This document shows positions 1 through 44,272 of a stretch of 44,272 nt of DNA, piece by piece. Location of the stretch: positions 1-44,272 of the IMG/VR virus record IMGVR_UViG_3300032265_000123, one strand, 5' to 3'. Positions within the stretch are counted from its first letter, which is position 1; each line of letters begins with the position of its first letter. The stretch is from a virus. A model generated the notes under the pieces. That model made no database searches. It saw nothing but the letters and a program-made list of their open reading frames with translations, and had not been told where the DNA came from. Made by a program: the position numbers and the translations under genes.

Positions 1-438
1 GTAAGCGTTCAAGGTGCTACTAATTACAATGGTGGTACAGCAACTCCATCGGGGCAGGGAAATAATGGAGGTTCTCAAACAACTGGTGGTTCTACTTCAC
101 CCTATGGTTGTTCGGGTGGTGGCGGTGCGGGTGCTGTTGGTGGATCAGGTATAGCAGGAACATCTGGTGCTGGAGGAGCAGGCACAGCATCAACCATAAC
201 TGGCACTAGCATTACTTTTGCAGGCGGTGGTGGAGGTGGAGGCACTTATCAGGGAACTGCGGCAGGAGCGGGGGGTGCTGGTGGCGGCGGTGCGGGTGGT
301 GCTGGGGGAACATCAGCGGCAGACGGGGTTTCAGGAACACCCAATACGGGAGGAGGTGCAGGGGGCGCTTGCACTACTGGATCGGCTGGTTCTCCTGCTA
401 AAGGTGGTTCAGGTATCGTAATCATCAAGTGGAGTTAA
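1..438 (+). CDS. Glycine-rich tail fibre protein, C-terminal part (partial)
   Basis: The frame is open from the first base and stops at a TAA at 436-438, so only the last 145 residues are present. They are very rich in Gly, Ala, Ser and Thr, with long Gly tracts, and end in GGSGIVIIKWS. Gly-rich regions closing with a GSGIVII-type strand are typical of the distal domains of phage tail fibres that bind the host surface. The family assignment is from pattern recognition only. Late structural and lysis genes follow on the same strand, which fits a fibre gene at this position. The true start lies outside the window. Confidence 0.7.
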   Translation, partial: VSVQGATNYNGGTATPSGQGNNGGSQTTGGSTSPYGCSGGGGAGAVGGSGIAGTSGAGGAGTASTITGTSITFAGGGGGGGTYQGTAAGAGGAGGGGAGGAGGTSAADGVSGTPNTGGGAGGACTTGSAGSPAKGGSGIVIIKWS

Positions 439-440
439 AC

Positions 441-593
441 GTGGAAATCAAACTATCAGTCAATACAGTCAATCAGATTCTTGGTTACTTAGGTACACGC
501 CCATACCAAGAAGTATTTACATTGATTGAAACCATTCAAAAAGAATTTAAAGAACAATCAACTGCTATTGAGCAACAGAAAGCACCTGAGTAA
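441..593 (+). CDS. Small phage protein, 50 aa
   Basis: This starts with GTG six bases after a GGAG ribosome site that sits in the end of the fibre gene. The stop overlaps the next ATG (TAATG). The protein begins MEIKLSVNTVNQILGYLG and continues with a helical stretch of the type NQILGYLGTRPYQEVFTLIE. Similar 40-60 residue proteins are common near tail and lysis genes in tailed phages, but I know of no function. It is probably co-translated with its neighbours. Confidence 0.6.
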   Translation: MEIKLSVNTVNQILGYLGTRPYQEVFTLIETIQKEFKEQSTAIEQQKAPE

Positions 594-808
594 TGGAAGA
601 TGTTCAAGAACTTGCTACAGAAACGGACAAGAGATTGAGCGTTCACGAAGCAATTTGCGCACAGCGTTATGAGGGTATCCAAGCCCGATTTGATGACGGC
701 TCCAAACGCATGACCAAAATCGAGTATCTTTTGTATGTAGTCATTGCGGCTGTGTTGCTTGGCCCCGGCGTTGCCGCCGAGTTTGTCAAAAAGGTGCTTG
801 GACTATGA
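593..808 (+). CDS. Small membrane protein, 71 aa, lysis-cassette neighbour
   Basis: Residues 1-43 are charged and helical. Residues about 44-62 form one hydrophobic segment (YLLYVVIAAVLLGPGVAAEF), followed by a short basic tail. This single-span layout, next to a holin and an endolysin, suggests a membrane accessory of lysis. No spanin lipobox or signal peptide is evident. It overlaps the previous stop by one base (TAATG) and the next gene by four bases (ATGA). The lysis role is inferred from position. Confidence 0.6.
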   Translation: MEDVQELATETDKRLSVHEAICAQRYEGIQARFDDGSKRMTKIEYLLYVVIAAVLLGPGVAAEFVKKVLGL

Positions 809-1071
809 ATTGGTCAGATGCGCTCAAAGCAATCATCCCTATCGTGGTAATGTCGCTGGCTTGGCTATTGGGTCAGGTCAATGACTTTTCTACCCGATTG
901 ACCAAGATTGAAGGTTCCATGCCTGCGCTGATTACCAAAGAAGGTGTCCCAACTGATTCCCCAATTTCTGCCGAGCGTCGGCACATCTTGAAAGAGGAAA
1001 TATACAAGGACATCCATCAACTTCAAGTCAAAGTCCAATTGCTTGAAGAACGAGAGAAAGCGAGAAAGTAA
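805..1071 (+). CDS. Membrane-anchored coiled-coil phage protein, 88 aa
   Basis: An N-terminal hydrophobic helix (residues about 9-24, AIIPIVVMSLAWLLGQ) is followed by a linker with TKIEGSMPALIT and a charged helical tail rich in Glu, Lys and Leu. This could be an inner-membrane anchor with a coiled-coil domain, as in i-spanin-like or holin-accessory proteins. Proteins with the same middle and tail pattern occur in the lysis regions of other tailed phages. It overlaps its neighbours by four and one bases, so it is probably translated as part of the cassette. Confidence 0.6.
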   Translation: MNWSDALKAIIPIVVMSLAWLLGQVNDFSTRLTKIEGSMPALITKEGVPTDSPISAERRHILKEEIYKDIHQLQVKVQLLEEREKARK

Positions 1072-1577
1072 TGATTGACCCAATATCAGCATTTGCAATG
1101 GCTCAAGCCGCAATTGCTGGGGTTCGTAAATGTGTTGACCTTTACAAACAAGCAAAGTCTGTTGCGGCTGATGTTACACAAATCACAAGTGAAGTAACCA
1201 CGCACATTGGTGCTTTTCTTGAGGCTAAAGATTCGTTAGAGATTGCAACCGAGGAGGCTAAGAAAAAGCCTCCACCTAAAGGACAAAGTCTTAACAAAAT
1301 TGCTTTTGACAACATCATGCGCGTTAGGCAATTAGCAGAACAAGAAAAAGAACTTCGTGAATTTATGATTTACCAAACCCCCAATTGGGGTGGCATTTGG
1401 AGTGAGTTTGAGGCAGAAAGGGCAAGGCTCAGAAAGGAGCAGGAGGCCGTTGAGCGTGAGGCAAAAAAGCCGCTCAATTGGCTTTATACAAAAGGAGGAA
1501 ACTCATTGAAAAGTATCAAGTCCGAGTTCTTGTTTTCATTGCAATTCTCATTTGGGTCATTGAATTTATCGGTTTGA
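1071..1577 (+). CDS. Helical phage protein of the MIDPISAFAMAQAA family, zero-frame form
   Basis: The zero-frame product has 168 residues. The N-terminus (MIDPISAFAMAQAAIAGVRK) and a long charged helical body ending near LRKEQEAVEREAKK are typical of a phage family that usually ends in a C-terminal membrane helix. Here the zero frame instead ends in a Phe/Ser/Leu tail (from about residue 134) that does not look conserved. It leaves a 61-base gap before the next gene. The -1 frame supplies the missing membrane helix (see 1463-1642). Either ribosomal frameshifting occurs at A AAA AAG or a base is missing in the A6 tract. The function is unknown. Its position before the holin suggests a membrane or lysis role. 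Confidence 0.7.
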   Translation: MIDPISAFAMAQAAIAGVRKCVDLYKQAKSVAADVTQITSEVTTHIGAFLEAKDSLEIATEEAKKKPPPKGQSLNKIAFDNIMRVRQLAEQEKELREFMIYQTPNWGGIWSEFEAERARLRKEQEAVEREAKKPLNWLYTKGGNSLKSIKSEFLFSLQFSFGSLNLSV

Positions 1578-1642
1578 TGTACTGGGTTCATTGGGATTAC
1601 CAAAAGTCTAAATATTCTATTGAAGGAAAAAACAAAAAATGA
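1463..1642 (+). other. Candidate -1 frameshift site and out-of-frame membrane extension
   Basis: At 1463-1469 the zero frame reads (GC)A AAA AAG, the same heptamer as the E. coli dnaX slippery site. Slipping back one base gives 57 further codons, starting AAQLALYKRRKLIEKY, then a membrane helix of about 21 residues (LVFIAILIWVIEFIGLMYW), then a basic tail. The stop at 1640-1642 overlaps the next ATG (1639) by four bases, as at other junctions in this operon. The fused product would have 190 residues. Shine-Dalgarno-like AAGGAG (1434-1439) and AGGAGG (1441-1446) lie upstream, and a 6-bp hairpin (AAAGCC with GGCTTT, 1466-1485) overlaps the site. Alternatives are a sequencing indel in the A6 run, or initiation at ATT 1505 behind AGGAGG 1493-1498. 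Confidence 0.6.
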
Positions 1643-2151
1643 TTCCAATAATTGCATCATTACTAGGCACGTTGGCTGAAAATGGTCTAGGACTTTTGTC
1701 ATCTGCAATCCAAGCAAAAGGCAAAGAAGTTGTTGAAAATACACTTGGCGTAAAGATTTCCGACAATCCCAGCCCTGAAGAGGTCAGCAAACTTCGTCAA
1801 CTGCAATATGACCATGAAGAGCGATTGCTTGAGTTGGGCATCGAAAAAGCACGTTTAGAGCAAGAAGAACTCAAAGCCTTACTAGCCGCCCAAGCCAATG
1901 AAGAAAATAACATTTCTACGCGGTGGGAGGCTGATATGGCATCAGACTCTTGGCTGTCTAAAAACATTCGTCCTATGAGCCTTGTAGCCATTTTTACGGG
2001 GTATTTTTTGTTTTCCATGATGTCAGCCTTTGGATTGAATGCCAATGAAGCATATGTCAATCTTTTAGGACAATGGGGAATGTTGATCATGGGTGCCTAC
2101 TTTGGCGGAAGAACCATTGAAAAACTTGCAGAAATGAGGAAAGGCAAATGA
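1639..2151 (+). CDS. Holin of the 3-TM phage/GTA type
   Basis: The protein has 170 residues. A hydrophobic N-terminus (residues 1-25) is followed by a charged coiled-coil region (about 45-90, with LLELGIEKARLEQEEL) and two membrane segments around SLVAIFTGYFLFSMMSAFGL (about 118-138) and LLGQWGMLIMGAYFGGRTIE (about 142-161). The SWLSKNIRP motif before the second span and the GGRTIEK end are typical of the 3-TM holin family described for gene transfer agents and many phages. Holins permeabilise the inner membrane and release the endolysin encoded just downstream. The ribosome site is AAGGA at about 1623. Its start overlaps the frameshift extension of the previous gene. Confidence 0.85.
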   Translation: MIPIIASLLGTLAENGLGLLSSAIQAKGKEVVENTLGVKISDNPSPEEVSKLRQLQYDHEERLLELGIEKARLEQEELKALLAAQANEENNISTRWEADMASDSWLSKNIRPMSLVAIFTGYFLFSMMSAFGLNANEAYVNLLGQWGMLIMGAYFGGRTIEKLAEMRKGK

Positions 2152-2489
2152 GTCTAAACCAAGAACAAGCCGCCTTTCTTTTGGATGCCTGCGCCCTTAT
2201 TAAATACGCTACAGAACAGGGTTTTGTGGTCACTGGTGGTGAGTTGGCTCGTACCCCAGAACAGCAAGCCATTTATGTAAAAACAGGGCGCTCCAAAACC
2301 CTTAATTCTATACACCTCAAAAGGTGCGCCATAGACTTGAATTTCTTCAAGGAAGGGCAGATAATATGGGACAAGGGCATTCTTGCGCCATTGGGTGCTT
2401 ACTGGGAGACTTTAAACCCTAAAAACCGTTGGGGTGGAAATTTTAAGTCTTTAGTGGATTGTCCTCACTTTGAACGAAATGTGGGGTAA
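2148..2489 (+). CDS. Endolysin, M15-family peptidase
   Basis: The product has 113 residues and lacks a signal peptide. It has the M15 zinc-peptidase pattern: SIHLKRCAIDLNFF gives the first His (H56) and Asp (D63) ligands, and CPHFE gives the second His (H107) and a nearby Glu. RWGGNF precedes the last motif, as in the L-alanyl-D-glutamate/D-Ala-D-Ala peptidases of phages. It would cut the peptide part of peptidoglycan at lysis, after release by the holin. It overlaps the holin stop by four bases (ATGA). Its length is normal for a single-domain M15 endolysin. Confidence 0.9.
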   Translation: MSLNQEQAAFLLDACALIKYATEQGFVVTGGELARTPEQQAIYVKTGRSKTLNSIHLKRCAIDLNFFKEGQIIWDKGILAPLGAYWETLNPKNRWGGNFKSLVDCPHFERNVG

Positions 2490-2492
2490 GGC

Positions 2493-3128
2493 ATGACAAC
2501 CGCATCGGTAATGACCTATGACTCCCTCGTGGAGAACATTCAGTCCTATTTAAACAGGACGGATACGGCGACTCTTGAAAAAATCCCTCTCTTCATTATG
2601 TTGGCAGAGCAAATCATTGCCGCACAGATTAAATTTCTTGGAAACTTAACCGTTCAAGAATCCACAATGGTTTCCAACCAAGCGGTTATTGACAAGCCTG
2701 CGCGTTGGCATAAAACAGTTTCGTTCAACATTTCAGTGGCTGGTGCAAGACAACCCGTGTTGTTACGGAAATATGAGTACCTTCGTGAGTATTGGACAGA
2801 TGCGACCAAGACTGGTATTCCCGCATATTTTGCGGATTACGACTATACCCACTGGTTGGTGGCTCCTACTCCTGCTACAAACTATACGTTTGAAATCTTG
2901 TATTACGAGCGCATTCAACCTTTGGATTCTTCAAATCAGACGAATTGGTTTACAACTTATGCGCCGCAGGCGTTGCTATATGGGTCTTTGTTGCAAGCAA
3001 TGCCATTCCTCAAAAATGACGAGCGCATGGCTATGTGGCAACAGAACTACGACCTCATCATGCAAACCTTGATGGCTGAGGATAAGTTAAGAGTGGCTGA
3101 TCGTCAAGCCGTAGCGGTGGATTCATAA
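2493..3128 (+). CDS. Head-tail adaptor (SU10/P22-type)
   Basis: The product has 211 residues. The N-terminus reads MTYDSLVENIQSYLNRTD after a short lead, followed by IPLFIMLAEQIIA, KPARWHKTVSFNI and YFADYDYTHWLVAPTP. I associate these blocks with the adaptor of short-tailed phages that docks on the portal ring. It is mainly helical at both ends with a beta middle. Terminase and portal are encoded far downstream at 28-38 kb, while this tail-junction gene opens the tail block. It is followed with a one-base overlap (TAATG) by an appendage gene. The family call is from memory of related phages. Confidence 0.75.
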   Translation: MTTASVMTYDSLVENIQSYLNRTDTATLEKIPLFIMLAEQIIAAQIKFLGNLTVQESTMVSNQAVIDKPARWHKTVSFNISVAGARQPVLLRKYEYLREYWTDATKTGIPAYFADYDYTHWLVAPTPATNYTFEILYYERIQPLDSSNQTNWFTTYAPQALLYGSLLQAMPFLKNDERMAMWQQNYDLIMQTLMAEDKLRVADRQAVAVDS

Positions 3129-4360
3129 TGAGTTACAACAGCCCTTTCACTGGTAACGTCGTCCAACCAACCGACGTATCGTATAGTCGCATCACGCTGA
3201 CGACTACGTTGCAATTGACTTGGCCTATCAACGGCTCGGTAACCAATGACGCCGCCGCCAGAATCATGGAGGTGTCCACAGCCTCTACTTCAAATCAGTT
3301 GTGGATGCCGCCTGCAAATCAAGCCTCTGTGGGTCAGGATGCATTGATTTGCAATGTAGGTTCTGTAGCCTTGACTGTCAAAGATTATCTTGGTCTGCAT
3401 ACTATAGTCACCATTGCGGCAGGTCAGGCTCAGTATATATACATTACCGCCAACCCAGATACTTCTGGGACATGGGGCATTATTGCTTACGGTATTGGTT
3501 CATCTGGTGCTGATGCCGCAACTTTGGCGGGTTATGGTCTTTTGGCAATTGGCCAAACGCTGAATCAAAGTCAGCCTGTAACTACGTTTTCAAGTAACTA
3601 TACCGCCGTTGCCAATGATCGATCCAATACTTATGTATGGACTGGTGGTGCTGGAACTATTACCCTGACGTTGGCCTCAACATTGGCCGACAATTGGTTT
3701 ATGTTTTTGCGCAACAATGGAACTGGTGCCCTAACGGTGGCTTGTTCTGGTGGCAATACGATCAATGGATCATCAACCATTACTTTACAGCCTCAGGACT
3801 CTTGTATCATTGTTTGTAGCGGCGTGACGTTCTACACAGTAGGCCTTGGCAAAGCAACTCAATTTGCTTTTACTCAACTGTCTAAAGCTGTGACAACAGG
3901 GTCATATACCCTAACAGCTTCAGAAGCATCTAATGTAATTCAAAAGTACACAGGTTCGTTAACGGGTAATGTAACCATTATTATTCCGTCAACCGTTCAG
4001 GTGTACTACATTTTGAACGAAACCACTGGCGCGTACACGGTAACGATCACCACAGGTTCTGGCTCAAGCGCAATTTTGACCGCAGGTACTCAAGCTACAT
4101 TGGTTTGCGACTCGATTAACTTGTTCAATGCCAACACCATTTTGGCTGGTTCTTCTACGGTAAGTTTAAACAGCGGTACAGTTAGCGCCCCATCCTTAAA
4201 CTTCTCGGCTGAGACCACAACTGGTATTTATCGTGCCGCATCTGGCGAGTTTGATATTGCCATTCTTGGTGTGAACTTATTTGCATTAACTGCAACGGGT
4301 TTAAATATCAATGGTACTGGTAACTTTACTAGTGGCATTTCTGGCGGCACATTCCCATGA
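3128..4360 (+). CDS. Virion appendage protein, tail-fibre or decoration type, 410 aa
   Basis: The protein is rich in Thr, Ser, Gly, Asn and Val and looks beta-stranded. It starts MSYNSPFTGNVVQPTDVSY and contains WMPPANQASVGQDALI and several AGTITLTL-like strands. The end (FSAETTTGIYRAASGEFDIA) is typical of phage fibre and chaperone-trimming junctions. Related proteins sit between adaptor and nozzle genes in environmental short-tailed phages. It could be a tail spike base, a needle-like part or a decoration protein; the sequence alone does not decide. It overlaps both neighbours by one and four bases. Confidence 0.65.
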   Translation: MSYNSPFTGNVVQPTDVSYSRITLTTTLQLTWPINGSVTNDAAARIMEVSTASTSNQLWMPPANQASVGQDALICNVGSVALTVKDYLGLHTIVTIAAGQAQYIYITANPDTSGTWGIIAYGIGSSGADAATLAGYGLLAIGQTLNQSQPVTTFSSNYTAVANDRSNTYVWTGGAGTITLTLASTLADNWFMFLRNNGTGALTVACSGGNTINGSSTITLQPQDSCIIVCSGVTFYTVGLGKATQFAFTQLSKAVTTGSYTLTASEASNVIQKYTGSLTGNVTIIIPSTVQVYYILNETTGAYTVTITTGSGSSAILTAGTQATLVCDSINLFNANTILAGSSTVSLNSGTVSAPSLNFSAETTTGIYRAASGEFDIAILGVNLFALTATGLNINGTGNFTSGISGGTFP

Positions 4361-6420
4361 CCAAAAAAGTTTTTGCCATTGACACTATGGCTGGCATCCA
4401 GCGAGATGGCACCGTCTTTGACATGAATTTTTACACCGACGGCAAGTGGGTTCGATTTCAACGTGGACGCCCTAGAAAAGTTGGCGGCTATCGAGCAATC
4501 ACTCAATCTGCCACGGGCTTGTCTCGCGGTATATTTGTCAACTCTGCCGATGGCGTTAACCAAGTATTCAGTGGATATAGCTCAGGCCTTGAGGTCATCA
4601 ACATTGACAATCTTGGCATTGGCTCTGGCATCAATCAGTTTACGTTCAACGGTTACATCTTGACCCTTAATACGCTTGTAGGCGGCTCTTCGTACACCAA
4701 TGCTACCTATACTGGCGTTAGCCTTACTGGTGGCTCTGGGACGGGTGCAAAGGCCACTATTGTGGTTTCTGGTGGCGCTGTGACTACGGTGACACTAACA
4801 GCGGCTGGAAATGGGTATGCTGTAGGCAACACATTAAGCGCAACCGCCGCAAGTATTGGTGGAACAGGTAGCGGATTTTCTATTAAAGTAGCAACCATCA
4901 ATAGCGGATTTACGGCAAATGACCTAAACTTATGGCAGTTTGATTCTCTTTTTGACTCGCAGGGAACTGGTAAACAGTTGTTGTTTGCGCACGCTGGCCG
5001 CAACTTGGCGCAAATTGACCAAACGGTTGCAACACCCGTTTTGGCTGGTGACATTGCTGGAACTGTTCTTCAGCCCTTGCGTGATACCAATGGCCCAACA
5101 CCAACTGGAAATACCATTTCTGTGGCTGGTGGCGTGGTTTGTTTGTATCCTTACGTTTTTGTGTATGGGGACAACGGTCTAATTAAAAACTCTGTGGCTG
5201 GCGATCCATACAATTGGAACGGAGCAGACGCAAACGAGACCAATGTATCGTCTACAAAGATAGTCAAAGGTTTGCCAGTTCGAGGCGGTTCTAACGCTCC
5301 TTCTGGTTTGTTTTGGGCTTTGGATTCTTTAATTCGCGTGTCGTATGCTCCAACCACAATTACTGTTGGCGGCACGGCCAGCACGTTTTATTGGCGGTAT
5401 GACATTATTACAAGTCAATCATCAATCCTTTCAAGCCAATGCGTTATTGAGTATGACGGCATTTATTACTGGGTTGGGGTTGATCGATTCTTGTTGTACA
5501 ACGGCGTGGTCAAGGAACTAAAAAACAATTTCAATCAAAACTATTTTTTTGACAATTTAAACTATGCTCAGAGCCAAAAGGTATGGGCGCAAAAAGTTCC
5601 TCGTTTTGGTGAAGTTTGGTGGTTCTTTCCCTCTGGTGATTCAACAGAATGCAACGACGCAATTATTTACAACATTCGTGAAGATTGTTGGTATGACGCA
5701 GGCGGCGCTATTGGAGCCAATCGTTCCGCTGGATATTTTTCACAAGTGTTCCATTATCCAATTGCCGCTGGCACTGTATTAAGTGAGCAGACGCTCATCT
5801 TTAGCGCCAGCATAATTACCAATTCGACCACAACAATCAAAGTTCCAGTTACTAACCAAATTGCTATAAATCAAGTAGTGATTGCCAGCAATATTCCTAC
5901 AGGCGCAACGGTGACTGTGATTGTTCCAAGCGCAACGGCTGGATATTTTGATGTCACTATAAGTGCGGCGGCAACCACATCGGCAACCGTGGTTGCCACT
6001 TTCAACACTAAAGCTGGCCAGATTATTTTGTGGCAACATGAAATCGGCACCGACGAGGTGATTGACACCACTTCTAACGCAATTGAAAGTTCTTTCCAGA
6101 CTTCTGATCTTGGTTGGGTGGCTGGTGGCCCCGCGCAGGCTTCTCCAGTTGGAGACAATGTGGCCGTCAATTTAGAACGTGTTGAGCCTGACTTTATTCA
6201 AAACGGCCCAATGACTTTTCAAGTCACGGGTCGACCATATGCTCAGTCTGCTGATGTAACGTCAGACCCCTATTATTTTGACCCAGACACTGGCAAAATA
6301 GACATGAGGGAACAGCGTCGAGAGATTCGATTGATTTTTACTAGCAATGTGCAGGGCGGAAATTACCAACTTGGTAAGGTTCTTTTGAGCGCCAGCATCG
6401 GTGATGTAAGGCCAGTGTAA
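4357..6420 (+). CDS. Probable tail nozzle protein (P22 gp10-like beta-propeller)
   Basis: The product has 687 residues. It opens DGTVFDMNFYTDGKWVRFQR followed by GRPRKVGGYR, continues with repeated strands (LLFAHAGRNLAQID, VCLYPYVFVYGDNGLI, YDGIYYWVGVDRFLLYNG), and has EVWWFFPSG near the middle. Repeated blade-like segments and the 'identity check' strand pattern resemble the nozzle/packaged-DNA-stabilising proteins of P22-like tails. A Gly/Thr-rich insertion lies at about residues 110-180 and a Thr/Ala-rich one at about 490-550. The order adaptor, appendage, nozzle supports the call. Homology to gp10 is inferred from layout and motifs, not computed. Confidence 0.6.
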   Translation: MTKKVFAIDTMAGIQRDGTVFDMNFYTDGKWVRFQRGRPRKVGGYRAITQSATGLSRGIFVNSADGVNQVFSGYSSGLEVINIDNLGIGSGINQFTFNGYILTLNTLVGGSSYTNATYTGVSLTGGSGTGAKATIVVSGGAVTTVTLTAAGNGYAVGNTLSATAASIGGTGSGFSIKVATINSGFTANDLNLWQFDSLFDSQGTGKQLLFAHAGRNLAQIDQTVATPVLAGDIAGTVLQPLRDTNGPTPTGNTISVAGGVVCLYPYVFVYGDNGLIKNSVAGDPYNWNGADANETNVSSTKIVKGLPVRGGSNAPSGLFWALDSLIRVSYAPTTITVGGTASTFYWRYDIITSQSSILSSQCVIEYDGIYYWVGVDRFLLYNGVVKELKNNFNQNYFFDNLNYAQSQKVWAQKVPRFGEVWWFFPSGDSTECNDAIIYNIREDCWYDAGGAIGANRSAGYFSQVFHYPIAAGTVLSEQTLIFSASIITNSTTTIKVPVTNQIAINQVVIASNIPTGATVTVIVPSATAGYFDVTISAAATTSATVVATFNTKAGQIILWQHEIGTDEVIDTTSNAIESSFQTSDLGWVAGGPAQASPVGDNVAVNLERVEPDFIQNGPMTFQVTGRPYAQSADVTSDPYYFDPDTGKIDMREQRREIRLIFTSNVQGGNYQLGKVLLSASIGDVRPV

Positions 6421-6668
6421 TGGCGCTTGCACTTGTCTATGATCCTCGCTATCACGATTTCCAATCATGGGCATCATTGATGTGTGAGGCTTATGGGGGG
6501 CAAAATTTATCTATTCCAAACGCCACAACGGATTGGAAAGAATGGGCGGCAGGGTTGAAAGCAATTGATGTGTTTACGAACGAGGGCATACCCGGCCCCT
6601 ACATTTACGAAAACTGGCAAGACTGGGCGACTGCTTTAGTTGGTGCAATTAACCAAAAGGTTCAGTGA
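6420..6668 (+). CDS. Small conserved phage protein, 82 aa
   Basis: It starts at the TAATG junction with the nozzle-like gene. The sequence is rich in Trp and Tyr (MALALVYDPRYHDFQSWASL, DWKEWAAGLKAIDVF, NWQDWATALV), suggesting a compact folded protein. I recall very similar small proteins at the same place in environmental short-tailed phages, always without a known function. A structural or assembly role is likely from its place among virion genes. Confidence 0.7.
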   Translation: MALALVYDPRYHDFQSWASLMCEAYGGQNLSIPNATTDWKEWAAGLKAIDVFTNEGIPGPYIYENWQDWATALVGAINQKVQ

Positions 6669-6669
6669 C

Positions 6670-8991
6670 ATGGAAGATTCAGATTACGGCTCAGTTGTAG
6701 AAGATGCCCCAAAAGGGGATTCTCCTGCGCCTTCTGCGGCTTCTAATGAACCTGCGGCCTCTTCAGGCCCATCAGATGCTCAAATCCTTGCTTTTGTTGA
6801 AGCAAACATTGATAACCCTGCTTTAATTGCTGAGACAGCGGCGCAATATGGCGTTTCTGTTGCTGACTTATCTCGTGCAACTGGATATGACACAGCTACT
6901 GTTTCCAATTATCTTCAGCAAGCAGATGTTGCTCCATCTACTTCAGCAACAACTTCTACACCTTCTGTAGGAACACAAACTTCCGAGCCTCCTATATCAA
7001 AAGATATTTTAGAGCCAACGGCCAAACCTGTTGAGCCACCTACAAAACCTATTGATGAGCCTCCCAAGCCTGTTGTTGAGCCTCCAAGGCCTACACCAAT
7101 TGTTGATACAAATGTAAATACTCCAAAAGCATTAACTACTGATGTAACACAACCTCTTCCTGTACTGCCAATACTTACTGATTATCAAGGTCATCAATAT
7201 GACGGTGCAGTAGTATTAAATTTGGCTCAACAACTTGCACAAAACGCAGGATCAATGAGTGGCGGTGTATTCCAAACCAAACATGAAAGCATTGGCTTTG
7301 ATGCCAGCGAAGCAGATAAATTATTAGGTAGGTCGGCCACATCATCTGAGCAAGTGCTATTGGATATGGCGCGTCAAATGATCCAAAATGGCGTGACTGA
7401 TTTAAAACAGTTACAAGCAAAAGACATAACCACAACTGGTCAGGTGATGGATTATGGTAATGGTAAATTTTATGTAAGTTATGCGCTTGATCCAAATGAT
7501 CCTGAAAGCAATAGAGTTAGAGAAATTACTCCACAAGAAGCGTCAAGAATTAAAACTGAACAAATTCTTGGTGATTCTGAAAACGGCCCATCTACTCGTC
7601 AAACCATTGAGGGTATTGTTACGGGGAAAGGCTTGTATTCTGGTGATCAATTATTAACCAAGTCGGATGCTGTCAATAACCCATTGCAATATTACATTGG
7701 CCAAACTTACACTGGTGGTGGTGGGACTAGCTATCAACTGAATTTTGACCCAACAACAGGCAAGTCATTGGTTACTGCAAATGGTTTTTCAACCAGCGAT
7801 GCAGGAACAATAATGCCAATCTTGATGATTGCGTCAAATTTCCTGATGCCCGGCGTTGGCTCCGCGCTCACCAGCACCCTTCTTGATGCTGGCTTGAGTG
7901 AATTTACTTCTCAAATTGTTTCAAAAGCTGTTATCAATGGCGTAACAAGCGGCATCATGGCCGAAGGCTCTGGCGGTCATTTTACTGATGGATTTTTAAA
8001 AGGCTCTATCACTGGCGCAATCTCTGCTGGTGTGGCGCCAATGATTTCCACTGCATTGCCATCAGACCTTCCACCTGCTGTATCAAGCGCCTTAACTAGG
8101 GCTGGAACAGCGGCTGTGACAGCATTGGCAACTGGACAACCTGTAGGTAAGGCAATTGGGACTCAGTTGCTAAACTCTGCTGTTGGTACTGGTCTTGGTG
8201 CTGTAACTGGTGATTTAGGTCTTTCACCTGCTGATGCAAAATTATTAACTTCTGTTTTGACTCCTGTCATAACTCAATTGGCAACCAATGGTAATGTCAA
8301 CAATGCCACCCTAATGAATTCAGTCCTTTTGGCTGGCGCTACTGTGCTTGCAAATTCTGGATCAAATGCTATTGACAAAACAACGGATGTAACCACTGGT
8401 GACAATACAAGTGGCGGTGGATTGAATATGCTTGCACGAGATGCGGCATCTACTGTTGGTACTGGGTTAACTGCGGCGGCTACAGCTAATCAATTGGCGG
8501 GCACATTAAATTCTTTGACCAATACGCCAGCCGCTAAAGTTGACACAACAAAAGCCAATTTGGTTGGCGCATTGAAAACAAATACACCGACGGTTAAAAC
8601 AACAACTACCCCAACAACTAAAACAGCGGCGGCAACGCCTACGGGGTTGCCAACAACAAAGCCAGCAGGATTGCCTACGGGATTACCTACAGGGTTACCA
8701 ACAACAAAAACTGCTGTAGCACCTGCAATACCTGCCGCATTGGTTGCATTAAATACAGCCAAAACAACAACAAAAGCTCCAATAATTGGCCCATTGAACA
8801 CAACACAAAGGTCAATGAATGCAGATCAAGTAGCTCAAGGCAAACCATCTGCCCCACCAACCAAAGTTAGTGTGGCAAACTTAATACCAATTAAAAAATT
8901 GCCACCTAAAAACGTGGGCACTAAAATACCAACACCTGCAAACAAAATGGCACAGTTGCCAGCAGTCTTGAATACGAAGAAAATGGGGTAA
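6670..8991 (+). CDS. Large low-complexity virion protein, possible ejection protein, 773 aa
   Basis: I chose the ATG at 6670, nine bases after AAAGG. An upstream TTG would overlap the previous gene and gives no conserved residues. The N-terminus is acidic. A Pro-rich region (about residues 80-150, PPTKPIDEPPKP) follows. Residues about 375-520 are Ala/Gly/Ile-rich and hydrophobic (MPILMIASNFLMPGVGSALT). The C-terminus has Thr/Pro/Lys repeats including GLPTGLPTG. Long amphipathic Ala/Gly-rich segments occur in internal virion proteins that leave the head before the DNA and cross the envelope. That role is an inference; no enzymatic domain is visible. Confidence 0.6.
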   Translation: MEDSDYGSVVEDAPKGDSPAPSAASNEPAASSGPSDAQILAFVEANIDNPALIAETAAQYGVSVADLSRATGYDTATVSNYLQQADVAPSTSATTSTPSVGTQTSEPPISKDILEPTAKPVEPPTKPIDEPPKPVVEPPRPTPIVDTNVNTPKALTTDVTQPLPVLPILTDYQGHQYDGAVVLNLAQQLAQNAGSMSGGVFQTKHESIGFDASEADKLLGRSATSSEQVLLDMARQMIQNGVTDLKQLQAKDITTTGQVMDYGNGKFYVSYALDPNDPESNRVREITPQEASRIKTEQILGDSENGPSTRQTIEGIVTGKGLYSGDQLLTKSDAVNNPLQYYIGQTYTGGGGTSYQLNFDPTTGKSLVTANGFSTSDAGTIMPILMIASNFLMPGVGSALTSTLLDAGLSEFTSQIVSKAVINGVTSGIMAEGSGGHFTDGFLKGSITGAISAGVAPMISTALPSDLPPAVSSALTRAGTAAVTALATGQPVGKAIGTQLLNSAVGTGLGAVTGDLGLSPADAKLLTSVLTPVITQLATNGNVNNATLMNSVLLAGATVLANSGSNAIDKTTDVTTGDNTSGGGLNMLARDAASTVGTGLTAAATANQLAGTLNSLTNTPAAKVDTTKANLVGALKTNTPTVKTTTTPTTKTAAATPTGLPTTKPAGLPTGLPTGLPTTKTAVAPAIPAALVALNTAKTTTKAPIIGPLNTTQRSMNADQVAQGKPSAPPTKVSVANLIPIKKLPPKNVGTKIPTPANKMAQLPAVLNTKKMG

Positions 8992-8994
8992 ATC

Positions 8995-11901
8995 ATGGCA
9001 AGAACAGTACGCAACCCTCTTGAGTTAAGAACGCCCGTGCGAACAATTAGTTCGGTGATGCGTAATGCACCTCGTGAGAAATACAGACCCAACCAAGTTG
9101 ACTTTGGTCGTCCAGAACAAGGTGATCAAGGCTTTCAAAATTTTCAAGGCATTCAAAATAATTTAGGTAATTTAACCTCTGTTGCTCGACCACCTCGTGG
9201 AACAACTGGGGGTAATGCTCCAGTGGCAAGTGTACAAACAAGCGCAAGCAAAGCGCCACAAGCCAATCGTACCGTCACGTCAACAATCAAGACGCCTGCC
9301 GCAAAAACATTGACTGCGGCAAAACCTGTTGCGGCAAAGACGACTACTTTTAAACCAACGGCGGCTAAAACAACTATAACGGCTAAAGCTCCTGTTGCCG
9401 CAAAGACAATTACAACAAAGGCGCCTGTTGCGGCCAAGACAACAACTCCCGTTGTCCCAAAAACGGTTACTACAACTCCAGTAAAAACAACAGCAAATTC
9501 AACTAATCCATTGACCAGCGTATTAAAAAATGCGGCTGTTGGTGCTGGTGCCGCTACGTTGATTAACAGTTTGGTTAATAAGACTCCAACGCCTTCTTCT
9601 AAGCCACCGTCAACACCTTCAATTCCTAGCAAGCCAGTTGGAATTCCATCTACGGTTACAAAGCCTCCAGTCGTTCCAACGTCTGTTGTTAAACCGCCTG
9701 TTACACCAACAAAGACAACATCCTCTTTGCCTTCTACAGCGGTTAAAGCGGCGACAGGCGCTCTTACTGCAAAAGGCCTTACAGGTACTACAGATAAGCA
9801 ATTGACCGACGAGCAAATTCAAGCTGAGTTAGATCGTGCAAAAACAGAAGAAGGGCCAATTGGTTTGCCAGAGGGTGCTGAATTACAGCCAGACGGTACT
9901 TACACGGTTACTGCCAATGGCATGGTTACAACTTATGACAAAAACGGGAATATGCTTGGAGCTGAAGCCGATCCTAGTGAATTAACAACTTGGAACGATC
10001 CAGACACAGGTTTAACTTGGAATAAAGGCCCAGATGGCGAATGGACTCAAGAGGGTTTAGGGTCTTCTGACAATCTAACAACTTGGAACGATCCAGATAC
10101 GGGATTGACTTGGAATTTAGGAGCCGATGGTCAATGGACTCAGGAGGGTTTTGATTCTTCCTCTAATGCTGTAACAACTTGGAGTGACCCAGATACAGGA
10201 TTTACATGGAACCTTGGCGCTGACGGACAGTGGACGCAAGAGGGTTTTGATGGCACTTCTGGTTCTAATGGCGTAGATAACGTAGTCAACGTAGATAATG
10301 TAAATAATGTAAATAATGTAGATAATGTTAGCAACAGCGGCGGTAATAATAACAGTGATGATTCTGAAGCCAAACGTGGTGGATCAATCCACTTCAAAAA
10401 TGGTGCTCCTCGTTTTGCTACTGCTGGCTCTGTTAATCCAAGCGCATATTCAGACACAACTGAAAAAGTTCAACCTTTTCAAAATGTTGGTTTTAATTAC
10501 ACCGAAAATGCAAACGGCCCAATAACTGGAAGTCAATCTTTGTATAAAGGAAGCGCTCCTTATAACCCAACTTATTTAAGTTCACCAAGCTCAACAGCAT
10601 CCGATATTCCCGAAGGTCAAGGCACAGGACTTGATTTTATGCCAGAAGGATGGCCTGATGGTTTTACAGACAATGGTGATGGAACAGCCACTCGTATTGA
10701 GGACAACGGCGGCACAACAACTATTGATTCTGGTAGCAATATTATTTTTACAACTGATGCTAGTGGCAATGTTTCTCAACCCGCAAGCACTGATCCTGCT
10801 GTTTCTAATGGGCCTGCTATTTCTGATAATGGAAATGGGACTTTTAGTTACTATGATGGTGATCAATATGTAACTGCGGACTCAGAAACAGGTGCCGAGA
10901 TATCTCGCACTGATTCAAATGGACAAATTATTGGCGCTGGGGATTTAAATACGCCCGCTCCAGTTGGTTCCATAACATCTACTGGAGGTGGACAAGATAC
11001 AGGTTTTGCAAAGCTCAATGCGCAAAATCAAGGCAATCAATCAGACCAAAACGGTGTTTTTAATTCTTTATTAAATGCGGTTAAAAACAATCCAGCACTT
11101 GCTGGTGGTGCTGTTGGTGCATTGCTTTCATCCTTTATGGATCAATCTGGAGGAGGCTCTTCCACCAATACGCCTGTAGACATTTCTCAGTTGACAAAGT
11201 TTGATCCTCGCACAACTGACTTTGGTGCAGGCATGGTCGGTGGCCGCACAGGTACTGGTAGCCCATTGGTTTCATATTCTGACTATGCAGAAGGCTACGG
11301 TGACGAGACACCCGATGATCGTTTGTACTCAGACCTTGGTATTTCTGGATATCTCAGGGAGCCTGACATGAATAACTATAGAGATAAAAACGGTAGTCTC
11401 ACAGATCAATCTGGAAATCTTGTTGATGAATATGGCAATTTGTTAGATGACAATTCTAATGATGAAACCGTAGAAACGTCTGAGGAGCCAACAATGGCGT
11501 CTGGCGGTACAACTCACTATACATTTGGTCGAGTAATCAATCCATCGGATAATCTCAATATCAACCTGAAAATGGGTGGGCTGTCACAGGCTTACACGGC
11601 TCACAGTCATCAAACCAATCCAGTAATTGACAATCGTGTAGATTTCCGCCAAGGCTCTGCTGTCAATGGCGCAGGCGATGGCCAATCAGACGACATTCCA
11701 GCGTGGTTGGCTGATGGTGAGTATGTTATGGATGCCGAATTGGTTTCCATGTTAGGCAACGGTTCAAACAAGGCTGGTGCAAAGATTCTTGATAAATTCC
11801 GCGAGGAGGTTCGTTCTCACAAAAGAAGCGCCCCCCTTGGTAAAATACCCCCAAAGGCTAAGTCGCCTTTGAACTACCTGAAGGAGTCTCTAAATGGCTG
11901 A
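8995..11901 (+). CDS. Large modular virion protein with Lys/Thr/Ala tail and WND repeats, 968 aa
   Basis: Four regions can be seen. Residues about 95-170 are a basic Ala/Lys/Thr low-complexity stretch (KAPVAAKTITTKAPVAAKTT), like histone H1 tails. Residues about 330-420 hold three copies of a 31-32 residue repeat of the form TTWNDPDTGLTWNLGADGQW, at 9982, 10075 and 10171. An Asn/Val/Asp-rich linker (VDNVNNVNNVDNV) follows. The last 100 residues (GDGQSDDIPAWLADGEYVMD, GNGSNKAGAKILD) form a conserved C-terminal domain seen in many environmental phage proteins. KRGGSIHF and SGGTTHYTF echo the Gly-Gly motif in other proteins here. It is likely an internal or ejected protein; the function is unknown. 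Confidence 0.65.
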   Translation: MARTVRNPLELRTPVRTISSVMRNAPREKYRPNQVDFGRPEQGDQGFQNFQGIQNNLGNLTSVARPPRGTTGGNAPVASVQTSASKAPQANRTVTSTIKTPAAKTLTAAKPVAAKTTTFKPTAAKTTITAKAPVAAKTITTKAPVAAKTTTPVVPKTVTTTPVKTTANSTNPLTSVLKNAAVGAGAATLINSLVNKTPTPSSKPPSTPSIPSKPVGIPSTVTKPPVVPTSVVKPPVTPTKTTSSLPSTAVKAATGALTAKGLTGTTDKQLTDEQIQAELDRAKTEEGPIGLPEGAELQPDGTYTVTANGMVTTYDKNGNMLGAEADPSELTTWNDPDTGLTWNKGPDGEWTQEGLGSSDNLTTWNDPDTGLTWNLGADGQWTQEGFDSSSNAVTTWSDPDTGFTWNLGADGQWTQEGFDGTSGSNGVDNVVNVDNVNNVNNVDNVSNSGGNNNSDDSEAKRGGSIHFKNGAPRFATAGSVNPSAYSDTTEKVQPFQNVGFNYTENANGPITGSQSLYKGSAPYNPTYLSSPSSTASDIPEGQGTGLDFMPEGWPDGFTDNGDGTATRIEDNGGTTTIDSGSNIIFTTDASGNVSQPASTDPAVSNGPAISDNGNGTFSYYDGDQYVTADSETGAEISRTDSNGQIIGAGDLNTPAPVGSITSTGGGQDTGFAKLNAQNQGNQSDQNGVFNSLLNAVKNNPALAGGAVGALLSSFMDQSGGGSSTNTPVDISQLTKFDPRTTDFGAGMVGGRTGTGSPLVSYSDYAEGYGDETPDDRLYSDLGISGYLREPDMNNYRDKNGSLTDQSGNLVDEYGNLLDDNSNDETVETSEEPTMASGGTTHYTFGRVINPSDNLNINLKMGGLSQAYTAHSHQTNPVIDNRVDFRQGSAVNGAGDGQSDDIPAWLADGEYVMDAELVSMLGNGSNKAGAKILDKFREEVRSHKRSAPLGKIPPKAKSPLNYLKESLNG

Positions 11902-12898
11902 TCTATTCCAAGGCTCGGCACTGCCTGACATAACTGAGACCACTCAGAAAGAACAAACCGCCCCCCAGTTTTATACTGACTATCTCCAAGACATTGCCAA
12001 CTTGGGTCAAAGCGCCGTCCAACAGGGCGGTGTCGCAGGTTTTAGCCCACTGCAACAGCAAGCCCTTCAGATGGCCCCCAATCTGGCATTTTCAGGCACG
12101 GGTTCATTAGGACAGGCTAGTCAGATGTTCACAGGCGCAGGCGGCACAGCCACTCCTGAGATTGTTCAGGGTTACATGAACCCTTACACGAGCAATGTTG
12201 TGGATGAAATGGGTCGATTGACACAAAGAAATGTCAATGAAAATATACTTCCAGCATTAGGTGGTGCGGGGGTAGGTACTGGGCAGTTTGGCTCACAACG
12301 CCAACAACAAATTACTGGAAACACACTTAGAGACATTCAGAGTGACTTATTGGGTAGACAATACACAGCCCTTAACACTGGTTATGACACGGCTACAAAA
12401 AATGCTCAAGCGGATTTACAACGACAATTGCAAGCTGGCCAAGGGTTGACTCAGTTAGGTCAAGAGCAATACCAAACAGGCACAGGCGGATTGAATACAC
12501 TGTTCAACATGGGTGCCAATGAGCAAAAGTTGGGTCAAGCTACGTTGGATTATCCAATGATTCAGGCTCAGAACTATGCTAAGTTGATGACTGGCCAAAA
12601 CATTCCAACGGGTTCAATTACGCAGACCACGGGGCCGGGCACGCAAGGCCAATACGGTCTTAGCCCAGCCCAACAAATTGCTTCATTGGGTTCTATCCTT
12701 GCCTCGTATACTGGGAATACAGATGCTGTAAATGCCATCAAAGCTGGTACAGACGTTTTGCCGGGTAAAAAAGTTGCAGGAGGTGGCGCGGTAATGATGG
12801 CCAATGGTGGAAGTTTGCAAAGCTCAATGCCATCCGAGGCCGCATATCACGATGGTCAGGGTAATTATTATGACGAACACGGCTATTTAGTGGGGTAA
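11894..12898 (+). CDS. Internal virion protein candidate, Gln-rich, 334 aa
   Basis: The product is Gln/Gly/Ala-rich and helical. YTDYLQDIANLGQSAVQ and GFSPLQQQALQMAPNL stand near the N-terminus, YMNPYTSNVVDEM and GVGTGQFGSQRQQQI in the middle, and AGGGAVMMANGGSLQ near the C-terminus. I associate this pattern with a family found beside ejection proteins in environmental podoviruses. The start overlaps the end of the previous gene by eight bases. No enzymatic motif is visible. The Gly-Gly motif near the end is shared with the neighbours. Confidence 0.65.
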   Translation: MADLFQGSALPDITETTQKEQTAPQFYTDYLQDIANLGQSAVQQGGVAGFSPLQQQALQMAPNLAFSGTGSLGQASQMFTGAGGTATPEIVQGYMNPYTSNVVDEMGRLTQRNVNENILPALGGAGVGTGQFGSQRQQQITGNTLRDIQSDLLGRQYTALNTGYDTATKNAQADLQRQLQAGQGLTQLGQEQYQTGTGGLNTLFNMGANEQKLGQATLDYPMIQAQNYAKLMTGQNIPTGSITQTTGPGTQGQYGLSPAQQIASLGSILASYTGNTDAVNAIKAGTDVLPGKKVAGGGAVMMANGGSLQSSMPSEAAYHDGQGNYYDEHGYLVG

Positions 12899-12901
12899 TA
12901 A

Positions 12902-14725
12902 ATGATTGCACAACAACCACAAGGCGGTTTAAGCCAAGTATCTCAGCCTCCACAGGCTAAACCTTCTGCTTTGCCGCAGGACAAATCTGCGCAAAAAACA
13001 GATCAGTCTGCTGATGCTGATCGCATTGCCGCTGAACAAATAGCCGCTCAAGATGCGCCGTTTGATGCTAACAAAGAAATTGCAAACCTCAACAAAGGCC
13101 GCCAACAATTGGATGCACAAATCCAAAAGATGCAACAGGCTTTAACAAAACGAACCACTTTAAATTACGATCCTGCCTTATTGGCTATGGGTATTGGTTT
13201 GGCGCAACCAACAAAAACTGGAAATTTTGTTGAGGCTTTAGGCCAAGGTTTTGGCGCCTATCACAAAGCAAATGTAGGTGAGCAGGAACGTCAACAAGGT
13301 GTTGATACCCAACAGCTTGAGCTAATGATGAAGCGTCAACAACTTCAACAAAAATTGGCTGGTTCTGCAATGCTTCAAAATTTGGGTGGCCCACAGGGTA
13401 ACACCCCCATGCCATCACAGGCTCCCGCTGGCGGCGCTCCATTAGGTGGACTGGCTGTTCCTGCTGGTGGTGCTCCAATGGGTGGCGCTCCTGTTGGTGC
13501 TCCTCCAACTGCTGGTATGCCCCCGAGTCGACCCGGCCTCCCAACCACGGTCACAGGCTTTGCACCTATTGGTCGCAGAGAACTTGTTGCTGGCCAACAA
13601 ATTGGCGACCCAGACACAGAAAAGTTTTTGTTCAACCTTCAAAAGGCTGAAGTCGAAGCCAAAAAAGCGGCAGACGCTGGTTTTACTGAGGTCACAATTC
13701 CTTACAGTGACAAAAAAGTCAAGGTTCGCACTGAGGTAGCGGATGCATTTTTTGATGCCGCACGTCAAGCCGCCATTACTGGCAATGAACAAATTCTTAT
13801 TCGCTTCATGGCCCAAAACGGCATGATTTCTCCAATTGGCAAAAAGAATATTAAAGGCGAAACAGAGTACGAAAGACCAATGTCTCCACAGGAGGAGGCC
13901 GCAAGCAAAGTTGGCATGGAAGAAACCCAACGCGAACGCTCCAAGGCTTCTGAGGCTCGTGGAACTGCTGTTCTTTCTCGTGGAGAAAATGCTCCGCTTA
14001 TGGAGGCATTGGCCAATGATGTGCTTAGTTTGACTGAATCAAATACCAAAGCATTTAATTTAATGCAAAACGCAACGGTTCGTGATGCTATGTTGCGTGC
14101 TATTGAGCAAGGTGCATCGGCAACCGCTGGCCCAGTTACAGTGTCATTGAATTTACCTGTTCGCGTAATGTTGCAAGGAAACAAAGAGTATCAGTTGACT
14201 AAAGATGATATTGCGGCATTGCAGTTGTTCCAACAAAAGCAGTCTGCAATTACGGCAGAAATGCGTAAGATGGCCAGAAGCCCCGGCGAGGGCGCCACAG
14301 ACAGAGCCGAAGGCCAGTTATACGCCGCAATTGGTGTACTCCCAACCGACTCAGCCAAAGTGCTGGCGCTCAAGTCAGAGGCCATGATTCAACGTGCTCG
14401 TTACGACGCTCGAGCCGCAGAGTTGTATGCCAAGTTTCAAGAAGAAAATCCAAACAAATCATTTACATACTTTCAACACAACAATCCAGAATTTAAAGAA
14501 CTGCAAAAGAATTACATTCGCACACTCAATGAGATGCGTGACAAGAATGCAGACACCCTTAGAACATCGCCAAAAATTCCTACGCCTTCTGGTCAAGCGG
14601 CAGGGCAGTCTAGTGGTGCATCGTCTGGAAAAGAAAAAGTTATCAACGGTACAATTTGGGTGCAAAAACCCGATCCATCAAATCCAAATAAATTTATTTG
14701 GGAAAACACTGGAAGGAAACCGTAA
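12902..14725 (+). CDS. Large helical virion protein, probable ejection protein, 607 aa
   Basis: A Gln/Pro/Ala-rich N-terminus precedes a coiled-coil segment (about residues 60-85, NKGRQQLDAQIQKMQQAL) and the motif NYDPALLAMGIGLAQPTKTG. Residues about 165-215 form a Gly/Ala/Pro tract, and the rest is helical and charged to the end. The layout of helix, low-complexity hinge and long helix matches internal proteins of short-tailed phages. A one-base overlap (TAATG) leads into the lysozyme-like gene. The assignment rests on composition and context. Confidence 0.6.
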   Translation: MIAQQPQGGLSQVSQPPQAKPSALPQDKSAQKTDQSADADRIAAEQIAAQDAPFDANKEIANLNKGRQQLDAQIQKMQQALTKRTTLNYDPALLAMGIGLAQPTKTGNFVEALGQGFGAYHKANVGEQERQQGVDTQQLELMMKRQQLQQKLAGSAMLQNLGGPQGNTPMPSQAPAGGAPLGGLAVPAGGAPMGGAPVGAPPTAGMPPSRPGLPTTVTGFAPIGRRELVAGQQIGDPDTEKFLFNLQKAEVEAKKAADAGFTEVTIPYSDKKVKVRTEVADAFFDAARQAAITGNEQILIRFMAQNGMISPIGKKNIKGETEYERPMSPQEEAASKVGMEETQRERSKASEARGTAVLSRGENAPLMEALANDVLSLTESNTKAFNLMQNATVRDAMLRAIEQGASATAGPVTVSLNLPVRVMLQGNKEYQLTKDDIAALQLFQQKQSAITAEMRKMARSPGEGATDRAEGQLYAAIGVLPTDSAKVLALKSEAMIQRARYDARAAELYAKFQEENPNKSFTYFQHNNPEFKELQKNYIRTLNEMRDKNADTLRTSPKIPTPSGQAAGQSSGASSGKEKVINGTIWVQKPDPSNPNKFIWENTGRKP

Positions 14726-16485
14726 TGTCTGTCGCTGAAGAGAATAACAACCCCGGCAACATTCGTCCCCCAAAGGGCATGACCTATAAAGGTCAAATTG
14801 GCATTGATGATCGAGGCTTTGCTATTTTCCAAAACTATGCCGATGGTCGCAACGCACTAATTCACGACATTCAAGTCAAACAAAAAAACGGCATCAAAAC
14901 TCCTCACGATTTTATTGATAAATATACCCCAGCAGGACAAGAGAACAAAGAAGAAAGTCGAGACAATTACAAAATTGGTATGGCTGGACACCTTGGTTTA
15001 AAGAGTACCAATGAACCTTTTCCAGAAAATTCAGCAGAAAAAATTGCTGATTTTATTGAACAATTTGAAAGCGGAAAAACACCAAATCAAGCCCAGCAGG
15101 CCACGGCTAATCCTAATGATCCATTTGCAGGCGGTGTGCCCCTTGCAGATAGGGCGCGTGAGAATACAACAACTGAAAACACAACTGATGCCACTACTCC
15201 AGTTGAAGAAGTTGTAAGTCCATTAGGCGGAGCGGCTGTAGGTGCTGGTTCAGCTTCATTGCTTCAGGTTCCCTTTGAGCCTCAGATGCCAGCCAAGGCT
15301 CCAGACTTAACAACTCTTCAAGATGCCGCAGACAAAGCCAAGCGCCGTGCAGACATTGCCCAAAATCGACTTGGCTCTCGCGTCAACAGCGCCATGCCAA
15401 TTGAGGGCGGTACAGACCTTGCCACATTAGAGGCGGAGTACAAACGCTCTCAATTTGCGTTGGAAAGAGCCGAAAAGGAACTACAAGCGGCTGTGGCGGC
15501 TCAAAAAGCCAAAGTGGCATCTGCGCCTGTAATAACCCCTCCAAGCGCCCCAGCGGCTGGTTCTATGGCCTCCGCAACGCCTTCTGCGCCTGAGATCATT
15601 ACCGATCCCAATATGCCATCTACAGATCAACACACTCGCGCCATTCAAGGTACGACTGTTGACGATGTAACTGGACGAGCGCGTCAGACAACTTATAACG
15701 AGCGAACCTCACAAATTGCCCGCAATGAAGCCAATCAACAGCAGACTTTGCAGGCTCTCGGCCAGCAAGGCATTATTGATCCAAAAAAGGCTATGGCAAT
15801 GACCGAGGGTATCAGCGGATCAACACCTAGCGGTGTACTGGTAAACCCTGACCTTGCTGGTGAAAAACAACTTGAGCAAGAGCTTGAGCAAAAAACAATT
15901 GCAGATAAAGCCGCTCAAGATCGATTGGCCCAACAGCAAGAGATGGATCGACTTAAAAACGAAAGATCATTTGCGGCTCAAAAAAATAACCAAGCGCAAA
16001 CGGCATTTAATCAAGCTCAAAGGGCCAAGACTTCTGGCGTTACTCGTGCCCAAACAGCGGCAGAAACTGCATCGGATCGAGCCATTGCCGCCAAACAAGA
16101 TTTACAGGCTGGGCAAGCGCTTGCAAAAACAGCACCTAGTGGGTTAAATAGACCGCTAGAGGTTACTGGTGTAAAGGCTGGTAAGGCAGGTATGACAGGA
16201 CGCGCCATTGTGGGTGGCCTTGGTGGTTTACAGGCCGCTAGAGGCATCAATGAATTGGCCAGTATTCCTTTGCAGGAATTGATCCAGCGTTTTAATTCTG
16301 GAGATCGTAGCCCTGAATTGATGCAAGCCCTCCAACAGGCGGCTGGTGCCACTGCTCAAACAGGTTTTGGCGCGGCGGCTACGTTACCAGTAATGGGGCC
16401 TAAAACAGCGCGCCTTAAAGGCGCTGGTGTTCTTGGATCATTAGGAATGGGTGCTTATCAAGGATTTAAAGCAGTAACCGAATAA
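14725..16485 (+). CDS. Virion protein with lysozyme-like N-terminus, 586 aa
   Basis: The ATG at 14725 overlaps the previous TAA by one base. An in-frame upstream ATG at 14698 would run into the preceding gene. Residues 1-120 contain NNNPGNIRPPKG, GFAIFQNYADGRNALIHDI and YTPAGQENKEESRDNY. These are the hallmarks of a lysozyme-like fold found in structural proteins that open peptidoglycan during DNA entry. The rest is Ala/Gln/Lys-rich coiled coil and low complexity, with a hydrophobic Gly/Ala region at the C-terminus. It is the last gene before a terminator. No catalytic Glu can be fixed without an alignment. Confidence 0.7.
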   Translation: MSVAEENNNPGNIRPPKGMTYKGQIGIDDRGFAIFQNYADGRNALIHDIQVKQKNGIKTPHDFIDKYTPAGQENKEESRDNYKIGMAGHLGLKSTNEPFPENSAEKIADFIEQFESGKTPNQAQQATANPNDPFAGGVPLADRARENTTTENTTDATTPVEEVVSPLGGAAVGAGSASLLQVPFEPQMPAKAPDLTTLQDAADKAKRRADIAQNRLGSRVNSAMPIEGGTDLATLEAEYKRSQFALERAEKELQAAVAAQKAKVASAPVITPPSAPAAGSMASATPSAPEIITDPNMPSTDQHTRAIQGTTVDDVTGRARQTTYNERTSQIARNEANQQQTLQALGQQGIIDPKKAMAMTEGISGSTPSGVLVNPDLAGEKQLEQELEQKTIADKAAQDRLAQQQEMDRLKNERSFAAQKNNQAQTAFNQAQRAKTSGVTRAQTAAETASDRAIAAKQDLQAGQALAKTAPSGLNRPLEVTGVKAGKAGMTGRAIVGGLGGLQAARGINELASIPLQELIQRFNSGDRSPELMQALQQAAGATAQTGFGAAATLPVMGPKTARLKGAGVLGSLGMGAYQGFKAVTE

Positions 16486-16509
16486 GGAGCAGTTGCCACT
16501 CTCCCTTTT

Positions 16510-16537
16510 GGCCCCCCTCATCGGGGGGGCTTTTTTT
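16510..16537 (+). terminator. Rho-independent terminator of the late operon
   Basis: A G/C-rich hairpin (arms 16511-16517 and 16524-16530, loop TCATCG) is followed directly by seven T at 16531-16537. It lies 25 bases after the stop of the lysozyme-like virion gene and closes the rightward late operon. The T run is only on the plus strand, so it does not serve the convergent leftward operon. The stop codon of the last leftward gene lies inside the T tract. Confidence 0.9.
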
Positions 16538-16718
16538 ATGCTGATCCGCCAGTAGAAGAGAGTAATAATTGGGTTTGAAAGAAACTCTCTCGAGCCGCCT
16601 CAAACCCATCATCAAAACCTTTTTCGTAAGCCTCTTGTAAGGCCTCTAAAATTTTGGCTTCTGATTGTTCAACGATTTCCCAACTTCTTGATTCATATCG
16701 CTTACTATCTGTACGCAT
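16536..16718 (-). CDS. Small helical protein, 60 aa, end of leftward operon
   Basis: The sequence is charged and helical (SEAKILEALQEAYEKGFDDG, then FEAARESFF). The start follows AAGGA about nine bases upstream. It overlaps the C-terminal part of the preceding 74-residue gene by 73 bases in another frame, so one of the two ends may be wrongly placed. Helices with GFDDGFEAAR are frequent in small phage early proteins. The function is unknown. Confidence 0.5.
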   Translation of the reverse strand: MRTDSKRYESRSWEIVEQSEAKILEALQEAYEKGFDDGFEAARESFFQTQLLLSSTGGSA

Positions 16719-16870
16719 CTTTGATGTTCCTTCATGGCAAGGATTGGAGCAACATACGCGGAAATTTTATTGGCAAACTGGATAATGTCCACCTCGTCAG
16801 CATAAATTGAATCAGGCAATTTCTCGTCACAATAAAAAAATATTTGTTTGATTGTTTCTTCACTTAACAT
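16646..16870 (-). CDS. Small early protein, 74 aa
   Basis: It is preceded by GAGG at good spacing and starts seven bases after the nuclease gene. The product (MLSEETIKQIFFYCDEKL, IIQFANKISAYV, HQRCVQIVSDM) resembles the many 60-90 residue early phage proteins that end in an ERCAxI-type helix. No function is known. It is translated as part of the leftward operon with the nuclease and SSB-like genes. Confidence 0.55.
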   Translation of the reverse strand: MLSEETIKQIFFYCDEKLPDSIYADEVDIIQFANKISAYVAPILAMKEHQRCVQIVSDMNQEVGKSLNNQKPKF

Positions 16871-16877
16871 TGATACC

Positions 16878-17645
16878 TCATTGATGTTGATTTTTAAGTT
16901 GCCAAAAAGATAGCAGGTTCATAAACATGGCCCAGCCTCTATCTAAATCCTCGGCTGACCACTCTTTGACGACGGCCAAGTCAGGGACATTGCGGGACAC
17001 AAATACATTCGCGCATCGAGCATTAGGGATACCTAAGCCAACTCGATATGCCGCAAGTTGCATGAGGTGCTCGTCATAGGCTTCAACCTTTGTAGGGTCT
17101 CTAAATTCTTTGGTTTTGATGTCAATGACGGCGTTAAGGGTGCCAGCGCAAAATAAATCGCACTTACCTCCAAAACCCGACTCGTGTGCAAATGAACGCT
17201 CAGAGTTCCATATGGCCTCCCCAAAGTGTTCAGTGATGGCTTGAGTACAGGCTGTAACACTCTCTTGGTGCTTTCCTGTAGGTTTATCTTCATAATGTCC
17301 TTGAATCGATGCATGAATTTCAGTTCCAGCATCCGCCGCAGATCGACCCTGTTCTTTGGAATCTTTGATGATTCGATCTATGTATTCCGTTTCAGGTTCG
17401 TCTGGGCGGCGTGGAAGGGTTAGTGCCGCATAAAGCACTTGCTGTTGCATCCAAGTCAACAGAGCTGGTTTAGCGGTGACGTTTAAAATGGTAGTCACTG
17501 ACGGTACAAGGTTCATTGTACGAGCGTCCCGCAGGGTTGTAGCCCGCTGTCCGCCCTTCTTAGCCTCGACCGTATACATGGGCACACCATCTCTGGTGTA
17601 CCAATGATTGGACTCAGATGCTCGTGGTGTTGATACTGTTAGCAT
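16878..17645 (-). CDS. RecB/Cas4-like PD-(D/E)XK nuclease
   Basis: The product has 255 residues. Nuclease motifs appear in order: GTEIH (107-111), a conserved Glu at 149 (NSERSF), GGKCDLF (159-165, with the catalytic Asp at 163), IDIKTK (174-179, with the D-x-K core), and QLAAYRVGL (196-204, the RecB-type QxxxY motif). This is a complete active-site set for the RecB-like exonuclease family that phages use for recombination and DNA-end processing. It overlaps the upstream coiled-coil gene by 32 bases. An SSB-like protein in the same operon could be its partner. No annealing protein was recognised. Confidence 0.85.
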   Translation of the reverse strand: MLTVSTPRASESNHWYTRDGVPMYTVEAKKGGQRATTLRDARTMNLVPSVTTILNVTAKPALLTWMQQQVLYAALTLPRRPDEPETEYIDRIIKDSKEQGRSAADAGTEIHASIQGHYEDKPTGKHQESVTACTQAITEHFGEAIWNSERSFAHESGFGGKCDLFCAGTLNAVIDIKTKEFRDPTKVEAYDEHLMQLAAYRVGLGIPNARCANVFVSRNVPDLAVVKEWSAEDLDRGWAMFMNLLSFWQLKNQHQ

Positions 17646-17925
17646 TTTGTTTTTCCAATTTGGCTTTTGCGTGTCGATCTTTCATAATTTGGCTCATTTT
17701 TGCTCGACCTTCAGCCGACATAGTGTGCTTTTTGCGAGGCTTTTTTTCCACTGATGGTGGATTTTTCAATATCTCAACTTGAGTTAAAAGCGTAGAAATC
17801 ACATTGCGGTGACTTGCAATTGACTCGCGTACAGATGAAATTCCTTTATCCAAGTCTTTTATTTGAGCTTTTAGTATTTTAATTTCGTTTTGAATTTGCT
17901 CTTTTTCATTTTTAAATATAAACAT
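17614..17925 (-). CDS. Coiled-coil protein with basic C-terminal motif, 103 aa
   Basis: I chose ATG at 17925, seven bases after AAGGAG; a GTG at 17931 would be too close to it. Residues 1-60 form a coiled coil (EKEQIQNEIKILKAQIKDLD). The C-terminal half is basic, with KKHTMSAEGRAKMSQIMKDR. Such an 'SAEGRAKMSxxMKxR' helix resembles short nucleic-acid-binding modules found at the ends of phage and homing-endonuclease proteins. A DNA-binding role between nuclease and SSB-like genes is inference. Confidence 0.65.
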   Translation of the reverse strand: MFIFKNEKEQIQNEIKILKAQIKDLDKGISSVRESIASHRNVISTLLTQVEILKNPPSVEKKPRKKHTMSAEGRAKMSQIMKDRHAKAKLEKQNANSINTTSI

Positions 17926-17942
17926 TACCACTCTCCTTTAAG

Positions 17943-18590
17943 TTAAAACGGAACGTCGTCTGCCATGTCATCAAAACCAGAGCTTTGTACCACTGGCTTA
18001 GGCGCAGGCGTATCTTTTTTGTTCCACTCTGGTGAAGATTGAATCTTTTCCTTGATCTTGTTGCCAAAGGTTTCAAACAAAACCATGTCTGGGTGCTCAA
18101 GGTCAAAAATCTTTAACTCGTTATGCCCTTGGGGCAAGCCAGCTTTTTTGATTGAAGAAGACACGGGGTTGATGCTAGAAATATTGGTGTACTCATTGCC
18201 ATCATTGCCAACCTCTTTGACAACAGACAACATAGCCCAAGCGCCCAAAACATTCTTGAGTTGAAACCCTTGAAGCTCAACTTGAGTAAATGCGCGTGAA
18301 CGCCAGTTCTCAAGCTCTTGGCGCAGAATGGCTTTATCGGCAAGGCTTGCGGTGAAATTCTTGCTTATGGACATTGGCTCACCCTTGTCGGTCACTAAAG
18401 GGGTACCATCGACATCCTCGCTGTGAACCTCAAACTGCAACATGACCTTGGGGGATTGGCCTGCTTTGCCTTTCCAATTGGTGGGTTGGGTTCCCATATC
18501 CACAATGCGGTAACACCGCGCTAAATGCATACCTGACGGCACGGGTTTAAAAGAGGACGAGCCTCCTGATGCTTTCACTGTTAGTCCCAT
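17943..18590 (-). CDS. Single-stranded DNA-binding-like protein
   Basis: The product has 215 residues. A beta-rich N-terminal region (residues 1-160, with GMHLARCYRIVDMGTQ and KVMLQFEVHSE) is followed by a flexible Lys/Pro segment and the acidic end FDDMADDVPF. That tail closely matches the C-terminal tip of bacterial SSB (DDDIPF), which recruits repair and replication enzymes. The N-terminal fold is probably an OB-type domain, but I cannot confirm it. It lies next to a RecB-like nuclease and downstream of the leftward promoter, as expected for an early recombination or replication operon. It overlaps the preceding stop (TAATG). Confidence 0.75.
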   Translation of the reverse strand: MGLTVKASGGSSSFKPVPSGMHLARCYRIVDMGTQPTNWKGKAGQSPKVMLQFEVHSEDVDGTPLVTDKGEPMSISKNFTASLADKAILRQELENWRSRAFTQVELQGFQLKNVLGAWAMLSVVKEVGNDGNEYTNISSINPVSSSIKKAGLPQGHNELKIFDLEHPDMVLFETFGNKIKEKIQSSPEWNKKDTPAPKPVVQSSGFDDMADDVPF

Positions 18591-18769
18591 TATTCGCTCC
18601 TTGATATTGAAATGGTCTCTAGTTTCACTGTTTGCCTCTTAGGCACGCCGCACTCATAGCGGATGATGCTCCAATCGGCCTCTGTAGCAATACCTGTCTC
18701 AGCCCTTGCTAGGGCGTCCTCAAGTATTTGCATTCTTTCATTCATTGCTTGTTCGTATTCGCTATCCAT
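18590..18769 (-). CDS. Small acidic helical protein, 59 aa, first gene of leftward operon
   Basis: The product begins MDSEYEQAMNERMQILEDAL and ends in a basic strand with YECGVPKRQTVKLETI. Its stop overlaps the ATG of the SSB-like gene (TAATG), which strongly supports translation. It is the first gene after the leftward promoter at 18800-18828. No function is known. Confidence 0.65.
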   Translation of the reverse strand: MDSEYEQAMNERMQILEDALARAETGIATEADWSIIRYECGVPKRQTVKLETISISRSE

Positions 18770-18799
18770 AATTGTTCACTTTTACGTTAAACACAGCGC

Positions 18800-18828
18800 A
18801 CTGTACCATGTTTAAGTCCAGCATACAA
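18800..18828 (-). promoter_or_regulatory. Leftward early promoter
   Basis: On the minus strand, TTGTAT (18828-18823) and TACAGT (18805-18800) are separated by 17 bases, giving a start near 18793 and a short leader to the ATG at 18769. GTTTAAG (plus strand, 18810-18816) lies in the spacer and GTTAAAC (18786-18792) at the predicted start. The two form an inverted pair that could be operators. The boxes match the consensus only moderately. Confidence 0.5.
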
Positions 18829-18834
18829 TAGTTG

Positions 18835-18862
18835 TTGCAAATATATTTTTTTGGTGTAAGAT
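18835..18862 (+). promoter_or_regulatory. Rightward early promoter
   Basis: TTGCAA (18835-18840) and TAAGAT (18857-18862) are 16 bases apart, with an A/T-rich spacer. The first gene (18889) follows after AAGGAG. A second possible -10, TACAAT at 18824-18829, lies 17 bases after the weak -35 CTGTAC. The promoter stands back to back with the leftward one, as in phage early control regions. Confidence 0.55.
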
Positions 18863-18888
18863 AGCCTTAACCCAACAAAAGGAGTAGC

Positions 18889-19101
18889 ATGACACTAACC
18901 GAGTATTTTAAAGACAAACCCAGAGGCACCAAGATTGCTTTAGCTCGTAAATTGGGCATTAGCAAAACGTGGTTTTCATTGATAGTAACGGGGCGACAAC
19001 TGCCTAGTCCCGAGCTGGCTCGAGACATTGAGCTGAACACAGGCAGAAAAGTGAAGAGGGCTGAATTGAGGCCCGACATATTTGGAAAGACAGCGAAATG
19101 A
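18889..19101 (+). CDS. YdaS/Cro-like HTH regulator, 70 aa
   Basis: This is a compact helix-turn-helix protein. MTLTEYFKD is followed by GTKIALARKLGISKTWFSLI (helices 2 and 3 with the GISKTW turn), then VTGRQLPSPELARDIE and a basic C-terminus. The pattern matches the YdaS/Cro family of small phage regulators that bind DNA as dimers. As the first gene of the rightward early unit, it probably represses its own or the divergent promoter. No opposing CI-type repressor is visible, so a lysogenic switch is not shown. It could also be the binder of the GTTTAA-type sites at 23-27 kb. Confidence 0.8.
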   Translation: MTLTEYFKDKPRGTKIALARKLGISKTWFSLIVTGRQLPSPELARDIELNTGRKVKRAELRPDIFGKTAK

Positions 19102-19850
19102 TTTGGTACAAATTCCACATTGGCGATTACATCTCACACACTATGCATTTGGACGATGCCGAAGATTTGGCGTATCGACGATTGTTGGATTGGTATTACA
19201 TGAGCGAGAAGCCTTTGCCACTTGATGTGGCATTGGTATCACGCCGCATTAGGTTGGATGAAGACGTGGTAGCACCAGTCCTCAATGAGTTCTTTGAAAA
19301 GACCCCAGATGGGTACATCAATGCTCGTGCAGACAAGGAAATTGCCGCCTACAACGTGAGGGTGGAGTTAAACAGAAAGTCTGCAAAGTTAGGTGGTAGA
19401 CCTAAAACCATTGAGGTTTCTAAAGAAGAACCATTGAGGCCCCCCTATCAGAACAGAAACAGAACAGATACAGAACACAATATAGATATTGATGCTAACG
19501 CATCATTGTCAGGAACTTCGTTCCCTCCCTGTCCCCACAAAGAGTTGTTAAAACTCTATCAAAAACATTTGCCCCACCTAACGCAACCAAGGGTATGGGA
19601 GGGGTCTAGGCAGGCCAGCATGAAGTCCAGATGGGTTCAGGCTAGTAAACCCTCAGAATATTCACCCGAGGGTTACGGCACACTTGAGGCAGGCCTTGTA
19701 TGGTGGGATTCATTCTTTGGCTACATAGCAAACGACACCAGCCTTGCAAAAGGTTTTGAGACCAATGGTAGGACTTGGAAGCCAGACTTGGTGTGGATTG
19801 TTAACCCTGCAAACTTTGCCAAAATTATTGATGGGAAGTATACAAAATGA
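19098..19850 (+). CDS. DUF1376 (YdaU-type) replication protein
   Basis: The N-terminus is diagnostic: WYKFHIGDYISHTMHLDDAE, AYRRLLDWYYMSEKPLP and SRRIRLDEDVVAPVLNEFF, the DUF1376 winged-helix domain (residues 1-95). The middle (about 110-150) is a polar linker. The C-terminus has Trp-rich helices (WWDSFFGYIA, WKPDLVWIV). Members of this family sit in phage replication modules, often as helicase loaders or origin binders. No DnaC or DnaB-like gene is visible beside it. The start overlaps the regulator stop (ATGA). Confidence 0.8.
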   Translation: MIWYKFHIGDYISHTMHLDDAEDLAYRRLLDWYYMSEKPLPLDVALVSRRIRLDEDVVAPVLNEFFEKTPDGYINARADKEIAAYNVRVELNRKSAKLGGRPKTIEVSKEEPLRPPYQNRNRTDTEHNIDIDANASLSGTSFPPCPHKELLKLYQKHLPHLTQPRVWEGSRQASMKSRWVQASKPSEYSPEGYGTLEAGLVWWDSFFGYIANDTSLAKGFETNGRTWKPDLVWIVNPANFAKIIDGKYTK

Positions 19851-20044
19851 CATTTGCAAAACCAGACAAAAAGAATGATGACTTTGATGACGATTCGCAT
19901 CTGTACTGCTCATACCCCGGCTGTCAAAGCCTGTGGTCGGTCAAGATCGACAAGCGTATGTGTAGCTACCATATGTGGCGAGACGACAAGCCTACCGCCA
20001 AGGCTATGCCAAAAAATTACTACGAAAAAGATGAGGACTTTTAA
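19847..20044 (+). CDS. Small zinc-finger-like protein, 65 aa
   Basis: An acidic N-terminus (KKNDDFDDDSH) is followed by YCSYPGC and MCSYHMW, giving a likely Cys4 or Cys3His zinc site (C-x4-C ... C-x2-H). Start and stop overlap both neighbours (ATGA and TAATG). A second open frame at 19854 overlaps it but lacks these motifs. The likely role is a nucleic-acid or protein-binding accessory of replication. Confidence 0.7.
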   Translation: MTFAKPDKKNDDFDDDSHLYCSYPGCQSLWSVKIDKRMCSYHMWRDDKPTAKAMPKNYYEKDEDF

Positions 20045-20166
20045 TGAACTTTTTTGAAGCAAAAAAACTGCTTGATGAGGTCAAGGAGGGGAAATTGCAC
20101 CCCTTGCACAAAATCACGCTGGCCTTGCAACTAACGGGCGATTTAGACTTTGAATGCCAAAATTAA
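20044..20166 (+). CDS. Very small protein, 40 aa
   Basis: The start overlaps the previous stop (TAATG). The product (MNFFEAKKLLDEVKEGKLHP, then KITLALQLTGDLDF) has the look of a short helical phage protein, and its end reads into the region of the next gene. The function is unknown. Gene density and coupling support translation. Confidence 0.55.
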   Translation: MNFFEAKKLLDEVKEGKLHPLHKITLALQLTGDLDFECQN

Positions 20167-20392
20167 GACCGAGGGAAAAGATGAACATATGTATCGCTGT
20201 CTCGTTAGATGGGTCATTAAAAAGAGACTACAAAATCGTGACGGCGCACACTATTGGCTCAGAGGTGAATACGACCATTTGGGGAAGTGGAAGAAAGGAT
20301 GGAACGACTTACATCCCGATTCGAGTCTTGAGAAAGATGTTCGAGAACAGTGGGCAAAAGGTAATCGAGGTACAGAGGGTGAATGGAAATGA
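20150..20392 (+). CDS. Small phage protein (RWVIKKR...GEWK type), up to 80 aa
   Basis: I chose this frame over the overlapping one at 20154 because it has MYRCLVRWVIKKRLQNRDGA, GWNDLHPDSSLEKDVREQWA and an end in GNRGTEGEWK, a pattern I recognise from small phage early proteins. The start may be TTG 20150 or, more likely, ATG 20189 (67 aa); the ribosome site GAGGG lies at 20171. The stop overlaps the RusA start (ATGA). The function is unknown. Confidence 0.65.
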   Translation: MNAKIKTEGKDEHMYRCLVRWVIKKRLQNRDGAHYWLRGEYDHLGKWKKGWNDLHPDSSLEKDVREQWAKGNRGTEGEWK

Positions 20393-20736
20393 TTGAGTTT
20401 TCATTGCCTTGGCCGCCATCGGTCAACACTTACTGGCGCACCTTTAATGGTCGCATGATCATTAGCGCAAAGGGGCGTGAGTACCGTGAGACTGTTGGTG
20501 ATCAGATGACATTGCAAAGAATGGTCAAGCATTACCTTGGCCCGTTGAAGGTAGAGATTGAGGCATTTAGGCCTGACAAACGACGCAGGGACTTAGATAA
20601 CCTGCTGAAAGCCACGCTTGATGGATTGGCCCATGCTGGTGTGTATGAAGACGACTCACAAATTGTTGACTTACACATTTATTGGGCATCAAACATTGGC
20701 GGTATGTTGAAAATCAAAATTGAGGAAATTGAATGA
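20389..20736 (+). CDS. rusA: RusA-type Holliday junction resolvase
   Basis: The product has 115 residues. The family signature is present: FSLPWPPSVNTYWR at the N-terminus, then DKRRRDLDNLLKATLDGLAH and AGVYEDDSQIVDL. Asp68, Asp70 and Asp89 match the metal-binding acids of RusA, and Lys74 is also conserved. RusA cuts four-way DNA junctions, here likely resolving branched replication or recombination products before packaging. I preferred ATG 20389 (ATGA overlap); ATG 20383 would add two residues. Length is normal for the family. Confidence 0.9.
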   Translation: MIEFSLPWPPSVNTYWRTFNGRMIISAKGREYRETVGDQMTLQRMVKHYLGPLKVEIEAFRPDKRRRDLDNLLKATLDGLAHAGVYEDDSQIVDLHIYWASNIGGMLKIKIEEIE

Positions 20737-20927
20737 AACAGGAACCAGAATGGATTGACATAATTGCATTGATTGCGATGCACTCTTTTTTGAAAACAGC
20801 GCCAAAAAATGCAACATCAGAAGATATTGCTTATGAGGCTTATGAACAAGCTGAAGCAATGATCAATGCCAGTAAAAGATTTAACAGTGAAGGAAAAAGC
20901 GATGAACCATCAAATGGATATGTTTGA
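20733..20927 (+). CDS. Small acidic helical protein, 64 aa
   Basis: It begins MKQEPEWIDIIALIAMHSFL, followed by a helix with DIAYEAYEQAEAMINASK. It is coupled to rusA by a four-base overlap and overlaps the next gene's likely start by 26 bases. No function is known. The C-terminal 10 residues may be unimportant given the overlap. Confidence 0.6.
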   Translation: MKQEPEWIDIIALIAMHSFLKTAPKNATSEDIAYEAYEQAEAMINASKRFNSEGKSDEPSNGYV

Positions 20928-21339
20928 ATATGAAGACAATTACCACAAAACATTTTGCCCACATTGTCACCAGAAGATAAGAAAATTAAACCCGCACAGA
21001 ATGTGCAAATCAAAGGTTGCACTTCTGGACTACATTGCCAAGCAAGAAGATTGGGTACGAATTACCAATGTTCACAGAGTGTCAATTGGCGATGCGGCTG
21101 TCTTGGCCTTGCGCCTTGAATGGTTTGGATTAGTTGAGCATGGCCCACAACGCTCAGGCTTATATAGGGCCACTCAACAAGGCATTGATTTTTTACGCGG
21201 CTTACATCAAGTACCTAAAGTAATTTGGTGTAGGGATGGAAAAGTTATTGAGCACGATTCAGTGATGCAATCTGTTCATAGTGTTAAAAAAGTTGTATTT
21301 GATAAAGAGTATTGGAATAACTATCCAAGGGAGTATTAA
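20902..21339 (+). CDS. Zinc-finger and winged-helix-like protein, 145 aa
   Basis: I chose ATG 20902, preceded by AAGGAAAAAGCG. An upstream TTG at 20866 would overlap the preceding gene fully. The N-terminus has FCPHCHQKIRKLNPHRMC, a likely zinc site. The middle (ALLDYIAKQEDWVRI, DAAVLALRLEWFGLVE, GLYRATQQGIDFL) reads as a winged helix similar to those of transcription or replication regulators. The role is unknown; DNA binding is likely. Confidence 0.6.
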   Translation: MNHQMDMFEYEDNYHKTFCPHCHQKIRKLNPHRMCKSKVALLDYIAKQEDWVRITNVHRVSIGDAAVLALRLEWFGLVEHGPQRSGLYRATQQGIDFLRGLHQVPKVIWCRDGKVIEHDSVMQSVHSVKKVVFDKEYWNNYPREY

Positions 21340-21341
21340 AA

Positions 21342-21461
21342 ATGTACGGAATTTGGAACATTATTATGACTGTCCTTTTATTGACTGGCATTCTCTGTTG
21401 GGCGGGCATGATTATTTTGGTATTGATGATGTGGTTAACTGATTTAAGGAGCGAAAAATGA
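21342..21461 (+). CDS. Tiny single-span membrane protein, 39 aa
   Basis: The reading frame starts three bases after the previous stop and ends overlapping the next ATG (ATGA). Nearly the whole protein is one hydrophobic helix (IIMTVLLLTGILCWAGMIIL, then VLMMWL), with a short charged tail DLRSEK. Tiny inner-membrane proteins in phage early regions often act on the host membrane or exclude other phages. That role is a guess. Confidence 0.6.
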   Translation: MYGIWNIIMTVLLLTGILCWAGMIILVLMMWLTDLRSEK

Positions 21462-21790
21462 GCGAAGATAGAGACCCACACAAGGCCGTTGATTACATAT
21501 TAAAACACGCCGCTATGTTTGCAAAGGCTAAAGCAGAGCGTACTTACATTGAGCAATATCGCAAAAGCCTTAAAGCAATTTTGATGAAGAGAAGTGGTGA
21601 GACAGTAATTGGAGCACAAGAACGTGAAGCCTATGCACACTCAGAAATGAAAGAATTACTTATTGGATTAAAGGTGGCAGTTGAAATTGAAGAAAAGCTA
21701 AAGTGGGACATTACAGCGGCTGAACTCAGAGTAGAAATTTGGCGTACAGAGCAAGCGAATAACAGAGCAGAAGGAAAGGCAACGATATGA
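21458..21790 (+). CDS. Helical phage early protein, 110 aa
   Basis: The sequence is charged and helical, with DYILKHAAMFAKAKAERTYI, EQYRKSLKAILMKRSGE and EIEEKLKWDITAAELRVEIW. I recall this pattern from a conserved phage early protein family, sometimes near SSB or recombination genes, with no established function. It is coupled to both neighbours by four-base overlaps. It could bind DNA through its long basic-acidic helices. Confidence 0.65.
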   Translation: MSEDRDPHKAVDYILKHAAMFAKAKAERTYIEQYRKSLKAILMKRSGETVIGAQEREAYAHSEMKELLIGLKVAVEIEEKLKWDITAAELRVEIWRTEQANNRAEGKATI

Positions 21791-21990
21791 GCAAGCCAAT
21801 TACATACCTCAAAGCATTGCAGGAAGAATTGCGTCTGCTGGTGGAACACAATGAAAACACCCTTGGTTATGTGAGATTGCTCAACGCGCAAGTGTCTGGC
21901 AACACGCACCGTATCACCGAGTTGCAACACAAGATTGCCAGAGAGTTAGGCGTGGGTCAATACAGTAAACCAAAGGAGAAGGGCGAATGA
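21787..21990 (+). CDS. Small coiled-coil protein, 67 aa
   Basis: The product is helical with heptad-like spacing (YLKALQEELRLLVEHNENT, HRITELQHKIARELGV) and a basic C-terminus. It overlaps the previous and next genes by four bases. The function is unknown. Confidence 0.6.
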   Translation: MSKPITYLKALQEELRLLVEHNENTLGYVRLLNAQVSGNTHRITELQHKIARELGVGQYSKPKEKGE

Positions 21991-22064
21991 ACATTTTTCA
22001 AAAGGGTGTCATTGTCGGGCTGGTGTTGTTTGCGGTTATTTTTTATTGCGTGGAGTTTTTATGA
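21987..22064 (+). CDS. Tiny membrane peptide, 25 aa
   Basis: ATG 21987 overlaps the previous stop (ATGA) and its stop overlaps the next ATG at 22061. The peptide is one hydrophobic helix (GVIVGLVLFAVIFYCVEFL) after MNIFQK. It is the second such tiny membrane gene in this early block. The exact coupling on both sides supports it as real. Confidence 0.5.
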   Translation: MNIFQKGVIVGLVLFAVIFYCVEFL

Positions 22065-22276
22065 AAACACCAGAAGATGAAGCATTTGATGAAATTGAAA
22101 AAGCACAAGGCTGGCGCAAACGACAGATTGAAAAACTTGTGCCAAAAACGGCAGATGAATTTTATTTAGAAATGCGAAACATGGTGCTTGAAGAAGTGGC
22201 CATTGAGTTTGACAGAATGAAGTTTGGTGATACCTCGGCATCATTTGCCGCATATGTTAGAGGAATGAAGCGATGA
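22061..22276 (+). CDS. Small helical early protein, 71 aa
   Basis: I chose ATG 22061; an in-frame TTG at 22046 would add five residues inside the upstream tiny gene. The sequence (MKTPEDEAFDEIEKAQGWRK, then TADEFYLEMRNMVLEEVAIE) is charged and helical. It is coupled to its neighbours by four-base overlaps. The function is unknown. Confidence 0.6.
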   Translation: MKTPEDEAFDEIEKAQGWRKRQIEKLVPKTADEFYLEMRNMVLEEVAIEFDRMKFGDTSASFAAYVRGMKR

Positions 22277-22512
22277 TTAAATACGATGGATACAACGAGG
22301 CAATCATAGGCCCAGCAAGCATTTGGCGTGATAACACAATGGTATCTGTATTGGTCTATGATGCCGAAAAAATTAGAAATATTCTGATGGCCAGAGATGG
22401 CATGGATACTGATGAGGCAAGGGAGTTTATTGAGTTCAATATTGAGGGTGGCTATTTAGGAATTAAAACTCCTGTTTTGGTTTGGCCTGATGATCAATGG
22501 GATGAGACATGA
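22273..22512 (+). CDS. Small acidic early protein, 79 aa
   Basis: An N-terminal alpha/beta segment (YNEAIIGPASIWRDNTMVSV) is followed by helices with DTDEAREFIEFNI and the end VLVWPDDQWDET. The product is net acidic. It overlaps the previous and next starts (ATGA). No family was recognised. Confidence 0.65.
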   Translation: MIKYDGYNEAIIGPASIWRDNTMVSVLVYDAEKIRNILMARDGMDTDEAREFIEFNIEGGYLGIKTPVLVWPDDQWDET

Positions 22513-22655
22513 TTGAAAAACAAAAGACTTGTCAGGTGTGCCGCCTGCGACCAGCAGATAAGCAAGCACGAACTAGCAAAGGTGCTCCTCAATGGAGATG
22601 TCAAACTTGCCATGACCTCAAAAATCGTGGCGGCTTCACTAAAGGAAAACAATGA
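22509..22655 (+). CDS. Small four-cysteine zinc-finger protein, 48 aa
   Basis: ATG 22509 overlaps the previous stop, and the stop overlaps the next ATG at 22652 (both ATGA). The product has TCQVCRLRPADKQ and WRCQTCHDLKNRGGF, giving two Cys-x2-Cys pairs about 20 residues apart. It is thus a small zinc ribbon with a basic body. An overlapping open frame from 22513 to 22695 breaks this coupling and is less likely. A nucleic-acid-binding accessory role is likely. Confidence 0.75.
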   Translation: MIEKQKTCQVCRLRPADKQARTSKGAPQWRCQTCHDLKNRGGFTKGKQ

Positions 22656-22795
22656 AAACCTACCCAAGCAAAGAATTGTGTTTGCGATTGGCTGAGTATC
22701 ATTGCGAAACCACCAAAGATGAAAAAACCATGTGGATATGGCTGATCACTTGGGCTTTCCATGAGATGTACATTGATGGTTGGATTACAAAATGA
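22652..22795 (+). CDS. Small Trp-rich protein, 47 aa
   Basis: The ATG overlaps the upstream zinc-finger stop and the stop overlaps the ATG of the Ref-like gene. The product (MKTYPSKELCLRLAEYHCE, TMWIWLITWAFHEMY) is rich in aromatic residues. The exact overlaps on both sides argue that it is translated. The function is unknown. Confidence 0.6.
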   Translation: MKTYPSKELCLRLAEYHCETTKDEKTMWIWLITWAFHEMYIDGWITK

Positions 22796-23094
22796 CCACA
22801 CTCAAAGAAAAAAAACATATGAGTGCGGTTGCTGAACTAGGCTGTGCCGTTTGTCGCCGTATGGGATATGCAGGCACCCCAGCAGAATTACACCATCCAA
22901 GGCGTCTAGCAGGCGGCTGGGGGCGTTCTAGCCATATGACTGTCATACCACTATGCCCAGAGCACCATAGAGGCTCTACGGGCGTCCACGGGCTGGGCAC
23001 CAAGGGATTCCCTAAGCGCTGGGGCTATACAGAGGAAGAACTGCTAAAAGACACCATGTTGTTGCTGGGATACGACATTAGGGAAACTACTTAG
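22792..23094 (+). CDS. Ref-like RecA-dependent HNH nuclease
   Basis: The product has 100 residues. LGCAVCRRMGY gives one Cys pair, AELHHPR and MTVIPLCPEHHRGSTGVHGL give the HNH-type core with His and Cys ligands, and KGFPKRWGYTEEEL follows. This matches the Ref family first described in phage P1, which cuts DNA at RecA-made displacement loops. It would act in phage recombination or in damage to the host chromosome. The start is at the ATGA overlap (22792); a TTG at 22780 is unlikely. It is the last gene of the early operon before the first repeated promoter module. Confidence 0.85.
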   Translation: MTTLKEKKHMSAVAELGCAVCRRMGYAGTPAELHHPRRLAGGWGRSSHMTVIPLCPEHHRGSTGVHGLGTKGFPKRWGYTEEELLKDTMLLLGYDIRETT

Positions 23095-23142
23095 AAAATA
23101 ATTTAATAAAGTTGTTTACATCGTTTAATTCTATATTAAACT
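23092..23142 (+). promoter_or_regulatory. Promoter/operator module A
   Basis: A 25-base block starting TAGAAAATAATTTAATAAAG (23092-23116) is repeated exactly at 25141-25165. It is followed by a perfect inverted repeat GTTTAAT-TCTAT-ATTAAAC (23123-23141). A promoter can be read as TTTACA (23115-23120), 16 bases, TAAACT (23137-23142), so the repeat covers the -10 region. Compare modules B to D. A CGAC/GTCG pair in the leader may form a weak hairpin. Confidence 0.6.
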
Positions 23143-23196
23143 ACAGACATCGACACAGCAATACCGCACAGTCGAACAGCGAAACGAAAGCGAATT

Positions 23197-23481
23197 ATGA
23201 ACAACGACATTAACTTCACTAGCATCGACACACTCGGCTCACTCTTGGCACAGATTGCCGACTTGACTAAGCAGGCCGATGCCATCAAAGACAGCATCAA
23301 AGAATCCGCCAGTGCAGGCGGCGCAAAGGTTGTCGAGGGTGCGCTCTTCAAGGCTACCTACATCGAGTCCAACCGTAGCGTGTTCGACAAGGACGCATTC
23401 ATCAAAGCCTTCGGAGCTGAAGCATACGCCAAGTACACCAAAGTCTCCGCTGTATTCAGCGTAAAGGTTACCAGTAAGTAA
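23197..23481 (+). CDS. Small phage protein, 94 aa, first gene of unit A
   Basis: A helical N-terminal half (DTLGSLLAQIADLTKQADAI, KDSIKESASA) precedes an alpha/beta half (KVVEGALFKATYIESNRSVF, AYAKYTKVSAVFSVKVTSK). It follows module A and a leader containing two AGCGAA boxes. No function is known. Short proteins of this form are frequent in early and anti-host operons. Confidence 0.7.
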   Translation: MNNDINFTSIDTLGSLLAQIADLTKQADAIKDSIKESASAGGAKVVEGALFKATYIESNRSVFDKDAFIKAFGAEAYAKYTKVSAVFSVKVTSK

Positions 23482-23489
23482 ACCCATCT

Positions 23490-23501
23490 CCCCTTCGGGG
23501 G
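23490..23501 (+). other. UUCG tetraloop hairpin after the first gene of unit A
   Basis: CCCC-TTCG-GGGG stands nine bases after the stop codon. C(UUCG)G loops are unusually stable in RNA. There is no T run, so it is more likely an mRNA end stabiliser or a partial attenuator than a full terminator. Confidence 0.5.
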
Positions 23502-23528
23502 CTTAACCAAAAAGAAAGCGAATTGATT

Positions 23529-23723
23529 ATGACAAACGAAATTAGTGTTACCGTTTATACAAAAGACGATTCTCGCGTTTCCCTCTCTGAGTGGGATGAC
23601 GGCGGTGCGTGGCTCAAGATTGGCGTTAGAAGCGGCAGTGCTTACACAACTTTGACCCGCGAAGAGGCCCAACAGCTGTTGGTTGGTCTGCAAGCCATCT
23701 TGGAAAAAGAGGTGACAGCATGA
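23529..23723 (+). CDS. Small phage protein, 64 aa
   Basis: I chose ATG 23529 behind AAAGAAAGCGAA; TTG 23523 would add two residues. The sequence is an alpha/beta mix (EISVTVYTKDDSRVSLSEWD, AWLKIGVRSGSAY, EEAQQLLVGLQAILEKE). It overlaps the next start (ATGA). The function is unknown. Confidence 0.6.
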   Translation: MTNEISVTVYTKDDSRVSLSEWDDGGAWLKIGVRSGSAYTTLTREEAQQLLVGLQAILEKEVTA

Positions 23724-23926
23724 AAAAAGACCCTTCAATTTATTTGAGTTACAGCGAGCGCGGTTGGATTTTAATCAATCAAGGCTCGCCACTTTGCGAC
23801 TACAAAAAGACCAAAGCCGAGGTCATGCAAGTGGTGAAATTTTTTAAGGTCACTCTCCCCGACTGCACATGGAACGGCGACCGTGGTGAGTTTGTTGTGA
23901 CCGACACAATTGAGGAAACCGTATGA
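23720..23926 (+). CDS. Small phage protein, 68 aa
   Basis: The product includes PSIYLSYSERGWILINQG, AEVMQVVKFFKVTLP and GEFVVTDTIEETV, a small alpha/beta protein. It is coupled on both sides by four-base overlaps. The function is unknown. Confidence 0.6.
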   Translation: MKKDPSIYLSYSERGWILINQGSPLCDYKKTKAEVMQVVKFFKVTLPDCTWNGDRGEFVVTDTIEETV

Positions 23927-24108
23927 CTTACAACAATGAAGACATTAACTACATCAAAGGCTTTGATCACGGATGCGATTACATTGTGGCCGAGATCGAA
24001 AGATACATTAAGTTACGCGACTACGATCCAAATATTACTGGCCCACTTTTAAACTTGTTGGCGCATCTCAAGATGGAAGATAAGTTGCCTAAAAAAGAAA
24101 AATTATGA
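23923..24108 (+). CDS. Small phage protein, 61 aa
   Basis: The product is helical and charged (DINYIKGFDHGCDYIVAEIE, then LLNLLAHLKMEDKLPKKEKL). It overlaps the glycosyltransferase start by four bases, so the two are translationally coupled. The function is unknown. Confidence 0.6.
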   Translation: MTYNNEDINYIKGFDHGCDYIVAEIERYIKLRDYDPNITGPLLNLLAHLKMEDKLPKKEKL

Positions 24109-25130
24109 TGAAATGTTTAATTATTGAATCTTGTGAAAAGCGAATGACTGTTGACGCAATAACTTCAATTGTTCACGTTAAAAATTCGCTTATTTTGCGA
24201 GATTATCTTAATTGTGATTTTGTTAGCCATGAGTCGGAAATACCGAAGGCGTTGGAAAAAAAATACGATAAGATTATTTGTGTTTATTCTTCGCCGTACA
24301 TGAAGTACAACAAGTATTTAGATATTCTGAACAACAATCCAAATGCTGAAATGTATTGGATGGTCAACGACCATGACATAGAAGACAGCATATTGCTTCG
24401 TAAATGGCTTTTGTTAAATCATAAACAGTACCACATGATTTGCAATAATCCAAGAGAAGGTTACCGAGGGTGGATTCTTCGTAAGAAATTAAACGGTTTA
24501 ACACTTAATGATTGGATACAAGACTGGCACACAGTTAATTTGAATACACTTGTTTTTGATGAGCAAATGTTTTTTGCTACTTTGGAAACAGTAAAAGAAG
24601 ATGTAATCTATTATGGAACTTTTCGTAAACATAGAATCAAAGACATGATGGACTACAACAATGTCAACATGGTTTTGAGTTCATCGAATAAGAATCATGC
24701 CAAATACAAAAATGTAGGCATACAAGCTAGATTTATTGAAAAAATTATGTGGACAGAAAAAGAAGCCGATCTTTTTGAACCATTTGGTTTGAGACTCAAA
24801 GATTACAAATATTCCATTTACTTTGAAGATGAACACACACATTCAAATTATGCGTTTATGGCTAATCGATTTTATGAATGTGTAATGAATAATGTACTTA
24901 TGTTTTATGACAGCAGATGTCAATTGGTGATTGACAAAAGTGGTTATGCAATTGATCCGTTTCAAATTGTTAAAAATGGCGAGGAACTAAAACAAAAAAT
25001 GGAAATTTTGGATTCCGATAAAGAATCTTACCAACATTACATATCTATTCAACAATCAAACGCTGAAATCATTAAATCGGAAAGAAAACAAGTTCTTGAA
25101 ACAATAAAAAAAATATTGTATAAAAATTAG
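24105..25130 (+). CDS. GT-B glycosyltransferase resembling T4 DNA beta-glucosyltransferase
   Basis: The product has 341 residues, close to the 351 of T4 BGT. Residues 54-60 (YDKIICV) and 83-88 (MYWMVN) look like Rossmann strands. DVIYYGTFRKHRIK (166-179) parallels the sugar-phosphate-binding DVIYGGSFRSGQR of BGT. YAFMANRFYECVMNNVLMFY (249-268) parallels the segment of BGT whose Glu binds the nucleotide (here E258). The charged helical C-terminus also matches. The role would be transfer of a sugar to modified phage DNA, shielding it from restriction. The base composition is more A/T-rich than the neighbours, a sign of transfer. No hydroxymethylase is visible in this window, so the acceptor could instead be a protein or cell-surface sugar. 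Confidence 0.6.
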   Translation: MMKCLIIESCEKRMTVDAITSIVHVKNSLILRDYLNCDFVSHESEIPKALEKKYDKIICVYSSPYMKYNKYLDILNNNPNAEMYWMVNDHDIEDSILLRKWLLLNHKQYHMICNNPREGYRGWILRKKLNGLTLNDWIQDWHTVNLNTLVFDEQMFFATLETVKEDVIYYGTFRKHRIKDMMDYNNVNMVLSSSNKNHAKYKNVGIQARFIEKIMWTEKEADLFEPFGLRLKDYKYSIYFEDEHTHSNYAFMANRFYECVMNNVLMFYDSRCQLVIDKSGYAIDPFQIVKNGEELKQKMEILDSDKESYQHYISIQQSNAEIIKSERKQVLETIKKILYKN

Positions 25131-25140
25131 GGAAAATACC

Positions 25141-25213
25141 TAGAAAATAATTTAATAAAGTTGTTCACTTGTTTAATTTGAGATTATACTAACAACACTG
25201 CAAAGTCGCAGTG
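25141..25213 (+). promoter_or_regulatory. Promoter/operator module B with leader hairpin
   Basis: A second copy of the 25-base block of module A lies at 25141-25165. The operator GTTTAAT-TTGAG-ATTATAC (25171-25189) has one mismatch. The -10 TATACT (25185-25190) overlaps it, and -35 candidates are TTGTTC (25161) or TTCACT (25164). The leader has a perfect 6-bp hairpin, CACTGC/GCAGTG, at 25196-25213, then AGCGAA boxes before the start of the ArdC-type gene. Confidence 0.6.
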
Positions 25214-25240
25214 AAAGCGAAACAAAAAGGAAAGCGAATC

Positions 25241-26023
25241 ATGGAAAAAGCAAACTTCTCTCAGTTACTTAACGAGGCGATCAGCCAACCCGGTATCATC
25301 AGCCAGTGCTATAGCACCTTCCACGGCTATAGTCTTGGCAACCAACTTTTGGCCTACACCCAGTGCGTCGCCCGTGACATTCCCCTTGGCCCCATCGCTA
25401 CTTTTAAAAAGTGGAAAGACCTTGGCCGCAATGTGAGCAAGGGTCAAAAGGCCATTGCTCTGGTAATGCCCGTCACTATCAACAAAAAGGATGAGGCAGG
25501 CGAAAAGACTGGCGAGGTGTTTAGCCTGTTCACCCTGCGCAACAATTGGTTTGTGCTTGGCCAAACTGAGGGCGACGACTACGCCGCTGAGGTGGTCATT
25601 CCCACATGGGACAAGGCCAAGGCTTTGGAAACCCTCAACATCACAGAGGTGACTTTTGGCCATATCGATGGCAATTGCCAAGGTTATGCGGTAGGCCAAA
25701 ACATTGCGGTCAACCCCGTAGCTATCCTGCCCCACAAAACCCGTTTCCACGAGATTGCACACGTCGTGCTTGGCCACACAAAAGAGGGCCAATTGTCCGA
25801 CAGCGAGACCACACCACGCGACATCCGCGAAGTTGAGGCTGAGGGCGTGGCATACATCCTGTGTGCCTTGCTTGGCCTATCAGGCTTGAACGAGTCACGC
25901 GGCTACATTCAGAATTGGTTGCAGGGCCAAGAGATCACCGACAAGACAGCCCAACGTATTTTCAGCGCCGCCAACAAGATTTTGGAAGCTGGACAAGATA
26001 AGGGAAAGTCCCTAGAAAAATAA
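25241..26023 (+). CDS. ArdC-type antirestriction protein
   Basis: The product has 260 residues. I chose ATG 25241 behind AAGGAAAGCGAATC; an upstream GTG at 25211 lies in the leader. Residues 1-115 are the ArdC N-terminal ssDNA-binding domain (GYSLGNQLLAYTQCVARDIP, FKKWKDLGRNVSKGQKAI). Residues 165-210 are a zincin metallopeptidase core: TRFHEIAHVVLGH (HEIAH at 170-174) with REVEAEGVAYIL carrying the third acidic ligand. ArdC proteins from plasmids and phages protect incoming DNA from type I restriction. It is placed alone behind module B, as expected of an early anti-host gene. Confidence 0.85.
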   Translation: MEKANFSQLLNEAISQPGIISQCYSTFHGYSLGNQLLAYTQCVARDIPLGPIATFKKWKDLGRNVSKGQKAIALVMPVTINKKDEAGEKTGEVFSLFTLRNNWFVLGQTEGDDYAAEVVIPTWDKAKALETLNITEVTFGHIDGNCQGYAVGQNIAVNPVAILPHKTRFHEIAHVVLGHTKEGQLSDSETTPRDIREVEAEGVAYILCALLGLSGLNESRGYIQNWLQGQEITDKTAQRIFSAANKILEAGQDKGKSLEK

Positions 26024-26037
26024 ATTGAGCGAGGGGG

Positions 26038-26094
26038 TTGACAGCCCCTTCGTTTAACGTACAATTACACCTAAGCACCGAATATCTCGATGCT
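26038..26094 (+). promoter_or_regulatory. Promoter/operator module C with leader hairpin
   Basis: TTGACA (26038-26043) and TACAAT (26060-26065) are 16 bases apart, an almost ideal sigma-70 promoter. GTTTAAC-GTACA-ATTACAC (26052-26070) lies over the -10 and is the module's operator. GGGG and CCCC arms flank the -35. The leader folds as AGCA-c-CGA-atatc-TCG-a-TGCT (26074-26094). An AGCGAA box and GGAG precede the ATG at 26119. Confidence 0.8.
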
Positions 26095-26118
26095 ACAACA
26101 GCGAATCAGGAGCGAACT

Positions 26119-26934
26119 ATGACACACCCATTTGAAAAAGCAGGCTTAGGTAAGGCACCCTTCTCATGCACAGGCGTGAGCGAGAACGTATTTGCATTGC
26201 CAGACGGCACCAGTAAGGCTGGCGGTTGCTGTGACTATTGCGGCACAGGCATTCGTTGGGAGTTTTGGATTAAGGGTTCCATTGCTGGCGCCAAGCAATT
26301 CAAGGTTGGTTGCGATTGCGTGGCCAAGACTGGCTGGGGCATTGATCGCTTTTTGGAAGTCCGCGCCGAGCACACACGCGCACGTCGTCAGGCTGGTGTC
26401 CAAAAACGCCGCGAGTCACGTCAGGCTCAATTGGCCGCAGAACGTGCTCAAAAGGCCACAGAGCGCCTTGAGGCTACTCAGGCATGGCGTGATGCCAACA
26501 GCGCCTTGGTGGCCCGTTTAGAGGCATACGAAGGCACAAACGAGTTCCTGCGCAGTTCCTTTGCTAACCTCGCCCACTGGGGCAACCTGACCGACCGCCA
26601 AGTTGAGGCCGTGGAGTCCTGCTTTGCTGTGATCGACCGCCTCGAGGCCGCTCGTGCTAATAGCCAGCACCTTGGTGCCATCGGTGACAAGGTCACTTTA
26701 ACAATCACCATCGAGCACATCATTGCTATCGAAGGCTTTTACGGTACAACCTACATTACCATCGCCCATGATGAGCAGGGCAACACCATCACTTACAAGG
26801 GCGCAGGCCGCACCATCGGTCGCAAGGGTGAGACACATACCATCAAGGCCAGCGTCAAAGACCACACCGTTTATAACGGCGTAAAACAAACCGTTATCCA
26901 GCGTCCAAAAGTGCTGGAAGTGGCATTAGGGTAA
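26119..26934 (+). CDS. Zinc-ribbon DNA-related protein, 271 aa
   Basis: I chose ATG 26119 behind AGGAGCGAAC; the reading frame is open upstream to TTG 26038 but that is promoter. Near residues 34-66, GGCCDYCGTGIRWEFWI and FKVGCDCVAKTG give a four- to six-cysteine zinc site. A long charged helical coiled coil follows (residues about 85-135, RRESRQAQLAAERAQKATER). The C-terminus is beta-rich (DKVTLTITIEHIIAIEGFYG), possibly OB-like. Such proteins occur in mobile elements near ArdC. A DNA-binding anti-host or replication function is possible, but not shown. Confidence 0.65.
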   Translation: MTHPFEKAGLGKAPFSCTGVSENVFALPDGTSKAGGCCDYCGTGIRWEFWIKGSIAGAKQFKVGCDCVAKTGWGIDRFLEVRAEHTRARRQAGVQKRRESRQAQLAAERAQKATERLEATQAWRDANSALVARLEAYEGTNEFLRSSFANLAHWGNLTDRQVEAVESCFAVIDRLEAARANSQHLGAIGDKVTLTITIEHIIAIEGFYGTTYITIAHDEQGNTITYKGAGRTIGRKGETHTIKASVKDHTVYNGVKQTVIQRPKVLEVALG

Positions 26935-26963
26935 GTCCTAATAAAATAATTTAATCGAGGGGC

Positions 26964-27020
26964 TTGACAGGCCTCTTGTTTAAGTTACAATTACACCTAG
27001 GTACTGAAATTCTTAGTGCC
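26964..27020 (+). promoter_or_regulatory. Promoter/operator module D with leader hairpin
   Basis: TTGACA (26964-26969), a 16-base spacer and TACAAT (26986-26991) match module C. The operator GTTTAAG-TTACA-ATTACAC (26978-26996) overlaps the -10. The leader forms GGTACT/AGTGCC (27000-27005 with 27015-27020, one G-U pair). The arms differ in sequence from those of module C but pair in the same place. An AGCGAA box and GGAAAG precede the ATG at 27043. Confidence 0.8.
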
Positions 27021-27042
27021 ATAACAGCGAAGGAAAGAGAAT

Positions 27043-27240
27043 ATGAACAAGATTTATTTAGTACAAAATTTGCCTTACGAAAACTGGGAAACCGTGGCCC
27101 ATTTTGATAACTTTGCTGATGCTGACGCATTGTGTGATAAAAATATTGAAGCGGCAAATAACAACCCACTTCTCATCGCCAATTATCGCGTTCATGCGAT
27201 CAACGATACCCCAGCAAATCGTCAACATTTTGGTCTTTAA
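27043..27240 (+). CDS. Small protein, 65 aa, first gene of unit D
   Basis: The product (MNKIYLVQNLPYENWETVAH, FADADALCDKNIEAANNN, ANYRVHAINDTP) is a small alpha/beta protein. It follows the strong module D promoter, so it is likely expressed early and well. No family was recognised. Confidence 0.65.
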   Translation: MNKIYLVQNLPYENWETVAHFDNFADADALCDKNIEAANNNPLLIANYRVHAINDTPANRQHFGL

Positions 27241-27266
27241 ATTAACAGCGAAAAGGAGAAATCGAA

Positions 27267-27461
27267 ATGATCGGAAGTCCAGAAATCTTGCACAGAAACA
27301 AGCCGCCTCGCAAAGCAGGTACAGGTATTGTAAAAGTTGTAAATGTTCCATTGCTTGGCGGCTGGTATGTCGTTCGCGGCAAACACCACACGCCCATTAG
27401 TGGACGTTTTGACAGCCGCAAAGATGCCTTGCAATATCTTGCCGCAAAACGCAACAAATAA
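27267..27461 (+). CDS. Small basic protein, 64 aa
   Basis: A basic N-terminus (LHRNKPPRKAG) is followed by GGWYVVRGKHHTPISGRFDS and RKDALQYLAAKRNK. The leader carries AACAGCGAA and AAGGAG. The R/K content suggests nucleic-acid binding. The function is unknown. Confidence 0.65.
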   Translation: MIGSPEILHRNKPPRKAGTGIVKVVNVPLLGGWYVVRGKHHTPISGRFDSRKDALQYLAAKRNK

Positions 27462-27486
27462 CTCACAGCGAAAAAGGAAAAGCGAA

Positions 27487-27759
27487 ATGAAATCTAAAGA
27501 CTTACAGTTTACTTTTAATAGCCTCGTGTCATTCGACGATGGCGAGACTACGGTACCTGTGATTGTGGGGTACGACTACACACCAGAGGAGCGCAACTAT
27601 CCGTATGAACCCGATTACGCCGAGGTGTTCGAGGTTTTTGTATTTGATGCCAATGGTAACGACATCACGGTTACTGTGTCAGAGGAGGACTACGAGATTT
27701 TGGAAGAAGAGGCCAAGGCCGACCACGCTCAATTGGTTGCCGAGTCCAACGAAATTTAA
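27487..27759 (+). CDS. Small strongly acidic protein, 90 aa, DNA-mimic candidate
   Basis: I chose ATG 27487, behind AAGGAAAAGCGAA; frames extending upstream lie in the previous gene. The product is very acidic (SFDDGETTVPVIVGYDYTPE, SEEDYEILEEEAKADHAQL) and mostly beta, then helical. Small acidic phage proteins next to ArdC genes can be DNA mimics that block restriction or nucleoid proteins. That is only a hypothesis from composition and place. Confidence 0.6.
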   Translation: MKSKDLQFTFNSLVSFDDGETTVPVIVGYDYTPEERNYPYEPDYAEVFEVFVFDANGNDITVTVSEEDYEILEEEAKADHAQLVAESNEI

Positions 27760-27768
27760 GGGTACAGC

Positions 27769-27987
27769 ATGAATAAGCAGGAAATTGACGAGATGATGAA
27801 AGACCTTCCTAGCCAGCAAATACCTGAAGAAACCTTTGCTCAGAAGTTGGTAATTGGTATAATGCTGATATTGGTTTTGTTGTTGATGACATGGGTTCCA
27901 GACTTTATGCTGACTGAGGATGAATGCGCCCAGCAGGATTCCAGCGCCTATGTCGGAGACTTATGCAAAGAGTCTAAGAAACCTTAA
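27769..27987 (+). CDS. Small single-span membrane protein, 72 aa
   Basis: A polar N-terminus is followed by one hydrophobic segment (residues about 28-46, VIGIMLILVLLLMTWVPDFM) and a short tail with two cysteines (DECAQQDS, DLCKESKK). The cysteines would lie on the periplasmic side if the N-terminus is inside. It is the last gene before the unusual region at 27988. Confidence 0.65.
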   Translation: MNKQEIDEMMKDLPSQQIPEETFAQKLVIGIMLILVLLLMTWVPDFMLTEDECAQQDSSAYVGDLCKESKKP

Positions 27988-28103
27988 TGGTTTCACAATG
28001 GTTTCCACGCAAGTGGAGCCATCACGCATGGGGATTCGGGCATTCACTTGCCCATCGGAAGATAGAAACCGAGGGGAGTCCCCAGCCGTGTTGGCACTGG
28101 TGA
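27987..28103 (+). CDS. Possible tiny protein, 38 aa
   Basis: The ATG overlaps the preceding stop (TAATG), as at many junctions here. The product (MVSQWFPRKWSHHAWGFGHS, then LAHRKIETEGSPQPC) is rich in Trp and His. The region can also be read in another frame (27920-28225) and is full of hairpins, so coding is doubtful. Confidence 0.25.
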   Translation: MVSQWFPRKWSHHAWGFGHSLAHRKIETEGSPQPCWHW

Positions 28104-28274
28104 AATCGCTTGGAGGGCCGAAAACCTCAACGGCAGAAACCGTGGCTAGGCACCCGCCATTTAAGCGCCGCTTGATCAACGGAGGTGAGGAAACTCCTGC
28201 CAACAACTTACACTGGCGAACCTAAAGCGAATCGATTACACTAGCATCATTCGACTTTACAGGGAATACGGGTT
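27988..28274 (+). other. Gene-poor region rich in hairpins before the terminase genes
   Basis: Short inverted repeats follow one another: GGGCA/TGCCC (28038-28053), extended by GAT/ATC across a bulge; GGGG/CCCC (28073-28083); TTG-AGG/CCTCAA (28110-28130); CGG/CCG (28131-28142); AAGC/GCTT (28163-28173); GAG-GAAA-CTC (28187-28196) with a GNRA loop. No clear gene is visible. It could be a structured RNA or the packaging (pac/cos) region next to the small terminase gene. I cannot tell which. Confidence 0.4.
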
Positions 28275-28859
28275 ATGCCAGAAACCACAATCAAAAGGGC
28301 CAGAAAAGCCGCTAAGGCGCCTCCAGACATCAAGAAGAGGGATAAGGTAGTCGCGCCCGCAAAAACGCCTATAACGCCCAAACAAGTCCCAATTGGTAGA
28401 CCAGTAGAGTTCACAGATGCTATAGCAGACGAGATATGTTGGAGACTAACTCATGGTGAGCCATTGGTGCAAATATGCAAAGATGCCCACCTTCCGCACG
28501 TCGCAACAATTTATCGTTGGCTGATTCGGTTCCCAATCTTCTGCGATATGTACGCACGCGCTCGTGAAGATCAGGCTGATACAAACGCTGACCAGATTCT
28601 CCAGATTGCCGATGAGAAACCGCCTCAGTTTAAGGACGACAAGGGGCGAATCTACCTCGACCAGACTTTTATCCAGTGGCAGAAAAACCGCATCGATGCA
28701 CGCAAGTGGACATCCGCCAAGTTAAAGCCACGCAAGTATGGTGATCGCTTTGCTGTTGAAGGCGTAGAGGGTGGAGCGGCCATCAAGACCGAGGACACCA
28801 GCGCAAATAAGTTCCTTGAGGTTATTAAAAACATGGAAATGACCAAACGTGGTGGTTAA
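28275..28859 (+). CDS. terS: Terminase small subunit
   Basis: The product has 194 residues. A basic N-terminal tail (RARKAAKAPPDIKKRDKV) precedes an HTH region (EICWRLTHGEPLVQICKDAH, VATIYRWLIRF) and a helical part with YARAREDQADTNADQI, DARKWTSAKLKPRKYGDR near the end. This pattern is typical of Sf6-like small terminases, which recognise the packaging site and regulate the large subunit. The gene directly precedes the large terminase. Its start lies 15-20 bases after a poor ribosome site (GGGAATACGGG). Confidence 0.85.
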   Translation: MPETTIKRARKAAKAPPDIKKRDKVVAPAKTPITPKQVPIGRPVEFTDAIADEICWRLTHGEPLVQICKDAHLPHVATIYRWLIRFPIFCDMYARAREDQADTNADQILQIADEKPPQFKDDKGRIYLDQTFIQWQKNRIDARKWTSAKLKPRKYGDRFAVEGVEGGAAIKTEDTSANKFLEVIKNMEMTKRGG

Positions 28860-28860
28860 A

Positions 28861-28935
28861 AAGTATTACAAATACAATCGCTTGGTGTCGAAAAACACGG
28901 GTTTATACAGCCTGTGCTGGGCTTGAGTAATACTT
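28861..28935 (+). repeat. 9-bp inverted repeat flanking the terminase gap
   Basis: AAGTATTAC (28861-28869) and its exact complement GTAATACTT (28927-28935) enclose 57 bases and end directly before the ATG of the large terminase. The gap has no clear ribosome site for that gene. The repeat could form a cruciform or an RNA stem that exposes or hides the start, or belong to the packaging site. Confidence 0.5.
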
Positions 28936-30351
28936 ATGTTAGCAGAACTACTCTCAGACCCAGAAGTTCAAGCGGAATTCAACGCCAAGCCAGAGCACGA
29001 CCGCATTGCCTACATTGCTCACGCTGAGTGGATAGCCAACGCACACAAGTACCAGATACCTCCGCCGCTCGAGATGGATTGGACGGTCTGGGCCTTGATC
29101 GCAGGCAGAGGAGCGGGAAAGTCCCATGCTGGTAGCCACGCCTTATGGTGGTGGTGTTGGACGCATCCAAAGAGCCGAGGGCTTGTTTTGGCGCCTACAT
29201 CTAATGACATCAAGTTCACCTGCTTTGAGGGCAAGTCAGGATTGCTGGCCAACATCCCCCCAGAGTTGGTGGCCAAGTACAACAAGCAAGACCACGAGAT
29301 CACGTTGGTGAACGGCTCCAGCATTCGCGGTATCAGTGCCGACAGTTACGAGCGCCTGCGGGGGCCGCAGTTCCATTGGTGCTGGGCTGATGAGCTGGCC
29401 GCCTTCCAATACCTTGGAGCTGGTGAGGCATGGGACATGATGATGATGGGCTTGCGGCTGGGCGACCAACCTCGCGTGATTGTGACCACAACGCCGCGTC
29501 CCAAAGACTTGATCCTCGACCTGATAAGCCGCGAGGGTGACGACGTGGTGATCGACCGCGCCAGCACCTATGAGAACAAGGCCAACCTAGCGGCCAACTT
29601 CAGCAAGCAGTTAGAGCAGTACAAAGGCAGTAAGCTCTATGAGCAGGAGGTTATGGGCTTAGTGGTCGATCTTGAGGACGGGAAAGTGGTCTCAAGGGAT
29701 ATGTTCAAGATGTGGCCAGCAGGTCGCCCCTTCCCTAAGTTCGAGTACGTCGTTCAGAGTTACGACTGTGCCTACACTGACAAGGAATACAACGACCCTA
29801 CTGCCATGACCACTTGGGGTGTGTTCAAGCCGCAGGACGGGCCTATGAGCGTGCTCTTGATCGATTGTTGGGCAGAGCACCTAACCTTCCCCAAGCTCAA
29901 GGAGCGGGCGCAGGATGAGTGGAGGGTGTCCTATGGCGAGGGCAAAGATGCCAAGCGGCCTGACCTGATATTGGTCGAGGAGAAGGCGGCGGGGCTGTCG
30001 CTCATTCAAGAGTTGCAAAAAGCCCACTTAATGGTGCGGGGATATAATCCGGGTCGCGCTGACAAGATGCAACGTCTACAGATCACAGCGGCCATCTTCA
30101 CGGCCAAACGTGTCTGGCTACCCGAATCCGAGGTACACAAGGGCTATGTCAAAGACTGGGCCGAGGGGTTCCTGTCCCAGATATGCGCCTTCCCTGATTC
30201 CCAACACGACGACTATGTGGACTCAGCCACTCAGGCCATGCGATGGCTCAAAGACATGGGGTGGCTCGACATTGACCCCGAGCCAAGGTATGATGACGAC
30301 GACGACTACTACGATGCCCAGCCTGCGCGGGTCAACCCATATGCGGTGTAA
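28936..30351 (+). CDS. terL: Terminase large subunit
   Basis: The product has 471 residues and a full set of motifs. Walker A is AGRGAGKSH (residues 56-64). Walker B is FHWCWADE (146-153). The coupling motif TTTP is at 184-187. The RNase H-like nuclease acids are in SYDCAYTDKEY (D277), ILVEEKAAG (E348/E349) and QHDDYVDS (D425/D426). It pumps DNA into the procapsid at the portal and cuts the concatemer. Length is normal. An Asp-rich tail (DDDDDYYD) closes the protein. Confidence 0.95.
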   Translation: MLAELLSDPEVQAEFNAKPEHDRIAYIAHAEWIANAHKYQIPPPLEMDWTVWALIAGRGAGKSHAGSHALWWWCWTHPKSRGLVLAPTSNDIKFTCFEGKSGLLANIPPELVAKYNKQDHEITLVNGSSIRGISADSYERLRGPQFHWCWADELAAFQYLGAGEAWDMMMMGLRLGDQPRVIVTTTPRPKDLILDLISREGDDVVIDRASTYENKANLAANFSKQLEQYKGSKLYEQEVMGLVVDLEDGKVVSRDMFKMWPAGRPFPKFEYVVQSYDCAYTDKEYNDPTAMTTWGVFKPQDGPMSVLLIDCWAEHLTFPKLKERAQDEWRVSYGEGKDAKRPDLILVEEKAAGLSLIQELQKAHLMVRGYNPGRADKMQRLQITAAIFTAKRVWLPESEVHKGYVKDWAEGFLSQICAFPDSQHDDYVDSATQAMRWLKDMGWLDIDPEPRYDDDDDYYDAQPARVNPYAV

Positions 30352-30353
30352 CT

Positions 30354-33300
30354 ATGCCTAACTACTCCAAAATTGCCAGAGGATTGACAAGCGCGTTAAG
30401 AACGGAAGACGCAACAGCCAACGCAATTGGCAAAGCGGCGCAGTCGGCAGGGCAAAAGGCTCCAGTGGTTGCCAACAAGCCTTTGACCACCAATCAAGAC
30501 TTCTATCAATCTTTGGGTGACGCAATCCAAGAGCGCGTGGCTAACAGGCAAAACCTAATTGAGTCTCTGCCCTACAAGTATGACGCTGGGCATTATGTGT
30601 TTACGGAAGACAGCGCTCGCAAGAACTGGCCTCCGATGAAAATTCTGTACCGCGATCTGGCTGGTAACAAATTGATGAGGGAAGACCAGAACGACCCGCT
30701 CAGTAAAGTCATTAAAGATGAAGTAACAGGCAAGGCTTTACGCACGCCCCATGAGCAGGGTTACAAAGTCAGACTAGAGCACGCCCCTGATAACTGGTCT
30801 GAGTTCTTGATCCCCGAGTCAGCAATTAAGGGCATGGTTAGCGAAGCCAAGGGCGGCGCTATCCGTATGCAAGTCGGTGGTCTGAGCAGGCTAGCAATGT
30901 TGGCCAAGGGAACAAAGAACGTAGCCCCAGCCACTCAACATGAGGCTCAACTTATCAAGATGCTTCAAGAGGCACCAGAGATGGCTGATGTGTCTCGTGG
31001 CTTATTCAAAGCCGAAGCACCTCAGTTGTCTGGATTGATTGACAAACTCAAAACACCAGAACGTCAGTCTATACTTCCAATGCCTAATCGGTGGTTCACA
31101 AAACCCAATGAAAATCCACACGTCCAGCCGCTAGTTGAAAAGGTATTGAGTGCTAACAACATGACTCGTGACCAGTTTCACTCTGGTGCATTTGTTGACC
31201 CAAAGACTGGCAAGATACTAGACACCCAGATACACAAAGATGTTGGCGTGGCTATTGACCCCATAACCAATCGCCCTGTGATGACCAGTGGCGGCTTGTC
31301 TGGACGTGAGTCTTTGCCTAGTGGTATAGGATCATTGACCGATTCAAATTTGCTCAAGCAGGGTAAATATATTCCTAATGGTGGAGACCCAATACTTGAT
31401 GACATTGGATTCTTGGCCACCATAGAAAAGTCTGGCATGGGCCACAAATATGGGCTAGGCACTGAGTACGCCACACCTACAATGCTGAGGAACACAATGG
31501 GCGGGGATAACCCAACCCTGCGACCTAGAAGCGTTGGTGACGTATTTGGCATGGGTGATGTGGTTGGCCAGATCAAAACCACTTCCAAAGGCCCAGTGCA
31601 TGATGTTTATGAGAAATTGTTTGTTGCGCCCAAAGGTTCTAATGTTGAGGGAGTAAAATTGCACAAAGCAAATGGTGGCGCAATTAAAATGCAAGTAGGT
31701 GGCCTAAGTAAACTTGTTAAAGGATTGATGCCAACTGCGCGTATTGGATTGCCAGCCCCCGAGATCATTGTCCCTAGCAAATTGAGCAACGTCCAAGAGG
31801 CTGTCCGCAAAATGAAAGGCAACTACGGCGCAAGGCGTGTTGAGCGTGCGGCTGATGAAATACCTAATCTTGATAAGTTGTACAAAGAAGAGGCGCTTAA
31901 ACAGGCATTCCTTGGTGATAACGCCAAGGCCGTAATGACTATGAATCCAAAGGATTTTGAAAAATATGCCGCGCCTCTTGATCCTCGTTTTATGGATGCC
32001 AATTCAACGCGATACACCACAAGTGGCGAGCGATTAACTTATCCTGATTACATGAGCGAATATTTGCCAAATGTTGGAGCGTTTAATGATGTGCCATTTT
32101 TAGAAATAAACAAAAAAATACAGGGATTATCAATACCACCATTTATTTCTGGCCATGAAGGTCGTCACCGTAATCGTGTGATGGCAAATAAAGGTGAAGA
32201 GGCTGGTCTTGTGCTATTAAATCCGCGTACTGAATTGCGCGAACCATTTCCTCGTCGCAGTCAAGAAGAATACATTGAGGCGCTTAAAAAGGAACTTGAG
32301 ATGACTGGCAACAAAGTTGTGCCAGAAAAAAATTTTGAACAGAAAGATATAAAAAGACCAGCAATAGATTTGCCAGACATCTACGCAAAAGGCGGAGCTA
32401 TCCATATGCAAGTCGGCGGACTAAGCGCATTGGCAAACATAGGCAAGGCCACAAAGGCTGGCTCTAAGTTGAGTGCCGCAGAGATGGCCGCATTGCGTGC
32501 CAGTGGTCTGGAGGTGCCCGGTGTCCACTTTGCTGACAGCCTCAACCCCAATGACATCATGCGAATGTCTGAGGCTTTGGGTAACGCTGGTGCCGAGGGC
32601 AAGACCTTGAACCTAACTCAGGCTGATAGGTCAAGGGTATATGGCCCCAACAAAGGCGGCACAGGTTTCTCTGGCTTGCAGTTGACAAACCCAGCGCACC
32701 AACAAGCTGGATCAACTTGGGGTGTGGGCAAAAAAGGCCACGTTTCTCGATTGACCAATGCAACCAATCCAGACACAATTTGGTCGACCTTTATTGGCTC
32801 ACCCACCCAACACATGAGCAACCCTGTGACCGTTGAGCGTATGTATGAGGCTCACAGGAAAGCCAACCCATCCGCTGAGTTGGTGGGCAAGATGAACGAT
32901 TCGCTTAATAGCGCTGTCAACAAAAAAGGAAACCTTGTATTCCCTAATGGCATTGACCTAAGCGATCCATCTTCATTGAACCAAGCGCAGACTTTTGACC
33001 AACGCAAACTGGTGGCCAAGGCTTTGGTAATGGGTGGACAGAAGAAAGGTGAGCAAGCCTCGAGAGATGCCTTCAAGATCATTCAAGAGGAGACTGATCC
33101 ATTGTTGATGGACTCTCCGACTTATGCTGTTGGCAATCGATTGTTCACCATTGACAAGAACAGTGGACTCTATCGACCTGATTTAAATTCAGCGTTCCCT
33201 CATATCACCACGGGTACTGATATGGGCTTGTTGTTTGAGCCAGCGCCAGTGGAGCACGCGATACCGGGATTTGTAAAGCAGTTTGCAAATCGATTAAATA

Positions 33301-35135
33301 AGAATGGCGAACTTCAACCAATGGGCCACAAGGACTTGACGGCCACCACCCCAAGCGTATTTGTTGACTACAAATATTTGACCGACCTACAAAAAGAAGG
33401 CTACAAAGATGGTGGATCAGCAGAGTTGCCACCCTTCCACGATTTTGACAAGATAATGCAACGCAAAGACGGAGGCACCGTGAACACATTTGAACAACGC
33501 TTAAAAAACGCACTAGAGCAACACATGGCAGTGGGTGGTATGGTGGATCGTCACTACGCTGATGCTGGTACGGTTACAGCGCCTACCACACAAGAGTTGG
33601 AAAACATGGCTGACTCGCAGGGTGCGGCATTTGGGTTTTTTCCACAGATGGCAAAAAAGAGTTTTCAACAACAAACGCCAACTATGGATAGGGCATCGGA
33701 AATGCTGAAAACGCAGGTAACAAAAGAGTGGGAGCAGGCGGGCCGTCCCGGCGGCGCCAAGGAGCTAGCCCTTCGCATAGGAGCGTTAACGGCTGGGCAG
33801 GGAGGCGACTTGCTTAACTTTGCACAGACCATGATACCTAGCCTCTATGACGAAAAGCCCACCTCAGTGCTGGAGTCAGGCAAAAAGCCGCCAGCCCCTT
33901 ATCGCGACACCAGAGAGTTGCAACGCATTCCTAAGTTTCCAATGACAGGCAGTCCCGAGATCAAGCAATCAATGCGCGAGAAGGGCATGATCAACGAGGA
34001 CGAGTATCCCCTTTTTGAGTTGGCTGGCGCTATTGGCGCACCTATGGCATTGGCTAAGGCGCCTAATGCAATCAAGGGGGGATTACAGATGGTAAATGAA
34101 TCTCCAGCCCTTAATAAAGGTGCGGAGTATATAGGACGTGGTGCAAGCCTTGCGCAGGTTCCAATTAGACGCCCTTTTACCCCAGCAACAGCCACAGTTG
34201 AAGCAACAGCACCAGACCTTGGTCAGGGAACTACTTACGGTTTTAGGCAGGGTTTAAATGATGTGTTGCTAGAAAATCCAAAACTTGGAACTGGTCGCAA
34301 CAAAATTCGCGAGGGCCAAGGAACTTTTACAAATGCAAAAGGAGAACTTGAATTAAATCCTTTGTTGGCTATTGACGTACCAAGAGCAGGAAACCTTGGA
34401 GATACGCCAAATGCAAATTTAGCACTTCGCAAACAAATCGGTCAGATGGGTGTTGATTTAAATCAAGAAGCTATGGCCGCTCATAGGTTTATTCCATTGA
34501 TGACTAACAATGTCAGAGATGCATCATCTGCGCTTATCAAAACCAAAGAAGGTTTGACGGCAGATGAAGTTGCAGAATTAGCCAAACAATTAGGCGGTAA
34601 TATGGCCGTCACTCACAATCCCAAATTGGGTGGTGTGGTGGTATTTCCCTTTGGTGAAGTTAAAAAGGGACAGATTCCAAGAGAGTTGTTAAGAGCACAG
34701 CAAGCCGCAGGTAAAGTGTTGGGTGATCGCGGTCAAGTAAAGTTTGGCGTATCTGATTATGGCAAAGACAGAGCATATATGATGGCAAGCGAAGGGGATT
34801 ACACCAAAGCTGGCGCACAACCCATGTCTAAAACACAACAGGCGCAACGCGAAAAAATGCAAGGGCTTGAGAAATTTTTGTTTCCAGATAGTAGGTCTGG
34901 AATACCCGGTCAGGTCAAGGCCGCCCCCGTCGGGGGGTTACAACCTTGGTCTGTTGGTCGCGATTACCCCACCAGCATAATTGGAATAGGCAACGAAAAT
35001 AAAACCCAATACCAGCCAGTAAACTTTTCGACTGGTAAAGAGGGGTCGAAATACGATAAGTATTTGGAAGCAGAGGCAGAGAGGGCCAAGATGCTTGACG
35101 AGTTTCATCGCGCTCTTGTTCCCAGATACCGTTAA
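30354..35135 (+). CDS. Giant modular polyvalent-type phage protein, 1593 aa
   Basis: It lies between terminase and portal. It reads as several modules separated by three near-identical links of the form KGGAIRMQVGGLS (at residues 166-178, about 440 and about 680). One module near residue 600 contains ISGHEGRHRNRVMANKG. That HEGRHR motif recurs in large polyvalent phage proteins and resembles a zincin site. Later regions carry KDGGSAELPPF, RKDGGTVNTF and VGGMVDRHYADAG. The last 250 residues are alpha/beta with LLAIDVPRAGNLGD and NMAVTHNPKLGGVVVFPFGE. I infer a virion protein delivered with the DNA, or an anti-host polyprotein. No single enzymatic activity can be assigned. Confidence 0.6.
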   Translation: MPNYSKIARGLTSALRTEDATANAIGKAAQSAGQKAPVVANKPLTTNQDFYQSLGDAIQERVANRQNLIESLPYKYDAGHYVFTEDSARKNWPPMKILYRDLAGNKLMREDQNDPLSKVIKDEVTGKALRTPHEQGYKVRLEHAPDNWSEFLIPESAIKGMVSEAKGGAIRMQVGGLSRLAMLAKGTKNVAPATQHEAQLIKMLQEAPEMADVSRGLFKAEAPQLSGLIDKLKTPERQSILPMPNRWFTKPNENPHVQPLVEKVLSANNMTRDQFHSGAFVDPKTGKILDTQIHKDVGVAIDPITNRPVMTSGGLSGRESLPSGIGSLTDSNLLKQGKYIPNGGDPILDDIGFLATIEKSGMGHKYGLGTEYATPTMLRNTMGGDNPTLRPRSVGDVFGMGDVVGQIKTTSKGPVHDVYEKLFVAPKGSNVEGVKLHKANGGAIKMQVGGLSKLVKGLMPTARIGLPAPEIIVPSKLSNVQEAVRKMKGNYGARRVERAADEIPNLDKLYKEEALKQAFLGDNAKAVMTMNPKDFEKYAAPLDPRFMDANSTRYTTSGERLTYPDYMSEYLPNVGAFNDVPFLEINKKIQGLSIPPFISGHEGRHRNRVMANKGEEAGLVLLNPRTELREPFPRRSQEEYIEALKKELEMTGNKVVPEKNFEQKDIKRPAIDLPDIYAKGGAIHMQVGGLSALANIGKATKAGSKLSAAEMAALRASGLEVPGVHFADSLNPNDIMRMSEALGNAGAEGKTLNLTQADRSRVYGPNKGGTGFSGLQLTNPAHQQAGSTWGVGKKGHVSRLTNATNPDTIWSTFIGSPTQHMSNPVTVERMYEAHRKANPSAELVGKMNDSLNSAVNKKGNLVFPNGIDLSDPSSLNQAQTFDQRKLVAKALVMGGQKKGEQASRDAFKIIQEETDPLLMDSPTYAVGNRLFTIDKNSGLYRPDLNSAFPHITTGTDMGLLFEPAPVEHAIPGFVKQFANRLNKNGELQPMGHKDLTATTPSVFVDYKYLTDLQKEGYKDGGSAELPPFHDFDKIMQRKDGGTVNTFEQRLKNALEQHMAVGGMVDRHYADAGTVTAPTTQELENMADSQGAAFGFFPQMAKKSFQQQTPTMDRASEMLKTQVTKEWEQAGRPGGAKELALRIGALTAGQGGDLLNFAQTMIPSLYDEKPTSVLESGKKPPAPYRDTRELQRIPKFPMTGSPEIKQSMREKGMINEDEYPLFELAGAIGAPMALAKAPNAIKGGLQMVNESPALNKGAEYIGRGASLAQVPIRRPFTPATATVEATAPDLGQGTTYGFRQGLNDVLLENPKLGTGRNKIREGQGTFTNAKGELELNPLLAIDVPRAGNLGDTPNANLALRKQIGQMGVDLNQEAMAAHRFIPLMTNNVRDASSALIKTKEGLTADEVAELAKQLGGNMAVTHNPKLGGVVVFPFGEVKKGQIPRELLRAQQAAGKVLGDRGQVKFGVSDYGKDRAYMMASEGDYTKAGAQPMSKTQQAQREKMQGLEKFLFPDSRSGIPGQVKAAPVGGLQPWSVGRDYPTSIIGIGNENKTQYQPVNFSTGKEGSKYDKYLEAEAERAKMLDEFHRALVPRYR

Positions 35136-35286
35136 GGATACGAGCATGGCCACGAGCAGACTCTTCGTTGGAATGTTGGGAAACACGAGTGGGGTACGAA
35201 GTGAGGTTACTCAAGACGTACCACTGTCCGCTTTCACCCTGCCAAGGTCTGTATGTATGGAAAAATTCAAAAGGTTTTTTTTGCAT
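34915..35286 (-). CDS. Possible antisense gene overlapping the end of the giant gene, 123 aa
   Basis: The first 55-60 residues look protein-like (HTYRPWQGESGQWYVLSNLT, PTRVSQHSNEESARG, LNGIWEQERDETRQ) and fill the 195-base gap between the giant gene and the portal. The start has GGAAC about seven bases upstream. The rest lies opposite the coding end of the giant gene. A plus-strand frame at 35146-35325 is less protein-like. It would be the only leftward gene in the late region. Evidence is by residue pattern only. Confidence 0.3.
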   Translation of the reverse strand: MQKKPFEFFHTYRPWQGESGQWYVLSNLTSYPTRVSQHSNEESARGHARILNGIWEQERDETRQASWPSLPLLPNTYRISTPLYQSKSLLAGIGFYFRCLFQLCWWGNRDQQTKVVTPRRGRP

Positions 35287-35330
35287 AGATGTTCCAATAG
35301 ACCTTTTAGTTTAACACAGGAATAAACAAA

Positions 35331-37808
35331 ATGGCAACACAAATGCCCCATGACCCCAAATTTAATCGCTTCATTGATGGCATTAAAAACAACGCTGACG
35401 GCGGTGCTGACGTAGAAGTGGATGAGGACATAAGCGATGTTGAGGAGCTAGATGACGGCTCTGCCATTGTGCGCATGGGTGAGGATAAAGGCCCAGAAGA
35501 TGATGCGGACTTTTATGAAAACCTTGCAGAGGAAATGGTCAACTTGTATGACCTTGAGAAGGTTGGAATGCGCTACCTTGACCTAATTGAAAAGGACAAA
35601 GAGGCACGCAAGAACAGAGACAAACAATATGAGGAAGGGTTAAAACGAACGGGTCTGGGGAATGATTCACCCGGCGGTGCTCAGTTCCAAGGCGCCTCCA
35701 AGGTCGTGCATCCCATCATGGCCGAGGCGTGCGTTGACTTTGCCGCCCGCGCCATTAAAGAGCTGTTTCCACCAGATGGGCCAGTTCGCACCAAGATTAT
35801 GGGTGAGGCCACAGAGGAAAAAACCGAACGCGCAGAACGCAAACGCGATTGGACTAATTGGCAGTTGACCGAACAGATTGAAGAGTTTAGGGATGAGCAG
35901 GAGCAGTTGCTGACTCAGTTGCCATTGGGTGGCTCACAGTACATGAAGCTCTGGTACGACGAGCAAAAGAAACGACCATGCGCTGAGTTTGTGCCTATTG
36001 ACAACATCATGCTTCCCTATGCGGCTGTAAATTTTTACACGGCACAGCGCGTAACCGAGATGCAAGACATCACGGGCATGGAGTTTAAACGTCGCATTGA
36101 TGGCGGCCTGTATCGTGACATCGACTTCATTCGCGCAACCTCTGAACCAGAGCAAACCGCATCCGAGAAAGCCAACGACAAAATTGAGGGTAAATCTTGG
36201 AGTGACAATGAAGACGGCCTGCGCAAGGTTTACCACATTTACACTTGGTTAGAAATTGACGACGACCCAATTACCAAGGGGGATTTGGCTCCCTACATCC
36301 TAATGCTAGACGACCTTGAGCACAAAGTGCTTGGCCTCTATCGTAATTGGGAAGAGGGCGACGACACCATGACCAAGTTGGATTGGCTCATTGAGTTCAA
36401 ATTCATCCCTTGGAGGGGCGCATACGCTATTGGGCTACCTCAGCTTATTGGAGGCCTCACGGCGGCCTTGACGGGCGCTTTAAGGGCCTTGATGGATACC
36501 GCACACATCAATAACTCGGCAACCATGTTGAAGTTAAAGGGTGCAAAGGTTTCTGGCCAATCGCAAAGCATTGATGTGACGCAGGTGACGGAGATAGAGG
36601 CGGGGCCGGGCGTCAACGACATTCGCCAAATTGCCATGCCCATGCCCTTCAACCAACCCTCGCCCGTGTTGTTCCAATTGCTTGGTTGGCTAACAACTGC
36701 CGCCAAGGGTGTGGTCACCACCGCTGAGGAAAAGATTGGCGACGCCTCTGCCAACACACCAGTGGGTACTACTCAGGCCTTGATTGAACAAGGTGCGGCG
36801 GTGTTTTCCGCTATTCACGCTCGTTTGCATGAGAGCCAGCGTCGTGTGCTTGGCGTGCTAGGACGCATCAATCGTTGGTACTTGGACGATATGCGCAAGG
36901 GTGATGATGTCGCCGAGTTGCCAATTAGTAGGGACGACTTTAAAAAGAATAGCGACATTGTGCCTGTTTCAGACCCGCACATATTCTCTGAGACGCAACG
37001 CATGGCGCAGATGCAGGCGGTGTTGCAAATGTCGGCCGCGAATCCGGGGATGTTTGACCAAAAGGCCGTCCTCAGTCGAATGCTCAAGCAGTTGAAAGTG
37101 CCTGATATTCAAGAACTGTTGCCCAATGCTACCAAACCAACGGAGCACAACGCCGCTGATGAAAACGCCGCTATGGCTTTGGGCAAGTCTGACTTTGCAT
37201 ACCCCAATCAAGACCATTTGGCCCACATTCAAACTCACCTTACCTTTGGTCTTGACCCAACGCTTGGTTCCAACAATTTGATTGCGCCTAAGTTCATTCC
37301 ACAGGCTTTGGAGCACATCAAGCAACACATGATGCTTTGGTACACAAGTCAAATGACTGGTTATGTAACCGCTGGCACAGACTTGAAACTTGGCAACTAT
37401 GAGGACAGCAAACTTGCGCCAGACATTGATAGGGCTATGGCTATTGCGTCCGATCACGTCAAGTTGGATACCGCTGAGGTTTTCAAAGGTGTCATGCCAG
37501 CCCTTCAACAATTGGGTCAAGTCATGCAACAGTTTGTTCCACCACCCCCTCCAATGGATGGCGAGGCACAGGCCGTATTGCAGGCTTCTATGGCGGAAAC
37601 ACAACGACGTGCCGCACGCGATCAACAAGACATGGCTCAAAAGGCCAAAGAGTTGCAGGCAAAGATTGCTATGAACGCCGAAGACAATTTAACAAAAGAA
37701 CGAATGGTAACGGCAGACCTTACGGTTGAAGAAATTAAATTGCAAAGAGAGCAGGAGCAGACTGCTATAAAACTGCAAAACACCACTCAGAAAAAATTAG
37801 GAGAATGA
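35331..37808 (+). CDS. Portal protein
   Basis: The product has 825 residues, large like the P22/SU10-type portals. The acidic N-terminus (VDEDISDVEELDDG) is followed by KVVHPIMAEACVDFAARAIK, ELFPPDGPVRTKIMG, PLGGSQYMKLWYDEQKK and VPIDNIMLPYAAVNFY, the wing and stem regions. The C-terminus is long, coiled and Gln/Glu-rich. The 12-subunit ring is the DNA gate in the capsid and binds terminase and adaptor. Its place before scaffold and capsid genes is standard. An operator-like GTTTAAC-N5-AATAAAC lies just before its start. Confidence 0.8.
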   Translation: MATQMPHDPKFNRFIDGIKNNADGGADVEVDEDISDVEELDDGSAIVRMGEDKGPEDDADFYENLAEEMVNLYDLEKVGMRYLDLIEKDKEARKNRDKQYEEGLKRTGLGNDSPGGAQFQGASKVVHPIMAEACVDFAARAIKELFPPDGPVRTKIMGEATEEKTERAERKRDWTNWQLTEQIEEFRDEQEQLLTQLPLGGSQYMKLWYDEQKKRPCAEFVPIDNIMLPYAAVNFYTAQRVTEMQDITGMEFKRRIDGGLYRDIDFIRATSEPEQTASEKANDKIEGKSWSDNEDGLRKVYHIYTWLEIDDDPITKGDLAPYILMLDDLEHKVLGLYRNWEEGDDTMTKLDWLIEFKFIPWRGAYAIGLPQLIGGLTAALTGALRALMDTAHINNSATMLKLKGAKVSGQSQSIDVTQVTEIEAGPGVNDIRQIAMPMPFNQPSPVLFQLLGWLTTAAKGVVTTAEEKIGDASANTPVGTTQALIEQGAAVFSAIHARLHESQRRVLGVLGRINRWYLDDMRKGDDVAELPISRDDFKKNSDIVPVSDPHIFSETQRMAQMQAVLQMSAANPGMFDQKAVLSRMLKQLKVPDIQELLPNATKPTEHNAADENAAMALGKSDFAYPNQDHLAHIQTHLTFGLDPTLGSNNLIAPKFIPQALEHIKQHMMLWYTSQMTGYVTAGTDLKLGNYEDSKLAPDIDRAMAIASDHVKLDTAEVFKGVMPALQQLGQVMQQFVPPPPPMDGEAQAVLQASMAETQRRAARDQQDMAQKAKELQAKIAMNAEDNLTKERMVTADLTVEEIKLQREQEQTAIKLQNTTQKKLGE

Positions 37809-37809
37809 A

Positions 37810-37989
37810 ATGGATAAAGAAGTTAAAGAAATGCAAAGCGAAGATGTTCGTTACAAAGCCCGTATGGCCGCTGGCGCTTGGGTTACAGGAGACGAATTAA
37901 AAGAGAAGGGTACAGCGACAATGCCATTGGCTAACAGCGATCATGGGAATTTCTCCCAAAACAAGGGCGTAGACAAGCGTAACGCATGA
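37810..37989 (+). CDS. Small phage protein, 59 aa
   Basis: The product (MDKEVKEMQSEDVRYKARM, AAGAWVTGDELKEKGTAT) is helical and charged. Its start lies one base after the portal stop, and its stop overlaps the next ATG (ATGA). The function is unknown; position in the head operon suggests an assembly role. Confidence 0.6.
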   Translation: MDKEVKEMQSEDVRYKARMAAGAWVTGDELKEKGTATMPLANSDHGNFSQNKGVDKRNA

Positions 37990-38171
37990 GATACGTTTCC
38001 GACTTTATCGGTGCTGTAAAAGCGCGTCAAATCGAGATTGCTGGGTCTGTTGTTGCGGGTAACTGCGCAACTTACGAGGCGTATCAACGGTTAGTCGGTA
38101 TCAATGCGGGGCTTGAGGAGGCTCTTGAAATCCTAAATAACCTTTTAAAGGAAGAAGAAAAAGATGATTGA
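37986..38171 (+). CDS. Small helical protein, 61 aa
   Basis: The product has VSDFIGAVKARQIEIAGSVV and NCATYEAYQRLVGINAGLEE, ending in an acidic helix with LNNLLKEEEKDD. Proteins of this size and form occur beside portals in environmental phages. The stop overlaps the co-chaperonin start by eight bases. Confidence 0.65.
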   Translation: MRYVSDFIGAVKARQIEIAGSVVAGNCATYEAYQRLVGINAGLEEALEILNNLLKEEEKDD

Positions 38172-38586
38172 AAGCACGGTAGCGTTTAGCAACGCTGATG
38201 TACAGGAGGCTTTTCCTGTTGTAGACCCCGGTGCATTGCCTTTGGGCGGTCGAGTATTAGTTCAAATGCGTTTGGCAAAAAAGAAGCTGAAAAGCGGTCT
38301 AATTTTGCCCACAGAAACGCGAGATACAGAACGCGCACAAAATCCCGTGGGTAGAGTCGTAGCCATAGGGCCTTTGGCCTTTAAAAAGCGCGACTCAATG
38401 GAGCCTTGGCCCGAAGGGTCATGGTGTGATGTCGGCGATTTTCTTCGAGTTCCCAAGTGGACTGGAGATCGTTGGACGGTTAAATTGGAAAACGGTGAGG
38501 ACGAGGTCGAGTTTATGATTATGAACGACCACGAAGTCATTGCCAAAGTAACTGGCAACCCACTTGATGTGAAGGCGTTTATATGA
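38164..38586 (+). CDS. GroES-like co-chaperonin
   Basis: The product has 140 residues. PLGGRVLVQMRLAKKKLKSG, LILPTETRDTE, NPVGRVVAIGPLAF and VGDFLRVPKW are the strands of the GroES/Cpn10 beta barrel, including the loop before the mobile segment. MIMNDHEVIAKV is the usual C-terminal strand. As with T4 gp31, it could cap host GroEL so that the capsid protein folds. It lies directly before scaffold and capsid genes. No GroEL gene is visible. It is longer than the usual 95-100 residues at the N-terminus. Confidence 0.85.
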   Translation: MIESTVAFSNADVQEAFPVVDPGALPLGGRVLVQMRLAKKKLKSGLILPTETRDTERAQNPVGRVVAIGPLAFKKRDSMEPWPEGSWCDVGDFLRVPKWTGDRWTVKLENGEDEVEFMIMNDHEVIAKVTGNPLDVKAFI

Positions 38587-39581
38587 GTAACGGACAAGAA
38601 ACGGCAGAAAAGCCAGAAGTAATCACAATTCAGGAAGAACAAGATGGTTCAGCAACAATTGAGTTGCCTGATAGCATTCCATCGCCTGATGCACAGCCAG
38701 AAGCAGAGCATGAAGACTCTGATGAAGCTGATGAACGAGCCAGAGCCAATGAAATGGCCGCTGGTGGTGAGGTAGACGCCGAAGCGGAGGCTCTTAGAGA
38801 GCAAAAACGTCAGAAACGACGCTCACGCAAGGAATACCATCGCAATGTTGAGCAGGAAAAAACCGTCAAAATCCAACATTTGGAACGTGCAAACCAAGAA
38901 ATGCTTGAGCGACTAGCGGTTTTGGAGAACAAATCGCATGGAAGTGAGTTAGCACGCCTAAACAAGGCAATTGAAGATCAACATACTCGTATTGCATTTG
39001 CAAAACAAAAGATTTCAGAGGCAACAAGCACTGGAAACGGCGATTTGCTCACAAATGCTCAGGAAATGTGGTTTGAAGCGCGTAGAAATGCTGAGGCTCT
39101 TGAAAATATCAAGAAAAAAGCCACTGCACCGCGCCAACAACGCACTATTCAAGCAATTGATCCAGCTATTCAAGACTTTGCAAACCAATGGATGGCAAAC
39201 AATAAGTGGTACGACCCAAAAGGTCGAGATTCCGATTCAAAAATTGCTTTGACCATTGATGCGGCGCTTGCTGAAGAGGGTTATACCCCACAAATGCCCG
39301 AATTTTGGGAAGAACTTGACAATCGCTTGCAAAAGTACCTGCCTCACCGTTATACTGATAACACAAACGAGAAACCAACACAACGGAGACCCCGTAATGT
39401 AGTGACGAGTTCGGGACGCGAAGCAGTATCGAGTAGTGGTGGCAGAAATGTTTTTACCCTAAACCCAGATCAGGTTAGGGCCATGAAAGATGCAGGTATG
39501 TGGGACGATCCCGACAAGAGAGCGCGAATGGTCGCGAGGTATGCCAAAGAGGCACGTCAAAACAACGGTTATAGGAGTTGA
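38583..39581 (+). CDS. Scaffolding protein
   Basis: The product has 332 residues. An acidic N-terminal half (EQDGSATIELPDSIPSPDAQ, EHEDSDEADERAR) is followed by a Lys/Arg/Gln-rich coiled coil (residues about 80-130). Next come FANQWMANNKWYDPKGRDSD and a Ser/Arg-rich tail ending in FTLNPDQVRAMKDAGMWDDP. Such an acidic, helical, capsid-adjacent protein with this C-terminal motif is a typical internal scaffold. It guides procapsid assembly and is lost at maturation. The start overlaps the co-chaperonin stop. Confidence 0.8.
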   Translation: MSNGQETAEKPEVITIQEEQDGSATIELPDSIPSPDAQPEAEHEDSDEADERARANEMAAGGEVDAEAEALREQKRQKRRSRKEYHRNVEQEKTVKIQHLERANQEMLERLAVLENKSHGSELARLNKAIEDQHTRIAFAKQKISEATSTGNGDLLTNAQEMWFEARRNAEALENIKKKATAPRQQRTIQAIDPAIQDFANQWMANNKWYDPKGRDSDSKIALTIDAALAEEGYTPQMPEFWEELDNRLQKYLPHRYTDNTNEKPTQRRPRNVVTSSGREAVSSSGGRNVFTLNPDQVRAMKDAGMWDDPDKRARMVARYAKEARQNNGYRS

Positions 39582-39583
39582 AA

Positions 39584-40123
39584 ATGGATTCTCGTTTAAA
39601 GAAAAATTTGTCTGCTGGTGGACGCGAAAGTCGCGCGAGTCTTGACCAAGTTCGAGAGGCACCACAAGACCAGTTCGTATCGTCTGAGGAACGTCGCAAG
39701 ATGTGGAAAGATGAGTGGACACAAAGCGCGTTGCCCAATGTCCCTGAAGTAAAGGGATGGCACCATTGCTGGTTATCGTCAACCAATGCGTATGACAGCA
39801 TTGATAAGAGGATTAGATTAGGCTATATACCCGTGAAAGCGGACGAAATGGCTGGATTTGAAAACTATCGAGTCAAAGCTGGCGAACAAACTGGTTATAT
39901 TGCGTGTAATGAGATGATTTTGTACAAAATTCCTATGGAAATGTATCAAGACGTCATGGCTCATTTTCACCACGATGCACCGCTTGAAGAGGCGAACAAG
40001 ATTCGTATGCAAGCAGAGCAACAAGTGGGACGTGATAGCCGAGGTAGACCCTTGGGACAGATTGAAGGCGAAGGTTTGGACAACATTGATAAACCGATAC
40101 CTGCTCCACATTTCGCTGGGTAG
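39584..40123 (+). CDS. Conserved head-region protein, 179 aa
   Basis: I chose ATG 39584, six bases after AGGAG. A TTG at 39578 is nearer but too close to the site. The product contains WHHCWLSSTNAYDSIDKRIR, GYIPVKADEMAGFENYRV and TGYIACNEMILYKIP, with a helical C-terminus. I recall homologues between scaffold and capsid genes in related phages, without a known function. It may be a minor head or assembly protein. Confidence 0.7.
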   Translation: MDSRLKKNLSAGGRESRASLDQVREAPQDQFVSSEERRKMWKDEWTQSALPNVPEVKGWHHCWLSSTNAYDSIDKRIRLGYIPVKADEMAGFENYRVKAGEQTGYIACNEMILYKIPMEMYQDVMAHFHHDAPLEEANKIRMQAEQQVGRDSRGRPLGQIEGEGLDNIDKPIPAPHFAG

Positions 40124-40152
40124 GAATGTTTTAACAAACAAGGAGTTAGACT

Positions 40153-40725
40153 ATGTCTGCAACAAATGCTCCGTTCGGTCTGCGCCCATCGTTCCATCCT
40201 ACGGGTCTGGATCGCGCTGTCGCGTTGCCTAACGGTATTGCCTCTGGCTATAGCACTGGTATCTTAAAAGGCCAGCCTGTAGCTCTTAACACGAGCGGAA
40301 ACATCATTGCCGCCACTGCTGGTAGTGCTTATCAGGGTGCTTTCGCTGGTCAAGAATATACCGACTTAACTGGTCGTCGTATTATCAGCAACCAATGGAT
40401 TGCATCAACTGCATACCAAACTGGTTTGCAAGTGACTTATTACTATTCTGACCCAAATATTGTTTACGATATTCAGGCAGACGGTAGTTTGGCTCAAACT
40501 TCAATTGGTGATCAAGCAAACTTTACGAACATTTCCGCTGGTTCAACAACCACTGGTTTGTCGCAATGCACGATCTCAACAAGTTTGGTGGGTTCGGGTG
40601 CTGTTGGTGATATGCGTATCATCAATTTGACTCCCGATGTCGCTAACGCATGGGGTGACGCATACACCGTGGTTCAGGTTCAAGTGAGCCGTAGCCAGTA
40701 TGTTGCAACCATTAACGCATTCTAA
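40153..40725 (+). CDS. Capsid decoration protein candidate, 190 aa
   Basis: It has a good ribosome site, AAGGAG, eight bases before the ATG. The protein is beta-rich (SATNAPFGLRPSFHPTGLDR, YSTGILKGQPVALNTSGNII, AYQGAFAGQEYTDLTGRRI). Similar proteins with the NAPFGLRP start lie just before major capsid genes in many tailed phages and are thought to cement the capsid. The call rests on this position and pattern. Confidence 0.65.
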   Translation: MSATNAPFGLRPSFHPTGLDRAVALPNGIASGYSTGILKGQPVALNTSGNIIAATAGSAYQGAFAGQEYTDLTGRRIISNQWIASTAYQTGLQVTYYYSDPNIVYDIQADGSLAQTSIGDQANFTNISAGSTTTGLSQCTISTSLVGSGAVGDMRIINLTPDVANAWGDAYTVVQVQVSRSQYVATINAF

Positions 40726-40737
40726 GGAGAATAAATA

Positions 40738-41652
40738 ATGGCCGCACCAATGCGAAGTACGGACTTTAGAAGCATCGTTGAACCTATCCTCAATGAATGC
40801 TTCGATGGAGTCTATGATCAACGTACCGATGAATGGTCACGAGTTTTCCGTGAGCAAGAAGGTATTCCCCGTAACTACCACGAAGAGCCAGTCCTTTATG
40901 GATTTGGCGCCGCACCTCAATTGCCTGATGGAACACCAGTGTCCTATCAGCAAGGTGGTGTTCTCTTCTTGCAACGCTATGTGTACAACGTGTATGGCCT
41001 CGCCTTCGCATTGACCAAAGTGTTGGTTGAAGATGGCGACCATATTCGTATCGGTCAAGTTTACGCTCGTCATTTGGCTCAGTCTTTGATTGAGACTAAA
41101 GAGACATTGAGTGCAAACGTGTTGAATCGTGCGTTTAACTCTAGCTACCCCGGTGGTGATGGCGTTCAATTGAACTCCGCTTCACATCCCATTGTGAATG
41201 GCACATTCAGCAATTTGTTGACCACTGCCGCTAACTTGTCTCAGACTTCTCTTGAGCAGATGTTGATTCAAATCCGTCAAGCGGTGGACAACAACGGCAA
41301 GAAGATTCGTTTGGTTCCACGTCAATTGATTGTGAACCCCGGCAACGTCTTCCAAGCTGAAGTTCTGTTGAAGTCTGTTCTGCGCTCAGGTACTGGAAAC
41401 AACGACATCAATCCTGTTAAGTCTATCGGCCTTTTGGACGAAGGCGCGGCAGTGTTGTCACGTTTGACCAGTGCTACAGCATGGTGGGTTCAGACTGATG
41501 CGCCTGAAGGCATGAAGTTGCTGATGCGTCGCAAACTCGAGAAAACTATGGAAGGTGATTTCGAGACCGACTCTATGCGCTACAAGGCTACAGAGCGTTA
41601 CCAAGTGGGTTTCACTGATCCACGCGCCGTTTACGGCACACCCGGCGTCTAA
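40738..41652 (+). CDS. Major capsid protein
   Basis: The product has 304 residues with capsid-like blocks. An N-terminal helix (VEPILNECFDGVYDQRTDEW) is followed by LAFALTKVLVEDGDHIRIGQ, LNRAFNSSYPGGDGVQLNSA and a core with KKIRLVPRQLIVNPGNVFQA, ending in YKATERYQVGFTDPRAVYG. RYQVGFTDPRAVYG is a common ending of HK97-fold phage capsids of the Mu gpT-like type. It follows scaffold and decoration genes and precedes a strong terminator, as expected for a very highly expressed gene. Confidence 0.85.
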   Translation: MAAPMRSTDFRSIVEPILNECFDGVYDQRTDEWSRVFREQEGIPRNYHEEPVLYGFGAAPQLPDGTPVSYQQGGVLFLQRYVYNVYGLAFALTKVLVEDGDHIRIGQVYARHLAQSLIETKETLSANVLNRAFNSSYPGGDGVQLNSASHPIVNGTFSNLLTTAANLSQTSLEQMLIQIRQAVDNNGKKIRLVPRQLIVNPGNVFQAEVLLKSVLRSGTGNNDINPVKSIGLLDEGAAVLSRLTSATAWWVQTDAPEGMKLLMRRKLEKTMEGDFETDSMRYKATERYQVGFTDPRAVYGTPGV

Positions 41653-41664
41653 ACCAGCGCCACG

Positions 41665-41694
41665 GGGGTTGGGATCAAACCCAGCCCCTTTTTT
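41665..41694 (+). terminator. Rho-independent terminator after the major capsid gene
   Basis: A 9-bp stem (GGGGTTGGG with CCCAGCCCC, one G-U pair, loop ATCAAA) is followed by six T at 41689-41694. It stands just after the major capsid stop and may cut down transcription of the following structural genes. Confidence 0.9.
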
Positions 41695-41730
41695 GTTAAT
41701 TGTTTCGTCAAACTTTTCAAGGAGAAGACG

Positions 41731-42693
41731 ATGCCCCAATATTCAGACGACCTATTCTTAGGCCCAGCCCAGACCTTTATGGGTACTGGAATTCGCCCTT
41801 ACACAACAACATTCACTGGCTCAATGTCAGGTACAACTTTGACCGTTACCGTATTGGGCCAAGGCGCACCAATTGCTGTTGGTATGTATGTTGATGGTTC
41901 AAGCGTAACCGATGGTACATACATCACCGCGTTTGGTACTGGTACTGGCGGTTTAGGTACTTACACAATCAACCAATCTGTAACTGCCTCAAGCACCGCA
42001 ATGACTGCACACGGCAACATTGCATTTGATGATCCATCACCTATGGACTTAGGTGTTGGCCCTCTTGGCCGCATTTATGTTTGGGATGTCATTCCTCAAG
42101 CCGCTGTTACTAACAACATTGCCGCATCGCAAGCACCTTCTGGCGCTGGCTCTTTGACGCTAACTGCTGGTACTTCTGCAAAATCTGTTACTACTGCTAG
42201 TGGTACAACTGTTATTCAGTTGGATTTGCCCAGAGCAATTAAAGTGAACTGTTCTACTACTGCTCGTGCATTTACTGTTAGTGGTTACGATTACTACGGA
42301 CAAACAATGAGCGAAGTTATTACTGTGTCCGTTGCTGGTACTGCTGTAACTGGTAAGAAGGCTTTCTTCCAAGTTTCTGGCGTGACGATTGCAGGTTCTG
42401 CAACAGCCGCTGTGGTTGGAACAAGTGACGTTCTTGGTTTGCCAGTTCGAGTATTTAACGTGGCATACCTTGCCAGTGTTAAGAGCAACAGTACACTAGC
42501 GCAAGATGCTGGTACGTTTGTGGCCGCAGATACTGCGGTTGCAACAACCACAACTGGTGACGTTCGCGGTACTTACACTCCTGCAACTGCATCGGACGGT
42601 ATTGTTCGTACAGTGGCTGGAATTTTGTTGCCAGCCATCGCTGTCGGCCCCAATGCAACTCGCACTGGTGCTCTCGGTGTTACTCAAGCCTAA
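41731..42693 (+). CDS. Beta-rich structural protein, 320 aa
   Basis: The ribosome site AAGGAGAAG precedes the ATG. The product starts MPQYSDDLFLGPAQTFMGTG and is rich in Thr, Ala, Val and Gly. It contains TFTGSMSGTTLTVTVLG, SPMDLGVGPLGRIYVWDVIP and ITVSVAGTAVTGKKAFFQV. Such proteins follow capsid genes in environmental podoviruses and are probably head decoration or head-fibre proteins. No domain with a known activity was seen. Confidence 0.65.
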   Translation: MPQYSDDLFLGPAQTFMGTGIRPYTTTFTGSMSGTTLTVTVLGQGAPIAVGMYVDGSSVTDGTYITAFGTGTGGLGTYTINQSVTASSTAMTAHGNIAFDDPSPMDLGVGPLGRIYVWDVIPQAAVTNNIAASQAPSGAGSLTLTAGTSAKSVTTASGTTVIQLDLPRAIKVNCSTTARAFTVSGYDYYGQTMSEVITVSVAGTAVTGKKAFFQVSGVTIAGSATAAVVGTSDVLGLPVRVFNVAYLASVKSNSTLAQDAGTFVAADTAVATTTTGDVRGTYTPATASDGIVRTVAGILLPAIAVGPNATRTGALGVTQA

Positions 42694-42704
42694 AGGAGAG
42701 CAAC

Positions 42705-43928
42705 ATGGGACAATTTAAACCAATGGTCAAAATGGAGACCACAGAGCCTTCAGTAGATTTAAAACTTGCTAAAGGCGGCGCAGTTAAGATGAAAAAAGGC
42801 GGCAGTACAACCAAGGCCAAGAAAATGGCAATGGGCGGAGGCGCTCTTAACGCTTTGGCTGGTACGCCTGCTTTGATTGGTCGTCCTGCGGTGAATGCGC
42901 CCGTGAGAGCGCCGGGCAAGCCCTCCATGATGGTTCGTCGCAAGGCAATGATGGCTAAACCTATGGTTACCCCATCTGGCCCTCCTATGGGTATGCCCAC
43001 TATGAAAAAAGGTGGCAAGGATATGAAAATGGCTAAAGGTGGCATGGCTGAAGGCGGTGACATGGAGTCTAAAGCCGACGAGCGCAAAGAAGAAAAGATG
43101 GATTTGGCTAAAGACAAAGCCATGATCAAGAAAGCCTTTAAGCAACACGATATGCAAGAGCATAAGGGCGGCAAAGGTACTTCATTGAAGCTCAAAAAGG
43201 GCGGCAAGATGGCTACTGGCGGCGTCATTGATGGTCAAGGCGGATACAAAAATGGTGGCGCGGTTTATACCAACGGCATCATTCCTGAGTCCGTATCGGC
43301 TAAAGATGGCGAAGGCTACAAAAACACCAAAATGCACACTGCTGAATACACTGGCAAATCCAGTGGAAAAACAGGTGGCGTAAAAGATGGCAACGGCGGC
43401 GGTTACAAAACTGGCGGTGTTGTTTTAGGTAATGGCGGCGGCTTTAAAAAGGGAGGAAAAGCCTCAAAAAAAGCCTACGCGACGGGGGGAACTGTTAATA
43501 CAGGCAAACCCGTCGCGATGCCTCAAGGCAATAAACCAGTTCCTGCTCCAGTAGCAATTAGCCGCTTGGCAGGAACGTACAAAACTGGTGGTCGTGCAAC
43601 TCCTGCTGAAAGTCGTTTGTTAAAAAACAATGCGACTGAAAACAAGGCTTCAATGCGTGACGCTAAAACCGACAGCAACCTGAAATATGGTTCTCCAAAG
43701 CGGTTTAAAGACGGCGGAAGCAATGACTTGTCAAAGGGTGCTTATGACAAAACTGGAAAATACAACCGTGAGCTTGAGGAGGCAATGAATCCTTTAAGTA
43801 TGGTGAAAGAACTTGCTGGTAAGGCAAGGGATTATTTCATGCCCAAAAGTGCTGATAGTGTGACCAAGACAAAAGAGTCTGTAACGGTATCACCTGCAAG
43901 TAAAAAACGCGGTGGTATGGTTTGTTGA
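42705..43928 (+). CDS. Lys/Gly-rich virion protein with repeated Gly-Gly motifs, 407 aa
   Basis: The protein is very basic and Gly-rich. It has many short copies of KGG, GGAV and GGVI, such as AKGGAVKMKKGG, GMAEGGDMESKADE and KKGGKMATGGVIDG, and GGAVYTNGIIPE. The motif (K/A)xGG(A/S)(V/I)xM is shared with the giant protein and with the proteins at 8995 and 11894. I recall such GG-rich proteins from environmental phages, without a known role. It may be packaged with DNA (a basic protein) or be cleaved at the GG sites. Confidence 0.6.
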   Translation: MGQFKPMVKMETTEPSVDLKLAKGGAVKMKKGGSTTKAKKMAMGGGALNALAGTPALIGRPAVNAPVRAPGKPSMMVRRKAMMAKPMVTPSGPPMGMPTMKKGGKDMKMAKGGMAEGGDMESKADERKEEKMDLAKDKAMIKKAFKQHDMQEHKGGKGTSLKLKKGGKMATGGVIDGQGGYKNGGAVYTNGIIPESVSAKDGEGYKNTKMHTAEYTGKSSGKTGGVKDGNGGGYKTGGVVLGNGGGFKKGGKASKKAYATGGTVNTGKPVAMPQGNKPVPAPVAISRLAGTYKTGGRATPAESRLLKNNATENKASMRDAKTDSNLKYGSPKRFKDGGSNDLSKGAYDKTGKYNRELEEAMNPLSMVKELAGKARDYFMPKSADSVTKTKESVTVSPASKKRGGMVC

Positions 43929-43934
43929 ACTAAA

Positions 43935-43958
43935 GTAGGGGCTTCGGCCCCTGCTTTT
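43935..43958 (+). terminator. Rho-independent terminator with UUCG loop
   Basis: An 8-bp stem (43935-43942 with 43947-43954, one G-U pair, loop TTCG) is followed by four T at 43955-43958. It lies seven bases after the stop of the Gly-rich gene and before the last partial gene. A C(UUCG)G loop makes it very stable, but the T tract is short. Confidence 0.75.
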
Positions 43959-43972
43959 AATTGGAGAGATTT

Positions 43973-44272
43973 ATGGCTATTACGGCTACATCACAAACAT
44001 TGTTTGATGGCGAGAGAATTGCCATTATGAAATTTTATGCATCAATGAGTACTACAGAAAATGAATCTGCTGTAGTAAAGGTAAATCCTTCAACTTTACT
44101 TCCATCTAATGCAGGTGGTGCTTGTGATGCTGTAAGCATTCTTAAAGTTACTGCATTGACGCATGGACTTGAGGTTCAGATGAATTGGGTTGCAACAGCA
44201 CCTGTAGTCATTGAGACTATTCCACAAAATAATGCGTACACGCAAGATTATTCGAGTTTTGGTGGATTGACA
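43973..44272 (+). CDS. Structural protein, N-terminal part (partial)
   Basis: ATG 43973 follows GGAGAG. The 100 visible residues begin MAITATSQTLFDGERIAIMK and contain ESAVVKVNPSTLLPS and DAVSILKVTALTHGLEVQMN, running off the window end at SSFGGL. Beta-rich proteins with this start are common after capsid genes in environmental phages and are thought to be head or tail structural parts. The 3' end is outside the window. Confidence 0.65.
   Translation, partial: MAITATSQTLFDGERIAIMKFYASMSTTENESAVVKVNPSTLLPSNAGGACDAVSILKVTALTHGLEVQMNWVATAPVVIETIPQNNAYTQDYSSFGGLT

Follow-up and report, generated by a model that had tools for sequence, protein, structure and literature searches.

Probable -1 ribosomal frameshifting at a conserved A_AAA_AAG heptamer would give soluble and tail-anchored forms of a phage lysis-cassette protein

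INTRODUCTION

Does a single gene of a phage lysis cassette encode a soluble as well as a membrane-anchored protein, and if so, by which mechanism is the second form made? The question is raised by a locus in IMG/VR virus record IMGVR_UViG_3300032265_000123, whose 44,272 bases were analysed as a whole and are referred to below as the window. An initial annotation of this DNA noted a slippery heptamer of the dnaX type, beyond which a membrane helix is encoded out of frame with the preceding helical protein. It proposed that frameshifting yields two forms of one protein in a lysis operon, named an indel and internal initiation as the main alternatives, and suggested a comparison of homologues. 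Here, we follow this proposal through the relatives of the gene. Our reading, to which we assign a probability of about 0.8, is that -1 ribosomal frameshifting would produce a soluble and a tail-anchored form of a lysis-cassette protein.

RESULTS

A zero frame and a -1 frame meet at an in-phase heptamer

The features of the locus are collected in Table 1. The sequence confirms that A AAA AAG lies at 1463-1469 in the correct phase, with codon boundaries in the window falling as GC A/AAA/AAG, the arrangement that tandem (simultaneous) -1 slippage requires. Translation of the -1 frame from 1469 gives 57 codons (AAQLALYKRRKLIEKYQVRVLVFIAILIWVIEFIGLMYWVHWDYQKSKYSIEGKNKK), which include the membrane segment (VLVFIAILIWVIEFIGLMYWV) and end in a TGA (1640-1642) that shares bases with the next gene's ATG at 1639 (ATGA), just as the initial annotation had described. 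The zero frame stops at 1575-1577, after which 61 nt remain before ATG 1639, and the 168-aa and 190-aa forms have their N-terminal 133 residues in common. In-phase A_AAA_AAG sites occur four times among the 29 long ORFs of the window; the -1 frame beyond them is long at 1463-1469 alone (57 codons, versus 10, 13, and 23 at the other three).

Table 1. Features at and around the slip site in the window
Feature	Position	Strand	Remarks
71-aa protein, one membrane helix, lysis-cassette type	593..808	+	homologue upstream in L036 and L072
88-aa protein, N-terminal membrane helix	805..1071	+	homologue directly upstream in A9 locus L085
Zero-frame ORF, 168 aa (predicted soluble form)	1071..1577	+	helical N-terminal domain, then unconserved tail past the slip site
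AGGAGG, possible Shine-Dalgarno-like stimulator	1441..1446	+	16 nt 5' of heptamer; anti-SD duplex -10.3 kcal/mol
Predicted hairpin with heptamer in loop (TTGAGCG/CGCTCAA)	1443..1485	+	-20.4 kcal/mol, z -2.67
Slippery heptamer A AAA AAG, in phase	1463..1469	+	GC before, C after; from sequence
-1 frame, 57 codons plus TGA	1469..1642	+	C-terminal part of predicted 190-aa transframe (membrane) form
AGGAGG, possible minor internal-start signal	1493..1498	+	6 nt before ATT 1505; window lineage only
Membrane helix in -1 frame	about 1526..1588	+	from translation; preceded by KRRK
Holin-like protein	1639..2151	+	PHROG lysis/holin; weak GTA_holin_3TM
Endolysin-like peptidase (Peptidase_M15_4), M15-type	2148..2489	+	family matches

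The heptamer and the -1 frame are conserved in close relatives

We scanned viral sequences with the 133 pre-slip residues and recovered 27 viral loci. The 21 close IMG/VR loci among them (73-98% identity), together with the window, make up 22 contigs with 11 distinct fusion proteins, which we call the A6G clade. GCA AAA AAG is in phase in 21/21 close loci, and the -1 frame (54-57 aa) contains a membrane helix throughout, with the zero frame stopping at 159 or 168 aa. The fused-frame proteins of these close relatives align gap-free across the junction. The homologue comparison suggested at the outset therefore finds that all close homologues keep the heptamer in phase, together with the frame downstream of it.

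Among the 11 distinct homologues, GCAAAAAAG and GCAAAAAAGC are both invariant, the latter being one of the two invariant nucleotide stretches of at least 9 in the gene. By comparison, degenerate codon columns with an invariant amino acid are codon-invariant in only 14 of 79 cases in the same set. Conservation of the heptamer thus exceeds what amino-acid constraint imposes.

From the slip site onward, the -1 frame of the A6G clade is under purifying selection and the zero-frame tail is not. In the -1 frame, pN/pS is 0.40-0.45 where the two frames overlap and 0.21 past the zero-frame stop. In the zero frame, it is 0.17 up to codon 130 and about 0.8 after the slip site; the off-frames upstream of the slip site, used as a control, give 1.7. 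Used alone as query, the -1 segment matched nothing but the 98% relative, which has the same arrangement, so the segment was not found to exist separately, and the search for relatives in bacterial and archaeal genome contigs found none. Altogether, the two-frame arrangement is neither an assembly error nor chance.

Stimulatory elements differ between sub-branches

A hairpin lies 4-6 nt downstream of the heptamer in 9 of the 11 distinct A6G members, with energies of -9 to -17 kcal/mol and dinucleotide z scores of -2.7 to -4.5. As a control, the codons of the -1 frame were recoded synonymously (shuffled); all nine hairpins are stronger than these shuffles at p ≤ 0.031, and seven of them at p ≤ 0.013. 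The paired sequence varies by sub-branch (GCGTCTT/AAGACGT, AGGAGG/CCTCCT, CGCTTT/AAAGCG). Covariation is weak evidence on its own, with 1 of 13 pairs changed on both sides among four sequences of one branch, a result matched by 117 of 500 shuffles. The argument for the stem-loop therefore rests on the energy controls.

The window and its nearest relative, L029, have no such downstream stem-loop (p 0.40; z about 0 for window positions 1470-1540), so that stimulation is least certain in the window sequence itself. Downstream RNA structure is not obligatory for frameshifting in bacteria (PMC4066793). Both sequences carry AGGAGG 16 nt upstream of the heptamer; a comparable element at such a spacing was found only in L029 and L036, and the element is not conserved across the A6G clade. 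Shine-Dalgarno (SD)-like stimulators in E. coli act over a range of 6-17 nt (PMC4066793), and the 16-nt spacing in the window is near the edge of it. The hairpin that places the slip site in its loop is restricted to the window lineage (the window and L029), and it is probably not a classical stimulator, since the ribosome would have to melt it. Shared by all A6G members is a C directly 3' of the heptamer, a context in which A_AAA_AAG is shift-prone (PMC5009743).

A second clade switches frame through nine A's

More distant relatives, with about 33-39% identity to the window, were brought in by two profile scans. One clade among them, comprising 49 distinct complete fusion proteins, switches to the -1 frame at the same protein position as the A6G clade, through a run of nine A's that is kept in two codon phases; one of the 49 has A10 by a G-to-A substitution that leaves the frame unchanged. 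In this A9 clade, the zero-frame tails are about 23-38 aa long, and the -1 frame, of about 87 aa, encodes a membrane helix. Past that helix, A9 loci (e.g., L111:2501-3144) have a conserved two-cysteine C-terminal stretch (ECYKTYKETGYIPNEC). This stretch also occurs in single-frame clades of 220 and 229 aa and is absent from the A6G clade, whose proteins end about 17 residues past the helix.

Structure downstream of the A9 run reaches p < 0.05 in 1 of the 49 sequences under the synonymous-codon control, and no strong SD-like element was found in the 19 A9 sequences scored, as expected for transcriptional slippage. A run of nine A's is also where selection against slippage begins to show in many bacteria (PMC1088944), and Thermus dnaX uses transcriptional slippage on A9 (PMC3711429, PMC1088944). 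On grounds of run length and this precedent, transcriptional slippage is the likely mechanism in the A9 clade, for which ribosomal slippage on A_AAA_AAA may be an alternative.

Could the same mechanism act in the window? In that case, RNA polymerase would add an A to the A6 tract, and some A7 mRNAs would encode the long form with no ribosomal slip. The A9 clade speaks for this explanation, since it switches frame at the same protein position without a stem-loop or a strong SD-like element, as slippage would lead one to expect, and the Thermus gene supplies a precedent. It can also draw on L112, in which an inserted A (L112:2883-2892) gives A10 and a 216-aa fused protein in a single frame, 98.4% identical to the A9 relatives L174/L178; the A10 is either a natural variant or a homopolymer error. 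However, slippage is usually tied to runs longer than A6, with n > 7 according to PMC3711429 and, for many genomes, nine according to PMC1088944; a run of about 8-9 A's or more is present in the A9 clade but not in the window. The A6G clade, moreover, bears signs of ribosomal slippage in the phase of its heptamer, the final G, the 3' C, and the stem-loop. We consider transcriptional slippage in the window unlikely.

Still less probable is internal initiation, by which the -1 segment would be translated on its own as a small membrane protein, from ATT 1505 behind AGGAGG or from TTG 1478. The hexamer to which the initial annotation referred is present at 1493-1498, 6 nt before ATT 1505, and in IS911 an AUU start coexists with a frameshift signal (precedent cited in PMC4066793). 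However, AGGAGG with ATT was found only in the window and its 98% relative, and before the helix, the remaining A6G members and almost all those of the A9 clade lack a shared ATG, GTG, or TTG as well as a shared SD. With no conserved start codon in a -1 frame that is conserved from the heptamer onward, initiation at ATT 1505 does not hold up. That one A is merely missing, through sequencing or assembly error or recent inactivation, from a gene that is truly single-frame, as distant relatives and the A10 contig L112 are, is refuted for the A6G clade as a whole and has a negligible chance otherwise, given that the same A6 occurs in 22 contigs from many metagenomes, that selection continues on both parts, that stem-loops are lineage-specific, and that A9 is retained in 49 distinct proteins.

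Single-frame relatives suggest that the frame split arose twice

In several further clades, whose proteins have 175-229 aa, a single continuous frame covers both the N-terminal domain and the helix. The proteins of Limnohabitans phage DC31 (XLZ15461.1), Roseobacter phage CRP-113 (gp42), and Pelagibacter phage Mosig_00124 are also single-frame with a membrane helix at the end, and none of the three has a slippery site at the matching place. The initial annotation had stated that relatives end in a membrane helix, and these clades and cultured phages bear that out. Homologues in one continuous frame without the heptamer had also been named there as an argument against frameshifting; we found this arrangement in the more distant clades only, and not among close homologues. 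Because the continuous frame of the distant clades is homologous to the -1 frame of the window, these clades support recoding.

A tree of the N-terminal domain, built on a short alignment of 130 columns, recovers the A6G clade (98/98) and the A9 clade (97/95) as two distinct monophyletic groups and places the A6G clade with single-frame L050/L051. The most parsimonious history would thus be one in which the frame split arose twice, and the distantly related A9 branch seems to have acquired the switch on its own, using another slippery signal. Alternatively, the split may have arisen once and been followed by repeated losses.

At the same place, single-frame L050 has an A8 tract (L050:2888-2895, AAA AAA AAT). 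A -1 slip there would truncate the protein ahead of the helix, the reverse of the arrangement in the window.

Neighbourhood, family, and fold

A similar cassette surrounds the gene in relatives, and DC31 has a comparable gene order. In the A6G locus L049 (777-1217), an Rz/Rz1-like nested spanin pair replaces the holin-like gene as 3' neighbour; such pairs adjoin the gene in both L049 and L077.

An HMM of PHROG family phrog_32327 matches residues 1-132 (E 6e-9), and 17 of 29 family members match it. This match is limited to the N-terminal domain, and the family entry gives neither a function nor recoding. Searches of Pfam, NCBIfam, and PDB folds returned nothing significant for function, and a BFVD search returned only uncharacterized proteins of uncultured phages. 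Two identities that were considered gained no support. As a holin, the protein would have a single helix, and that only in the -1 frame; it matches no holin HMM, and a separate holin-like gene adjoins it. As for a spanin, no lipobox was seen by eye, and the separate Rz/Rz1-like pairs lie next to the gene in the two loci just named.

In the AlphaFold2 model of L051, a single-frame relative, the whole protein is helical (pLDDT 85.7, pTM 0.51), and a 91-residue helix (104-194) extends through its membrane segment. The position at which the split clades slip maps inside this long helix, before its membrane part.

DISCUSSION

We propose that 1071-1642 forms a single cistron from which two frames are decoded. 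Most ribosomes would stay in the zero frame and make the 168-aa soluble helical protein, and a fraction would slip by -1 on A_AAA_AAG to make the 190-aa form, whose membrane helix would anchor the helical domain to the inner membrane. The positive residues ahead of the helix suggest an N-in, C-out topology. The downstream stem-loop would promote slippage in most relatives, a part that in the window probably falls to the upstream AGGAGG. Judged from sequence comparison, recoding of the gene is very likely, and a ribosomal mechanism for it is probable.

A soluble and a membrane form within a lysis operon would fit the anatomy of the gene. Given the shared N-terminal domain and a position between holin-like genes and the endolysin gene, the most likely role is in lysis timing, where frameshifting would fix the ratio of soluble to membrane-tethered subunits; this role is tentative and, on balance, doubtful. 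We infer a helical lysis factor, with recoding determining what share of it would be tethered to the membrane. Since the zero-frame tail is unconserved, the short form could lack a function as an isoform and arise only as a by-product. In a broader version, to which we give not quite even odds, a tail-anchored lysis protein of aquatic phages would have been frame-split twice independently at the same position, once with A_AAA_AAG and a hairpin or SD element and once with A9, under selection for the soluble/tethered ratio as a lysis timer.

Frameshifting in tailed phages has so far been found almost entirely in tail assembly chaperones, and the window gene adds a conserved case from a lysis cassette. 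In the PRFect survey, tail chaperones account for 2397 of the 2476 annotated SEA-PHAGES frameshift genes and hypotheticals for the remainder, and the word "holin" is absent from the paper (PMC10885494). In the literature that we searched, with incomplete coverage, no tailed phage turned up as a precedent for frameshifting in a holin or lysis gene. The chaperone shift, of G/GT type, likewise moves -1 in a phage late gene to give an extended minor product, but the gene, its position, and its protein are different. In routine gene calling, about 60 distinct proteins of the present family would be truncated and their membrane helix overlooked.

In lambda, a lysis protein exists as holin and antiholin (S105/S107), and the ratio of these two forms sets the timing. 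These forms, however, come from alternative starts and not from frameshifting. In the window gene, the recoded part is the membrane anchor, so that recoding would decide between a soluble and a membrane-bound protein. Such an output from one gene is already known in principle, as an A-run in the Ebola virus glycoprotein gene yields soluble and transmembrane products (PMC5009743), although virus and protein are unrelated and the mechanism there is polymerase stuttering with no ribosomal heptamer.

A close likeness is to E. coli dnaX, which has the same heptamer, A_AAA_AAG, in the same phase and the same kinds of stimulator, a downstream hairpin and an upstream SD-like element. The outcome is opposite, since the dnaX shift leads to the short product and the shift proposed here would lead to the long, membrane-anchored one; the window gene also differs in belonging to a phage lysis cassette and in having no downstream hairpin. 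The contrast between the dnaX genes of E. coli (A_AAA_AAG with a hairpin) and Thermus (A9 without one) is mirrored by our two clades (PMC3711429, PMC1088944), which would thus offer a natural comparison of ribosomal and transcriptional slippage at one position of one gene.
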